DNA of 48,810 nt, taken from the NCBI GenBank assembly GCA_021817735.1, contig JAKAFX010000003.1, positions 1-48,810 on the forward strand, in the 5' to 3' direction. Of this stretch, positions 1-48,810 are shown piece after piece; the stretch's first letter is position 1; each line of letters opens with the position of its first letter. Below the pieces are notes generated by a model. It worked only from the letters and a program-made list of their open reading frames with translations. It searched no databases and was not told the DNA's origin. The position numbers and the translations under genes are program-made. The stretch comes from Thermoplasmata archaeon. GTDB taxonomy: Archaea > Thermoplasmatota > Thermoplasmata > Thermoplasmatales > Thermoplasmataceae.

Positions 1-474
1 GATAATGGGGAGGGTCATGAAACTCGATGATCTCGTAGCAGGGTAGTGCACCCACAAGTGTAAATTAAAAAAGAGCCTGAAAAACCTACTCCCGGATCAA
101 CAAAAATAAAATGGATGTAAAGTCACGTAAACATCATATTTATGGTATTGATATTGTCATCTAAGTCAAAATGAACAAGGCAGGAGAGAATATAGAAAGA
201 ATGGAGTTAATGCTGTTCTAAATAACCGAAAAAGAATCGCTGATTCCTCCCAAAAAAAAAGACTCTTTCCTGATGATGAACCATTTTGATTTGTGCTATG
301 AGTGACAACGGTCATTTCCATGAAGGGACCACTTTATTGAGTATATCAGATGCTTCGCATTCTAAACCCAATAGTGTTATTGCAGAAAGACCAGAGGGAA
401 CCGAACCCCTTAGAAATGTACAATCAAGACCAACTTTTGCGCCAAAACAAAATAAGGAGGTTCAATTCCCATTA
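1..474. other. Gene-poor left edge
   Basis: No convincing gene lies in this stretch. Bases 2-46 are open to a TAG stop and could be the last 14 codons of a gene cut by the window edge, but that is too short to assign. The frame of the carbonic anhydrase gene is open back to an ATG at 286, but the upstream peptide looks like non-coding sequence and has no family resemblance. There is a nine-base A run near 252-260. I see no tRNA or other RNA gene here. Confidence 0.5.
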
Positions 475-993
475 ATGCCTGTGTACGAATTTGAGGGCAG
501 GATTCCCAGGATTTCTCCCGGGGCGTATGTTTTCCCGAATGCCACTGTGATAGGCGATGTTGAGATCGGAGACAAGTCTTGGATTGGACCAGGGGCAGTG
601 CTCAGGGGAGATTACGGAGCCATAAGGATCGGCAACTTCACTGCCATTGAAGATAACTGTGTTATTCACGCAAGGCCAGGTGAAAGGACAGAGATCGGAG
701 ATCATGTAACCATTGGACATTCTTCCGTGATCCATACCGGTTCTATCGATGAATGGGCAGTCATAGGCATGAAGTCCGTAGTGTCTGATTTTGCCAAGGT
801 TGGCAGGTGGGCAGCAGTAGGGGAAGGTGCGGTGGTGAAGAGCAAATCTGAGATCCCGGACAATGCGATTGCAGTTGGGATCCCTGCAAAGATCATAGGA
901 AATGTGGATGAAAGATATAAGACGCTATGGACGGAATACAAGCTAAACTACAATACTTTCGCAGACAGATATAGAAAGCTGAAGCAGATCTGA
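475..993 (+). CDS. Gamma-carbonic anhydrase family protein (left-handed beta-helix)
   Basis: The 172-residue product is built from hexapeptide repeats (for example [30 protein letters not shown]), the left-handed beta-helix fold of the gamma-carbonic anhydrase/YrdA family. The conserved LRGD motif, the VIHARPG segment and the GHSSVIH segment supply the arginine, aspartate and three histidines that bind zinc or iron at trimer interfaces. The family hydrates CO2 in some members; in many archaeal members activity is unproven. I chose the ATG at 475 because AAGGAGG at 454-460 precedes it and because the family domain begins there, although the frame is open back to 286. It ends just before the enolase promoter. 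Its physiological role here is open. Confidence 0.85.
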
Positions 994-1002
994 TGGTAAT
1001 AT

Positions 1003-1010
1003 CTATTTAT
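1003..1010 (+). promoter_or_regulatory. TATA-like element of the enolase gene
   Basis: CTATTTAT is centred about 25 bases upstream of the ATG at 1032, the position expected for a leaderless archaeal transcript. It lies after the end of the carbonic anhydrase gene and supports the internal start over the ATG at 993, which overlaps the previous stop codon. Confidence 0.5.
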
Positions 1011-1031
1011 CCAGAGAGAGGATCACAATAT

Positions 1032-2243
1032 ATGTCAGGAGATTACGAAATCATTGATGCAAGAGTCAGAAAGGTGCTCGACTCAAGAGGGAACCCAACG
1101 GTAGAAGCTGAGATTATCCTTCCATTTGCAATCGGAAGAACATCAGCGCCATCTGGCGCCAGCACTGGTGCCACTGAAGTCCCGCCATTCCCCAAGGAGG
1201 GCGTTGATGCATCTATAAAATTCTTTGAGTCCAATGTAAGGAAGAACTTAATAGGTTTTAATTCAGCAGATCAGAGAGGCTTTGACCAGCTTCTGTCAGA
1301 AATAGATGGTTCGTCCAACTTTTCCAACATGGGGGGGAACCTCTCCACTGCTCTTTCGCTATCGAATGCCAAAGCCGTATCAGGCGTACTCGGAATTCCA
1401 CTCTACAGGTATGTCGGGGGATCTCTGAAAAATAAATTTCCTTTCCCAATTGGCAATGTCATTGGAGGGGGGAAGCATTCAAGGAATGGGACTACTATAC
1501 AGGAATTCCTTGTATCTGCCCAAGGTAAGACGATGTTTGAATCAATTTATACAAACGCCCAGGTTCACAAGAGGATAGGGGCAAAACTGCAGGAAAAGCT
1601 CAAGGACCAGAGTGTTGGCGTGGGAGACGAAAGGGCTTGGACCGCAAGCATTACCGATGATGAGGCCATAGATGTGCTCAAGAGTGCAGTCAGGGAAGTG
1701 TCTTCTGAAAGAAAGGTCAAGATTATCTATGGGTGTGATTTTGCGGCCACATCATACTATAAAGACGGACATTACACATACAGAACAAAGAAACTCGATC
1801 AGGCAGGGCAGATTGATTTTGCGGCCAAACTTGTGAAGGAAGAAGGCTTCACCTTTATCGAAGACCCAATGGAAGAGACAGACTTTGAAGGATTCGCAGC
1901 CCTTACAAAGGAAATCGGTAAGAAAGCTATCGTTGTCGGAGACGACATTTATACAACAAATGCAAGCCGCATCAGGAAAGGGATAGAGATGTCAGCATCA
2001 AATGCCGTCCTCATAAAGGTGAACCAGATCGGTTCACTCTCTCTAACCCAGGATGCAGTCGATGTTACACATGAAGCGGGGTGGAAGACAGTGATCTCCC
2101 ACAGGAGTGGTGAAACGGATGATGATTTTATTGCTCACCTGGCAATTGCATTTGGCTGCTTTATGATAAAAACGGGAACCATTGGGGGAGAGAGACTCGC
2201 CAAGCTCAATGAACTTGTAAGGATCCAGGAAGACTTTCAGTGA
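1032..2243 (+). CDS. eno: Enolase (phosphopyruvate hydratase)
   Basis: The product (403 residues from this start) interconverts 2-phosphoglycerate and phosphoenolpyruvate in lower glycolysis/gluconeogenesis in the cytosol. The N-terminus has the enolase pattern [16 protein letters not shown] and SAPSGASTG; the barrel domain has the metal-ligand segments EDPMEE and GDDIYTTN, the catalytic lysine in LIKVNQIGS, and the SHRSGETDD signature near the C-terminus. Length is slightly short of the usual 410-430 residues but all signature segments are present. An upstream in-frame ATG at 993 overlaps the previous stop; the start at 1032 is preferred because it matches the family N-terminus and has a TATA-like element 25 bases upstream. 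Six bases separate its stop from dphB. Confidence 0.96.
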
Positions 2244-2248
2244 AATGA

Positions 2249-3046
2249 ATGCTGGCTTTGATTGGGCTTGGCCTGGATGGAGTCAATACCATCACGCGGT
2301 CTGGGCTTGAGGAGATTAAAGTCTGCGATTCGATATATCTTGACACCTATACTTCTATCCTGCAGGAAGGAACAGCACAGCGGATCGAAGAAGCTACCGG
2401 AAGGAAGGTCATTCCGGCGGAGAGGGGTTTTCTCGAGGATCATGCTGGGGTCATTGATCTTGCGCGGCATTCAAGAATTTGCATCTTGGTATCCGGTGAC
2501 CCTCTTTCTGCAACAACCCACTTCGAATTGATACACGAAGCCCGTACCTCCGGAATACAGGTCAGGATTTTCCCAAATGCGTCCATAGCCCTTTATGGGC
2601 CACTATTTCTTGGCCTTTATCTTTACAGGATGGGTCCACCAGTTTCAATCCCGTTCACATCTGAAAAATTCTTTCCAATGAGCGTGTACCGGAGAATAAA
2701 TAGGAACTTCAGCAATGAACTACATACCCTGCTCCTTCTGGACCTGAAAGATGGTATGAACATGTCTTTGGAGGAAGCCATATCGACCCTCCTAAGGATG
2801 GAACAAATCGAGGGAAAGGGGTTATTTGGGCCGGACAGGCTGATTTGTGCACTCTCCAGGATGGGAATGCCTGGGGAAACTGCTGTTTGTGGGAGTATGG
2901 CTGAAATATCAACATTGAAACTTGATGGTCCAGTAAGCCTGGTTCTCCCTTCAGCTCTGTCCGATCAGGAAGAGCGTTTCATTAACAGGTTCCTCGGGCT
3001 TCGATTTGAACTCTCCAGGGACAGTAAAGATTTATCGAAAGATTGA
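2249..3046 (+). CDS. dphB: Diphthine synthase
   Basis: A 265-residue SAM-dependent methyltransferase of the tetrapyrrole-methylase fold that methylates the modified histidine of elongation factor 2 in diphthamide synthesis. The N-terminus (LALIGLGLDGVNTIT...GLEEIKVCDSIYLDTYTS) and the segments LVSGDPLSATTH and PNASIALYGPLFLGLYLYR are characteristic. The length is normal for the archaeal family. It begins six bases after the enolase stop, so the two are probably co-transcribed. Diphthamide is restricted to archaea and eukaryotes, so the gene helps place the organism. Confidence 0.95.
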   Translation: MLALIGLGLDGVNTITRSGLEEIKVCDSIYLDTYTSILQEGTAQRIEEATGRKVIPAERGFLEDHAGVIDLARHSRICILVSGDPLSATTHFELIHEARTSGIQVRIFPNASIALYGPLFLGLYLYRMGPPVSIPFTSEKFFPMSVYRRINRNFSNELHTLLLLDLKDGMNMSLEEAISTLLRMEQIEGKGLFGPDRLICALSRMGMPGETAVCGSMAEISTLKLDGPVSLVLPSALSDQEERFINRFLGLRFELSRDSKDLSKD

Positions 3047-3061
3047 CTGCCGGTATGGAAC

Positions 3062-3574
3062 ATGAGGGCACTAATTATCGGCAGGTTCCAGCCATTTCAT
3101 CTTGGTCACCTCGAAATAGTCAAGTCCATACTCAAGCAGTCAAGCTCGGTAATCATAGGTATTGGCAGTGCGCAATACTCTCACACCCTCAACGACCCGT
3201 TCACTGCTGGTGAAAGGCATCTGATGATTTCCAGCACCCTGGAGGCGGAGAAGATATACGACTTCTACCTTGTCCCGATTGAAGACGTGAACTCTAATCC
3301 ATTATGGGTAGCACACGTGGAGTCCCTGACTCCAAAATTCACCAATGTTTATACCAATAATCCACTGGTAAAGAGGCTCTTTGCAGAAAAGCACTATCAG
3401 GTTCAGTCACTTTCGCTGCTCAACAGGGATAGCTGGTCAGGCACAAGCATCCGGAAGAAGATGCTGGAAGGGGCGGACTGGAGATCAGACGTTCCTCCAC
3501 AGGTTGCATCTGTTATCGATGAAATAGACGGAGTAAACCGGCTCAGGGATCTTGCACAGTCGGACAAGGACTGA
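3062..3574 (+). CDS. nadM: Nicotinamide-nucleotide adenylyltransferase, archaeal type
   Basis: The 170-residue product joins NMN and ATP to form NAD+. The N-terminal GRFQPFHLGH is the nucleotidyltransferase signature (GxFxPxHxGH), followed by GIGSAQYSHTLNDPFTAGER typical of the archaeal NMNAT family, and SGTSIRKKM near the C-terminus is the second ATP-binding motif (SxTxIR-like). Length matches archaeal homologues of roughly 170 residues. It lies 15 bases after dphB on the same strand and converges with the M20 peptidase gene five bases further on. Confidence 0.95.
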   Translation: MRALIIGRFQPFHLGHLEIVKSILKQSSSVIIGIGSAQYSHTLNDPFTAGERHLMISSTLEAEKIYDFYLVPIEDVNSNPLWVAHVESLTPKFTNVYTNNPLVKRLFAEKHYQVQSLSLLNRDSWSGTSIRKKMLEGADWRSDVPPQVASVIDEIDGVNRLRDLAQSDKD

Positions 3575-3579
3575 TTTGG

Positions 3580-4776
3580 TTATTTCCTGAGCATTTCCGA
3601 AATTATCTCGGCATCTCCCAACACGTGATCTATGACACAGTACTCGTCAGCCTGATGATAAACCTCGTTGTTTGCGGTGCTCCAGACGACTGCGTCCATT
3701 CCGTGGTGACGGAAGAATGCGGCGCATGTTCCTCCTCCAATTCCGATGAGTTTTGGCTCATTGCCCTTCACATTCTTGATTGCACCTACAAGCCCTTTCA
3801 CAATTTCTGATTCGCTCGATGTTGCATGCGGAGACTGCTCCTTCTGGATTACATCTAATTTTATTCTTGCTTTTGAGGTGGACTCAAAGCTCCTGATCGT
3901 ACTCTCGATCTCGTCAAGAACCATATCAAGATCATACATTGGAAGGATCCTGCTGTCAAGGCAGAAATCGTCCTTGCCAGGTATCGTGTTGATGTTGGAA
4001 ACATTTGCTCCGTGCATTGTTATCTGGAACGTTGAATTCGGGGGGTTGAACAGTGGTTCTATTTCGGTGTACTTCTCGTTGAGTCTCTTCTCCAGTTCAA
4101 GCATAAATCTCATGCCTTCCCTGGTTGCATTGACCGCTTCATCTGGTGTGCTTGCGTGACCCTGTTTCCCAAGCACTGTAAATCGCAGCCAGAGAATGCT
4201 CTTCTCTGCAACCTCGATCTGCAGGCTGTCAGGGACGCCCCAGTCAGGGACTATAAACAGGTCATCCTTGTTGAATATATTCTTGCCAAGGAGGTACTGG
4301 ATACCGTACTTGCTCCCCATCTCCTCGTCAGCTACGAACGCTATTCCAAGGTTGTACTTCATTTTGGAAGGATCCGCCTTTCTTAGCAGTAGAAAAGATG
4401 TGAAGACGGCCTGCAGGTCATCAGCGGAACCTCTTCCGTATATCCTTGAACCTTCGACCGTTGCCTTGAACGGGGGATGTGTCCATAAGTTTATGTCACC
4501 CTCAGGGACAGTGTCCACATGCGCTACTATCCATAGAGTTCTTTCAAGCGATCCTACCCTGCACACAAGATTTGATCGGGTGACACCCTTATCATCAGTA
4601 GTATCATATCTTTCGAACTTTGATAACCCAAGTTCCAAAAGAATTTTCTCCAGTTCGTCTACTCTCCTTGATTCACCTTCTCCCCCGGAAAATGGTGATA
4701 TTGCCTTGATTGGTATGATGCGTTTTGCGAGTTCTATGACAAATTCTCTATCATCAACTGGAAGAGTAGGAGCCAT
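3580..4776 (-). CDS. M20 family metallopeptidase (ArgE/DapE/CPG2-like)
   Basis: A 398-residue zinc-dependent amidohydrolase or peptidase. VAHVDTVPEGD carries the first metal-binding histidine and catalytic aspartate, GRGSADDLQAVF the bridging aspartate, and ADEEMGSKYG the catalytic glutamate pair; a dimerization domain follows (LRFTVLGKQGHAST) and the last ligand lies in NEVYHQADE. The M20 family includes desuccinylases, deacetylases and di- or carboxypeptidases, and the sequence does not decide among them. No lysine or arginine biosynthesis gene is adjacent, so a peptidase role is as likely as a biosynthetic one. Upstream (4798-4806 region) is AT-rich and could serve as a leaderless promoter. 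Confidence 0.88.
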   Translation of the reverse strand: MAPTLPVDDREFVIELAKRIIPIKAISPFSGGEGESRRVDELEKILLELGLSKFERYDTTDDKGVTRSNLVCRVGSLERTLWIVAHVDTVPEGDINLWTHPPFKATVEGSRIYGRGSADDLQAVFTSFLLLRKADPSKMKYNLGIAFVADEEMGSKYGIQYLLGKNIFNKDDLFIVPDWGVPDSLQIEVAEKSILWLRFTVLGKQGHASTPDEAVNATREGMRFMLELEKRLNEKYTEIEPLFNPPNSTFQITMHGANVSNINTIPGKDDFCLDSRILPMYDLDMVLDEIESTIRSFESTSKARIKLDVIQKEQSPHATSSESEIVKGLVGAIKNVKGNEPKLIGIGGGTCAAFFRHHGMDAVVWSTANNEVYHQADEYCVIDHVLGDAEIISEMLRK

Positions 4777-4848
4777 GGAGTGAGGATATGCTTTTTGTAT
4801 ATGTAATCAGCGATGGATATCGGACATTTTTGGTAGGAGTTCTGCGCT

Positions 4849-5700
4849 TCACCCAAGGATTGTCACGGTGAAACCTCCTTTAAACCTGTCTCCAGGGTGG
4901 AGAGTTATAAGTCCTATCCCATTGTTGAAGCAGTCTGGAACCGCGGTCATTGGCTCAATTGCCAGCGATATTCCTTGGCAGTAATGTCCATTATAAATCT
5001 GCAGGTAAGGCATGTTATCCCTTGAAAGCCGCAAAATGTTTAGATCAGACTCCACGACAAGATCGCCCCTGCAGGAAAAACAGCTGTCTAGAACGGCACC
5101 ATTTGAGCTCAGGTAACTTAAGTCGGTAATGGTTGATGTTCCATCCGGGAAAAATTCGTCCACGCAGTTCATTTTCAGGGCATCTGGGCAACCGCTTATC
5201 TTCCAATGGTTTCCCACCAGGAAGTATGGGTGGAATCCAAGCATGAATGGCACAGGTTCATCGCCTTCATTTGTCGCAGAGTATTGTGCTTCAAATCGAT
5301 TCTCCTTAACGGTATAGACAACAGACGAGACGAGCCTTGAAGGAAAATATGGACTCTCAAACGTGTTCTCCAGTGTTGTCGAGCAGGGGCTGGTTTTGAC
5401 GACGGTCCATGGCTCATCCTTCAGGAACCCATGTATTGCATTGTTCCCGCTGTTTCGCGGGATTTCGTACGTCTTTTCGTCAAAACGATAGATTCCGTTT
5501 CTTATACGGTTTGCAAATGGCGCTAGAATGGCACATCCGCCATGGGTCTGCCTCCCATCAGGTGACGCCATAAGCAACTGCTTAGATCCGAGGTACACTT
5601 CCTTTACATATGCTCCGAATGGATCAATGAATGCGGTGTTCCCGTTGAAACCTATTGAGACCATATATAACGATGCCTCAACAGAACTTATTGTTTTCAT
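4849..5700 (-). CDS. Aldose 1-epimerase (mutarotase) family protein
   Basis: The 283-residue protein belongs to the galactose-mutarotase fold, which interconverts alpha and beta anomers of hexoses. Recognizable features are GGCAILAPFANRIRNGIYRFD (sugar-binding arginine region), NAIHGFLKDEPW with the conserved histidine, FMLGFHPYFLVG with the second catalytic histidine, and a late AIEPMTAVPDCFNNG carrying the catalytic glutamate. Length is a little shorter than the bacterial GalM but usual for archaeal members. The ATG at 5700 was taken; an internal ATG at 5664 is possible. It is divergent from the HAD gene with only 30 bases between starts. Confidence 0.85.
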   Translation of the reverse strand: MKTISSVEASLYMVSIGFNGNTAFIDPFGAYVKEVYLGSKQLLMASPDGRQTHGGCAILAPFANRIRNGIYRFDEKTYEIPRNSGNNAIHGFLKDEPWTVVKTSPCSTTLENTFESPYFPSRLVSSVVYTVKENRFEAQYSATNEGDEPVPFMLGFHPYFLVGNHWKISGCPDALKMNCVDEFFPDGTSTITDLSYLSSNGAVLDSCFSCRGDLVVESDLNILRLSRDNMPYLQIYNGHYCQGISLAIEPMTAVPDCFNNGIGLITLHPGDRFKGGFTVTILG

Positions 5701-5730
5701 GGCATAAGATGTGTAAATGAAAAGAGATTA

Positions 5731-6450
5731 ATGGAAGGGACAGATTTCATATTCTCAGGTTCTGTAAACCGGGGAAAAATTCTGGAAATGGAAATGACAG
5801 GGAAGATCAGGCTGGTAGTTTGGGACATGGACGGAGTACTTACGGAGCATCCCAGTAGCTGGAAGTACCTTCACGAGAGAATCGGAGTCGACAATTCTGT
5901 GAACAGGAATTCCTGGATTAGCGGTAAAATAAGCTATAGGGAATTTATCCAAAAGGATATTCAGTTATGGCTTGACAAGGCCGGGAGATTTACCAAGCAG
6001 GAGGCTATGGAAATGCTGGGCCAGATCAGGCTGAGGTCAAACATAATTCCAGCTATAGAAGAACTCCGCAAGCACAATATAAAATCGGTCATAGTCTCCG
6101 GAGGAGTATCATGGCTTGCAGATCTCATAAATAATGAAAAGATGTTTGAGATGGTTTATGCAAACGAGATACTGACAGATCATGCAGGAAACATCATACC
6201 GGACGGGAAACCAAATGTTCTACCAGACAGGAAAGACCTGATCATCAGTGAAGTACAGGAACTTCTGGGCATTCAGAAGGAACAGTCTGTCTCTGTTGGC
6301 GACAGTCCATTTGATATTTCCATGTTCAGGCAAACTGGGATCAGGATCGCTTACAACCCCTTGGATAAGTCCATAGCAGATGCTGCAGATTTTGTTATAA
6401 CTTCGAATGACCTCTACTCAGTCGTGGAAAGAATTTTAGCTCTTAGCTGA
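5731..6450 (+). CDS. HAD-superfamily phosphatase (phosphoserine phosphatase-like)
   Basis: Motif I is VVWDMDGVLTEH (DxDG), followed by a helical cap, motif II VIVSGGVSW, motif III at the lysine of PNVLPDRKDLI, and motif IV VGDSPFDISMF. This order and spacing match the SerB/PSPase-like branch of the HAD superfamily. The substrate is unknown; serine biosynthesis is one possibility because a 2-hydroxyacid dehydrogenase gene lies 2 kb downstream, but that is weak. The start is uncertain: the family domain begins about residue 22, and in-frame ATGs at 5788 and 5794 would give a protein without the N-terminal extension. It is followed 18 bases later by radB. Confidence 0.8.
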   Translation: MEGTDFIFSGSVNRGKILEMEMTGKIRLVVWDMDGVLTEHPSSWKYLHERIGVDNSVNRNSWISGKISYREFIQKDIQLWLDKAGRFTKQEAMEMLGQIRLRSNIIPAIEELRKHNIKSVIVSGGVSWLADLINNEKMFEMVYANEILTDHAGNIIPDGKPNVLPDRKDLIISEVQELLGIQKEQSVSVGDSPFDISMFRQTGIRIAYNPLDKSIADAADFVITSNDLYSVVERILALS

Positions 6451-6468
6451 TAGGCAGGTGCAGGAAAA

Positions 6469-7167
6469 ATGGACAAGATCGACACCTCTCTAGTTCCAAG
6501 GAAACTCCCCACAGGTATATCCTGTATTGATGAGCTGACTGGCGGGGGCCTTGAAAATGGAATTATAACCGAGATCTATGGTGAGGGAGGTGCAGGGAAG
6601 ACTAACCTCTGCATGCAATATGCTCTTTCAGCAATCAAGGCTGGCCATACAGTACTCTATATGGATACTGAAGGAATCTCAATAGAGCGCTTAATACAAA
6701 TTTCAGGAGGGATACACGAAGAGCTAAGGAATCTGGTAGTCTACAGGGTAACATCACTTGAAGATCAGGATCTGTCGGTTATAAGGCTCCCAAAAGTCAT
6801 GGAGAAAATGGAAAACCCTGGACTGGTAATTATCGACTCTTTCACGGAATACTTCAGACTGGAGAAGAGCAGTGATTTTCAGGGAAGGACTGCAATGATG
6901 CAGAAGCAACTCAGTTCACTAAATTCCATTTGCACAAAGTTCAGTATTCCCGTATTGATTACCAATCAGATCTACCAGGACATAGAGTCCGGAAACCTGC
7001 AACCTTTCGGGGGGTTCATCATTGACCATGTCATGAAGGCTATTTACAGGATAGACCGAACCCCGGGAGGCAAGAGGAGGCTATCAGTGATCAAGCACAG
7101 ATCAATAAAGGAGGAAAACAGCATCCCATTCAGGCTCACAGACTATGGGATTTCATGCGAACCCTGA
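6469..7167 (+). CDS. radB: DNA repair and recombination protein RadB
   Basis: A 232-residue RecA-fold ATPase, the archaeal RadA paralogue RadB. It lacks the N-terminal helix-hairpin-helix domain of RadA and opens directly with TGISCIDELTGGGLENG; Walker A is GEGGAGKT at residues 38-45, and the Walker B region is PGLVIIDSF. The C-terminal part (TNQIYQD...PFGGFIIDHVMKAIYRID) is typical. RadB helps load or regulate RadA on single-stranded DNA. AGGTGCAGGAAA just upstream offers ribosome binding, so it probably forms an operon with the HAD gene. The flap endonuclease follows 129 bases downstream. Confidence 0.93.
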   Translation: MDKIDTSLVPRKLPTGISCIDELTGGGLENGIITEIYGEGGAGKTNLCMQYALSAIKAGHTVLYMDTEGISIERLIQISGGIHEELRNLVVYRVTSLEDQDLSVIRLPKVMEKMENPGLVIIDSFTEYFRLEKSSDFQGRTAMMQKQLSSLNSICTKFSIPVLITNQIYQDIESGNLQPFGGFIIDHVMKAIYRIDRTPGGKRRLSVIKHRSIKEENSIPFRLTDYGISCEP

Positions 7168-7267
7168 AATCACAAATGCAGTGCCGCTAAATGATGGAAG
7201 CATCCAAGACGACGCGGGTAATGGCTGCTTTCATAGCAATCATCCACTGGGATAATGACTGCAAAGG

Positions 7268-7275
7268 TTTTATTT
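7268..7275 (+). promoter_or_regulatory. TATA-like element of fen
   Basis: TTTTATTT is centred about 26 bases before the ATG at 7297 and no ribosome site precedes that ATG, a leaderless arrangement. This supports the internal start for the flap endonuclease. Confidence 0.5.
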
Positions 7276-7296
7276 CCAGATACTGATGTAAACTGG

Positions 7297-8313
7297 ATGG
7301 GCGTAGATATTGGGGATATTGTAGACCGGAGAAATACCAGCCTTAAGGATCATTCAGGCTCTACCCTCGCAGTTGATGCATACAATACGATTTATCAGTT
7401 CCTAAGCAGTATAAGACAGCCTGATGGAACTCCGCTAATGGACAAAGACGGGAATGTGACCTCTCATCTGTCTGGAGTTTTTTACCGTACCACTTCTATG
7501 CTTGAGAACGGGATCAGGCCTGTTTACGTTTTTGATGGAAAACCATCCCAACTAAAGAACAGGACAATTGAGGAAAGGAGGAAAGTCAAGGAAAAAAGCA
7601 GGATAGAGCTTGAAGAGGCGATGGAGCAGGGAGATACTGAAAGGATAAGATCTCTGTCGGCTAGGGTGAGCTATATCACCTCCGCCATGGTTCAGGATAT
7701 AAAGGAACTTCTGAGCTACATGGGTTTGCCTCATGTGCAGGCTCCGTCTGAAGGGGAAGCCCAGGCATCTGTGATGTCAGCGAGGGGGCTGGCAGATGGA
7801 GTCATATCACAGGACTTCGACTGTCTTCTATTTGGAGCCAAGAAACTCTTCAGGAACTTTGCATTCACTGGGAGAAGGAAGCTGCCAGGGAGGAACATAT
7901 ATGTAAATGTCATGCCGGAAGAGATCGATCTGGAGCGGACTCTCACAGTCAACCAGATTACCCGGGATCAGCTAATAGATATAGGGATAATGGTGGGCAC
8001 GGATTTCAACGGAGGTCTCAAGAGGGTTGGACCCAAGAGCGCTCTTTCCCTTATCAAAAAGCATAAGAGCCTGGAAAACGTGCTTGCCGCGAAGAACGCT
8101 ACCATCGAGAATTATGAGCAGGTCAGGGAACTGTTCAGGAATCCTCCATATGCTGAAGTCGGAAATCTTGCGTTTTTCCCGCCCGATCCGGAGAAGATAA
8201 TGAGCTTCCTCTGTGACAGGCATTCATTCTCGCCACAGCGCGTCCAGCCATATGTGGACATTATCATTAAGTCATCAAGGAATAGATCGCAGAGCAGTCT
8301 TGATATCTTTTAA
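7297..8313 (+). CDS. fen: Flap endonuclease 1 (FEN-1)
   Basis: A 338-residue structure-specific nuclease that removes 5-prime flaps during Okazaki fragment maturation and repair. The protein starts with MGVDIGDIV as in all archaeal and eukaryotic FEN-1, followed by the N-domain metal-binding AVDAYNTIYQFL and YVFDGKPS, then the I-domain with APSEGEAQAS and the acidic SQDFDCLLFGA, and the helix-hairpin-helix IDIGIMVGTDFNGG. The C-terminus ends SSRNRSQSSLDIF; SQSSLDIF resembles a PCNA-interacting (PIP) motif, QxxL/IxxFF-like. The frame is open back to an ATG at 7255 but the family N-terminus and TATA position favour 7297. Neighbouring radB gives a repair/replication context. Confidence 0.96.
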   Translation: MGVDIGDIVDRRNTSLKDHSGSTLAVDAYNTIYQFLSSIRQPDGTPLMDKDGNVTSHLSGVFYRTTSMLENGIRPVYVFDGKPSQLKNRTIEERRKVKEKSRIELEEAMEQGDTERIRSLSARVSYITSAMVQDIKELLSYMGLPHVQAPSEGEAQASVMSARGLADGVISQDFDCLLFGAKKLFRNFAFTGRRKLPGRNIYVNVMPEEIDLERTLTVNQITRDQLIDIGIMVGTDFNGGLKRVGPKSALSLIKKHKSLENVLAAKNATIENYEQVRELFRNPPYAEVGNLAFFPPDPEKIMSFLCDRHSFSPQRVQPYVDIIIKSSRNRSQSSLDIF

Positions 8314-8330
8314 AAGATTGAGTATAGCGG

Positions 8331-8337
8331 TTTAAAG
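8331..8337 (+). promoter_or_regulatory. TATA-like element of the 2-hydroxyacid dehydrogenase gene
   Basis: TTTAAAG is centred 26 bases upstream of the ATG at 8360, in the short gap after fen. No ribosome site is visible before that ATG. Confidence 0.4.
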
Positions 8338-8359
8338 TTCAGGAATGCAATCCTAGCAC

Positions 8360-9247
8360 ATGAAAATAGGGCTGTATTTTCAGGCTGACAGGGAACTGGC
8401 TGAGGAGTGCAGGAGGATTACAGGTGCGGAGGTTGAGATCCTCCCTGCCGGCTCAACTGAAGTGGAGGTAGTCCAGAGACAACCAGTAATAGGAAAGGAG
8501 ACCAGGATCGTCCAGACGCTCAGCGCCGGCGTAGATCATCTTGACTTCAAGGCCATACCACACAACATAGTAGTGCTCAGCAATGCAGGAGCATATTCTG
8601 ACACTGTTGCTGCACATGCTCTTGCACTACTGCTGGCTGCGGTCAGGAAGATTATCAAATTCGACTCTGAGATACGGAATGGTCAGTGGAACCAGACTGG
8701 CGCTGACCAAATCAGGGGAAAAACGGTAGGCATACTGGGATATGGTGGTATTGGCAAAGCCTTTGCAGATCTGACTCGCGCAATGGGGGCTAACATCACG
8801 GCCTATTCAAGATCCCCAGTAACAGATGGAAATGTCAAAGTGGTCGAGACACTCGAAGAACTCTTCAGTAAGAGCTATGTGGTCCTGATTGCAGTACCGC
8901 TAACCAAGAGCACGAGGGGCCTTGTTGGAAGGTCTCTCCTTGATTCTTTTCAGGGGAGATACATCATAAACGTTGCCAGGTCAGACATAGTTGACAGGAA
9001 CTCAATGATGGAATACCTCGAGAGGAACCCTGAAAAATACTATTTGTCTGACGTATGGTGGGGCGAACCAAGGATCACTGCCCCCATTCCTCAAAATGTC
9101 ATCCTGACCCCTCACGTAGCGGGGATGATCTCCGAACAGTACTACTCACTTTATGCCAGGGAATATGTCTTGAAGGCTTTTGAGAACCTTGGCAGGTACC
9201 TTAAGGGCGAAAAAAGCCACGTGGTAAACCAGGATGACTACAGGTGA
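8360..9247 (+). CDS. D-isomer-specific 2-hydroxyacid dehydrogenase
   Basis: A 295-residue NAD(P)-dependent oxidoreductase of the D-2-hydroxyacid dehydrogenase family. The Rossmann motif is TVGILGYGGIGKAFADL, the substrate arginine lies in NVARSDIVD, the glutamate in the YYLSDVWWGEPR segment and the catalytic histidine in LTPHVAGM. The N-terminal domain contains QTLSAGVDHLDF and SNAGAYSDTVAAHALALLLA. The family includes phosphoglycerate, glyoxylate and D-lactate dehydrogenases; at under 300 residues and without an ACT domain it is not a classical SerA. The true substrate cannot be read from sequence. It converges with tyrS six bases downstream. Confidence 0.88.
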   Translation: MKIGLYFQADRELAEECRRITGAEVEILPAGSTEVEVVQRQPVIGKETRIVQTLSAGVDHLDFKAIPHNIVVLSNAGAYSDTVAAHALALLLAAVRKIIKFDSEIRNGQWNQTGADQIRGKTVGILGYGGIGKAFADLTRAMGANITAYSRSPVTDGNVKVVETLEELFSKSYVVLIAVPLTKSTRGLVGRSLLDSFQGRYIINVARSDIVDRNSMMEYLERNPEKYYLSDVWWGEPRITAPIPQNVILTPHVAGMISEQYYSLYAREYVLKAFENLGRYLKGEKSHVVNQDDYR

Positions 9248-9253
9248 CAGGGG

Positions 9254-10300
9254 TTACCCATTCACTTTTCCGGAGACGGTCTCCAGATCTTTGCGAAGCT
9301 CTTCCCTAAGTCCATGCATTGGCTCAAGGAGCTTCACAATATAATCGGAGACTGCGCTCTTTAGATCGGCAGGATGTATGTTTCCCGAGATGAACATCTG
9401 GATGAAGGCATCTTCATTCTCGACTACGATGGGACCGCCTTTGTTCTCCGGTCTGTTGATGGTGATCCCCTTTGGAAAGCGTGGAAGAATGACGTGCTTT
9501 ACGATGTCGACAACTGGGTTTTCTGCTACTTCGCCCTGAGGGCAGTAAGAGGATGATATCTTTCTTCTCACTTCTTCCGGGCTGTCAAACATGAAAATGC
9601 CTGAACTGGTATCGCTCTTTGACATCTTCACCGTATTGGGATCTGATACAGGATCCATCCTCCCCTTTCCCTTCAGGCTGGAGATGAGGGGGGTGTGCAC
9701 AGCGACAACTTTCTTCTTCCCCATCTTGTCTGCTATGTCCCTGGCCAGCATATGCGCGTGCCTTTGATCCATCCCGCCTAGGGCAAGATCGAATCCAAGG
9801 AAGAATATGTCAGTCACCTGCATCAGGGGATAGATATACTTGCTGAAGTCAAGATTAGCGTCTGATTCGCTTCTTCCCATTATTGGCAGGGCCCTTACAA
9901 GCCTCTTGAGGCTGGAATTCTTTGCAACATTAAGCAGCATATGCCAGTATTCTGGGTCATCTAGAACTTCGCTTGCCCAGAGAAACCTGACGCTGTCTGG
10001 CACCCCCATGGTTCGCATGACCCTTTCAAATATCCTGCCGCTCGCCCTTATTCTTTCCATATCCCTGCCAAGTTTATCATTGACAAAGGCATGCCAGTCA
10101 GCGAGATACACGGTCATTTTGCATCCTGCTTCCACGACCTCAGATATTTTCCATGGCCACATAAGCCCAAGAGCTATGTGTGGCATCCCTGAAGGTTCAA
10201 ATCCGATGTAACCCGTATACTGCCCTGCTACCATTTTCCTGGCTTCATCTTCAGTGATTACCTCTGACGTCCCTCTAGCAAGCAGGCCATATCTGTCCAT
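9254..10300 (-). CDS. tyrS: Tyrosyl-tRNA synthetase
   Basis: The 348-residue class I synthetase charges tRNA-Tyr. The N-terminal YTGYIGFEPSGMPHIALG holds the HIGH-like motif (HIAL) and the tyrosine-binding residues; LADWHAFVNDKLG and the QVTDIFFLGFDLALGGMDQR segment are typical of archaeal TyrRS, and the KMSKS loop is VKMSKSDTSS. Length matches archaeal enzymes, which lack the bacterial S4 domain. It is the last gene of the minus-strand smc operon, starting ten bases after the Cas4-like gene. The start is the first in-frame ATG. Confidence 0.94.
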   Translation of the reverse strand: MDRYGLLARGTSEVITEDEARKMVAGQYTGYIGFEPSGMPHIALGLMWPWKISEVVEAGCKMTVYLADWHAFVNDKLGRDMERIRASGRIFERVMRTMGVPDSVRFLWASEVLDDPEYWHMLLNVAKNSSLKRLVRALPIMGRSESDANLDFSKYIYPLMQVTDIFFLGFDLALGGMDQRHAHMLARDIADKMGKKKVVAVHTPLISSLKGKGRMDPVSDPNTVKMSKSDTSSGIFMFDSPEEVRRKISSSYCPQGEVAENPVVDIVKHVILPRFPKGITINRPENKGGPIVVENEDAFIQMFISGNIHPADLKSAVSDYIVKLLEPMHGLREELRKDLETVSGKVNG

Positions 10301-10310
10301 TTAAAGGGCA

Positions 10311-10832
10311 TCACTTCTGGACTATAATTAAGCTTTGCGCGCACATTTCTCTGAATGAGCATGGCATGCATTTCATTGGGTTCTCGTGGTTTCTCGCGGG
10401 CTCTCCTACGTTGTTCCTGATCAGCTGGGTCACGTACAGGACCTTCCCTCTCAGCTGGCTAGAATTAGGGACCCTAAATGCAGAGTTCCGGTATTTTATG
10501 ATGCCATAGGGAACTTTCATGCCGGGGTTGAGATCCTCAAGGATGAGGAAATATGCACCCATCTGAACAAGATGCCCCTCCCGCGGCTTCAACGAGTCTG
10601 TGTTCTTGTATTCATAGGGTATCAGGTTTCTTCCGGATCTAACCACCATGTCCGGCTTACCCGAAAGCCCATAGGTGCGGGATCGCATTGTAGTTCCCTT
10701 GGAATGCAGATCTCCATATACCATAGAACCTACAGGCACTGCATCTTTTGCATTGCGCCTCAGGCTTATAATAAGGATTACAATGGAAGAAAGGAAAAGG
10801 GCAGCAAGGATGGAGAGAATAAGGTAGTTCAT
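10311..10832 (-). CDS. Membrane-anchored Cas4/RecB-like nuclease, catalytic half
   Basis: A 173-residue protein with an N-terminal membrane segment (about residues 3-24, hydrophobic, followed by LRRNAK) and then the core of the PD-(D/E)XK Cas4/Dna2 nuclease family: GKPD with D61, EYK with E74 and K76, QMGAYFLIL with Q90 and Y94, and a C-terminal cysteine triad C155, C158 and C164 resembling the Fe-S ligands of Cas4. It lacks the family's N-terminal helix and first cysteine, which are found in the upstream ORF. Its ATG overlaps that ORF's TGA (ATGA), so the two are translationally coupled. Substrate and role are unknown. No CRISPR array or other cas gene is in the window, so this is better seen as a DNA-processing nuclease than as adaptation machinery. 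Confidence 0.75.
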   Translation of the reverse strand: MNYLILSILAALFLSSIVILIISLRRNAKDAVPVGSMVYGDLHSKGTTMRSRTYGLSGKPDMVVRSGRNLIPYEYKNTDSLKPREGHLVQMGAYFLILEDLNPGMKVPYGIIKYRNSAFRVPNSSQLRGKVLYVTQLIRNNVGEPARNHENPMKCMPCSFREMCAQSLIIVQK

Positions 10833-11101
10833 ATGAGAGCCAACAGGATCATAAGCAGGATGGAAACTACAAGCAGCGTAGAGCCAAGCCTAAGGAGGGA
10901 TCTCGAATTTCTTGTTCTTACGTCAAGCTCCTGATGCATCTGGCGGCCAGTCACCATCCTTGAGTTTGTCCTAGCATCCCTAGGATAACCCATTTTATCC
11001 ATATACCACTGGGTACTGCAATAAGAGTATTCAGCTAGATCAGATGCACTAATGAACTGCTTCCCAAAGGTCGTTTCTTCCTCTATGTCAGATTGATCCA
11101 T
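10829..11101 (-). CDS. Cas4-like N-terminal half with membrane segment
   Basis: A 90-residue ORF. Residues 17-38 (ISASDLAEYSYCSTQWYMDK and on) and GRQMHQEL with H56 match the N-terminal region of Cas4/Dna2-type nucleases, where the YxxC cysteine (here C28) is the first Fe-S ligand and the histidine is nuclease motif I. Residues 69-90 form one hydrophobic membrane segment ending at the stop. The frame does not continue into the next ORF, which carries the remaining motifs; the stop overlaps the next ATG by four bases. It starts inside the end of scpA (19-base overlap). It may be a true two-chain nuclease, a frameshift-expressed single protein, or a recent indel. The ORF is real by motif and operon position, but its independent function is uncertain. 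Confidence 0.7.
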   Translation of the reverse strand: MDQSDIEEETTFGKQFISASDLAEYSYCSTQWYMDKMGYPRDARTNSRMVTGRQMHQELDVRTRNSRSLLRLGSTLLVVSILLMILLALI

Positions 11102-11889
11102 ATCTCACCGTAGGCAGATTCCTGTGTCAGCATAACTTTGTTGCTCCTGGCCAAGAACATCAGATACAGGAATATTGCTGCTGGCTCCATGGATGATGCG
11201 AATGTGAGTTCCCTGAATGAAAACCTGTCCAAGTTCAGTGATAACAGATCTGCATAAAGTCTCTCTATCTCGCGCTCGGGCTCCTCAATATTTAGATTGT
11301 TGACAATGCTCTCTATGTCGACTTCTTTTGGAGTGTCAACGATACGTACTGGTTCCCTGGTGTCTCGCTTGAAGTAGTAGGCCTTCCTGATAGCCTCAAG
11401 CAGTTCCACCATCAGGATCCTTCTCCTCTCCCTGTGTTGAACTGGCTCCCTTATTCCAATAACTGGTGGGCCATGTACATCTGTCAACTCAAGATCGGTG
11501 AACACAGGCTCTAGGGTCTCGGGATTGAAATCAACCTGTTCAGGGTTGATTGATTTCTTCCAGTCAGCGTCGCTTATGAGTTTTTCTGATTTCTTGAAAA
11601 GGATGTGCCAGGCCTGCCACATGAGGAATCCTGCCTGGGCAAAATCGCTGAAGTTCTCATCTATCATTGAAGAAAGGATCCTGGAAATGCCATTGATGTC
11701 TATGTACCAGGGATCTATTGCCCCCGATTCACATAGCTTGACAATGTTGGAAACAATCCTCGTGAGCACATCATCCTGAGGGATCGTGCTCCTGCCGTTT
11801 TCGGAGATAATGTTCTGGTAGAGCTCGGTATCCAGATCCAGAAGAGATCCTTGCACTGCTACGCTCTTCACGATCTCCTCAATTTGCAC
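11083..11889 (-). CDS. scpA: Segregation and condensation protein A (kleisin)
   Basis: The 268-residue protein is the kleisin partner of SMC in chromosome condensation. ScpA-type features include the N-terminal helical region, the IDPWYIDINGISRIL segment, the acidic and proline-bearing linker, and the C-terminal winged-helix region (RFSFRELTFASSMEPAAIFLYLMFLA...). It starts with GTG, preceded by GGAGGAGGGA inside the end of smc, and overlaps smc by 11 bases, so the two are translationally coupled. No scpB gene follows; the next gene is the Cas4-like nuclease half. Confidence 0.88.
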   Translation of the reverse strand: MQIEEIVKSVAVQGSLLDLDTELYQNIISENGRSTIPQDDVLTRIVSNIVKLCESGAIDPWYIDINGISRILSSMIDENFSDFAQAGFLMWQAWHILFKKSEKLISDADWKKSINPEQVDFNPETLEPVFTDLELTDVHGPPVIGIREPVQHRERRRILMVELLEAIRKAYYFKRDTREPVRIVDTPKEVDIESIVNNLNIEEPEREIERLYADLLSLNLDRFSFRELTFASSMEPAAIFLYLMFLARSNKVMLTQESAYGEIWINLT

Positions 11890-14800
11890 TCGCTCCCTCC
11901 TCCTTCATTTCCTTGATCTCTTTTTCGAATATCTCTGTATTGACGCCATCAAAGCTAGTAACGCCAATGAGCTGGTTTGCGTACTTGAGAACAGATTTCT
12001 TCAGGGTCACTACTATAGTCTGTGCCGTGTATGAATTCTCCATGAACATCTTTCCAATCCTTTCAGCGTTCGTTCCATCAAGGTACATGTCAATTTCATC
12101 CAGATAGTACACCGGTGAAGGGCTAATCCTCTGCACTGCCATAATGAATGCAAGAGCAGTGACGCTCTTCTCGCCTCCGCTAAGCAGTTCGATCTTGTTG
12201 AAGTTGTTTCCCTTGGGCCTAGCGCTGATGAACACCTCTGAGTTTAGCGGGTCATTCTCATCGGAAATCTCAAGGCGCGCCTCCCCGCCATTGGAGAGCT
12301 CATAGTATATTGATTTCATTCTCTCGTTTATGTTGTTCACAAGTCTGAGAAATACAACCTTCTTCTGGTCATTCAGTTTGGCCATTAGGCTCTCAAGTTC
12401 AGATTTTTCCCCGTTTAGCTGTTCTATTTCAACGTTCATTTTCCCGAGGTTCTCTTTCTCGCGGTCATAGTCATCGATGGCCCTGAGATTTATAGGTCCC
12501 ATCTTCTCTATTTCACTGTTTACGAAAGCTATCCTGGACTTCATCTGCGCAGAGTTCATTTCTGTCTCCAGCGGAGTACCCTTCACCTCCGTCATCTTGT
12601 TTTCAGTTTCCTTGACCCTGGCGGTGAAAGTTTCAACCCTGACATTCAGGCTGATGTGAGAGTCATGCAGAGATGAAAGGTGCACGTTTATCTTTTCGAT
12701 TTCTCCACTTCTGGACCTGTTTTCAGCTGAAAGCCGGTCTATCTCGTTGTTGAGTTCCTTGTTCCTGGAGTCTATTTGCTCTTCAAGGAGTTTCAGTTTA
12801 GCAAGCTCTGCAGAGTTTTCCTGCATAACGTTGGCTATCTGCAGGTCTGTGCTGGCTATCTCCTTAAGCCTGGCATCTATTTCGTGGATCCTCTTGGATA
12901 TCTCCGACTTTCTTCGCCTGGAAACGCTTTCCTCGGTAGCCATCGCATTGAGTTCGTTGATCAATCCAGACGCCTCCGATCTCGCACTTTCCAATTGCGC
13001 GGAGACTTCTCTCTTTCTTGCGATAAGCTCTGGTGAAATCTTTTCTAGTTTGGAGTAAATTATTGCCCTTCTGCTGTTTTCTGCCGTAATTTGTTCTTCT
13101 ACAGCCTTTATCCTGACATCAAGAGAGTGTGCGACAGACTCCAGGCTGCTGATTTCTTTCTTGAGGTCAGCTATTCTTGCGGACAGTTCTGATACTTTTT
13201 CCTCGCTTGACCTGATGGTCTCGGTGTAAGAAGCGGTCTGCGAGCCACTAACCCCTTCGTTCTTTGACAGTTCTGCGATCCTGGTGCCTGCTTCCTGCAT
13301 CTCATTCTGGAGGGCTGTAAGTTCATCACCAAGTGCAGCCACAGAGGCACTCAGTTCAGAAATAGATGCAGACAGCTTTGATGCCTTTAGCTCCAGGGAA
13401 GCCTGATCGCTGACCTTCTCCACATAACCTCCAGTTATTGCTCCACTTGTCTCGAAAATATCTCCGTCCAGCGTAACCAGCCTGACACCGCCCATGTTTT
13501 TTCTTGCGGCCGCTACATCGGGCATGACCAAGGTATCCTGGAAACAAAACCAAATAACGTTCTCATAGACGCGGTCATATTTGAGGTTCTCGGAGACATA
13601 CCCCAGACTTTCGCCTGAATTTCTTATGAGGATTGCTTTACCTCTCGGTCTTCCTGCTACAACCTTGTTAAGGGGCAGGAATGTGAGTTTGCCTGCCCTC
13701 TCCCTCTTTAGGATTGAAAGGCATTTTTCAGCAACCTGATCATCTTCAACTACGAGGGCGTTGAGCCTTGCACCAGCAGCAGCCTCTACAGCACTGCGGT
13801 ATTTCTCTTCAAACGAGATAAGCTCCCTGAGCTTTCCGATTACACCTGTGATCTCTCCAGAGGATGTCGCCCTGAAAATTGCCTGGAGTGGCCTTGAAGA
13901 TGGATGCTGTGAAGAGACCATGTGGGAGATCTTCTCATATTCCGAGTTTTCTTGCATCATCCTTTTGACCATGGCATCTTTTTCCCTGGACTTCTCAGAT
14001 ATAATTCTCCGGAGGTCGATGAAACGTGCGTTTGATTTCTCGAGGTCAGCCTTTCGTGTGGACATTTCCTCGGTTATTTGCTTAAGTCTCCATCTAGCAT
14101 CCTTGGCCTCGAATTCGAGATTGCCCTTCTGTGTCTCGAGCATTGCAAGTTCGGTGATCTTCTTTTCTTTTGCTGATTCAGAAGATTTCTGTTCCTGAAC
14201 AATTCCTTCAATTTCCTTGTTCAGCGACGCAATGCGATCATCGGAAAGCTTGAGATCGCTCTGCATCTTGAATATATCACCGCTAATCTCATCCCCCTCA
14301 GAAGATATCCTTGCAAGCTCCTCTTCAAGAACTCTCACTCTTTCAGCTACTTCTAATGACCTTGCATTCTTCTCGTTTCTGCCAATCTCATTTTCTGCGA
14401 GTCTCGAGGCTATTTCTTCTTCCTCTGCAGAAAGTTTCTCCTTCTCAGCCTCTGCCTTCCCAGACTCCTCCTTCAAATTCGACCTTCTTATCTGGTCTTC
14501 TGCGATCTTTATCCTGGTCGCGTTAATCCTTTCTGTAATTTCCTTGAGTTCCTGGCCAGAGATGCGCTCTTTTTTCTCCTCGGTCTCCCTGATTCTTTTA
14601 AGGCTAGCCTCTATTTGCGCAGAAAGCTCCTGTTTCTTTTCCTTGAGCTCATTTTCACTCTTCTCAATCTCGGTTTCCTGGCGCTTCAGTGCCTCAATCT
14701 GGGTATTGAGCGAGATTATCTCCCTTTTGAGGATAGTCGCATTGAGGTTGTTGATTTCATCAACATACCGGTTATAGTTGATCGCATCCTCTTTCTGTAC

Positions 14801-15427
14801 TTTGAGCGAGTCTACATGGGAACTTAACTCGGTTCTCAAGGCCTCGATGGTTCTTAGATTGCTCATTATACCGTCTATGTCGCTCTTGGCCTTGTCAATC
14901 TGGATGTTATAACTCTCGATTCCGGCAATGGATTCCAGCAGCTTCCTGCGCTCCACCCCGGTCATCTTGAAAATATTGTTGATGTCTCCCTGAAGTACAA
15001 AGCTGTAAGAGTCAAGGAGGAGCTGAACTCTCTGCAGGTAGTCCTCTATATCATACTTCTTGACCTTTTGGTCGTTCAGGTAGTAGTTGCTTTTATAGTC
15101 ATCACCCTCCCTTACCAGTTCTCTAGTTATCTTTGTCTTCCTCGTTTCCACTGGTAGGTCTTCTTGCTCAGAGTCTATGGTGATGCTGACTTTGCAGTAG
15201 TTCTTCTGCTTCTGGTTATGGGAGGGCTTATGTATGAGTTCAGATAGCCTGTCAACCCTGATTGTCTTGGAGGATCTTGTTCCAAGGACAAACAGAAATG
15301 CATCTCCAATATTGCTCTTCCCACTGCCGTTAGGCCCGCTGATTATAGTGAACCCTTTCCTGAAATGCAGTGTTTTCTTGAATCCAAACGACTTGAAGTT
15401 ATCCAGTTCCAGCGATTCAATATACAT
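11879..15427 (-). CDS. smc: Chromosome segregation ATPase SMC
   Basis: A 1182-residue SMC protein. The N-terminal head has FKSFG and Walker A GPNGSGKS (residues 31-38), followed by a long coiled coil rich in E, K, S and R heptads, a hinge with GVIGKLRELISFEEKYRSAV and the GGVRLVTLDGD...TGGYV segment, a second coiled coil, and the C-terminal head with LLSGGEKSVTALAF (ABC signature) and the Walker B YYLDEIDMYLDGTN. It organizes and segregates the chromosome with the kleisin ScpA. The ATG at 15427 was chosen over the TTG at 15445 because homologues start MYIESLELDNFKSFG and because a TATA-like element lies about 30 bases upstream. It is the first gene of the operon smc-scpA-Cas4-like pair-tyrS. 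Confidence 0.97.
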   Translation of the reverse strand: MYIESLELDNFKSFGFKKTLHFRKGFTIISGPNGSGKSNIGDAFLFVLGTRSSKTIRVDRLSELIHKPSHNQKQKNYCKVSITIDSEQEDLPVETRKTKITRELVREGDDYKSNYYLNDQKVKKYDIEDYLQRVQLLLDSYSFVLQGDINNIFKMTGVERRKLLESIAGIESYNIQIDKAKSDIDGIMSNLRTIEALRTELSSHVDSLKVQKEDAINYNRYVDEINNLNATILKREIISLNTQIEALKRQETEIEKSENELKEKKQELSAQIEASLKRIRETEEKKERISGQELKEITERINATRIKIAEDQIRRSNLKEESGKAEAEKEKLSAEEEEIASRLAENEIGRNEKNARSLEVAERVRVLEEELARISSEGDEISGDIFKMQSDLKLSDDRIASLNKEIEGIVQEQKSSESAKEKKITELAMLETQKGNLEFEAKDARWRLKQITEEMSTRKADLEKSNARFIDLRRIISEKSREKDAMVKRMMQENSEYEKISHMVSSQHPSSRPLQAIFRATSSGEITGVIGKLRELISFEEKYRSAVEAAAGARLNALVVEDDQVAEKCLSILKRERAGKLTFLPLNKVVAGRPRGKAILIRNSGESLGYVSENLKYDRVYENVIWFCFQDTLVMPDVAAARKNMGGVRLVTLDGDIFETSGAITGGYVEKVSDQASLELKASKLSASISELSASVAALGDELTALQNEMQEAGTRIAELSKNEGVSGSQTASYTETIRSSEEKVSELSARIADLKKEISSLESVAHSLDVRIKAVEEQITAENSRRAIIYSKLEKISPELIARKREVSAQLESARSEASGLINELNAMATEESVSRRRKSEISKRIHEIDARLKEIASTDLQIANVMQENSAELAKLKLLEEQIDSRNKELNNEIDRLSAENRSRSGEIEKINVHLSSLHDSHISLNVRVETFTARVKETENKMTEVKGTPLETEMNSAQMKSRIAFVNSEIEKMGPINLRAIDDYDREKENLGKMNVEIEQLNGEKSELESLMAKLNDQKKVVFLRLVNNINERMKSIYYELSNGGEARLEISDENDPLNSEVFISARPKGNNFNKIELLSGGEKSVTALAFIMAVQRISPSPVYYLDEIDMYLDGTNAERIGKMFMENSYTAQTIVVTLKKSVLKYANQLIGVTSFDGVNTEIFEKEIKEMKEEGASAN

Positions 15428-15438
15428 GACGAACACGT

Positions 15439-15452
15439 CTGACAAGTGTCAG
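15439..15452. repeat. Perfect inverted repeat upstream of smc
   Basis: CTGACA-AG-TGTCAG is a perfect 6+6 palindrome with a two-base centre, placed between the TATA-like element (15453-15462) and the smc start codon (15427). That position overlaps where the transcription initiation complex would sit, as expected for a repressor operator. No regulator is linked to it. Confidence 0.5.
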
Positions 15453-15462
15453 ATATTATAAT
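15453..15462 (-). promoter_or_regulatory. TATA-like element of the smc operon
   Basis: Read on the minus strand the sequence is TATTATAATAT-like and ends about 26 bases from the ATG at 15427, fitting a short or absent leader for the smc-scpA operon. Confidence 0.5.
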
Positions 15463-15558
15463 AGTAACCATGATAATATATTTATATGTTTTGGCGGCAC
15501 CACAACTCCAAGGCTCTACATTCAACTTAATACCATGAATGCCTATGTCTGATGGTTC

Positions 15559-15567
15559 TTTTTAATT
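15559..15567 (+). promoter_or_regulatory. TATA-like element of thrC
   Basis: TTTTTAATT is centred about 26 bases upstream of the ATG at 15589, again without a visible ribosome site. Confidence 0.45.
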
Positions 15568-15588
15568 GTTCAAGAACTACACTACATC

Positions 15589-16608
15589 ATGAAGCCTGTA
15601 TGTTTCAACTGCGGAAGAGAAAGAGAAGCCCTTGAGTTCAGGTGCAGTCACTGCGGTGGAATATTTCACATGACCCCAGACTTTCCTTTTAAGGAAAGCA
15701 TAGAAGAGAACTTTCCCTACATCAGGAAATTTCTGACACTGGGGGAAGTACAGACTCCAGTTATTAGGGCAGGAACAGCTTACCTCAAGCTTGATTACTT
15801 CCAGCCAACATTCTCATATAAGGATCGGGGAACCAGGACCTTGATTTCCTACCTATCTCAGATCCGCAAGGAATATGGAATCAAGACACTGACCGAAGAT
15901 TCATCTGGAAATGCTGGTGCATCGATTGCGGCTTATGGGAAAGCGGCAGGGTTTGGAGTGGAAGTCTATGTACCTTCTACTACCTCCGGACATAAGTTAG
16001 CGCAGATCAAGTCATATGGAGCAAACATTCACAGGGTGCAAGGAAGCAGGGAGGAGGTAGCTTTGGCTGCACAAAATGGTTCCGGGTTTTACTCCAGCCA
16101 TGTCTATGCGCCGGAATTCAGGGATGGAATCAGAAGCCTTGCGTATGAGATCTACCAGCAATTTGGCGACAACATTCCAGGTAGGATATATGTACCAACC
16201 TCAGCAGGCACACTTCTGACGGGGCTCGCAGAAGGTTTACTCCATTTAAAGCATTCAGGCAGGCTCAACCGATTGCCAAGACTCGTCATTGCACAACCTG
16301 AGGTTATTGCTCCGTTCTGTCGAGACCTGAAAGGAATCTCCAGAGAAATAGGTCAGCAAAAGTCCATTGCAGATGCGCTCGTTACAGTAAATTCTCCGCT
16401 CAAGGAATTAATATTAAAGAGATTCGGAGAGATGCTGGACTGCCGTGCTGTATCGGAGACTGAGATATTAGATGCGCACGGAGAACTTGCAAGCAAAGGG
16501 GTACTTGCAGAATTAAGCTCTGCGGTTGCATACGCCGCTTGGAAGCAAGCCGGTGAAGAGGTCGAATCCCTGATAATACTGACCGGAAATGGCCTCAAGA
16601 CACTATGA
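15589..16608 (+). CDS. thrC: Threonine synthase (PLP-dependent)
   Basis: A 339-residue fold-type II PLP enzyme that converts O-phosphohomoserine to threonine. The N-terminus has a zinc-ribbon-like pair CFNC and CSHC (C5, C8, C19, C22), as in many archaeal threonine synthases. The PLP lysine is K78 in FSYKDRG, the phosphate-binding loop segment is EDSSGNAGASIAAYG, and the C-terminal ILTGNGLKT fits the family. It converges with the osmC-like gene with a six-base overlap at the 3-prime ends. Other PLP lyases such as cysteate synthase share this architecture, so the exact substrate is an inference. Confidence 0.87.
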   Translation: MKPVCFNCGREREALEFRCSHCGGIFHMTPDFPFKESIEENFPYIRKFLTLGEVQTPVIRAGTAYLKLDYFQPTFSYKDRGTRTLISYLSQIRKEYGIKTLTEDSSGNAGASIAAYGKAAGFGVEVYVPSTTSGHKLAQIKSYGANIHRVQGSREEVALAAQNGSGFYSSHVYAPEFRDGIRSLAYEIYQQFGDNIPGRIYVPTSAGTLLTGLAEGLLHLKHSGRLNRLPRLVIAQPEVIAPFCRDLKGISREIGQQKSIADALVTVNSPLKELILKRFGEMLDCRAVSETEILDAHGELASKGVLAELSSAVAYAAWKQAGEEVESLIILTGNGLKTL

Positions 16609-17058
16609 GGTTCTCAAAGCGTCCTCTGGAGTTAAGTGATCCGCAATCCTATCACCATTCAGCGTCAGGCTGAAAGTGAGGTTTGTCCCTCCTCTTCTTG
16701 CTAATATTGACACGCTACAGTAACGCGTTAGTGAGAGGCCAATGGCCTTAAACGCCTGTTCTTTCTTCACATCTCCCTCGATGATGTAATGGATATCTGC
16801 TTTGGTTATTGTCTTTGGATGCTCATTTGCTCTTTCCGCATCAATTTCGCACCTGAAAGACGAATAATCTGCCCTCATCTTCTTGAATATCGAGATGACA
16901 TCGGAACTTGAGCATGAGCCCATCGCAAGTGCAAGGTGCTCATTGGGTGAAAAAAGGTCGGCCCTGTCAACAATTGAGTCCTTGATAAATATCTTCGATC
17001 TGTCTGGAACATCTGTTACCCAGCCTATCTCGTTGTTAAACTCGAATGATACCTTCAT
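16603..17058 (-). CDS. OsmC/Ohr family protein
   Basis: A 151-residue OsmC-fold protein. The two redox cysteines of the peroxidase family are present: C49 in ALAMGSCSSSDV and C114 in RYCSVSIL. Family members detoxify organic hydroperoxides using a dithiol or are part of sulfur metabolism. It is monocistronic; a TATA-like element (17080-17090) lies 27 bases before its ATG. The neighbouring SQR-like and DUF1641 genes suggest a sulfur or redox context, but no shared operon is evident. Confidence 0.88.
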   Translation of the reverse strand: MKVSFEFNNEIGWVTDVPDRSKIFIKDSIVDRADLFSPNEHLALAMGSCSSSDVISIFKKMRADYSSFRCEIDAERANEHPKTITKADIHYIIEGDVKKEQAFKAIGLSLTRYCSVSILARRGGTNLTFSLTLNGDRIADHLTPEDALRTS

Positions 17059-17079
17059 TGCAGTCTTTGATTACCGCAA

Positions 17080-17090
17080 GATATAAATTA
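17080..17090 (-). promoter_or_regulatory. TATA-like element of the osmC-like gene
   Basis: On the minus strand this reads AATTTATATC, centred 27 bases upstream of the ATG at 17058, with no ribosome site before the start. Confidence 0.5.
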
Positions 17091-17109
17091 CTTACAATGA
17101 CGGTTAAGA

Positions 17110-17586
17110 CTATTTCTCGATGTCCTTTAGGAGTTTGCCAACAACCTTTATAGCATTTATGATGGCAGTCATGCCTGAAGCGAAATCTGGGTCCTTTAGC
17201 ATGGACATCAGTTTCATTAACCCAAATCTTTCAGGGTTTTTTGCCCCTGTTACCATCGATTCTGAAATCGCATCCGAGTTGAAGGACAGGGCCTTTATGA
17301 TATCTGTCATCGTTTCGCTACCAGCGGCAGCAAGCAACGAAGAAAAGAGTCCGAGCAATTTTGCTAAGCCCCTCATGGACTCTTCAGAGCTAAAAATTCC
17401 AACCAAATAGGAAGGATCTGAGGCTGAAAGGTCTCCCAGAATCCTGCTGAACTTTTCAACAGCACCTGATTTTGCAATTGAAATTAACATGTCGAGAATG
17501 GGTTCGATCGACTCTTTGCTCTCCATCATTACCATCAGTAGCTCTTCAATTTTGTCGGTTCCTTCAACATTCATTTTCTCATTCAT
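17110..17586 (-). CDS. DUF1641 family protein
   Basis: A 158-residue, largely helical protein without membrane segments. The C-terminal block ERFGLMKLMSMLKDPDFASG with the following helix is the DUF1641 signature (GLxxLLxxLxDPDxxxG). Proteins of this family are commonly encoded next to sulfide:quinone oxidoreductase-like flavoproteins or formate dehydrogenases; the biochemical role is unknown. GAGGTG precedes the ATG, and it starts 11 bases after the flavoprotein stop, so the two form an operon. A role as partner or assembly subunit of the flavoprotein is inferred from that neighbourhood. Confidence 0.75.
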   Translation of the reverse strand: MNEKMNVEGTDKIEELLMVMMESKESIEPILDMLISIAKSGAVEKFSRILGDLSASDPSYLVGIFSSEESMRGLAKLLGLFSSLLAAAGSETMTDIIKALSFNSDAISESMVTGAKNPERFGLMKLMSMLKDPDFASGMTAIINAIKVVGKLLKDIEK

Positions 17587-17597
17587 ACCAAGACACC

Positions 17598-18734
17598 TCA
17601 GGACATACCCCTGACTAAAGACGAAAAATACAAATCTGAATCGATCCTCTTCAAGTAGAAGCCCAATCTATCCGGTTTCGACATGCTGGTCTCTCCTGAA
17701 TACGAGGTAATAATGTGCGCTCCTTTGTTATTGCCTGTATATATCAAACAAGATGCTCCGCCATCGTATTGCCTTACAGGATAATCGGAGCCAAGCTCCT
17801 TAGCGATGATGTCAGATACAGTCTCAGCCTGTCGCATAGTGGCACTTCCAGCCTTGACAGTTTTTAGATTCGCAGCATCTCCTATGGCAAAGACTCCAGG
17901 CGTATCTTCCACCTGAAGAGTATACTTGTCTACAGTAACAAATCCAAATTCATTAGGCAATGCCGAGTCGACAACATAAGGTTGCCCTTTATGTGGAGGA
18001 ACCATTACCAGTAGGCCATAATTTTCATGGTTACCGTCTTCCGAAATAACTTCTCTGTTTTTCTGGCTAACAGAGGTTGTCTTGAACCCCGTTTTAAACC
18101 CAATTCCGTGATCGATGAACAACGTCTCAATTCTCCCGGAAATGTCTTCCAAAGGGAAGAGGGTTTTAAAGGGACTAAGGAAGGTCAAGGTGACCTTCTC
18201 TCTTATTCCCTTCTTCTTGAAGTACTCATCTGCGAGTATTGCAAACTGATAAGGAGCTGGAGGGCACTGATAAGGACTATCTGGAACAGTTACTACTATC
18301 GTGCCACCCTGAAACTTTTCCAATATCAGTTGCAACTCCATTGAATGCTGTAAGTCATAGAAGTGCTTGGCTTCCCCGTCATAGCCCGGTATATCTTCAG
18401 GGGCAAATCTTGCTCCTGTGGCTATCACAAGGTAATCATAGTATTCAGTGCTTCCTGAAGACAGAGCCACTGTCTTCTGGCCAGAGTTAATTCTGACAAC
18501 ATCGTCTCTTTGATATTCAATCGACTCATGCAGCAGGAACCTGATGTTTTTGATGCTATTTCTATAATTCTTAAGGTGGAAAGGTATTTGCAGGCCATCT
18601 GCCTTGTAATAATGCCTTGGTGAATTACCGATCACCTTTATGTGTGTGTCATTCGCCTTCAGCCTCAGTTTGTTAGCGAAAGAAACTCCGCCTAGACCAT
18701 CGCCGATGACCAAAACCTTTCGCCCGGAGACCAT
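17598..18734 (-). CDS. Sulfide:quinone oxidoreductase-like FAD-dependent oxidoreductase
   Basis: A 378-residue two-dinucleotide-binding-domain flavoprotein. The N-terminal FAD motif is VLVIGDGLGGVSFANKL, the second is YLVIATGARF, and FAIGDAANLKTVKAGS is the C-terminal FAD-binding aspartate. C157 in YQCPPAPYQ and the cysteine in ASCLIYTG correspond to the redox pair of SQR enzymes, while the third SQR cysteine (in the segment after ATGARF) is not seen. It would transfer electrons from sulfide or a thiol to membrane quinone; NADH dehydrogenase-like activity is an alternative. A TATA-like element lies 23 bases upstream. It is co-transcribed with the DUF1641 gene. Confidence 0.8.
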   Translation of the reverse strand: MVSGRKVLVIGDGLGGVSFANKLRLKANDTHIKVIGNSPRHYYKADGLQIPFHLKNYRNSIKNIRFLLHESIEYQRDDVVRINSGQKTVALSSGSTEYYDYLVIATGARFAPEDIPGYDGEAKHFYDLQHSMELQLILEKFQGGTIVVTVPDSPYQCPPAPYQFAILADEYFKKKGIREKVTLTFLSPFKTLFPLEDISGRIETLFIDHGIGFKTGFKTTSVSQKNREVISEDGNHENYGLLVMVPPHKGQPYVVDSALPNEFGFVTVDKYTLQVEDTPGVFAIGDAANLKTVKAGSATMRQAETVSDIIAKELGSDYPVRQYDGGASCLIYTGNNKGAHIITSYSGETSMSKPDRLGFYLKRIDSDLYFSSLVRGMS

Positions 18735-18750
18735 GTCACCTTTTCCCCAT

Positions 18751-18764
18751 GATATTTATAAAAT
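18751..18764 (-). promoter_or_regulatory. TATA-like element of the SQR-like operon
   Basis: GATTTTATAAATATC-type sequence on the minus strand, centred about 23 bases upstream of the ATG at 18734, the clearest TATA box in the window. Confidence 0.6.
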
Positions 18765-18984
18765 CAATTTCCGGGCCATGGATGACAGTTACACTCATAA
18801 ATGCACGCCACTTTTGCGTATGCTGCATCCTAGCCATGTATTATAACCTTTTTTCTGCATCCTTCTGGTTGTTTCTTAGGTTGAATTGAACATGGTTTGG
18901 CTATTTTCTTTCCCAGCTCAATGAATAGAAAAAATCATATTAGCAATTCTCTGCCAGGGACAAAATTGAATTATAAATATAATA

Positions 18985-18997
18985 AGCATCATATGCT
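18985..18997. repeat. Short inverted repeat at the HTH regulator promoter
   Basis: AGCAT-CAT-ATGCT (5+5, three-base centre) abuts the TATA-like element of the downstream regulator gene, at the TFB-recognition position. It could be an autoregulatory site. The 296-base gap from 18735 holds otherwise only AT-rich sequence. Confidence 0.3.
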
Positions 18998-19007
18998 AAA
19001 ATTTATA
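18998..19007 (+). promoter_or_regulatory. TATA-like element of the HTH regulator gene
   Basis: AAATTTATAC is centred about 28 bases before the TTG at 19031. The nearby ATG at 19012 reads into a stop after three codons, so it is not the start. Confidence 0.45.
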
Positions 19008-19030
19008 CAAGATGGTACTCTAAACTTGGG

Positions 19031-20053
19031 TTGGATCGGCTCGACGTTGAGATTATAAGGCTTCTTCACTATGCTCCATGGGAATTTTCCGGAGCATCGG
19101 AGTCAGATATCCTAAAGAGACGGCCTTCAATTTACTGGATTTATAATACTATTGCAGAAGAAATAAAGACTGGTAAATTGCAGATTGAGCATAACGGAAT
19201 TTCAAAGAGTTACATTATCGGGAGAATCCAGAAGGTTGGCAATTCATTAACAGTCAGAGCAAACATCGATGGGAGGGCTCTAGAGCTAGAAGAATTCAGG
19301 GTGATGGTTTACGGTAGTCCCTCATCCCTGGACGGCATCTCATTTGAGGATTCATGTTTTGCCTCAGTCAATACAGTCCACAGAGGACTTTTTATGGATG
19401 GCAAGGGTAATTTCACTTCAGCAGCATCAATCGAATTCTTCCAGAAAGATCAGAAGGAGATGGAGGCGCATTTGAGCAGGGTAAGGGAACACCACCCGGA
19501 ATTAGGGATTGCCCTCTATGGACGTAAGTTTCCACCTCCAAGTGAGAGCATGAAGGAAAGGTACAGGAAGTTGAGGTCCTATGACGGTAAACTCAGGAAG
19601 GGAGTGAGGACTGTCTTATCTGAAATAATTAAGGATCCAACTTCAAGAATAAACACCATTTCAACAAATACAGGGCTCTCGCGTGCTCATGTGAAGAAAT
19701 TCTTCCTTGAGATTGCAAGAAGTGGGATGATAACTATGGAACCCACCCAAATAAACTCACTGGTATTCGATTCCACCATAGCCGTGCTTCTTGTAAAGTG
19801 CCCCTTTCAGGAAAAGAACGGTGTAAACCGTCGCCTTTTGAGCGAAACAGTTCTTGGAGAGCGGATGATACTTGAAAGAGAAAGTGAGGAAGATACACTA
19901 GTATATCTCGCTTGGTCCACAGGCTACCCTGACATGTACACGATATATAACGAGGTGGCAAATCTAATGGGGGCTGACAAGGTTCAACTGGCAGTGCAAG
20001 CAAAGACCTACCAAAACACGCAAGGCATTATCCGGATGATAAACAACTCTTGA
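19031..20053 (+). CDS. HTH transcriptional regulator, Lrp/AsnC-like N-terminus
   Basis: A 340-residue protein. The N-terminus DRLDVEIIRLLHYAPWEFSG looks like an Lrp/AsnC-type winged helix. A second helix-turn-helix is likely near residues 195-235 (VLSEIIKDPTSRINTISTNTGLSRAHVKKFFLEI), followed by a region resembling a ligand-binding alpha/beta domain. No enzyme motif is seen. The start is TTG at 19031: no in-frame ATG exists before about residue 92, which would remove the first HTH. I recognize the architecture but not the target genes. It stands alone, with rpoL 60 bases downstream having its own promoter. Confidence 0.65.
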   Translation: MDRLDVEIIRLLHYAPWEFSGASESDILKRRPSIYWIYNTIAEEIKTGKLQIEHNGISKSYIIGRIQKVGNSLTVRANIDGRALELEEFRVMVYGSPSSLDGISFEDSCFASVNTVHRGLFMDGKGNFTSAASIEFFQKDQKEMEAHLSRVREHHPELGIALYGRKFPPPSESMKERYRKLRSYDGKLRKGVRTVLSEIIKDPTSRINTISTNTGLSRAHVKKFFLEIARSGMITMEPTQINSLVFDSTIAVLLVKCPFQEKNGVNRRLLSETVLGERMILERESEEDTLVYLAWSTGYPDMYTIYNEVANLMGADKVQLAVQAKTYQNTQGIIRMINNS

Positions 20054-20081
20054 TTTGAGGGTGATTGCTGCTTGCACATAG

Positions 20082-20091
20082 GATATAAATA
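20082..20091 (+). promoter_or_regulatory. TATA-like element of rpoL
   Basis: GATATAAATA is centred 27 bases upstream of the ATG at 20114, fitting a leaderless rpoL transcript. Confidence 0.6.
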
Positions 20092-20113
20092 GGGCATCAC
20101 AATCCAAGCATTG

Positions 20114-20413
20114 ATGGAAGCAGAATTCAGGGTAGTCTCGAAGGAGAAGAATACCATAACAATCGAGATGGTCAATTACGATAATACTTTGCTCCGGCCA
20201 CTTGTAGAAGAGATTCTCAAGGATGAACAAGTTGAAGAGGCAAGGTACTTCATCAAGCATCCAGTAATTGACAACCCGCAAATATATGTGAAGGTAAAGA
20301 CAGGCAAGCCTCAGGCTGCTGTCAAGAGAGCCATTAGGAAGCTCTCCAAGAGTTACGATACGCTTTCTGAAGAGCTAGCCAAGGAAATAAAGAAAATCAA
20401 CACAAACCAGTGA
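20114..20413 (+). CDS. rpoL: DNA-directed RNA polymerase subunit L (Rpo11)
   Basis: The 99-residue subunit is homologous to eukaryotic Rpb11 and pairs with subunit D in the alpha-like assembly platform. Recognizable are the ITIEMVNYDNTLLRPLVEE segment, in which NTLLRPL replaces the more usual HTLxNxL-type motif, and the helix KAAVKRAIRKL-like region. The TTG directly upstream (20111) is in frame but the ATG at 20114 is preferred. The stop codon overlaps the next start (TGATG). Confidence 0.93.
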   Translation: MEAEFRVVSKEKNTITIEMVNYDNTLLRPLVEEILKDEQVEEARYFIKHPVIDNPQIYVKVKTGKPQAAVKRAIRKLSKSYDTLSEELAKEIKKINTNQ

Positions 20414-21402
20414 TGACTGATTCAGGTAACAGTTTTATCCTTGAATTCAGCAAAGAATCGCTTGATGCAGCCTTTACCGAATTGAAATCAGTTCAGGAGG
20501 CCTTCGGCAATTTTTCCATCGAATTTTTCATCGATGGTATTGCCAAGATTAAGGGAGATGTAGAGCCTGCAAAAAGGCTATCATTCATTAGATATGCCTC
20601 ACGGATCATTCAAGAGGCAGTTGATATTGAAGAGCTAAAGGGGTTGTCCCTGCCTCCCGGGAAATTCAATGTTAGAATTAACAGGGGTAATTCGAACTCC
20701 ACTATTTCGGAATCCCTCATTGGAGAGACAATTGGAGGAATGGGAAGAATATCATTCTCAGCTCCGGATTTCAGGCTAAGGGCCATATATTCAAGGAAAT
20801 GGTACCTCTGCCTCCTCGAATATCAGAGCAACAGATCAGAGATGGAAGCCAGAAAGGCTCCTCTGAGGCCTTTCTTCTCGCCAGTCTCTATGCATCCTAA
20901 GTATGCAAGATTCATGGTCAACTCCCTTTCCCTAAAGCCTGGGGCAACAATTCTTGACCCATTCTGCGGGACAGGTGGAATTCTGATCGAAGCCGCGAAA
21001 CTGGGTTACAGAGTTATTGGGAACGATATTTCTCTGAAGATGTTCAAGGGAGCACGGCTAAACTTAAAATTCATGGGGATAGCGGATTATGGGCTTCATA
21101 ACAAGGACTTTCTTGACCTGGTGCCAGAAAAGAAAGTGAACGGAATAGTCACTGATCTCCCATATGGAAGGAGTTCATCACTTGGGGCTTATAGCATTGA
21201 GGAACTTTACTCAAAGACTATTGACAAGTTCGCATCTATGCTTGAGGCAGGAGAAAAGTGCTGTGTCGCCGTTTCAAGCCAGGATATCGTTAAGATGGCT
21301 GAAAAACACTTCGAAGTGTCAAGTATAATCCCAGTCAGGCAACATCGTTCCCTCACCAGATATTATATAACAATGGTTCGTCAGGAGTCATCATCTTTAT
21401 AG
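20413..21402 (+). CDS. trmG10: tRNA (guanine10-N2)-dimethyltransferase (Trm-G10)
   Basis: A 329-residue SAM-dependent methyltransferase with an N-terminal THUMP-type RNA-binding part and a C-terminal Rossmann domain. Motif I is ILDPFCGTGGILIEAAKLG, the SAM acidic residue lies in VIGNDIS, and the catalytic N-methyltransferase motif is DLPYG. It modifies G10 of tRNAs. The start ATG overlaps the rpoL stop, so the two are coupled. At its 3-prime end it overlaps the convergent DUF488 gene by 22 bases. Confidence 0.9.
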   Translation: MTDSGNSFILEFSKESLDAAFTELKSVQEAFGNFSIEFFIDGIAKIKGDVEPAKRLSFIRYASRIIQEAVDIEELKGLSLPPGKFNVRINRGNSNSTISESLIGETIGGMGRISFSAPDFRLRAIYSRKWYLCLLEYQSNRSEMEARKAPLRPFFSPVSMHPKYARFMVNSLSLKPGATILDPFCGTGGILIEAAKLGYRVIGNDISLKMFKGARLNLKFMGIADYGLHNKDFLDLVPEKKVNGIVTDLPYGRSSSLGAYSIEELYSKTIDKFASMLEAGEKCCVAVSSQDIVKMAEKHFEVSSIIPVRQHRSLTRYYITMVRQESSSL

Positions 21403-21743
21403 ATTTTTTCCAGGTAATCCCTGAGTACAAGCGCATTATTGTGCTCTTGGTCTTTGGCAGCATACAGCAATGTGACAGGCCCATTACTTGACAACCTCGC
21501 AACTTCCCTTACTATAGGGTTTTCTTCAAGTTCTTTTCGATATCTTTCAGAAAATTCTTTCCAGCGATCTGGATCGTGCTCGAAAAATTTCCTGAGCTCA
21601 GTCGAAGGTGCAATATCTCTTATCCAGCGATCGATTTTAGCGGCCTCCTTGGAAATTCCCCGTGGCCACAACCTGTCAATCAAAACTCTCGTACCATCCT
21701 CTTCCGCCGGCTGTTCATAGACCCTCTTTATTTTCAACCTCAT
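21381..21743 (-). CDS. DUF488 family protein (YeaO-like)
   Basis: The 120-residue protein has the family pattern IKRVYE...GTRVLIDRLWPRGISKEAAKIDRW and SPxTLLYAAKDQEHNNALVLRDYL. The biochemical function is unknown. It overlaps the 3-prime end of trmG10 on the opposite strand by 22 bases, which makes antisense interference at the ends possible. It begins at the first ATG; nothing else is encoded until the tRNA gene upstream on the same strand. Confidence 0.85.
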   Translation of the reverse strand: MRLKIKRVYEQPAEEDGTRVLIDRLWPRGISKEAAKIDRWIRDIAPSTELRKFFEHDPDRWKEFSERYRKELEENPIVREVARLSSNGPVTLLYAAKDQEHNNALVLRDYLEKIYKDDDS

Positions 21744-21865
21744 GAATGAATCAATCCGAACCGATTAATACTCTTTGCCTGGATGAAGGGCCACGGAGGA
21801 AAGTGGTAATTACGTAACATCCTCGTGACAACAGAAGTAAATTGCACTTATACTTCCCAGAAAAA

Positions 21866-21938
21866 TGCGGGTGCCGGGATTTGGACCCGAGGCACGAGCT
21901 TGGCAAGCTCGCGTGTTACCAGGCTACACCACACCCGC
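21866..21938 (-). tRNA. tRNA-Gly (anticodon GCC)
   Basis: Read on the minus strand the 73-base gene folds into a cloverleaf: acceptor GCGGGTG with CACCCGC, D-arm GTGT/ACAC, anticodon stem CGAGC/GCTCG around loop TTGCCAA (anticodon GCC), T-stem TCGGG/CCCGG, discriminator A. The CCA end is not encoded and there is no intron. The T-loop reads TCCAAAT, differing at position 55 from the usual TTC. The rest of the gap 21744-22272 holds no other gene I can support. Confidence 0.95.
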
Positions 21939-22234
21939 AGCAGCCACAGAAGTGAATAGACTTATTTATAATTCTCTTAGCCTGCTCCCAGGTCTCAATT
22001 CATTTTGTGTCTAGCACCTTAAATTCGTAGCTGCAGATGCAACAAACCTGCTTGCAATTGAGCAGAATAATGACAGGAAAAGCCAATATTCCAAACTTTT
22101 TCAGACAGATCAACAGACGCGGGTCAGGGCTCAACAAGTTTAAATCGGAGAGCGTGTAAAGCTGAACATGGGAAGCAGCAAAAACTGGTTCCAACAGGAA
22201 TTAGCATACATAACTACAAAACAGTTTTAAGTTA

Positions 22235-22247
22235 TTATAATTTATAA
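22235..22247 (+). promoter_or_regulatory. TATA-like element of tes
   Basis: TTATAATTTATAA precedes the tes gene by about 32 bases from its centre, and a GGTGA ribosome site (22260-22264) lies eight bases from the ATG, so the transcript has a short leader. Confidence 0.5.
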
Positions 22248-22272
22248 GGACAACCAGCAGGTGAAATGAAAA

Positions 22273-24093
22273 ATGATCGTAGCTGAGGAAATAAATAGGT
22301 TTCCCGAGATAAGGTTCGCCTCGGACTTTGAGATCAGCAAGAATTCTCCGTTTAGGTCAGTCGCTGATTTCGTAGAGGCACTTGGGCACCTTATAAACGA
22401 TGACATGCTCATATTGAGAGTCACAGAGAGCCTTTGCCCTCTTTGTGCTGATGAAGAAAAATTCGACCAGATGAGAATCCCGGCAATCGTATACGAGAAT
22501 GCGGGAGAGGTCAAGTTAATAAAGGAATGCCATGAACACGGAATTACCAGGGAGAAGTACTGGGAAGACTTCGACATGTACCAGGAAGCGAAGAAGTGGC
22601 AGGACAAGGGAATAAGGATACTAAACCCCAACGTTGCCCTTCTGGAAGAGAAGATTGTATGCCCAACTCACTGTGGACTTTGCGTTAAGCACAAGTCTCA
22701 CACTGGCTTGGGAAACGTGGTCGTGACTAACAGGTGCGACCTTTCCTGCTGGTATTGTTTCTTCTACGCGAAAGAAAATGAACCAATATACGAGCCCTCG
22801 CAGGATCAGCTAAGGATGATGCTCAGGAGGATGAGGAATGAGAAACCAGTGGGCGCCAACGCAGTTCAGATTACGGGCGGGGAGCCAACGATCAGGGAAG
22901 ACATCATCGACATAATCAAGATAGCCAGGGAAGAGGGATACGAGCACATTCAGCTCAATACAAACAGTGTCAGAGCTGCATTTGACCCTGACTTTCCCAA
23001 GAGAGTTAGAGAGGCTGGTTCAAACGTTATTTATACAAGCTTTGATGGCCCTACGCCCAGGTCTAACCCAAAGAATTTCTGGGAGGTTCCTGCTGCGCTC
23101 GATAACTATAGGAAAGCACCACTAGGTGTTGTTCTTGTGCCAACGGTAATCGGTGGAATTAACGACATGTACCTTGGCGACATCATAAGGTTCGGTCTCT
23201 CCAACATAGATGTTGTCAGGTCAGTCAACTTCCAGCCCGTTAGCCTTGTGGGCAGAATGCCAGACAGGATGAGGGAGAAACAGAGAATAACCATTCCTGG
23301 GGCAATCAAGAAGATAGAGCAGCAAACTGACGGAATGATCGGCAGAGAGGATTTCTTCACAGTTCCTTCTACGACAAAGGTTTCAAACTTCGTGGAGGCC
23401 CTTAAGGGACAGGACACATACAAGCTCTCTATCCACTTTGCATGCGGTATGGGTACCTATATCTTCAAGGACGACGACAAGATCATCCCGATTACAAGGT
23501 TTATAGATGTCAGGGGGCTCTTTGAATACGTTGGCGAACTTGGAGACGAGATAAAGAACGCGAGCTTCAAGAGAATCAAGAAGGTTGAGTCTACATCAAA
23601 GCTCCTTATGAGCATAAAGAAGTTCGTTGATTACGAGAAGGCACCAAAGGACTTCAAGCTGAAAGACATGGTTTACAATGCTTTCACTGGTGGAGATTAC
23701 CACGGACTAAAGGCTTTCCACTACAAGAGCATGTTCATCGGCTTCATGCACTTCATGGACCCATACACATACGATGTTGACAGGGTAGAGAGGTGTGATA
23801 TCCACTATGCCATGCCCGACGGCAGGGTTATACCCTTCTGTGCATTCAACGTTATTCCGGAACTTTACAGGGATGCAACCCAGAGGAAATACTCGATCCC
23901 TGCCAAGATGTATGAAGAGAGAACCGGATTTAAGCTGAAGAGGGACAAATACTACAGGGATTACACAATGGCTGAGAAAAAGGCAATTATCGCCTTCTAC
24001 GAGAACAGCATCGGAAGGAAGCTGAGAGAAGACGAGATTGGGCTAAACCTTGAGGAACCAATTCCAGTTATATCCTCAGAGAAGCCCAACTAA
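22273..24093 (+). CDS. tes: Tetraether lipid synthase (radical SAM)
   Basis: A 606-residue multi-domain radical SAM protein of the GDGT/macrocyclic archaeol synthase family (MJ0619-like). The N-terminal zinc-binding part has CPLC at residues 55-58 and IKECHEHGITREKYWED, followed by CPTHCGLCVKHKSHTGLGN and the radical SAM cysteines C155, C159 and C162 (NRCDLSCWYCFF), then ITGGEPT. The C-terminal half (from about residue 370) has further conserved cysteines (HFACGMGT, IPFCAFN). It joins two archaeol tails head-to-head to form membrane-spanning tetraethers. GGTGA at 22260 decides the start. A second family assignment, a methyltransferase of cofactor biosynthesis, is less likely given the full motif match. 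Confidence 0.88.
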   Translation: MIVAEEINRFPEIRFASDFEISKNSPFRSVADFVEALGHLINDDMLILRVTESLCPLCADEEKFDQMRIPAIVYENAGEVKLIKECHEHGITREKYWEDFDMYQEAKKWQDKGIRILNPNVALLEEKIVCPTHCGLCVKHKSHTGLGNVVVTNRCDLSCWYCFFYAKENEPIYEPSQDQLRMMLRRMRNEKPVGANAVQITGGEPTIREDIIDIIKIAREEGYEHIQLNTNSVRAAFDPDFPKRVREAGSNVIYTSFDGPTPRSNPKNFWEVPAALDNYRKAPLGVVLVPTVIGGINDMYLGDIIRFGLSNIDVVRSVNFQPVSLVGRMPDRMREKQRITIPGAIKKIEQQTDGMIGREDFFTVPSTTKVSNFVEALKGQDTYKLSIHFACGMGTYIFKDDDKIIPITRFIDVRGLFEYVGELGDEIKNASFKRIKKVESTSKLLMSIKKFVDYEKAPKDFKLKDMVYNAFTGGDYHGLKAFHYKSMFIGFMHFMDPYTYDVDRVERCDIHYAMPDGRVIPFCAFNVIPELYRDATQRKYSIPAKMYEERTGFKLKRDKYYRDYTMAEKKAIIAFYENSIGRKLREDEIGLNLEEPIPVISSEKPN

Positions 24094-24123
24094 TTTTTTT
24101 CCATCTTTCCCAACCCCTTTTTT
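24094..24123 (+). terminator. Oligo-T terminator after tes
   Basis: A run of seven T directly after the stop (24094-24100) and a second run of six (24118-24123) form an archaeal-type oligo-T terminator. The second run merges with the TATA box of the archease gene. Confidence 0.5.
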
Positions 24124-24130
24124 ATATTTT
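24121..24130 (+). promoter_or_regulatory. TATA-like element of the archease gene
   Basis: TTTATATTTT is centred 28 bases upstream of the TTG start at 24153. It is the only promoter candidate between tes and archease. Confidence 0.5.
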
Positions 24131-24152
24131 CCAGTGATTCGAGACCGATCAT

Positions 24153-24590
24153 TTGAGTCGAAACGGTTCATCATCCAGTAGCGGCAAGCGATTCAGAGAA
24201 TTCAACCATACGGGTGATGTTGGGGTTATTGTGCGTGGAAAGACTGTCGAGGAGATATTCATCAACTCGCTGAGCGCCCTGGCCAGCATGTACTTTGATC
24301 CCGAGGAACTAAGAACTGACAGGGAGATCCAATACAGAGGCAGGTTCGAATCAATAGAAGATGGATTGGTGGATCTCCTGAATTTTGCCATAATGGAGAT
24401 AGATTCTGAAAATGTCCTCTATCATACTGTTTCTAAAATTCGCATCTCTGAGAGTGAAGTTGAAGCAAGCCTAGTAGGCTTCACAATACTGGAAGAACAG
24501 GTTCCCAAGCGAGTACTTAAAGCAGTCACGTATCACGAGATCAAGGTTGACTTGGAAAAAGGATACGCAACGATTCTCTTCGATATCTGA
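24153..24590 (+). CDS. Archease
   Basis: A 145-residue protein of the archease family, which stimulates tRNA ligase RtcB by promoting guanylylation. The signature FNHTGDVGVIVRGKTVEEIF (histidine and aspartates binding metal) and the C-terminal KAVTYHEIKVDLEKGY are clear. The start is TTG at 24153; no in-frame ATG lies upstream of the signature, and the TATA-like element fits a leaderless transcript. No RtcB gene is in the window. Confidence 0.88.
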   Translation: MSRNGSSSSSGKRFREFNHTGDVGVIVRGKTVEEIFINSLSALASMYFDPEELRTDREIQYRGRFESIEDGLVDLLNFAIMEIDSENVLYHTVSKIRISESEVEASLVGFTILEEQVPKRVLKAVTYHEIKVDLEKGYATILFDI

Positions 24591-24623
24591 TTAGCGAATG
24601 CTGGTGCTGGACGTACTCAGTTC

Positions 24624-24638
24624 TGCCCGTGGCGGGCA
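24624..24638. repeat. Inverted repeat upstream of pdaD
   Basis: TGCCCG-TGG-CGGGCA is a perfect 6-bp stem with a three-base loop, lying between archease and the TATA element of pdaD. It could end the archease transcript (there is no T run after it) or bind a regulator. Confidence 0.4.
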
Positions 24639-24650
24639 TTCATAAAAAAC

Positions 24651-24657
24651 TTATAAG
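24651..24657 (+). promoter_or_regulatory. TATA-like element of pdaD
   Basis: TTATAAG is centred 24 bases upstream of the GTG start at 24678, a leaderless arrangement with a non-ATG start. Confidence 0.5.
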
Positions 24658-24677
24658 TCAGAACCACATTTGCGCTG

Positions 24678-25223
24678 GTGCCAGCACTAGTTCCTAAAAA
24701 GATATTCTTTACCAGAGGCCTGGGAAGAGGTAAGAGCCAGCTCCAGTCATTTGAAGAGGCCCTTCGTGACGCCAGTATAGCTCAGTACAATCTATCAGGG
24801 ATAAGCTCTATCTTTCCACCCAATTGCGAAATAGTTCCTGCAACTGATGGGATATCCCTACTCTCGGATGGCCAGATTCTGTTTACCGTTTTGGCGAGGA
24901 ATTCTTCGAATGAGCTGAACAGGATGTTGTCAGCCGCTGTCGGTTACGCAATACCGAAAGATCGGAACAAGTGGGGGTACCTGAGTGAACACCATAGCTT
25001 CGGAGAAACTGAGAAAGTTGCGGGTTACTTTGCGGAGAAACTTGCGGCAGAAATGCTTGCAAGCACTATGGGCCTTATTGATAAACTTACTTGGGATTCC
25101 CGCAAGGAAGAGTACGTCCTTGAAGACAAGATTCTAACAACTGGAAATATATGTTCGACTGGTGTGGTTACTGAAGCTGGTGAATGGACAACGGTAGTTG
25201 CTGCTGCGGTCCTGATAGTGTAA
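24678..25223 (+). CDS. pdaD: Pyruvoyl-dependent arginine decarboxylase
   Basis: A 181-residue proenzyme that self-cleaves to form a pyruvoyl cofactor and decarboxylates arginine to agmatine for polyamine synthesis. The cleavage site is Ser43-Ser44 in GISSIFPP, the position known from the Methanocaldococcus enzyme. [17 protein letters not shown] and EHHSFGET match the family. The GTG start was chosen because a TATA-like element lies 24 bases upstream and the N-terminal [20 protein letters not shown] fits homologues. Its stop is three bases before leuS, so both are probably on one transcript. Confidence 0.92.
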
Positions 25224-25226
25224 TCT

Positions 25227-28058
25227 ATGAACGAGGAAGACGAGGCGTTCTGGCAGAAGAAATGGCAGGATTCAGCCATATTCTCTCCTGCGATAGACTC
25301 TGGCAAGGAAAAATTCTTCATCACGGTACCATGGCCATATGCCAACGGAGCGCTGCATGTCGGGCACGGACGTACCTATACTCTTGCTGACATAGTTGCC
25401 AGGTTCAAGCGAATGATGGGGTACAATGTTCTGTTTCCCATGGCGTTCCATCTGAGCGGAAGCCCTATCCTTGCCTTTGCTTCCAGGATAAAGGCAGGAG
25501 ACAAAGCAACGATTGACCTTTACAGGGATTACCTGAAGGAGTATGTCGGTACAAGTGAAGAAGTAGAAAGGCTGCTTTCAACATTCTCCGAACCCATGAA
25601 CATAGCTAACTACTTTTCAAAGAGAATCAGGACGGATTTTGAGAGGCTGGGGTTTTCCATAGACTGGTCAAGGGAGTTTACCTCAATCGATCCAGTATAC
25701 CAGGACTTCGTAAGATGGCAGTTCGTAAAACTGAAGGAGAAGGGGTTGATCAAGAACGGTAGCTACCCGATCCTGTACAGCATGGAAGATGAAAACCCCG
25801 TTGGGGAAGATGATATCAAGGATGGTGACACAGACAAGGTCACAATCGAGGAGTTCACGGCACTAAAGTTCCGCGGGGAAAAACATACGCTTCTGGCAGC
25901 TTCCGTTCGCCCTGAGACCATATTTGGGATAACAAATCTGTGGATTAGCCCAGATGAGTGCTATGTTAAATGCAATATGGGCCAAGAGGTTATCGTAGTC
26001 TCAAAAAACTCATATGAGAAGCTGAAGCTTCAAAAGGAAGGCATAAAACTGGCAGGAAGTGTGAGTAACTCGGATTTACTCAAAGACCAATATACAGTGC
26101 CGGTGACTGGGAAAAAGGTTAAAGCCTATGCAGCTGGGTTCGTGAATCCTGACAATGCAACTGGGGTCGTGTATTCCGTGCCTGGGCATGCAGTTTGGGA
26201 CTATGTTGCTGCAAGGGAAAAGAAAATTGGCGTAAACCCAGTTTCCATCATAGGATTTGGCAACAGGGAAAAAGTCACGGTCGAGGACCTCATTTCAAAG
26301 TATTCAATCAAGTCCACCTCTGACCGGGCACCCATAGAAGAAGCAACAAAGATCCTTTACCGGGAGGAATTCTACAGCGGTTGGATGGACTCTTCATGCG
26401 GAGTATATGCCGGCCTGAGCGTCAGGGAGGCTAGGGAGAGGATCAGGGCTGACTTGGCGGAAGAAAGGCTCGCATTCACATTCTACGAGAGTTCTCGGCC
26501 GGCAGAGACCCGGGGTGGATCAAAGGTTGTAGTTGCTGTGTTGAAAGACCAGTGGTTCATTGACTACTCTCCAGAAGACCTGAAGAAGAAATCACACAGG
26601 ATCATCGACTCGATGAAGATCTACCCTGATTACTACAGGCCGGCCCTCAATGAAGCCATTGATTGGCTTAAGGAAAGACCGTGTGCAAGAAGACGTACTC
26701 TGGGTACTCCTCTTCCATTTGATGAAAAGTGGATAATCGAGTCTCTTTCAGATTCTACTATATATCCAGCAGTATATACGAACTATGAACAGCTTCGAAC
26801 ACTGCATGAAAGGCTGGGGCATATTCCTCAAGAGGTTCTGGATTACATTTTCACTGGCAAGACAGATCAGAAGATAATTTCAATGCCCAAAGACATCAGG
26901 GAAATTATTTACGAAGCAAAAGAAAACCTTGACTACTGGTATGGGGTCGATATAAGGCTGACCGCCTACCCACACATCTCCAACCACCTTTCCTTCTATA
27001 TAATGAACCACGCCGCTGTTCTGGATCCAAAGTACAGTCCAAGAGGCTTGGTCATAGATGGACTGGTTACTTCAAACGGCTCAAAGATATCCAAGAGCAA
27101 AGGAAATGTAGTTACTCTTCTGGGGGTCGTCAGGAACCATTCTGCGGATCTATACCGGCTTTATGTTGCACTGGTTGCTGACCTTGCTTCGACCATGGAC
27201 TGGAATGACGATGACCTGTTATCAATCAAGAAAAAGTTCGACTCATTCATATCAATAATGGAGAATTTCAAGCCTGAGGAAAGCGGGCAAAGGGGTCCGA
27301 TCTACGGTTGGTTCTATTCTCGATTTATGCTCCATGCGTCACAATATCTGGAAAAAATGGAAACTTTTGACATCAGGACGGCCTTTATCCAGATATTTTA
27401 TGAAGTACTTAATGACTTAAAGTATCTCGAGAGGAGAGATGGGTACAGGAATTCTTCTATTTCAACTATCCTGAAAAGTTGGCTAATCATGCTCTCACCG
27501 GTGATCCCTCACACTGCTGAGAGGATTTGGAACAAATATGTCAAAAAATCCATGGTTAGCGCAGAGGTGCTGGATAGGGAATTTGCAGGATCTCTTGCAA
27601 AAAACATTATAGATGCCTATGGGCAGGACCTTGAAACTATTATACCGAACTGGAAGGAAATGATGAAAGATCCCCTGAAACTGGCCAAAACTATTGTGGA
27701 GGCAGAAGAATACCTCAATCAGGTGATTTCAGACATCAGGGAAATCATCAAAACAACTAAAATCAAGCCCAAAAGCATTGAGATCTTTACGGCAGGTGAA
27801 GAAGGCAGCGAGATCTCGAGCTTACTGCTTGCCAACAGGATCAATGAAGTTAAACCTGCATGGAAGAGATATATTGGCGAAGCAATGAAACTAAGGAAGA
27901 ACATTTCCATCAAGCCTTTTAGTGAATACGGGGTTCTGATAGGTAACAGGGAATATCTTTCCTCAAATTTCGATATAGATGTCATGATACAGAAACAGGG
28001 CCTGACTCCTGGAGAAAAGAACGCTTGGCCAGGAAGACCAAAGATAATCATAAAATGA
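25227..28058 (+). CDS. leuS: Leucyl-tRNA synthetase
   Basis: The 943-residue class I synthetase charges tRNA-Leu. HVGH at residues 44-47 in PWPYANGALHVGHGRTYT is the HIGH motif; KISKS at 620-624 is the KMSKS motif. The CP1 editing domain lies between, with KFRGEKHTLLAASVRPETIFG and the DWLKERPCARRRTLGTPLPF segment as in archaeal LeuRS. The C-terminal anticodon-binding and extension domains are complete. It follows pdaD by three bases. The ATG chosen is the first in frame after the pdaD stop. Confidence 0.97.
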   Translation: MNEEDEAFWQKKWQDSAIFSPAIDSGKEKFFITVPWPYANGALHVGHGRTYTLADIVARFKRMMGYNVLFPMAFHLSGSPILAFASRIKAGDKATIDLYRDYLKEYVGTSEEVERLLSTFSEPMNIANYFSKRIRTDFERLGFSIDWSREFTSIDPVYQDFVRWQFVKLKEKGLIKNGSYPILYSMEDENPVGEDDIKDGDTDKVTIEEFTALKFRGEKHTLLAASVRPETIFGITNLWISPDECYVKCNMGQEVIVVSKNSYEKLKLQKEGIKLAGSVSNSDLLKDQYTVPVTGKKVKAYAAGFVNPDNATGVVYSVPGHAVWDYVAAREKKIGVNPVSIIGFGNREKVTVEDLISKYSIKSTSDRAPIEEATKILYREEFYSGWMDSSCGVYAGLSVREARERIRADLAEERLAFTFYESSRPAETRGGSKVVVAVLKDQWFIDYSPEDLKKKSHRIIDSMKIYPDYYRPALNEAIDWLKERPCARRRTLGTPLPFDEKWIIESLSDSTIYPAVYTNYEQLRTLHERLGHIPQEVLDYIFTGKTDQKIISMPKDIREIIYEAKENLDYWYGVDIRLTAYPHISNHLSFYIMNHAAVLDPKYSPRGLVIDGLVTSNGSKISKSKGNVVTLLGVVRNHSADLYRLYVALVADLASTMDWNDDDLLSIKKKFDSFISIMENFKPEESGQRGPIYGWFYSRFMLHASQYLEKMETFDIRTAFIQIFYEVLNDLKYLERRDGYRNSSISTILKSWLIMLSPVIPHTAERIWNKYVKKSMVSAEVLDREFAGSLAKNIIDAYGQDLETIIPNWKEMMKDPLKLAKTIVEAEEYLNQVISDIREIIKTTKIKPKSIEIFTAGEEGSEISSLLLANRINEVKPAWKRYIGEAMKLRKNISIKPFSEYGVLIGNREYLSSNFDIDVMIQKQGLTPGEKNAWPGRPKIIIK

Positions 28059-28118
28059 TGCTTCGTCCGCCTCCATTTTTATCTCAATTATTACTGCAAT
28101 CAAATCTCAGCATGAATT

Positions 28119-28128
28119 AGATATAAAA
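28119..28128 (+). promoter_or_regulatory. TATA-like element of the aldolase-dehydrogenase gene
   Basis: AGATATAAAA is centred about 23 bases upstream of the ATG at 28147, in the gap after leuS. Confidence 0.5.
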
Positions 28129-28146
28129 TTCCAGGATGCCGTGACA

Positions 28147-30120
28147 ATGGAATCAGCCTGGAAGGATGTCAAGCTTGCAGATTACAGGGAAGAACGGGTA
28201 TACAGTTCGAGGCTCCTTGGAAGCGATAGCAACTTGGTGCTTCATGGTGGCGGAAATACGTCCGTAAAGACCGATGAGATTGACCATGCTGGCAGAAAAG
28301 TTAAAGTCCTCAGGGTAAAGGGTAGTGGATCAGATCTTGCGACCATTGAATGGAAAGGTTTCACCGGACTGAGAATGGATGACATGGAACTGGCCAGAGG
28401 CATATCATCGATGACCGATCAGGAGATGATGGACTATCTCAGGAAAAGCATGGTTGACCCATCTGAGCCTTCACCGTCAGTTGAGTCATTCCTTCATGCC
28501 TTCATTCCCTTTCGCTTTGTTGATCATAGTCACTCCGACGCAATACTTTCCATAACTAATACCAATATCACAGAAAGGGAGATTACGGAAATCTTCAGGA
28601 ATGTCCTTGTGGTTCCTTACATCCCGCCCGGGTTCAAGCTTGCTAAGGCACTGCTCAAACTGATCGAGAACATGCCTTCAGGAACTGAGGGGATAATTCT
28701 CTCAAAGCACGGTCTTTTCACATTCGGTGATACAGCCAGGGAAAGCTATGAGCGTCATGTCAAGATCGTTACCATCGCTGAGCAGTATGCTGCAAGAAAA
28801 TCTAAAATTCCTTTTCTTAACAGGATCACCGACAGGATCGATCCCGATCCTGTTGTAAAGAGTCTTCCTGTGCTTCGGGGAATCCTCTCTCGGACCAGGA
28901 AGAAGGTGCTGAGAGTAGATAACGAAAAGTTTGCTTTGGAGTACGCATGTTCTGAAGAGGCCAAGATCTTTCGGAACCACGGTCCTGCGACACCGGACAT
29001 GCTGATTCGAACAAAATATGACTATCTCTATGTCGAGAGAATGGATGATCTAGAAAAAGGAATTGAGGACTTCGTCGGGGCCTACAAATCAGACTACGCG
29101 AAGTATGTTAGTGCTTATCCAATGCATGATCCGTTTCCAGCGGTCATTGTCGTTAAAGGTTTTGGACTTATTACTGCAGGCATCTCCATAAAGGAGGCTG
29201 ATATTATTCATGATCAGGCCCTCCACACTTTCAAGGTGAACTGCACTGCGAAGCAAATCGCAATGCCAGAATTTATTACTAAAAGGGAAGCATTTGAGAT
29301 GGAATATTGGCCTCTTGAAGAAGCGAAGCTGAAAAAGGCCGTATACAGGAAGTTGCAGGGATCCATCAGCATCGTGACCGGGTGCGCCAGCGGAATTGGT
29401 GCAGAGGCAGCTTCTGAGCTTGCCAGGAACGGTTCATTAGTGATTGCGGTCGATAAGGATCCATCTGTAAAGAATATGTTCGATTCCCTCCCAGGAGAGG
29501 TATCTGGCAGCATCTTCCCATATGAGGCGGACATCTCCCGGGAAGAGTCGGTAAAAGACATCTACAACTACGTCAGGAAACAGTTTGGAGGTGTTGACGT
29601 CCTCTTTAACAACGCTGGAATACTCAGGACCTCTTTCATAGAAGAAACTGACATTGAGTCGGTGGAACTGAGCTTCAAGGTGAACTCTCTTGGGGCATTC
29701 CTGCTTACCAAAGAGGCTTTCATCATAATGAAGGAGCAGAAACTTGGAGGAAACATTGTTTTCAACATTACAAAGAACCTTACTAACCCTGGTCCAGGAA
29801 TGCTGCCTTATGGGGCTTCCAAGGCGTTCGCAGCTCATATCTGCCATTACGTGGCAAAGGAGGGTGGGCCATATGGAATAAGGGCCAATATCATCAATCC
29901 AGACAAGATATTCAAAAATTCCAGGATATGGGCAGACGGAGTACTGGAAAAGCGTGCAGCAGCAAAACACCAGACCGTGGACGAATACAAGAGATCAAAT
30001 CTCCTTCGAGTGGAGGTTTTGCCTGAACACGTAGCAAAGGTTCTTGTTGCACTGCTCGACAATGATGTTTTTGGAGCCACAACAGATGCAATGATCCCTG
30101 TGGACGGCGGAATTGTATAG
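28147..30120 (+). CDS. Class II aldolase / short-chain dehydrogenase fusion
   Basis: A 657-residue two-domain protein like the RhaD-type bifunctional aldolase/alcohol dehydrogenases. The N-terminal part (about residues 1-390) has the class II aldolase pattern: NLVLHGGGNTSVK, DHSHSDAILS (zinc histidines) and LSKHGLFTFG. The C-terminal part (about 410-657) is a short-chain dehydrogenase: VTGCASGIGAEAASEL, NNAGIL, and the catalytic YGASK. The SDR serine position is occupied by the NITKN segment, as I recall for this subfamily. It may cleave a sugar phosphate such as rhamnulose-1-phosphate and reduce or oxidize the product; the actual substrate is unknown. A GTG at 28141 is an alternative start. 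Confidence 0.85.
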   Translation: MESAWKDVKLADYREERVYSSRLLGSDSNLVLHGGGNTSVKTDEIDHAGRKVKVLRVKGSGSDLATIEWKGFTGLRMDDMELARGISSMTDQEMMDYLRKSMVDPSEPSPSVESFLHAFIPFRFVDHSHSDAILSITNTNITEREITEIFRNVLVVPYIPPGFKLAKALLKLIENMPSGTEGIILSKHGLFTFGDTARESYERHVKIVTIAEQYAARKSKIPFLNRITDRIDPDPVVKSLPVLRGILSRTRKKVLRVDNEKFALEYACSEEAKIFRNHGPATPDMLIRTKYDYLYVERMDDLEKGIEDFVGAYKSDYAKYVSAYPMHDPFPAVIVVKGFGLITAGISIKEADIIHDQALHTFKVNCTAKQIAMPEFITKREAFEMEYWPLEEAKLKKAVYRKLQGSISIVTGCASGIGAEAASELARNGSLVIAVDKDPSVKNMFDSLPGEVSGSIFPYEADISREESVKDIYNYVRKQFGGVDVLFNNAGILRTSFIEETDIESVELSFKVNSLGAFLLTKEAFIIMKEQKLGGNIVFNITKNLTNPGPGMLPYGASKAFAAHICHYVAKEGGPYGIRANIINPDKIFKNSRIWADGVLEKRAAAKHQTVDEYKRSNLLRVEVLPEHVAKVLVALLDNDVFGATTDAMIPVDGGIV

Positions 30121-31083
30121 TCAGATGAACTGTGTAATCACCTTTGTAAGCTTGAAGTCGATGCCAAACTCTCGAAAATCGCGGCTGGCGAGAAGGCCAG
30201 CCTTCAAGTTCCTGACTTTCTTCAGGCTCCCTGCTCTTGCATCCATCAAGAGGGAGAAGAGGTCCTCGAAATAGCCAATCTCCTTTCTTACGCAGGCCAT
30301 GTAAGCCTTCTCCACGGATTCAGGGTCTGAATGTCGGCTGACTGCGTTAAAGAAGCATTCTGCAGTTTTTATTGAAGGCATTATTCCCTCTCCGGTAATT
30401 GGAGATACCGCACCTATTGCTTCCCCAATCCCAAATATTTTGTCCTTCCTTACTTCATCAAACAGGGGCTTGAGTCTTATTCTCCTTCCAGTGACCAATA
30501 TATGATCACGTTTTCCCAGCTCCCTGTCTATGATTTCCAGGGAAGGTGAACCGGCTCCTATGTGCCAACGGTTTCTTAGGGGGAACTCCCAGTAGTACCC
30601 GTTTCCTCCTTGGAAGTACTTAAAGTAGAAATCCTTGTGTTCGGCAGTATTGCAGAGGTACTCTTTGGCGATCATGGTAAAGTCATCAAGCGGAGGACCC
30701 AGAAGAGATCTTGAAATTCCGGTAGCATCCACGGTAAAATCACCCAAGGCAGTTTGTAGATGGCGGTTTTCAAGGGGCATTCCGACAAGAAGGTCGTTTA
30801 TAAGCTTGTTCTTGTCCACAGTGCCCAGGCCAATAGATTTGAAATGATAGCTTCTGTCGGATGAGGCAATCTCTATATCTCTGGCTTCGGACTGTACATA
30901 TTCATCAAGATCAATTCCGACCTTTTGGAGGTAGTTCCGCATGGAATGGAGGTTAACTGCATATCCACACGGTAGATAGAAATCCGATCTCCTTGGTTCA
31001 TACCCTACCACTTCCATACCCTCGCCGAATAACCTTCTCAGCAGATATGATCCGGAGACACCCAGGCCGGCAATGGAAATCAA
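30121..31083 (-). CDS. Geranylgeranyl reductase family FAD-dependent oxidoreductase
   Basis: A 320-residue flavoprotein. The FAD-binding ISIAGLGVSGSYLLRRL at the N-terminus, the YYWEFPLRNRWHIGAG segment and the GEAIGAVSPITGEGIMPS motif are characteristic of geranylgeranyl/digeranylgeranylglycerophospholipid reductases, which saturate isoprenoid chains of archaeal lipids. It is shorter than the canonical enzymes (about 390-400 residues), so the substrate may differ. TTG at 31083 is preceded by GGTGA. It converges with the aldolase fusion, their stops directly adjoining, and is divergent from truA. Together with tes it hints at a lipid role, though the genes are 6 kb apart. Confidence 0.78.
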   Translation of the reverse strand: MISIAGLGVSGSYLLRRLFGEGMEVVGYEPRRSDFYLPCGYAVNLHSMRNYLQKVGIDLDEYVQSEARDIEIASSDRSYHFKSIGLGTVDKNKLINDLLVGMPLENRHLQTALGDFTVDATGISRSLLGPPLDDFTMIAKEYLCNTAEHKDFYFKYFQGGNGYYWEFPLRNRWHIGAGSPSLEIIDRELGKRDHILVTGRRIRLKPLFDEVRKDKIFGIGEAIGAVSPITGEGIMPSIKTAECFFNAVSRHSDPESVEKAYMACVRKEIGYFEDLFSLLMDARAGSLKKVRNLKAGLLASRDFREFGIDFKLTKVITQFI

Positions 31084-31120
31084 TTTATCACCTGTTGGGC
31101 GCTATAGCACTGTGAAGATA

Positions 31121-31885
31121 ATGAAACATCTCATTAAGATTGCCTACGATGGAAGCGGTTTTACGGGATACCAAAAAGGAAACGGATCGAGAAGCGTTGA
31201 GGATTGTATTATTAGGTCTCTTGCAGAAAGTGGGATAATATGCAGCATTCGGTCTGCTGGCAGGACAGACAGGGGGGTAAGTGCTATTTCCAATTGCATC
31301 GAGGTTGTTTCGGATGCATCCGCTGGTGCCATCACAGGTATTCTGGGATCGAGGTATGACGACCTATTCCCCGTAGCCCATGCATATGTGGAGGATAACT
31401 TCAATGTCAGGCATTGTGATACCAAATGGTACAGATATATTGTTGACGGAAAAGTGGATATTCCTGTTCTGGAGAAAGTCCTGAAGAAATTCCAGGGGAC
31501 ACATGACTTCCGAAATTTCTGCCGCAGGGATGAGAGAAACACAGTAAGGACAATCGATTCGATTGAAGTGTTGTCATTAAATGGGCAAGTTGCAGTAGAC
31601 TTTCATGGTCAGAGTTTTGTATGGCAACAAATCAGGACAATCATGGGATACGCGCTTGAAATTGCCAAGACCGGAGGCATTAATCAGGATCCTTTCTCGG
31701 GGAATGAGAGATACGGAAAACCAGCGCCACCAGAAAATCTCATCCTGATGGATGTTGTCTATCATAACGTGGAATTCAGGAAATTCAGGAGCCCTTCAAT
31801 GTTGAAGAGAATTGACCGGCTTCTTACGCGTGCAATGAGAAGGCAGTTTCTAATGTCAAACATATTGCAATTGGTTGAAAAATGA
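31121..31885 (+). CDS. truA: tRNA pseudouridine synthase TruA
   Basis: A 254-residue pseudouridine synthase acting on the anticodon arm (positions 38-40 in the bacterial enzyme). The catalytic aspartate is in SAGRTDRGVSA; IKIAYDGSGFTGYQ opens the protein and WQQIRTIMGYALEIAKTG is a typical C-terminal segment. The frame is open back to an ATG at 31073 but family members start at MKHLIKIAYDG, so the ATG at 31121 is chosen. It is divergent from the reductase gene. Confidence 0.92.
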   Translation: MKHLIKIAYDGSGFTGYQKGNGSRSVEDCIIRSLAESGIICSIRSAGRTDRGVSAISNCIEVVSDASAGAITGILGSRYDDLFPVAHAYVEDNFNVRHCDTKWYRYIVDGKVDIPVLEKVLKKFQGTHDFRNFCRRDERNTVRTIDSIEVLSLNGQVAVDFHGQSFVWQQIRTIMGYALEIAKTGGINQDPFSGNERYGKPAPPENLILMDVVYHNVEFRKFRSPSMLKRIDRLLTRAMRRQFLMSNILQLVEK

Positions 31886-31989
31886 ATTTCAGGCTTGTGG
31901 AAATGCCCATTGTTCTTTAGAGATGATGCAATGTTACATGCAACCGAATTTGCGCGAATGAAATGGTAGAGTAAAGAGGTAATCATCGG

Positions 31990-33756
31990 ATGAAGTTTGC
32001 AGAGGTATCGGAAACATTCGAGGAAATGACCCGGACAACGAAAAGGCTTGAACTAAGCGCTCTCCTCTCTGGTCTCTTCAGGAAGGCGGGCGACGATCTC
32101 AAGACAATATGTTATTTGTTGGAAGGAAAACTGCTGCCAGACTACTTTGGGCTGGAAACCGGCATGTCGGATAAGTTAATCCTGGAGGCACTTTCAAAGG
32201 AATATGGGATTCAGAAGCCAGATCTCGAAAGACAGTTCGCGAAGCTCGGAGACCTTGGCACCCTGGCTGAATCACTGGGCGCACACAGGGTGCAGTCAGG
32301 GTTATTTGCAAGTGACCTCACCGTGTCAACGGTTTATTCTACTTTTATGAAAATCGCAGAAACCAGTGGGAAGGGCAGTGTTTCGCAGAGGATAGGTCTT
32401 TTTGAACGCCTCATAAGGAATTCTACACCACTTGAGGCAAAGTACATCACCAGGATCCTCACCGGGAAACTGAGGCTGGGAGTATCTGACTCGACTATAC
32501 TGAAGGCACTTTGCGAGGCATTCGCGTCTCCTGAGGACGCGGAGCAGATCGAGATAGCATTCAACTTCCATCCCGATATGGGACTGATCGCTGAGATGTT
32601 GAGGGATGGCAAGTTGAGTGAGATTAAGAGAGCCGGCCCTGACCTTATGATACCTGCAAAGGTCATGCTTGCAGAACGTTTGCCTTCTCTTTCAGAAATC
32701 CTGGAAAAGATGGGTGGCAGGGCTGCGTTTGAATACAAGTACGACGGGATGAGGGTCCAGATCCACAAGAAGGGAGACTTAGTAAAGATATTCTCCAGAG
32801 GAAGTGAAGAAACCACGCCTAATTTCCCTGACATAGTCAAGGCAACGGTCAAGACTTTTCCCGGCAAGGATCTAATCATCGACGGTGAAGCTGTTCCCTT
32901 CAATCCTGAGACCGGAGAAATGTACCCATTCCAGGTGGTTTCACAGCGTAGAGGGCGTATATATAATCTTGACGAGATGAGCAAGGACATACCTCTTACA
33001 ATCTTCCTGTTCGATATACTCTATCTTAACGGGAAGTCAACCGTGATGGAGAGCTATCCGCAGCGAAGGGAACTCCTTGGTTCAACGTTCATTGAAAACG
33101 ACCAGTTCAAGCTTGCAACTGCCCTCGTGTCATCAGAAATAAAGGAAATAGAGTCGTTCTTCGAGAGGGCTATTTCGGATGGATGCGAGGGAATCGTCGC
33201 TAAGAACGTTAGCGAGGCGTCTACTTACAGGGCTGGAGCAAGGGGATGGCTATGGATAAAGTTCAAGAGAGATTACCGGAAGGAACTGGGCGATTCTCTT
33301 GATCTTGTTGTAGTCGGTGCGTTCAGCGGCCATGGAAGAAGGAAGGGCACCTATGGCGCATTGCTTCTTGCCAGCTATAACTCTGATGAGGATGTCTTTG
33401 AAAGCGTCTGCAAACTTGGCACTGGATTCAAGGACGAGGTCCTGTTCAGCCTGCCGCGGATGATGGAAACCTTTTTGGTGAAGGATAAGCCGCCACGAGT
33501 AACTTCCGGGCTTGTCCCGGACTACTGGATATATCCGTCATTGGTACTTGAGGTGGTAGGTGCAGAGATAACAATAAGTCCAGTGCACAACTGCGCTTTC
33601 GGAAAACTTGCCCCTGATGCAGGGCTTGCACTAAGGTTTCCACGATTTACAGGTCGCTTCAGGGATGACAAGAAACCAGAGGATGCAACCTCTACCCAAG
33701 AGATAATTGAAATGTACCAAAACCAGAAAAAAACATTGGAAAGGACCCAGGCCTGA
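31990..33756 (+). CDS. lig: ATP-dependent DNA ligase
   Basis: A 588-residue ligase. The adenylated lysine is K250 in EYKYDGMRVQIH (motif I, KxDGxR); other family segments are LIDGEAVPFN (motif III), FLFDILYLNG (IIIa), DGCEGIVAKN (IV), and WLWIKFKRDY (V). The N-terminal helical DNA-binding domain is complete. It seals nicks in replication and repair. GAGGT (31975-31979) lies ten bases upstream of the ATG. The SSB-like gene converges from the other side 16 bases downstream, so replication genes cluster here. Confidence 0.97.
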   Translation: MKFAEVSETFEEMTRTTKRLELSALLSGLFRKAGDDLKTICYLLEGKLLPDYFGLETGMSDKLILEALSKEYGIQKPDLERQFAKLGDLGTLAESLGAHRVQSGLFASDLTVSTVYSTFMKIAETSGKGSVSQRIGLFERLIRNSTPLEAKYITRILTGKLRLGVSDSTILKALCEAFASPEDAEQIEIAFNFHPDMGLIAEMLRDGKLSEIKRAGPDLMIPAKVMLAERLPSLSEILEKMGGRAAFEYKYDGMRVQIHKKGDLVKIFSRGSEETTPNFPDIVKATVKTFPGKDLIIDGEAVPFNPETGEMYPFQVVSQRRGRIYNLDEMSKDIPLTIFLFDILYLNGKSTVMESYPQRRELLGSTFIENDQFKLATALVSSEIKEIESFFERAISDGCEGIVAKNVSEASTYRAGARGWLWIKFKRDYRKELGDSLDLVVVGAFSGHGRRKGTYGALLLASYNSDEDVFESVCKLGTGFKDEVLFSLPRMMETFLVKDKPPRVTSGLVPDYWIYPSLVLEVVGAEITISPVHNCAFGKLAPDAGLALRFPRFTGRFRDDKKPEDATSTQEIIEMYQNQKKTLERTQA

Positions 33757-33772
33757 GTCCTTCCATTATGGT

Positions 33773-34270
33773 TTAATCGTCTGAATGGCCAGAAGAGTCT
33801 CCGCCCCTAGAGCGACCTCTGTCGCCATAGCCGGATCCGCCCCTTCTGTATCCGCCACCGCCGCCACTTCCGCCGAAGTTTCCTCCACGCTTGTAGTAGC
33901 CCGGTCTGTACTGGTTTTCGTACTCTTTCTCGCTCATGTCGAGGCTCTCATTGACTTCCTTGATCTCTTCGGTTCCAGGGTTGAGTGAGCCGTACTTCCC
34001 GACATTGAGTCTCATGTGTCCCCTTACAAGGGATATGTAACCATTGTCGATATAAACTGTGCCAAGGTCCTTAGCCTGGTCTATTTGGTCTCCCCACAGT
34101 GACAGGATAATCTTTCCGGTTTCATCACCGACGACTACTTCTGACACTGTCTTCTCTTCACCGAATCTCGTGGTTATGGCTTTTGCTTCTCCGACCGATA
34201 ATACCTTTCCCAGAACATTTACTCTCCTGGAGGAAGGTGTAAGGTCTTTAATTTTTGTGGCGCCTTCCAT
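33773..34270 (-). CDS. ssb: OB-fold single-stranded DNA-binding protein
   Basis: A 165-residue protein with an N-terminal OB-fold (KIKDLTPSSRRVNVLGKVLS, and VVGDETGKIILSLWGDQ) like the SSB/RPA-like proteins of archaea such as Sulfolobus. The C-terminal third is a glycine- and arginine-rich, disordered-looking tail (NFGGSGGGGGYRRGG) ending in acidic SDD, like the acidic tip that recruits partners in bacterial and crenarchaeal SSBs. It would protect single-stranded DNA. It is convergent with the DNA ligase gene. Its ATG start has GAAGGAAGT upstream. Confidence 0.82.
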   Translation of the reverse strand: MEGATKIKDLTPSSRRVNVLGKVLSVGEAKAITTRFGEEKTVSEVVVGDETGKIILSLWGDQIDQAKDLGTVYIDNGYISLVRGHMRLNVGKYGSLNPGTEEIKEVNESLDMSEKEYENQYRPGYYKRGGNFGGSGGGGGYRRGGSGYGDRGRSRGGDSSGHSDD

Positions 34271-34428
34271 CTTATTACTTCCTTCGTCTTGGTAAAAGAC
34301 AATGCTTCATTTATTATTGCTATTTAAGGTTGTTGTGGCAGAATACAGAATATATTGCCGGATGTAAACTTTGGCCTGAGTTGATTTTCGGAAGAATGAT
34401 TCATATTTTGGTTGGGTAATCTCTGGGA

Positions 34429-34437
34429 AAGTATATG
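34429..34437 (+). promoter_or_regulatory. TATA-like element of the SDR gene
   Basis: AAGTATATG is centred about 27 bases upstream of the ATG at 34460 and supports that start over the TTG at 34412. Confidence 0.45.
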
Positions 34438-34459
34438 TCCTGTATCTGAATTGAACCGG

Positions 34460-35203
34460 ATGCAAGATTTGCCATACGTTTTAGTAACAGGAGGCTCCAG
34501 GGGGATCGGACGTGAGATCTCAAAGAAACTAGCGGACGAGGGAAAGAACATTATAATCCATTACAACCGTAATTCACAGGAGGCAGAGAAGGTGAGAGAT
34601 TACTGCGAGGGCAAAGGCGTCAAAACGTTGGCCGTCTCAGCAGATCTGTCCTCGGTTGAGGGGATATCAGTGATCAGGAAGTTTGTCCAGGACAACGCAG
34701 GATCGCTCAGCGGGCTTGTCAACGCTGCAGGAATTTACGAGGGGAACCAGCTGAATGAGATCACGGTGGAAGAATGGGAAAGCGTATTGAGCGTCAATCT
34801 CATGCCAGTTGTCTTTCTGACAAGAGAATTGGTTCCGATGCTGGAAAAGGGAAGAAGCCCAGCAGTGGTCAACATTTCATCAGTTCTGGGTTTGAAGAAT
34901 GATATCTACGGGCTTTCATACCAGGCAAGCAAGGCTGCCATCATACACATTTCCAGGTCTCTGGCTAAGGCCTTGGCCCCCGCAATCAGGGTAAATTCCG
35001 TCTCCCCGGGTTTCATCATGACTGACATGAACAGGGATGGTTGGGAAGACAGTCACTTCAGAGGCAAGGTTGAAAAAATCACCCCAATGGGAAGATGGGG
35101 AAAAGTCGAAGACATCGCGGAAATGGTTTGCTTTCTGCTGTCGGATAAGGCTTCCTTCATCACAGGCTCTAATTTTGTCGTGGATGGCGGGATCTCAATC
35201 TGA
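34460..35203 (+). CDS. Short-chain dehydrogenase/reductase (3-oxoacyl-ACP reductase-like)
   Basis: A 247-residue SDR oxidoreductase. It has the NAD(P)-binding VTGGSRGIGREISKKL, the NxAG motif (VNAAGIY), the catalytic serine in NISSVLGLKN, the YQASK catalytic tyrosine-lysine, and the C-terminal NFVVDGGISI. The family spans 3-oxoacyl reductases and sugar dehydrogenases; the sequence does not fix the substrate. The ATG at 34460 has a TATA-like element 27 bases upstream, and the protein begins at the first family strand. It ends 168 bases before the restored end of the convergent cyclase gene. Confidence 0.87.
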   Translation: MQDLPYVLVTGGSRGIGREISKKLADEGKNIIIHYNRNSQEAEKVRDYCEGKGVKTLAVSADLSSVEGISVIRKFVQDNAGSLSGLVNAAGIYEGNQLNEITVEEWESVLSVNLMPVVFLTRELVPMLEKGRSPAVVNISSVLGLKNDIYGLSYQASKAAIIHISRSLAKALAPAIRVNSVSPGFIMTDMNRDGWEDSHFRGKVEKITPMGRWGKVEDIAEMVCFLLSDKASFITGSNFVVDGGISI

Positions 35204-35371
35204 TTTGGGGAATTATTTAGCAGCCTTTTTTATTTGCGTGAAAATTAGGATATTACTGCTCTCCATCCATCTTGCGGTCATCCTGACCAGCAGGGTCTTC
35301 ATTTACTTGTCCACCGGCTATTGGAGCACCCAAGAAATCAAGTTGATCTGGCAATGAAGCCTAAAGAGCAT

Positions 35372-35961
35372 TCAAAGGAGAATTGCTCTGCATGGGGCTG
35401 CATCCTGGAACATCTTCAGCGGGAGACATATCAGGTCATAGTCGCCAGGCGCAACGTTTGCCATGACTAATCCTTCTAAGATCAGGATGTCAGCCCTCAT
35501 CAGGATCTTGTGAACCTCAAATTGTCAGAACCGAAGGCGTCCACTGACAGGTAATCGACTCCTACCAGTTTCGTACCATCTTCTACCAACCTTTCTGCAC
35601 CTTCCGCTGAGAGATGCGCAAAAGATTTTTCAAAGGCATTGTATCTCTCGGAGTTCCCCGTCTTGAAGAGAACGAATGCCTGGTGCTTCTTCGGTATGTC
35701 CTCTGCATCGATGACCGGATCCATGCATTCTATGACAGTTGCCTTTCCAAGGAACCTCTCCATTGGGTAATCCCCAACTTTCTTCCCATCACGGATCATG
35801 TGAAACGGAGCATCGAAATGAGTGCCAGTATGGGTCTCCATGAGTACTCTGGTAATGTGAAGTCCGTCGTTCTCGTGAGTGCGGTATGGGTATTCTTCAT
35901 AGGGCGCATCCCCAGGATAGGTTACCATGCCATTCCTGAGTGGCAACGATATGTCAATCAT
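35372..35961 (-). pseudogene. Cyclase family (kynurenine formamidase-like) gene with frameshift
   Basis: The first 149 residues from the ATG at 35961 match the cyclase/kynurenine formamidase-like family: MIDISLPLRNGMVTYPGD, the metal-binding THTGTHFDAPFH, and GVDYLSVDAFGSDN. That frame then stops at 35500. One base further on, another frame continues without a stop for 45 codons as KILMRADILILEGLVMANVA and on to CRAILL, ending at a TGA at 35372. This is the family C-terminus (VHxxLLxxxIxILEGL-like). The break lies at about 35511-35518, and one missing base would restore roughly 196 residues. It follows the MFS transporter gene on the same strand. Whether it is a true mutation or a sequencing error cannot be told here. 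Confidence 0.85.
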
Positions 35962-36002
35962 TACCCAATTAAACGCAGCAAGCAATAAGTGGTTTTGTCC
36001 GT

Positions 36003-37268
36003 CTAAGTGGAACTGTTCCCAGGAGATACCTTCCCCCGCCTGGCTCCAGATCTGTCCGGAATCAGCAGGACAAACGGGATTGATATGGCTCCAAAAACTG
36101 CTGCAACCCAGTATGAGATATAGATTGAGTATGAGTTGGCCAGGTAGGTGATAATGGAGATTCCAGCCGCCCCTCCAAGGGTGCTTCCAATACCCCAGAT
36201 TATTGCATTAGCCCTGCTTGCCATCGAGGAAGCCACCTGCTGCGATGCATAACCCAGCAGGACGGGAAAGCCGGTGAATCCAACCAGGTTGAACATGGCA
36301 TAGAATGCGACAACCAGTACAACGGATTCGCTGACAAGGAAAAGTACAAGAAACGCAACAGTCAGGATACCCGTAATCAGCGTGGTCATCTTCCCTCCAA
36401 GAGATGATGTGGCCCTGCCAAATATTAACTGCCCTGCAACCGGTGGGATGAATGAGAGGGTAAGTATGTCAGAAGTCAGGGTTGGAGAGTGTACCATGGA
36501 ATCGAAATACTCGCCCATGAAAATCGTGACTCCGGAGATAACCATGGATCTCAGGAAAACCGCAATGGTCAAGATTACAATAAAAGCCCCAATTTTTTCC
36601 ACAGTGGCAGTCTCGACTCTTCCTGCCTTTTGTACCTTCGCTTCTCGACGGGTTTCCCTCCTGAACTTGCCTATGGAAAAATAGATCAGCAGTGAAAAAC
36701 CAAGTATGGATAAGAGCAGGTAGGTGAACGCAGTGTAAATGTTACCTATGCTCACAAGGATCCCGAAAACAGCCGGGGTTGCAGCCCTCCCTATGCTGCC
36801 AATTGAACCATTTATGCCAAGGTAACTTGGGGATTTTTCTGCATACACCGACTTCAATATGGAGGCACCAAGGGGATGGTAAAAAGCCTGCCCTACTCCT
36901 AGGAGAGAAGCAGCAGAAAAGATCAGCGTAAACCAGTATGCAGGAAATACAAATGGAAGAGCAAACAGGATTACTGCACCCCCCTGAACCAGAAGTCCAA
37001 GCACCATTAACGGGGCATCCGCCCCAGTTCTGTCAGCCCATCTTCCAATGGGGGTGCTGAGTAAGCCGGACAAAATGTTCACAATAACGGCACCATAACC
37101 GATCACGAACGGGTTTACGCCTGGTAGAACCTTGTAATAAACAATCAGGAGGGTGATAAGAAGGAAGTTCCCGTCATTCACGAAGTGAGCGATTGACGTT
37201 GAAGCAAGGTATTTCATCCCAGCAGGACGGTTTTCCGGCTCCGAGAGAGTCAATGAGCGGAATCCCAC
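36003..37268 (-). CDS. MFS transporter (fosmidomycin-resistance-like)
   Basis: A 421-residue integral membrane protein with about 12 membrane segments in two halves, separated by a basic loop (KFRRETRREAKVQKAGR). Motifs include IAHFVNDGNFLLI in the first segment, GRWADRTGADAPL (MFS motif A-like) and GQAFYHPLG, which recalls the fosmidomycin-resistance/Fsr group. The substrate is unknown. The start at 37268 is GTG; an ATG at 37217 would leave the first membrane segment intact, so either is possible. It lies upstream of the frameshifted cyclase gene, likely in the same operon, and is divergent from moaA. Confidence 0.85.
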   Translation of the reverse strand: MGFRSLTLSEPENRPAGMKYLASTSIAHFVNDGNFLLITLLIVYYKVLPGVNPFVIGYGAVIVNILSGLLSTPIGRWADRTGADAPLMVLGLLVQGGAVILFALPFVFPAYWFTLIFSAASLLGVGQAFYHPLGASILKSVYAEKSPSYLGINGSIGSIGRAATPAVFGILVSIGNIYTAFTYLLLSILGFSLLIYFSIGKFRRETRREAKVQKAGRVETATVEKIGAFIVILTIAVFLRSMVISGVTIFMGEYFDSMVHSPTLTSDILTLSFIPPVAGQLIFGRATSSLGGKMTTLITGILTVAFLVLFLVSESVVLVVAFYAMFNLVGFTGFPVLLGYASQQVASSMASRANAIIWGIGSTLGGAAGISIITYLANSYSIYISYWVAAVFGAISIPFVLLIPDRSGARRGKVSPGNSST

Positions 37269-37305
37269 CTTTCTACTAAAACGTTGTGAGTAAGGTTCTG
37301 CAAAC

Positions 37306-37314
37306 GTTTATTAG
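37306..37314 (+). promoter_or_regulatory. TATA-like element of moaA
   Basis: GTTTATTAG is centred 27 bases before the ATG at 37337 and lies inside the open frame that begins with GTG at 37286, supporting the shorter protein. Confidence 0.5.
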
Positions 37315-37336
37315 AGAAATCCTGCTGCATAACAGG

Positions 37337-38335
37337 ATGATCTCTGACCCATATGGGAGGGCGGTGACAAGCCTCAGGATCCAGTTGAATACAGTATGCA
37401 ATTTCAAGTGCTTTTTCTGTCATATGGAAGGCACCGGCATCAATTCAGCTTCCATGAGCTTGGATGAACTGGAGAGCCTTGCAAGAATGGCCGCTAGGTT
37501 TGGGATCGGAAAGATAAAGTTTACGGGGGGAGAGCCTACTCTTCGCAGGGATATCGTGGATATCGTCAGAGTGACAAGGAAGCATATAGACGGCGAGATC
37601 TCGATGACGACCAACGGTACGAGGCTCAGGGCGCTGGCTGGGGATCTTAAGGATGCCGGCCTCGATAGGATCAATATTTCGTTACATTCCATTGACCGGG
37701 AAGGGTTTTCCTATATCACGGGAACCGACTCGCTGGATCAGGTACTGGACGGGATCAGGGCAGCTCAGGATGCGGGGCTTGGGCCAATAAAGCTAAACTT
37801 CGTAGTATTGAACGGGATAAACGTTGACCAGATCGAGAAGATGGTTGCGATCTCTGCAAGGGAAGATATCATTCTGCAGTTGATTGAATACGAGGTGCCT
37901 AGGGAGCTGGAAAACTCTGATGATTACCGGAGATATCACTATCCACTGGATGCCCTGGAAAATAATTTCTCCTCAGAAAGTCTTAGGACGATCAGGAATT
38001 CGCTTCATGATCGGCCTCAATATTATTTGAGAAGAGAAGAAGGCATTGCAAGAGTTGAGGTCGTCCAGCCAATGAGAAATTATCATTTCTGTGATAATTG
38101 CACAAGGATGCGCGTAACTTCTGCCGGTTACTTCAAGCCGTGCCTTATGAGGAGTGACAACTATACCAGGTTTATTGACTTGCTAAGGAACAGGAAGGAC
38201 GACGACAGCCTTGACAACGCTTTCAGAAGGTCGGTAAAAACCAGGGAACCATACTGGAAAAGGGAGGACACTGTTGATAGTCAGGTACTTTGCGAGATTC
38301 CGGGAAGCAGCAGGAAAGGAAAAGGAAGTAATTGA
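37337..38335 (+). CDS. moaA: GTP 3',8-cyclase MoaA
   Basis: A 332-residue radical SAM enzyme that starts molybdenum cofactor synthesis from GTP. The first 4Fe-4S motif is CNFKCFFC, followed by KFTGGEPTLRRDI; the second cluster is CDNCTRMRVTSAGYFKPC. The frame is open upstream to GTG at 37286, but a TATA-like element at 37306 supports ATG at 37337. The C-terminus differs from the family: the usual Gly-Gly end is absent and the last 20 codons run into the moaD gene in another frame. The neighbours moaD, moaE, moeA and fdhD confirm the pathway. Confidence 0.94.
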   Translation: MISDPYGRAVTSLRIQLNTVCNFKCFFCHMEGTGINSASMSLDELESLARMAARFGIGKIKFTGGEPTLRRDIVDIVRVTRKHIDGEISMTTNGTRLRALAGDLKDAGLDRINISLHSIDREGFSYITGTDSLDQVLDGIRAAQDAGLGPIKLNFVVLNGINVDQIEKMVAISAREDIILQLIEYEVPRELENSDDYRRYHYPLDALENNFSSESLRTIRNSLHDRPQYYLRREEGIARVEVVQPMRNYHFCDNCTRMRVTSAGYFKPCLMRSDNYTRFIDLLRNRKDDDSLDNAFRRSVKTREPYWKREDTVDSQVLCEIPGSSRKGKGSN

Positions 38336-38510
38336 GATAGGGCCGCATTCTACGGTCTCACGGGCCATGGAAACAATAAGGATGATGCACCCCTGGCTCG
38401 CCAAGGAGCAGAATGTCCTGATCGCCGTGAACGCGACTTACGCGAAGCCGGATGATCGAATCTCGGACAGCGATGAGCTAGCAATATTCCCTGCGGTCAG
38501 TGGCGGGTAG
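38274..38510 (+). CDS. moaD: Molybdopterin synthase sulfur carrier subunit MoaD
   Basis: A 78-residue beta-grasp (ubiquitin-like) protein ending in SGG, the di-glycine that is adenylated and thiocarboxylated. The N-terminal IVRYFARFREAAGKEKE and the C-terminal DELAIFPAVSGG are typical. It starts with TTG at 38274, inside the end of moaA, giving a 62-base overlap in a different frame. No later start would keep the first beta strand, so the overlap seems real. Its partner MoaE is convergent from the other strand, seven bases on. Confidence 0.9.
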   Translation: MIVRYFARFREAAGKEKEVIEIGPHSTVSRAMETIRMMHPWLAKEQNVLIAVNATYAKPDDRISDSDELAIFPAVSGG

Positions 38511-38516
38511 GGTGTA

Positions 38517-38924
38517 CTAATCTCTCCATTTCTCTTTTTCCGGGAATACGTCTTTTTTCCAGATAGGCACTTCGCTCTTGATTCTGTCAATGATCTCACT
38601 GCACCCTGCAAAAGCATCTTTCCGGTGCATGGAACTCACTCCAACAGCCACTGATATTTCCCCTGGGAAGAGTCTCCCAATTCTGTGTATGACTGCAACG
38701 CATCTTAGATTGTGTTTTTCAGTAGCCTCCTGTGAAATCCTAACTATGGTCGATTTCGCCATTTCTTCGTAAGCTTCGTAGACCAGTGCCTCAACCTCGC
38801 CATATTCAGAGACCTTCCTTACCACACCTGAAAAAAGTACCTCCGCGCCTGGATCCCCATCTGAAATAAATTTCAGGATCTCATTTAGATCAATTTGATT
38901 TTCCTGAATTCTGACTAGCACCAA
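38517..38924 (-). CDS. moaE: Molybdopterin synthase catalytic subunit MoaE
   Basis: A 135-residue catalytic subunit of molybdopterin synthase. The conserved HRIGRLFPGE, the SSMHRKDAFAGC stretch and the VPIWKKDVF motif (active-site lysines) are present. It works with MoaD to insert two sulfurs into precursor Z. The start is TTG at 38924 or GTG at 38921; both lie about 22-25 bases from an AT-rich GCTAATATG element (38940-38950). It is transcribed toward moaD, so the two partners are separate transcription units. Confidence 0.92.
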   Translation of the reverse strand: MVLVRIQENQIDLNEILKFISDGDPGAEVLFSGVVRKVSEYGEVEALVYEAYEEMAKSTIVRISQEATEKHNLRCVAVIHRIGRLFPGEISVAVGVSSMHRKDAFAGCSEIIDRIKSEVPIWKKDVFPEKEKWRD

Positions 38925-38980
38925 TAGGAAACCCGGATTGGCATATTAGCGTCACTGATTCAGACTCCAGCGAGAATGGA

Positions 38981-38988
38981 TTTATAAC
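38981..38988 (+). promoter_or_regulatory. Orphan TATA-like element
   Basis: TTTATAAC within GGATTTATAACAG has the look of the other promoters in this window, but no gene starts 25 bases downstream; the ATG at 39003 gives five codons. It may drive a non-coding RNA from about 39008. Confidence 0.4.
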
Positions 38989-39270
38989 AGAGATTCAAAG
39001 TAATGGTCTCTGACCAATGACCAGATCCGCGCAGGAAGGTGACTGACTTCGAGAGAGGCCAGCTCACCAGCATGACGCTCTCAGCCAGGCTGGAAAACCC
39101 CCTTGATCCCCCTGTGTGAATGAGATATCGAAATCAGCCGGATGGAATTCACCCCAATCAGATCAAGCATAACGAGCAGTAACATCATCGAGGCATGCGG
39201 TGTTTTACAAAATGGTCTAATTCTCTTCGACGCTTGTCCGGAGGAAACCTAACGCCATGAAACAACGCCA

Positions 39271-39306
39271 CTCGTGTATGAGATACCGTGCCGATCTCAT
39301 ACCGAG
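39271..39306. repeat. Strong hairpin (13 bp, one bulge)
   Basis: CTCG-T-GTATGAGAT pairs with ATCTCATAC-CGAG: nine perfect base pairs extended by four more after a single bulged T, closing a nine-base loop (ACCGTGCCG). No T run follows, so it is not an obvious terminator. It lies in the middle of the gene-free region. Confidence 0.7.
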
Positions 39307-39434
39307 CCAATAGTTTGAACGGAAACCCTCAAATTTTGAGATTCCTGAATTCACTTGCTTGGTTTGATTGCATGTCCTGGTTAATAGGGTAGATTCCACA
39401 GCAAGGGCTCAAGGTGTGTTGCCATTAAAAAGAA

Positions 39435-39452
39435 TCAGAATCACGATTCTGA
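39435..39452. repeat. Perfect 8+8 palindrome upstream of moeA
   Basis: TCAGAATC-AC-GATTCTGA is a perfect inverted repeat with a two-base centre, like the palindrome before smc in layout but not in sequence. It is about 285 bases upstream of moeA and may be a protein-binding site. Confidence 0.5.
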
Positions 39453-39736
39453 GTCCCAATGTTCGGGATGCCAAGTTTGTCTCAGATCTTTTTCTCCCTT
39501 AACTCTACAATTAATCCCACGAGCCATGAGCTTGTGCTGAGGTTCACAGGCATAAAAAAACACAATCTAGGTTTGAGCACACCCTGCGAACAAGACCGCG
39601 TGCTTCGTGAACATCACAACCAGAAAATATGGCCGAGAAGGTGCTCGCCTGCACTTACAGAAGACCAGAACTGCAGTTATGAGGCTTCATTTAATCAACT
39701 TCCCTGCATTCTCATGTCATTTCAAATTGGGTCATC

Positions 39737-40975
39737 ATGAAGTCAAACAGTGATATAGTCATTGGAGAAGCCAGGGAAATTCTGGATCATCTTTTCTCAT
39801 TTCGCACAGAGCACGAAAAAATACCCATCCTCTCTGCCATTGACCGTGTCGCCGCGTCACGTGTTGATGCAACGCATGATTCTCCACCCTATCCCCGATC
39901 CGCGATGGATGGGTATGCAGTGAGAAGTACAGACATTTCCAGAGTGGATGGAGGGGGCAGAGTAACCCTGGAACTACAGGGGGAAATCGTCATAGGAACG
40001 GCCCCAAGACGCTATTCTGGAACAGGGATTTGTGTCAGGATCCCAACAGGGGGGTCGATCCCGGATCCATTTGATACAGTGGTTCCCGTGGAATATGCAA
40101 GTGAGCAGGAAGGGAGAGTGGAGATCCTGAAGTCTTTCCCGCGCGGAAGCAACATTGACCAGAGGGGAACGTACCACTCGAAAGGAAGTACCATCCTGGA
40201 AAAGGGGAAGATCATCTCTTCTGGGGATGTTGCAGTCCTATCCTCTGAAGGACTCATGGAGGTCGAAGTGGTAAAGAGATTGAGTGTGGGAGTCCTTGCT
40301 ACCGGGAATGAACTTGTTCCAATCGGGGACTCAGGGAATGAAGAGAGTACCTATAACTCTAATACACAGGGAATCCGCACTATGCTCGAGGAAACAGGGA
40401 ACTTCCAAGTCACAGACTACGGTATAGCCAGAGATGAACCTGAATTGCTGAAGGAAACCATAAAAAAGATTGCCTCGGAAAACATGATTGTTATCACTAC
40501 CGGTGGGACATCTGCAGGTAGGCACGACTATGTGCCGGAAGCTATCTCCCAGGCGATTGGAAGGAAAGCTGCATTTCATGGGATAAGAATGAAGCCCGGA
40601 GCTCCATCTCTGTTTTCCACAGACGGTACCCATTTTGCAATAGGCCTGCCAGGTACGCCAGTGTCATCATACTTGGTGATGCGTGAACTGTTCCTCCCGG
40701 TAATAATGGAAAAAATCGGGGCGAAGAACGCCAGCATCTCATGGGTCGTCGAACTTGCCAAGGATGCGAGGATTTCCAGGGGCAAGTTCAACATAGTCCC
40801 TGTCAGGATAAACTGGGAAGAAGACCACCCCAGAGCCTATCCCGTGCAGGGCTCATCATCTTCATTAATTAGAATTTCTGCCTCAAACGGTTATTTCACT
40901 AGCGATGGGGATACTGCTTCTATCCCGGAGGGTTCGAGGATCAGGGTTAAGCCGCTCAGATGGGTTTCATTCTGA
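39737..40975 (+). CDS. moeA: Molybdopterin molybdenumtransferase MoeA
   Basis: A 412-residue enzyme that inserts molybdate or tungstate into adenylated molybdopterin. It has the YPRSAMDGYAVRS signature, the MoCF-binding domain with VLATGNELV and TTGGTSAGRHDYV, GLPGTPVSSYLV, and the C-terminal MoeA domain. Length is normal. Its 3-prime end overlaps the convergent MobA-like gene by nine bases. No separate MoaB/MogA gene is visible in the window. Confidence 0.94.
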   Translation: MKSNSDIVIGEAREILDHLFSFRTEHEKIPILSAIDRVAASRVDATHDSPPYPRSAMDGYAVRSTDISRVDGGGRVTLELQGEIVIGTAPRRYSGTGICVRIPTGGSIPDPFDTVVPVEYASEQEGRVEILKSFPRGSNIDQRGTYHSKGSTILEKGKIISSGDVAVLSSEGLMEVEVVKRLSVGVLATGNELVPIGDSGNEESTYNSNTQGIRTMLEETGNFQVTDYGIARDEPELLKETIKKIASENMIVITTGGTSAGRHDYVPEAISQAIGRKAAFHGIRMKPGAPSLFSTDGTHFAIGLPGTPVSSYLVMRELFLPVIMEKIGAKNASISWVVELAKDARISRGKFNIVPVRINWEEDHPRAYPVQGSSSSLIRISASNGYFTSDGDTASIPEGSRIRVKPLRWVSF

Positions 40976-41560
40976 ACAATCTTCGGTGGTTGGGATATCA
41001 GAAAGATAATTCACATTGCGGAAATGCTTTTCCTGGTCTGCGGAAATGCGGTAAAACTGGTGAGGAATCATGGATATGTATTCTCTTAGACTTAGCTTAC
41101 CGTCTTCGATGTTTTGCCGAAGGAAAGTGGCAGTGCTGGCCGTATATATAGCATGAAGGGGCTCTATCAGTCCAGAATTATGCACAGGAACCATTGAAAT
41201 GCCTCCATATGTTTGGGCCATTGAATCGACAATCTCACTTGATATGCATGGCATGTCCCCTGCAATCGCAAATATATCACCAAATTCCCGAAGCGCAGCA
41301 AGAACGGAATTTGCAATGGAACCAGTTGTATCATCCAGTTGGAAATGGCAAAGGTCTGACCTTACAGAAGGGTCTCTTGAGTAGATCAGTACTCTTTTCA
41401 CATGTTTGGCATTTCTCAGCCTTGAGACAACAAGATCTATTATGGGAACCCCGTTCATGAGCGCTCGATGCTTCCCGGGGAATCTCTCACTCTTCTTTAC
41501 GAATACAACTGCAGTGAGGGTTTCCCGCACATTATTCACAACCTGCAAATGAAAATCCAA
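40967..41560 (-). CDS. mobA: MobA-like nucleotidyltransferase
   Basis: A 197-residue NTP-transferase-fold protein in a molybdenum-cofactor neighbourhood, so probably the guanylyltransferase that makes the dinucleotide cofactor. AGDMPCIS matches the MobA acidic motif and SGLIEPLHAIY the later one. The N-terminal nucleotide-binding loop, however, reads VVFVKKSERFPGKHRAL instead of the standard LAGGxSxRMGxxK, so the GG of the P-loop is missing. It starts with TTG at 41560 (or GTG at 41530), nine bases after fdhD, so the two are an operon. Specificity for GTP versus CTP cannot be read. Confidence 0.7.
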   Translation of the reverse strand: MDFHLQVVNNVRETLTAVVFVKKSERFPGKHRALMNGVPIIDLVVSRLRNAKHVKRVLIYSRDPSVRSDLCHFQLDDTTGSIANSVLAALREFGDIFAIAGDMPCISSEIVDSMAQTYGGISMVPVHNSGLIEPLHAIYTASTATFLRQNIEDGKLSLREYISMIPHQFYRISADQEKHFRNVNYLSDIPTTEDCSE

Positions 41561-41569
41561 TCTTCACCA

Positions 41570-42430
41570 TCAAGCTCGACCGTTATGATTTCCCCAGGCA
41601 ATTCTCTCTCCATGTGAATAAACATTGAATCTTCCATCGCGAACAAAGCAAATCAGTGTGATCCCAAATGCCTCGGCAGTCTCTATGGCCAGTGAGGATG
41701 GAGCGGAGATGGATGAAACCACCGGTATGCCCATGCACACCGCCTTCTGGACTATTTCAAAGCCAGCTCTGCCACTAACCTGGAGTATGAGATCTTCCTT
41801 TCCAATTATCCCATTAAGCAGCATATGTCCTGCTATCTTGTCAACCGCATTGTGTCTGCCGATGTCTTCCCGGACTACAACCAGGCTACCGTCGTGTTGA
41901 AACAGTCCTGCCGCATGAATCCCTCCAGTTCTTGAGAATACATTCTGCCCTGACCTCATCTTCTCAGGAAGCCCTTCTATAACTGAACTCCTGATTAAAG
42001 ATTCAGAGTGGACAATTTTGTTCCCTCTCAGGTAAAGCTCATTTATGGAACTCTTGCCACATATTCCACAACTTGAATTGACATTGAATCTCCTTTCTTG
42101 AAGATCCATCCTCGCACTACCAGCAAGACTCGCAAGGACCATATTGCCATCCTTCCCTTCGCCAGAATGTTCGTAGCCAATTGAAAGAATCTCCTCACCG
42201 GACGAAATGATTCCTTCAGTATACAGAAAGCCTGCGGCAAGCTCAATGTCCATTGCAGGGGTGCGCATTATCACCGCAAGATCTGTCCTCCTGCCTTCGC
42301 ATTCCACTACTATCTGAAGTGGTTCCTCCACGGTAACCCAGTCTTTCCTGCGTTCTGGAATGCCCTTCGAGAAAGATATTATTTCTCGTCTTATGCCAGC
42401 TCTTTCAAAATCCGATCTCATTCCGCCCAT
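41570..42430 (-). CDS. fdhD: Formate dehydrogenase accessory sulfurtransferase FdhD
   Basis: A 286-residue protein that transfers sulfur to the molybdenum cofactor of formate dehydrogenase. The redox cysteine motif is CGICG in NSSCGICGKSS; RTGGIHAAGLF, VREDIGRHNAVDK and SGRAGFEIVQKAV are family landmarks. GGAGGGGTG precedes the ATG at 42430, which is therefore preferred to the GTG at 42433. It lies downstream of the first molybdoenzyme gene on the same strand, 280 bases apart, and ahead of the MobA-like gene. Confidence 0.93.
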   Translation of the reverse strand: MGGMRSDFERAGIRREIISFSKGIPERRKDWVTVEEPLQIVVECEGRRTDLAVIMRTPAMDIELAAGFLYTEGIISSGEEILSIGYEHSGEGKDGNMVLASLAGSARMDLQERRFNVNSSCGICGKSSINELYLRGNKIVHSESLIRSSVIEGLPEKMRSGQNVFSRTGGIHAAGLFQHDGSLVVVREDIGRHNAVDKIAGHMLLNGIIGKEDLILQVSGRAGFEIVQKAVCMGIPVVSSISAPSSLAIETAEAFGITLICFVRDGRFNVYSHGERIAWGNHNGRA

Positions 42431-42710
42431 CACCCCTCCTTGGAATGATGCCCTGCAGCTTGAATAGGGTTCTCATGACAGCAATGATGCCATGGTTTCC
42501 TATATTTTCAAATTGGAAGAATCCCAAGGAAGGGTCATCAGCTCCAATCAGCGCTGTACGGTATATGGTCACTCCGGACCAAAGTTTAGCAATTTCATAA
42601 CACTAATCCGGAAGAAAATTGACTGGATTATCGTTTTTGGAGGCATGTATCCCTCGTGCGGTGGATCAACGAAAGGCAATGTATCGCCCTGTAATTTCCC
42701 AGCTGCCACC

Positions 42711-45662
42711 TTATCGTTTCCCTTCATGTTTTGTAAGTGGGATATAATCTTCCCTCTTCCACTTCTCTTCCACCATTACTCCCTTCTGCGGCCTTGGTTT
42801 TCCCCACCTGAAGTTATTTCGAGGGAGCGGTGAAGAGGATTTCTCACCCTGAATCTTCTCTATCCTTACTGGTATGTCCTTGTACGAAGGAGTTCCAGAA
42901 TCCTCATCCCAGATACGGCCAGTAAGTATGTTAACAGCCTGGTCTCCGGAATCATTCATCGGCATGTAGAGCTCTTTACCGGACACCCTATCCGTGACCA
43001 GCGCCTTAGTCTTTAGTGAACCCCACCTTGAAGTCACCCTGATGGTGTCACCGCTCTCAATACCCCTCTTTGCGGCTAATTCAGGAGGCACTTCAAGAAA
43101 GGTGGTTGGAGAGATCTTCTTTATCCCTTCAGTCCTGTACGTTTCATTTCCCTCATGGAAGTGTTCAAGTAACCTCCCGCTGTTCAAGTAAAGGTCATAA
43201 TCCTCATTCACGTCAAGCCTGCCATCCCATCCTACCTGGTAAAGGACAGCTTTCCCATCTGGGAAATTGAACTTTTCAGTGTACAGCAACGGAGAATCTT
43301 TGCCATCTGGAGCAACTGGCCACTGCAGACTTCTATAACCTTCCAGTCGCTTGTAGTTCACCCCAGCAAACATAGGCGCGAGCGAGGAGATCTCGTCCAT
43401 TATTTCAGACGGGTGGCTGTAGTTCCAGTTGGTTCCAAGTTCCCGCGCTATGCTGATCGCAATCTGCCAGTCCGGCCTTGTTCCCGGAAGAGGATCCATC
43501 ACCCGATATATCCTCTGAACCCTTCTTTCGGTGTTTACGAATGTCCCATCCTTCTCCACTGAAACCGCAGATGGAAGGACAACGTCAGCAAACTTGGCCG
43601 TCTCAGTAAAGAATGGATCTATGACTGCAAGGAACTCAAGCTTTTCAAGGGCCCTTGATATATAACCGGAATCAGCTCCCGTAAGTACAAGCTCCTCTCC
43701 TACGACGAGCATCCCCCTGATCTTATCTTCCATTATGCCCTCCAGACAGCTGTTGTTGTTCAAGCCTGGTTTGTCCGGTAGACTGCAGTTCCAAGCCTTT
43801 TCGAACTTAATCCTCACATCTGGGTCAGTGACTTTCTGGTATCCTGGAAGGAATGCGTCCATCGAGCCAAAGTCACTTGTGCCCTGCACATTGTTATGCC
43901 CCCGCAGCGGGTAAGCTCCCGTCCCATTTTTCCCGTAGTTACCGGTGACAAGCAGCAGGTTTGAGATCGCAGTGGATGTGTCGCTTCCCTGATTGCCCTG
44001 GGTGACCCCCATTGCCCAAAGAATGCATGTTCCCCTGGATTCGTGTATCATCTCTGCGGTCTTGATCAGATAATTCTTGCCTATCCCGGTCATTTTCTCG
44101 GCATAATCTAGGGTGAACGTGTCGAGACTCCGCTTATACTCTTCGTAACCATTGACCCTTTCTTCCAGGAACTTATTGTCCTGCCACCCTTGGTCAATTA
44201 TGTACTTGGTGACTGCTGAAAGCCATATCAGGTCGGTTCCCGGCTTTGGATGGAGTACCAGATCTGCCCTCCTTGCCATTTCGTGGTCCCTGATATCGGC
44301 AACTATTAGCTTCTGCCCATTCAATTTATGGGCCCGCTTGACCCTTGTTGCAAGTACTGGATGTGACTCTGCAGTGTTGCTTCCAACGGTGATCACCAGC
44401 CCAGCGCTGTAAATGTCGCTGATGGAGCCAGAATCACCCCCATAACCAACTGTCCTCCACAAACCAATGGTGGCTGGCGCCTGGCAGAAGCGGGAACTGT
44501 TATCAACGTTGTTGGTCCCGAGCACCTGCCTGGCAAGCTTCTGGAAAAGATAGGACTCCTCATTGGTTCCTTTGGATGATGAGATGACCATGATGGAGTC
44601 TCCTCCATATCTCTCTTTGATGCTCTTGAGGCGGTTAGATACTACCCTGATCGCTTCATCCCAGCTTGCAGGGACAAATTCACCTTCCTTTTTTATGAGA
44701 GGAGTGGTGAGGCGGTCCTGGCTATTGACGAATCCCCAGCCGAACTTTCCTTTCACGCATGTGGAAATCCCATTTGCGGGTGACTCCGGCCTAGGCTGTA
44801 CCTTAAGGATCTCCCGTCCCTTGGTCCACATGTCGAAAGAGCAACCGACTCCACAGTAAGTGCATACCGTCTTCGTCTTCCTGATACTGGGCCCCCTCAT
44901 TCTGGACTCAATCTCGCTAATTTTCATAACCGGAGCCATCCCAAGCAAAGGCTCGGTCTTCTTGACAATCTGTATCATCTTCTTCTTGGTCGACAGGTCC
45001 AGGGATGTAATCAGGCCGGCCTTGCCGAGCATTTCTTTCTCCATGAGTGCATTTACGGGGCATACTGTAACACAGTGGCCGCAGGATACGCATGAGGACT
45101 CTCCCGCTGCCACTCCTTCGTCCCAGATTACTCTAGGCCTCTCCAGTGACCAGTCAATGTGGATAGTCTCATTCACCTGGACATCCTGGCATGCTTCCAC
45201 ACACCTTCCACATAGTATGCACTGGTTCGGATCATAGACGTAGAAAGGATTGCTGCTGTCTACCTGGTAGGGCTTTGGTTCGAATGGATACTCCTGCCTG
45301 TTTATCTTAAGGTCCCTTACAGCATTATGGAGCTGGCAGTCGCCATTGTTGTTTTCACACAACGTACAGTAAAGTTCATGGTTCCGAAGGATCCTCTGAA
45401 CTGCTTCCTGCCGCCTTCTGATAGATTCATTGCTGCTAACATCCACGTCCAGATCCGACCGGATTTCATGTGAGCAGGATCTTACAAAGCTACCGTCTCC
45501 CAGGCCGACAATACATGAATCACAGGTCTGAATGGGCCCCAGATTGGGCTGATAGCATATGTGTGGAATCTCTATGCCGTTCCGGACTAGTGCATTTAAG
45601 ATGGTTTCCCCATCTTCTGCAAGAATGTTCTGTTTACCAACTTTCAGAGAGTGTCCATTCAA
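42711..45662 (-). CDS. fdhA: Formate dehydrogenase alpha subunit-like molybdoenzyme with NuoG-type N-terminus
   Basis: A 983-residue molybdopterin oxidoreductase. From the N-terminus: a 2Fe-2S domain (CYQPNLGPIQTCDSCIVG...RSCSH), the His-Cys cluster HELYCTLCENNNGDC, two ferredoxin clusters (CILCGRCVEAC, CVSCGHCVTVCP), the molybdopterin Fe4S4 motif (CTYCGVGC) and the large Mo-binding domain; the C-terminus (TIRVTSRWGSLK, YMPMND) is complete. The active-site residue is C393 in SRFCQAPA, but the usual partner histidine is a glutamine (Q394), so formate oxidation is likely but not certain. The start is TTG with GGAGTGA before it. Divergent from the NuoEF fusion, from which it is 469 bases apart. 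Confidence 0.88.
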   Translation of the reverse strand: MNGHSLKVGKQNILAEDGETILNALVRNGIEIPHICYQPNLGPIQTCDSCIVGLGDGSFVRSCSHEIRSDLDVDVSSNESIRRRQEAVQRILRNHELYCTLCENNNGDCQLHNAVRDLKINRQEYPFEPKPYQVDSSNPFYVYDPNQCILCGRCVEACQDVQVNETIHIDWSLERPRVIWDEGVAAGESSCVSCGHCVTVCPVNALMEKEMLGKAGLITSLDLSTKKKMIQIVKKTEPLLGMAPVMKISEIESRMRGPSIRKTKTVCTYCGVGCSFDMWTKGREILKVQPRPESPANGISTCVKGKFGWGFVNSQDRLTTPLIKKEGEFVPASWDEAIRVVSNRLKSIKERYGGDSIMVISSSKGTNEESYLFQKLARQVLGTNNVDNSSRFCQAPATIGLWRTVGYGGDSGSISDIYSAGLVITVGSNTAESHPVLATRVKRAHKLNGQKLIVADIRDHEMARRADLVLHPKPGTDLIWLSAVTKYIIDQGWQDNKFLEERVNGYEEYKRSLDTFTLDYAEKMTGIGKNYLIKTAEMIHESRGTCILWAMGVTQGNQGSDTSTAISNLLLVTGNYGKNGTGAYPLRGHNNVQGTSDFGSMDAFLPGYQKVTDPDVRIKFEKAWNCSLPDKPGLNNNSCLEGIMEDKIRGMLVVGEELVLTGADSGYISRALEKLEFLAVIDPFFTETAKFADVVLPSAVSVEKDGTFVNTERRVQRIYRVMDPLPGTRPDWQIAISIARELGTNWNYSHPSEIMDEISSLAPMFAGVNYKRLEGYRSLQWPVAPDGKDSPLLYTEKFNFPDGKAVLYQVGWDGRLDVNEDYDLYLNSGRLLEHFHEGNETYRTEGIKKISPTTFLEVPPELAAKRGIESGDTIRVTSRWGSLKTKALVTDRVSGKELYMPMNDSGDQAVNILTGRIWDEDSGTPSYKDIPVRIEKIQGEKSSSPLPRNNFRWGKPRPQKGVMVEEKWKREDYIPLTKHEGKR

Positions 45663-45820
45663 TCAGTGTCACTCCGGCATCATTAAGGGTACGTTGCTGG
45701 AATTATGTGTAGGATCAATGTTCAATGACCTAATCTTACTTAACTATTATGTGGTAGCGTGACTCGAAGTGAATTGAACACAAGCGAAATCAGCAATCCA
45801 TCAATGAACAGCCTTTCATC

Positions 45821-45850
45821 CAAAAATGAACAATGGGGCAAAAATGGACA
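45821..45850. repeat. Direct repeat CAAAAATGRACA (two copies, third partial)
   Basis: CAAAAATGAACA at 45821-45832 and CAAAAATGGACA at 45839-45850 begin 18 bases apart; CAAAAATGAA recurs at 46021. Such spaced direct repeats in a divergent promoter region are typical of regulator-binding sites, but the sequence is AT-rich and chance cannot be excluded. Confidence 0.35.
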
Positions 45851-45914
45851 AACGATCTGGCATGCTCATTATTGCATATACAGTAGTAATGGATACGAGA
45901 AAGTAATTCCACCT

Positions 45915-45937
45915 ATAACACCGTGTAGCTGTGTTAT
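45915..45937. repeat. Inverted repeat between the divergent molybdoenzyme genes
   Basis: ATAACAC pairs with GTGTTAT around a nine-base centre (CGTGTAGCT). It lies near the middle of the divergent region and is a candidate operator. Confidence 0.4.
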
Positions 45938-46131
45938 GCGCCGATCTAAGCAAACTGATGGGTGGGTTGCTCCACACATTTTAGGTGCACTTTACTTATC
46001 ATGAAACCGTCTAATAACGCCAAAAATGAATTCATCGATGTTGCCTAACGGCATAAAATCGTGCTCAGTAGCAGATCGGGGCATTATCAGGGCAGTCAAT
46101 TCAGAGAATTCTCCAAGGAGGCTGTCTTAAA

Positions 46132-47673
46132 TTGAAAAATCTCGAAAGGAGAAGCATCATAGAAGAATATGTGAGATCATATCCGGATTATGAGTCTGAC
46201 AGGAGGCTTAAATATTCAATATCCGAGAAGTTGAAGGTCCCGCCGTCCAAGGTGCAGTCCGTGGTTTCATTTTTCGATCAGGGAAATCGCGAAAACAAAG
46301 TATGCTCAGGTCTTCCCTGCTACCTGAAGGGCAATGGCAAGGGTGGCTCGTCTTCTTCCCAGGCATCTTGCCTGGGCTATTGTGATAAAGCACCTGTAAC
46401 AGAAAAGGACCACAGATTCTTTTCAATTGCCGGTGGGGAGACGTTGCCTCTTGAAGAGAGCAACAAAGATTATGTTGCGAATAACAGACAGGGAATAGAC
46501 TCTTACATTGCAACAGGAGGTTACGGTACCCTTATAAAATGGACAGATGGAATGGACCTAATCTCGACCTTGGAGAAAACTGGGCTCAGGGGGATGGGAG
46601 GTGCCGGATTTCCTGTAGCCATGAAGTGGAAATCTTTCAGAAGCAGCATTGCTCGTGATGGCGTGCTCCTGGTAAATGCACACGAAGGAGAGCCAGGAAC
46701 ATTCAAGGACAGGATAATTCTCGAACTTACCCCTCATTCTGTGCTGGACGGGGCGCTTCTTGCAGCACTGTCAAACAGAATCAGAAAAGTGGTGATAGGA
46801 ATCAAGAGTGAGTACGAGGGGGCAACGTTCAGCGTAAAAAAGGCTCTTGATGAATTCACCCAAAAGTTCAGCCCCAGCATTGGTTCCGGTAGATTTCCAG
46901 AAATTGAAATAATGTCCGTTCCAGGTTCCTATGTCACGGGGGAAGAAACAGCCCTTATGGAAGCCATTCAGGGAAATAGGGGAGAGCCAAGGTTGAGGCC
47001 ACCCTTTCCAACTGAGGCAGGACTATACGGCACGCCCACACTTGTACATAACGCAGAAACTCTTGCTGCAATTTCAGAGATAGCACTCGGCGGGGACTTC
47101 ACGAAGAGTTACTGCCTAACCGGCGACGTGAAGAGGCCAGGGATGTACCGAACAAAAATGGGAATCACCGCGAGGGATCTCGTAGAATCCAGTGGCGGCA
47201 CCGAGACGGGAGATCTGAAAGCATTCATGCCGGGAGGGCTTTCAGGAGGCATATTGCCGCTTTCCAAGATCGATACACCGCTCGATTATGATTCCATGAG
47301 GAAGATCGGGGCAGGCCTTGGAACCGGTTCTGTGATTGCCCTTTCCAGGGACAGATGCATTGTGGACATAATGACTGAGGTCGAGGACTTCTTCAGGTTG
47401 GAGTCGTGCGGAAAATGCTTTCCTTGCAGGTACGGGACGGAGGGGCTATCCGGGCTTCTGCACAGGCTGAAAAACGGTCAGGCCAATGCAGCGGACGTAG
47501 AAGGCGGTAAGGAAGTTGCACAGACAATGATCGACGGCTCCATTTGTGCCCTCGGCCAGGCAGCTGGCAAGGTATTCCTCGACGCCATCAAGCACTTCGG
47601 CAATGAGTTCACGGATCATACAGAGAAAAAATGTGAGGCGAATGTTTGCAATTTCGGGAGGCGGGCAAATTGA
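46132..47673 (+). CDS. NuoE-NuoF fusion (NAD(P)+-reducing subunit of formate dehydrogenase)
   Basis: A 513-residue protein. The N-terminal 90 residues are a NuoE-like 2Fe-2S thioredoxin domain with cysteines C58, C63, C80 and C84 (VCSGLPC...SCLGYC). The rest is NuoF: RGMGGAGFPVAMKW (FMN/NADH loop), VNAHEGEPGTFKDR, and the C-terminal 4Fe-4S motif ESCGKCFPCRYG with a further cysteine in SICALG. It would transfer electrons from the following molybdoenzyme to NAD(P)+ in the cytosol. No other complex I subunits are seen. TTG at 46132 is preceded by AAGGAGG. Its stop overlaps the next start (TTGA). Confidence 0.9.
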   Translation: MKNLERRSIIEEYVRSYPDYESDRRLKYSISEKLKVPPSKVQSVVSFFDQGNRENKVCSGLPCYLKGNGKGGSSSSQASCLGYCDKAPVTEKDHRFFSIAGGETLPLEESNKDYVANNRQGIDSYIATGGYGTLIKWTDGMDLISTLEKTGLRGMGGAGFPVAMKWKSFRSSIARDGVLLVNAHEGEPGTFKDRIILELTPHSVLDGALLAALSNRIRKVVIGIKSEYEGATFSVKKALDEFTQKFSPSIGSGRFPEIEIMSVPGSYVTGEETALMEAIQGNRGEPRLRPPFPTEAGLYGTPTLVHNAETLAAISEIALGGDFTKSYCLTGDVKRPGMYRTKMGITARDLVESSGGTETGDLKAFMPGGLSGGILPLSKIDTPLDYDSMRKIGAGLGTGSVIALSRDRCIVDIMTEVEDFFRLESCGKCFPCRYGTEGLSGLLHRLKNGQANAADVEGGKEVAQTMIDGSICALGQAAGKVFLDAIKHFGNEFTDHTEKKCEANVCNFGRRAN

Positions 47674-48810
47674 ATTTAACAATCGACGGAAAGCATCTTA
47701 CCGTCAATGGAAAACAGTATATTGCAGACATAGCAAGAGAGGCAGGAATAGACATTCCAACCCTGTGCAGATATGAAGGTGAACAAAATGGGGTTTGCAG
47801 GCTGTGCATGGTGAAGGTAAGTGATTCTGCCAGACTGGTGCCATCTTGTTCCACAAAGGCAAAAGAAGGAATGGAAGTCACCACTGATTCAGATGAAATC
47901 AGGTCCTACCGCAGGACGTTGCTCTCAATGGTAATGGAGCACCATGACCAGCATGTGGGCCATACAAGAGAACGTTGCGATCTGGAAAAGTACTCTTCGA
48001 TTTATTCGGCAACCCGCCGACAGAAAAATAGCGAATATAGGTCTGCAGACAGGAGCCATCCGGCAATAGATTTTGATCCAGGGCTATGCATAGCTTGCAG
48101 GAAGTGTGTCATTGCTTGCAATGATGAGCAGGGAAATAATGTGATTGCTGTAACCGGAAGAGGGATGTCTGTAGGAATCACGTTCGACGTGTGCGAGCCA
48201 ATGGGATCATCCAGCTGTGTTTCTTGCGGCGCCTGCGTTGACGTATGCCCAACTGGCGCCCTTATTGAGAGAGACTGGGAGCCTGCGGACAGATCCGTAA
48301 TCTCTACCTGCCCTTACTGTGGCGTAGGATGCACCATTGAATACGGTGTCAAGGGAGACCGGATAATATGGGCGAGGGGTGTGGCTGGAGATACTGCGAA
48401 CGAAGGCAAGTTATGCGTCAAGGGAAAATTTGGATGGGAGTTCGAATCAAGTGCGGACAGGTTGCTTCACCCCCTGATCAGGAAGGAGGGAATTGAACGT
48501 GGTTCGCTGAATGGACGGGATATCTATGAGGTATTTCGGAAAGCTTCATGGGAAGAGGCACTTAGCCTAGTGGCCAATAAGATACGCGAAACAGCGCAAA
48601 AATACGGGCCGGAAATGATCGGCGGAATTGCAAGCGACCGGGGAACCAACGAGGATGTATACGCGTTCCAGAAGTTCATGCGAGCCACTATCGGCTCCGA
48701 CAACCTGGATCAATCAGCCACACTCTGTCATGCACCTTCTGCTGCAATGCTCTCCTACGGGTTGGGCGCAGGTGCCTCCACTAATCCGATTCACGACGTC
48801 CTGAACTCTC
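47670..48810 (+). CDS. fdhA: Formate dehydrogenase alpha subunit-like molybdoenzyme, partial at window end
   Basis: The first 380 codons are visible and no stop is reached. From the N-terminus: a 2Fe-2S domain (CRYEGEQNGVCRLC...PSCST), a degenerate His-Cys region, two ferredoxin clusters (CIACRKCVIAC, CVSCGACVDVCP), the Fe4S4 motif CPYCGVGC and the start of the Mo domain. The catalytic cysteine is C353 followed by H354 (TLCHAPSA), the canonical formate dehydrogenase pair. The expected HxxxCxxCxxxxxC cluster is replaced by histidines and other residues, keeping only one cysteine. TTG at 47670 overlaps the previous stop and has GGGAGGCGG before it, so it is coupled to the NuoEF gene. Confidence 0.88.
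   Translation, partial: MNLTIDGKHLTVNGKQYIADIAREAGIDIPTLCRYEGEQNGVCRLCMVKVSDSARLVPSCSTKAKEGMEVTTDSDEIRSYRRTLLSMVMEHHDQHVGHTRERCDLEKYSSIYSATRRQKNSEYRSADRSHPAIDFDPGLCIACRKCVIACNDEQGNNVIAVTGRGMSVGITFDVCEPMGSSSCVSCGACVDVCPTGALIERDWEPADRSVISTCPYCGVGCTIEYGVKGDRIIWARGVAGDTANEGKLCVKGKFGWEFESSADRLLHPLIRKEGIERGSLNGRDIYEVFRKASWEEALSLVANKIRETAQKYGPEMIGGIASDRGTNEDVYAFQKFMRATIGSDNLDQSATLCHAPSAAMLSYGLGAGASTNPIHDVLNS

Follow-up and report, generated by a model that had tools for sequence, protein, structure and literature searches.

The window, a stretch of 48,810 nucleotides from a member of the Thermoplasmataceae, carries smc, scpA and two short reading frames as a run of overlapping genes, next to a gene for an aminoacyl-tRNA synthetase (Table 1). 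The scpA call comes from an SMC_ScpA match of 0.003, which is below the cut-off, and the gene is conserved across the window's archaeal family. The two short frames, here termed half 1 and half 2, had been read in the initial annotation as the two coupled and membrane-anchored chains of a split Cas4-like nuclease. Re-reading of the sequence confirmed the coordinates, the residues and the ATGA overlap given there, with C28, H56 and a hydrophobic C-terminus in half 1, and a hydrophobic N-terminus, GxxD, ExK, QxxxY and three cysteines in half 2. The ribosome-binding sites at the two starts showed no difference when compared, so that of these features only the gene overlap points to coupled translation. 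Annotators should be aware that half 1 goes unrecognised; in the annotated plasmid records examined it is labelled 'hypothetical protein'.

Table 1. Features of the split nuclease locus in the window, and plasmid-borne pairs in bacteria
Feature	Coordinates or locus tags	Strand	Basis or remark
smc	11879..15445	(-)	Pfam SMC_N 2e-53, SMC_hinge 5e-26
scpA (kleisin); 19-nt overlap with half 1	11083..11889	(-)	Sub-cut-off SMC_ScpA match
Half 1 CDS (90 aa; Cas4 N-terminal lobe)	10829..11101	(-)	TIGR00372 positions 1-49, PADLOC Cas4 7e-7, alignment A1
Cys28 codon, putative first Fe-S ligand (half 1)	11018..11020	(-)	Invariant in A1
His56 codon, Cas4/RecB motif-I histidine (half 1)	10934..10936	(-)	Invariant in A1; aligns with GxxxH stretch of 8d3l
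Half 1 predicted membrane helix, ~residues 72-90 (C-terminal)	10832..10888	(-)	Kyte-Doolittle mean 2.8
ATGA stop/start overlap between half 1 and half 2	10829..10832	(-)	Sequence
Half 2 CDS (173 aa; catalytic core and three Cys)	10311..10832	(-)	Pfam Cas_Cas4 6e-9, TIGR00372 positions 59-179, alignment A2, AlphaFold model m0fba5351b4a4
Half 2 predicted membrane helix, ~residues 4-24 (N-terminal)	10761..10823	(-)	Kyte-Doolittle mean 3.05; helix 3-30 in half-2 model
GKPD, half 2 residues 58-61, catalytic Asp61	10650..10661	(-)	Invariant in A2
ExK, half 2 residues 74-76 (E74, K76)	10605..10613	(-)	Invariant in A2
QxxxY, half 2 residues 90-94 (Q90, Y94)	10551..10565	(-)	Invariant in A2
Cys155, Cys158, Cys164 of half 2, putative remaining three Fe-S ligands	10341..10370	(-)	Invariant in A2
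Tyr/Trp-type aminoacyl-tRNA synthetase; constant downstream neighbour in the window's archaeal family	9254..10300	(-)	Pfam tRNA-synt_1b, synteny
Singulisphaera acidiphila pSINAC03	SINAC_RS37645/37650		Plasmid pair, ATGA overlap
Paludisphaera borealis PALBO2	BSF38_RS29650/29655		Plasmid pair
Bacillus subtilis DSM 5611	P5635_00215/00210		Plasmid pair

The two halves match Cas4 models and the solved Cas4 structure 8d3l consecutively and in the correct order. Together they span all but about ten of the first 179 positions of the 180-position TIGR00372 model, and this gap is the site of both the gene break and the predicted membrane hairpin. Half 2 is additionally matched by Pfam PDDEXK_1 (4e-5), while half 1 alone is sub-threshold in Pfam. 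As separate chains they score 54.7 and 25.3 bits against the NCBIfam cas4 model, both below its 65-bit cut-off, and are for this reason classed as a Cas4 variant rather than an ordinary Cas4. In alignments of 24 pairs, from which one degenerate copy (L016) was excluded, the invariant residues are C28 and H56 of half 1 (A1) and D61, E74, K76, Q90, Y94, H149, C155, C158 and C164 of half 2 (A2). Such invariance argues that the motif set is not a chance occurrence. The histidine, aspartate, ExK and QxxxY that define Cas4 in the broad sense are all present and divided between the two chains, and the four conserved cysteines are partitioned as one in half 1 and three in half 2, which bears out the earlier reading that neither half holds a complete active site or cysteine set.

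Solo-Cas4 proteins occur in many archaea with no known function, and a role in defence or repair has been proposed (Hudaiberdiev et al. 2017, PMC5704561). The present enzyme shares with solo-Cas4 and Cas4 generally (PF01930, TIGR00372) the motifs, the four-cysteine pattern, the predicted fold and a broad distribution in archaea, and here has no tie to cas1; it differs in being encoded by two genes and in having a membrane hairpin inserted into the fold. Neither a split Cas4 nor a membrane form is mentioned in the text of PMC5704561, and a search of the open-access literature found no prior description of a split or membrane-built Cas4. Cas1 was not found in the window's genome (84.9% complete), in the sister genome G001 (96% complete) or in several other pair-bearing genomes such as G015 (98% complete). 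With no Cas1 found, and with scpA and an aminoacyl-tRNA synthetase gene as neighbours, a role in CRISPR adaptation was rejected. Related Fe-S nuclease domains occur in Dna2, AdnAB and AddB, which are helicase-fused and soluble whereas the present enzyme is predicted to be membrane-anchored. These domains also have four cysteines, the first lying far towards the N-terminus, and the cluster pins the domain together.

The topology of the pair was assessed by hydropathy and charge. Lysine and arginine lie only on the N-terminal side of the half 1 helix and only on the C-terminal side of the half 2 helix in 24 of 24 homologues. Positive charge before the first helix and after the second would place both soluble parts in the cytoplasm, and this pattern agrees with the hairpin previously proposed, with both nuclease halves on one side of the membrane. 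For a joint structure prediction, the halves of the orthologue L058, which lie in frame, were read through the single intervening TGA as tryptophan. AlphaFold2 gave a mean pLDDT of 90.9 and a pTM of 0.85 for this read-through of a relative, whose halves are ~35% and 49% identical to those of the window and which stands in for the window's two-chain complex. The underlying alignment (A4) has only three rows that span both halves, its half 1 rows being trimmed ahead of the helix. The model comprises two long helices (33-80 and 86-114) and a complete nuclease core. Foldseek returned Cas4 structures first (Cas4/Cas1 7mi4, 8d3l with a TMt of 0.68, SSO0001), then AdnAB, Dna2 and MGME1. Modelled alone, half 2 of the window has a good core and a poor Cys-rich end (pLDDT 46-69), while the Cys-rich lobe of the joint L058 model reaches ~87-94. 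The gain is suggestive of a lobe completed by both halves, in a comparison confounded by the shallower alignment of half 2 alone.

Taken together, the Cas4 model matches, the conserved split and the topology signals support the initial reading of a Cas4-like nuclease divided over two coupled chains, and we consider it likely that the pair forms one solo, non-CRISPR Cas4-family PD-(D/E)XK nuclease made of two obligate membrane-anchored chains. A membrane hairpin would interrupt the nuclease fold, the gene break falling at the turn that links its two helices, and both chains would sit in the membrane with their soluble parts facing the cytoplasm. Half 1 would supply the motif-I histidine and one cysteine, and half 2 the Asp/Glu/Lys residues, QxxxY and three cysteines, such that only the heterodimer could have a full active site and hold a [4Fe-4S] cluster, ligated one plus three across the interface. 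The overlapping genes may lead to paired synthesis of the chains. By analogy with established knowledge of Cas4, Dna2 and AddB, the enzyme probably combines metal-dependent cleavage with an Fe-S cluster. It probably acts at the membrane's inner face, where it would degrade or trim DNA ends. The analysis shows the split, how old and conserved it is, the partition of the motifs, concordant topology signals and a joint predicted fold; the heterodimer, the cluster, the nuclease activity and DNA as the substrate are what we infer. It would be an unusual gene fission that shares out a catalytic centre and a probable metal cluster between two membrane-anchored chains and persists over very deep divergence.

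Most other Thermoplasmatota families carry a membrane Cas4 homologue in one chain, usually one per genome and mostly 325-350 residues long, with lengths of up to ~550. These proteins share the insertion point and motifs of the split form and differ in being one chain rather than two. No name or description of them was found in the open-access literature. Their Cys/His part is separated from the catalytic core by 2, 4 or 8 membrane helices, the few counts of 3 or 7 reflecting a simple hydropathy threshold. The number of helices at this point is thus mainly even in one-chain forms, whereas nearly all split forms have 1+1, their gene break coming after the first helix and before the second, in the loop predicted outside the membrane. 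At the loci L122, L132 and L229, eight membrane helices interrupt the nuclease of the one-chain protein. The 52 one-chain sequences sampled all group in a single clade to the exclusion of the split forms (FastTree, local support 0.85-0.87), and a single change between the two states suffices in 52 of 60 bootstraps. These trees are most simply read as one old change between the split and joined states, which may have been a fission or a fusion. Both forms are present in lineages of families f3, f4 and f14. A general conserved neighbour of the one-chain form was not found, SIS/glutamine-amidotransferase genes and TPD-family genes each occurring at 12 of the 52 loci, and in the loci read the one-chain genes do not adjoin scpA.

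When 61 related genomes were searched for homologues, half 2 turned up in most genera of the window's archaeal family. Beyond this family, split pairs lie beside a putative PAC2-like gene (named by sequence reading) at L043 and beside DUF2240 at L044, occur as a second copy in f14 (L158, L159) and at four loci of f15 (L147-149, L226), and are present in 8 of 8 loci read in f46, a family of another class. At L147 (8245-9318), a gene of the same aminoacyl-tRNA synthetase family lies ~3.3 kb upstream of the pair, possibly through chance or old synteny. Planctomycetota and Bacillota also carry split pairs, which thus span three phyla with Thermoplasmatota. The split enzyme is a real, long-kept design recurring in many archaea and two bacterial groups. 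Planctomycetota have up to three loci per genome; in G275 and G277 there are about three related nuclease loci each, at least some of them split pairs. The Bacillota pairs (L238:2676-3414, on B. subtilis plasmid CP120602.1, and L239:18751-19489) lie on 64-65 kb plasmids flanked by a helicase gene and an hfq-like gene. The B. subtilis copy places a split Cas4 in a tractable organism. Relatives were not found in the viral contigs and phage records scanned, at the sensitivity of those searches, and a viral origin was rejected.

A membrane-side nuclease acting in defence or at DNA entry against viruses, plasmids or conjugating DNA would be compatible with a two-chain enzyme, and we hold this role to be a tentative one. 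Several bacterial pairs are encoded on plasmids, beside TrwC/MobF relaxases or MmeI/ISP/N6 methylases, the planctomycete neighbours including TrwC relaxases and several DNA methylases, and this setting argues for action on DNA in transit. The suggested part of solo-Cas4 in defence or repair (PMC5704561) is in keeping with such a role, and a precedent exists in ShdA of Shield, a membrane nuclease with an RmuC domain that acts in defence (PMC10270631). The likeness extends to a membrane protein with nuclease activity, predicted in the present case; ShdA is one chain of the RmuC family with an N-terminal anchor, whereas the present enzyme is a two-chain Cas4. Against a defence role, in the window's archaeal family the pair is chromosomal, is under purifying selection within a stably kept block of housekeeping genes and shows no defence-island pattern, and the one-chain forms are widespread and usually single in a genome. 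Such stable chromosomal inheritance argues for a housekeeping role in archaea. That the natural substrate is incoming or mobile-element DNA at or crossing the membrane, rather than the chromosome, may be entertained as a possibility short of even odds. Similarly, we offer only as a provisional picture a distinct and ancient branch of the Cas4 superfamily whose nuclease is built around a membrane hairpin. In archaea, Planctomycetota and Bacillota alike, one lineage of it would have retained two obligate chains that share active site and Fe-S ligands, and the enzyme would be dedicated to handling DNA that lies at the cytoplasmic membrane or passes through it. What solo-Cas4 does in archaeal cells has yet to be settled (PMC5704561), and a membrane-built form would tie it to the cell envelope and provide a testable handle.

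Less probable is a nuclease coupled to condensin, in which the pair would partner SMC-ScpA and cut chromosomal DNA at forks, at ends or in decatenation, as the initial annotation proposed in part. The order smc-scpA-half 1-half 2, with overlapping genes, and the adjoining aminoacyl-tRNA synthetase gene are found in all loci of the window's archaeal family with enough flank. FEN1 and RadB face this block in most of them, and since the whole block is syntenic the linkage to scpA is not special. Outside the family, the split pairs of other archaea and of bacteria adjoin unrelated genes, so that the constant linkage to smc-scpA that an ScpB-like or Wadjet-like accessory subunit would show is confined to this family. 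Seven genomes from several genera (G007, G011, G019, G020, G025, G027, G035) moreover keep smc-scpA and lack the nuclease. The pair does occupy the usual place of scpB by position, but scpB itself is present elsewhere, on contig C29 of G000. ScpB was found in 58 of the 61 genomes, and replacement of ScpB by the pair was rejected. Coupling to condensin is not supported by these data, and action on chromosome ends found no support. In G006 and G024, a short membrane ORF that may be a half 1 remnant replaces the nuclease pair. Reading frames of 79-82 residues with a C-terminal membrane helix lie between scpA and the aminoacyl-tRNA synthetase gene at L038:1164-1403 and L039:4060-4308, and are possibly half 1 remnants retained without half 2.

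Still less probable is that the halves act separately as two membrane proteins, or serve as a scaffold without catalysis, readings for which the possible half 1 remnants and the persistence of degenerate copies with open frames (L016, L084, L085) might speak. Each half alone lacks essential residues, and where one half keeps or loses its catalytic motifs, the other nearly always does likewise. In an automatic count that tolerated small register shifts, the motifs are intact in both halves of 74 of 79 non-redundant split pairs. The half 1 histidine and the half 2 ExK are both lost in three, namely L016 and the two copies L084 and L085 of one lineage, and of the last two, one has lost the histidine and the other resisted alignment. 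Joint loss is what a single shared active site would lead one to expect, and the losses fit this in only about two independent events. At L016, L084 and L085 both frames are open and all four cysteines kept while the catalytic residues are gone from both halves; these apparent pseudo-enzymes may keep the metal site. Such degenerate copies, together with the gene losses, show that cells can do without the enzyme. In comparison with the sister species, half 1 has a dN/dS of ~0.16 and half 2 one of ~0.04, ratios that are rough with dS near saturation. Both halves are, from this comparison, under purifying selection that appears weaker on half 1.

An assembly indel or a programmed frameshift restoring one chain, the alternatives raised initially, would be permitted by the ATGA overlap taken alone and can be dismissed, since the offset between the frames is 0 (with an intervening stop), 1 or 2 depending on the genome and no constant shift site can explain this, the same split is present in the finished plasmids of Singulisphaera, Paludisphaera and B. 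subtilis and in the single-contig archaeal genomes G010, G013, G014 and G018, and up to the break each frame encodes a membrane helix of its own. In every locus read of the window's archaeal family, a separate half 1 lies directly upstream of half 2 and the split falls at the same place. The candidate start of half 2 is unusual in several genomes, being TTG, CTG or possibly ATC. At L008:1477, L014:1486 and L013:1492, half 2 seemingly starts with CTG or ATC at the half 1 stop, and its translation there may rely on re-initiation.
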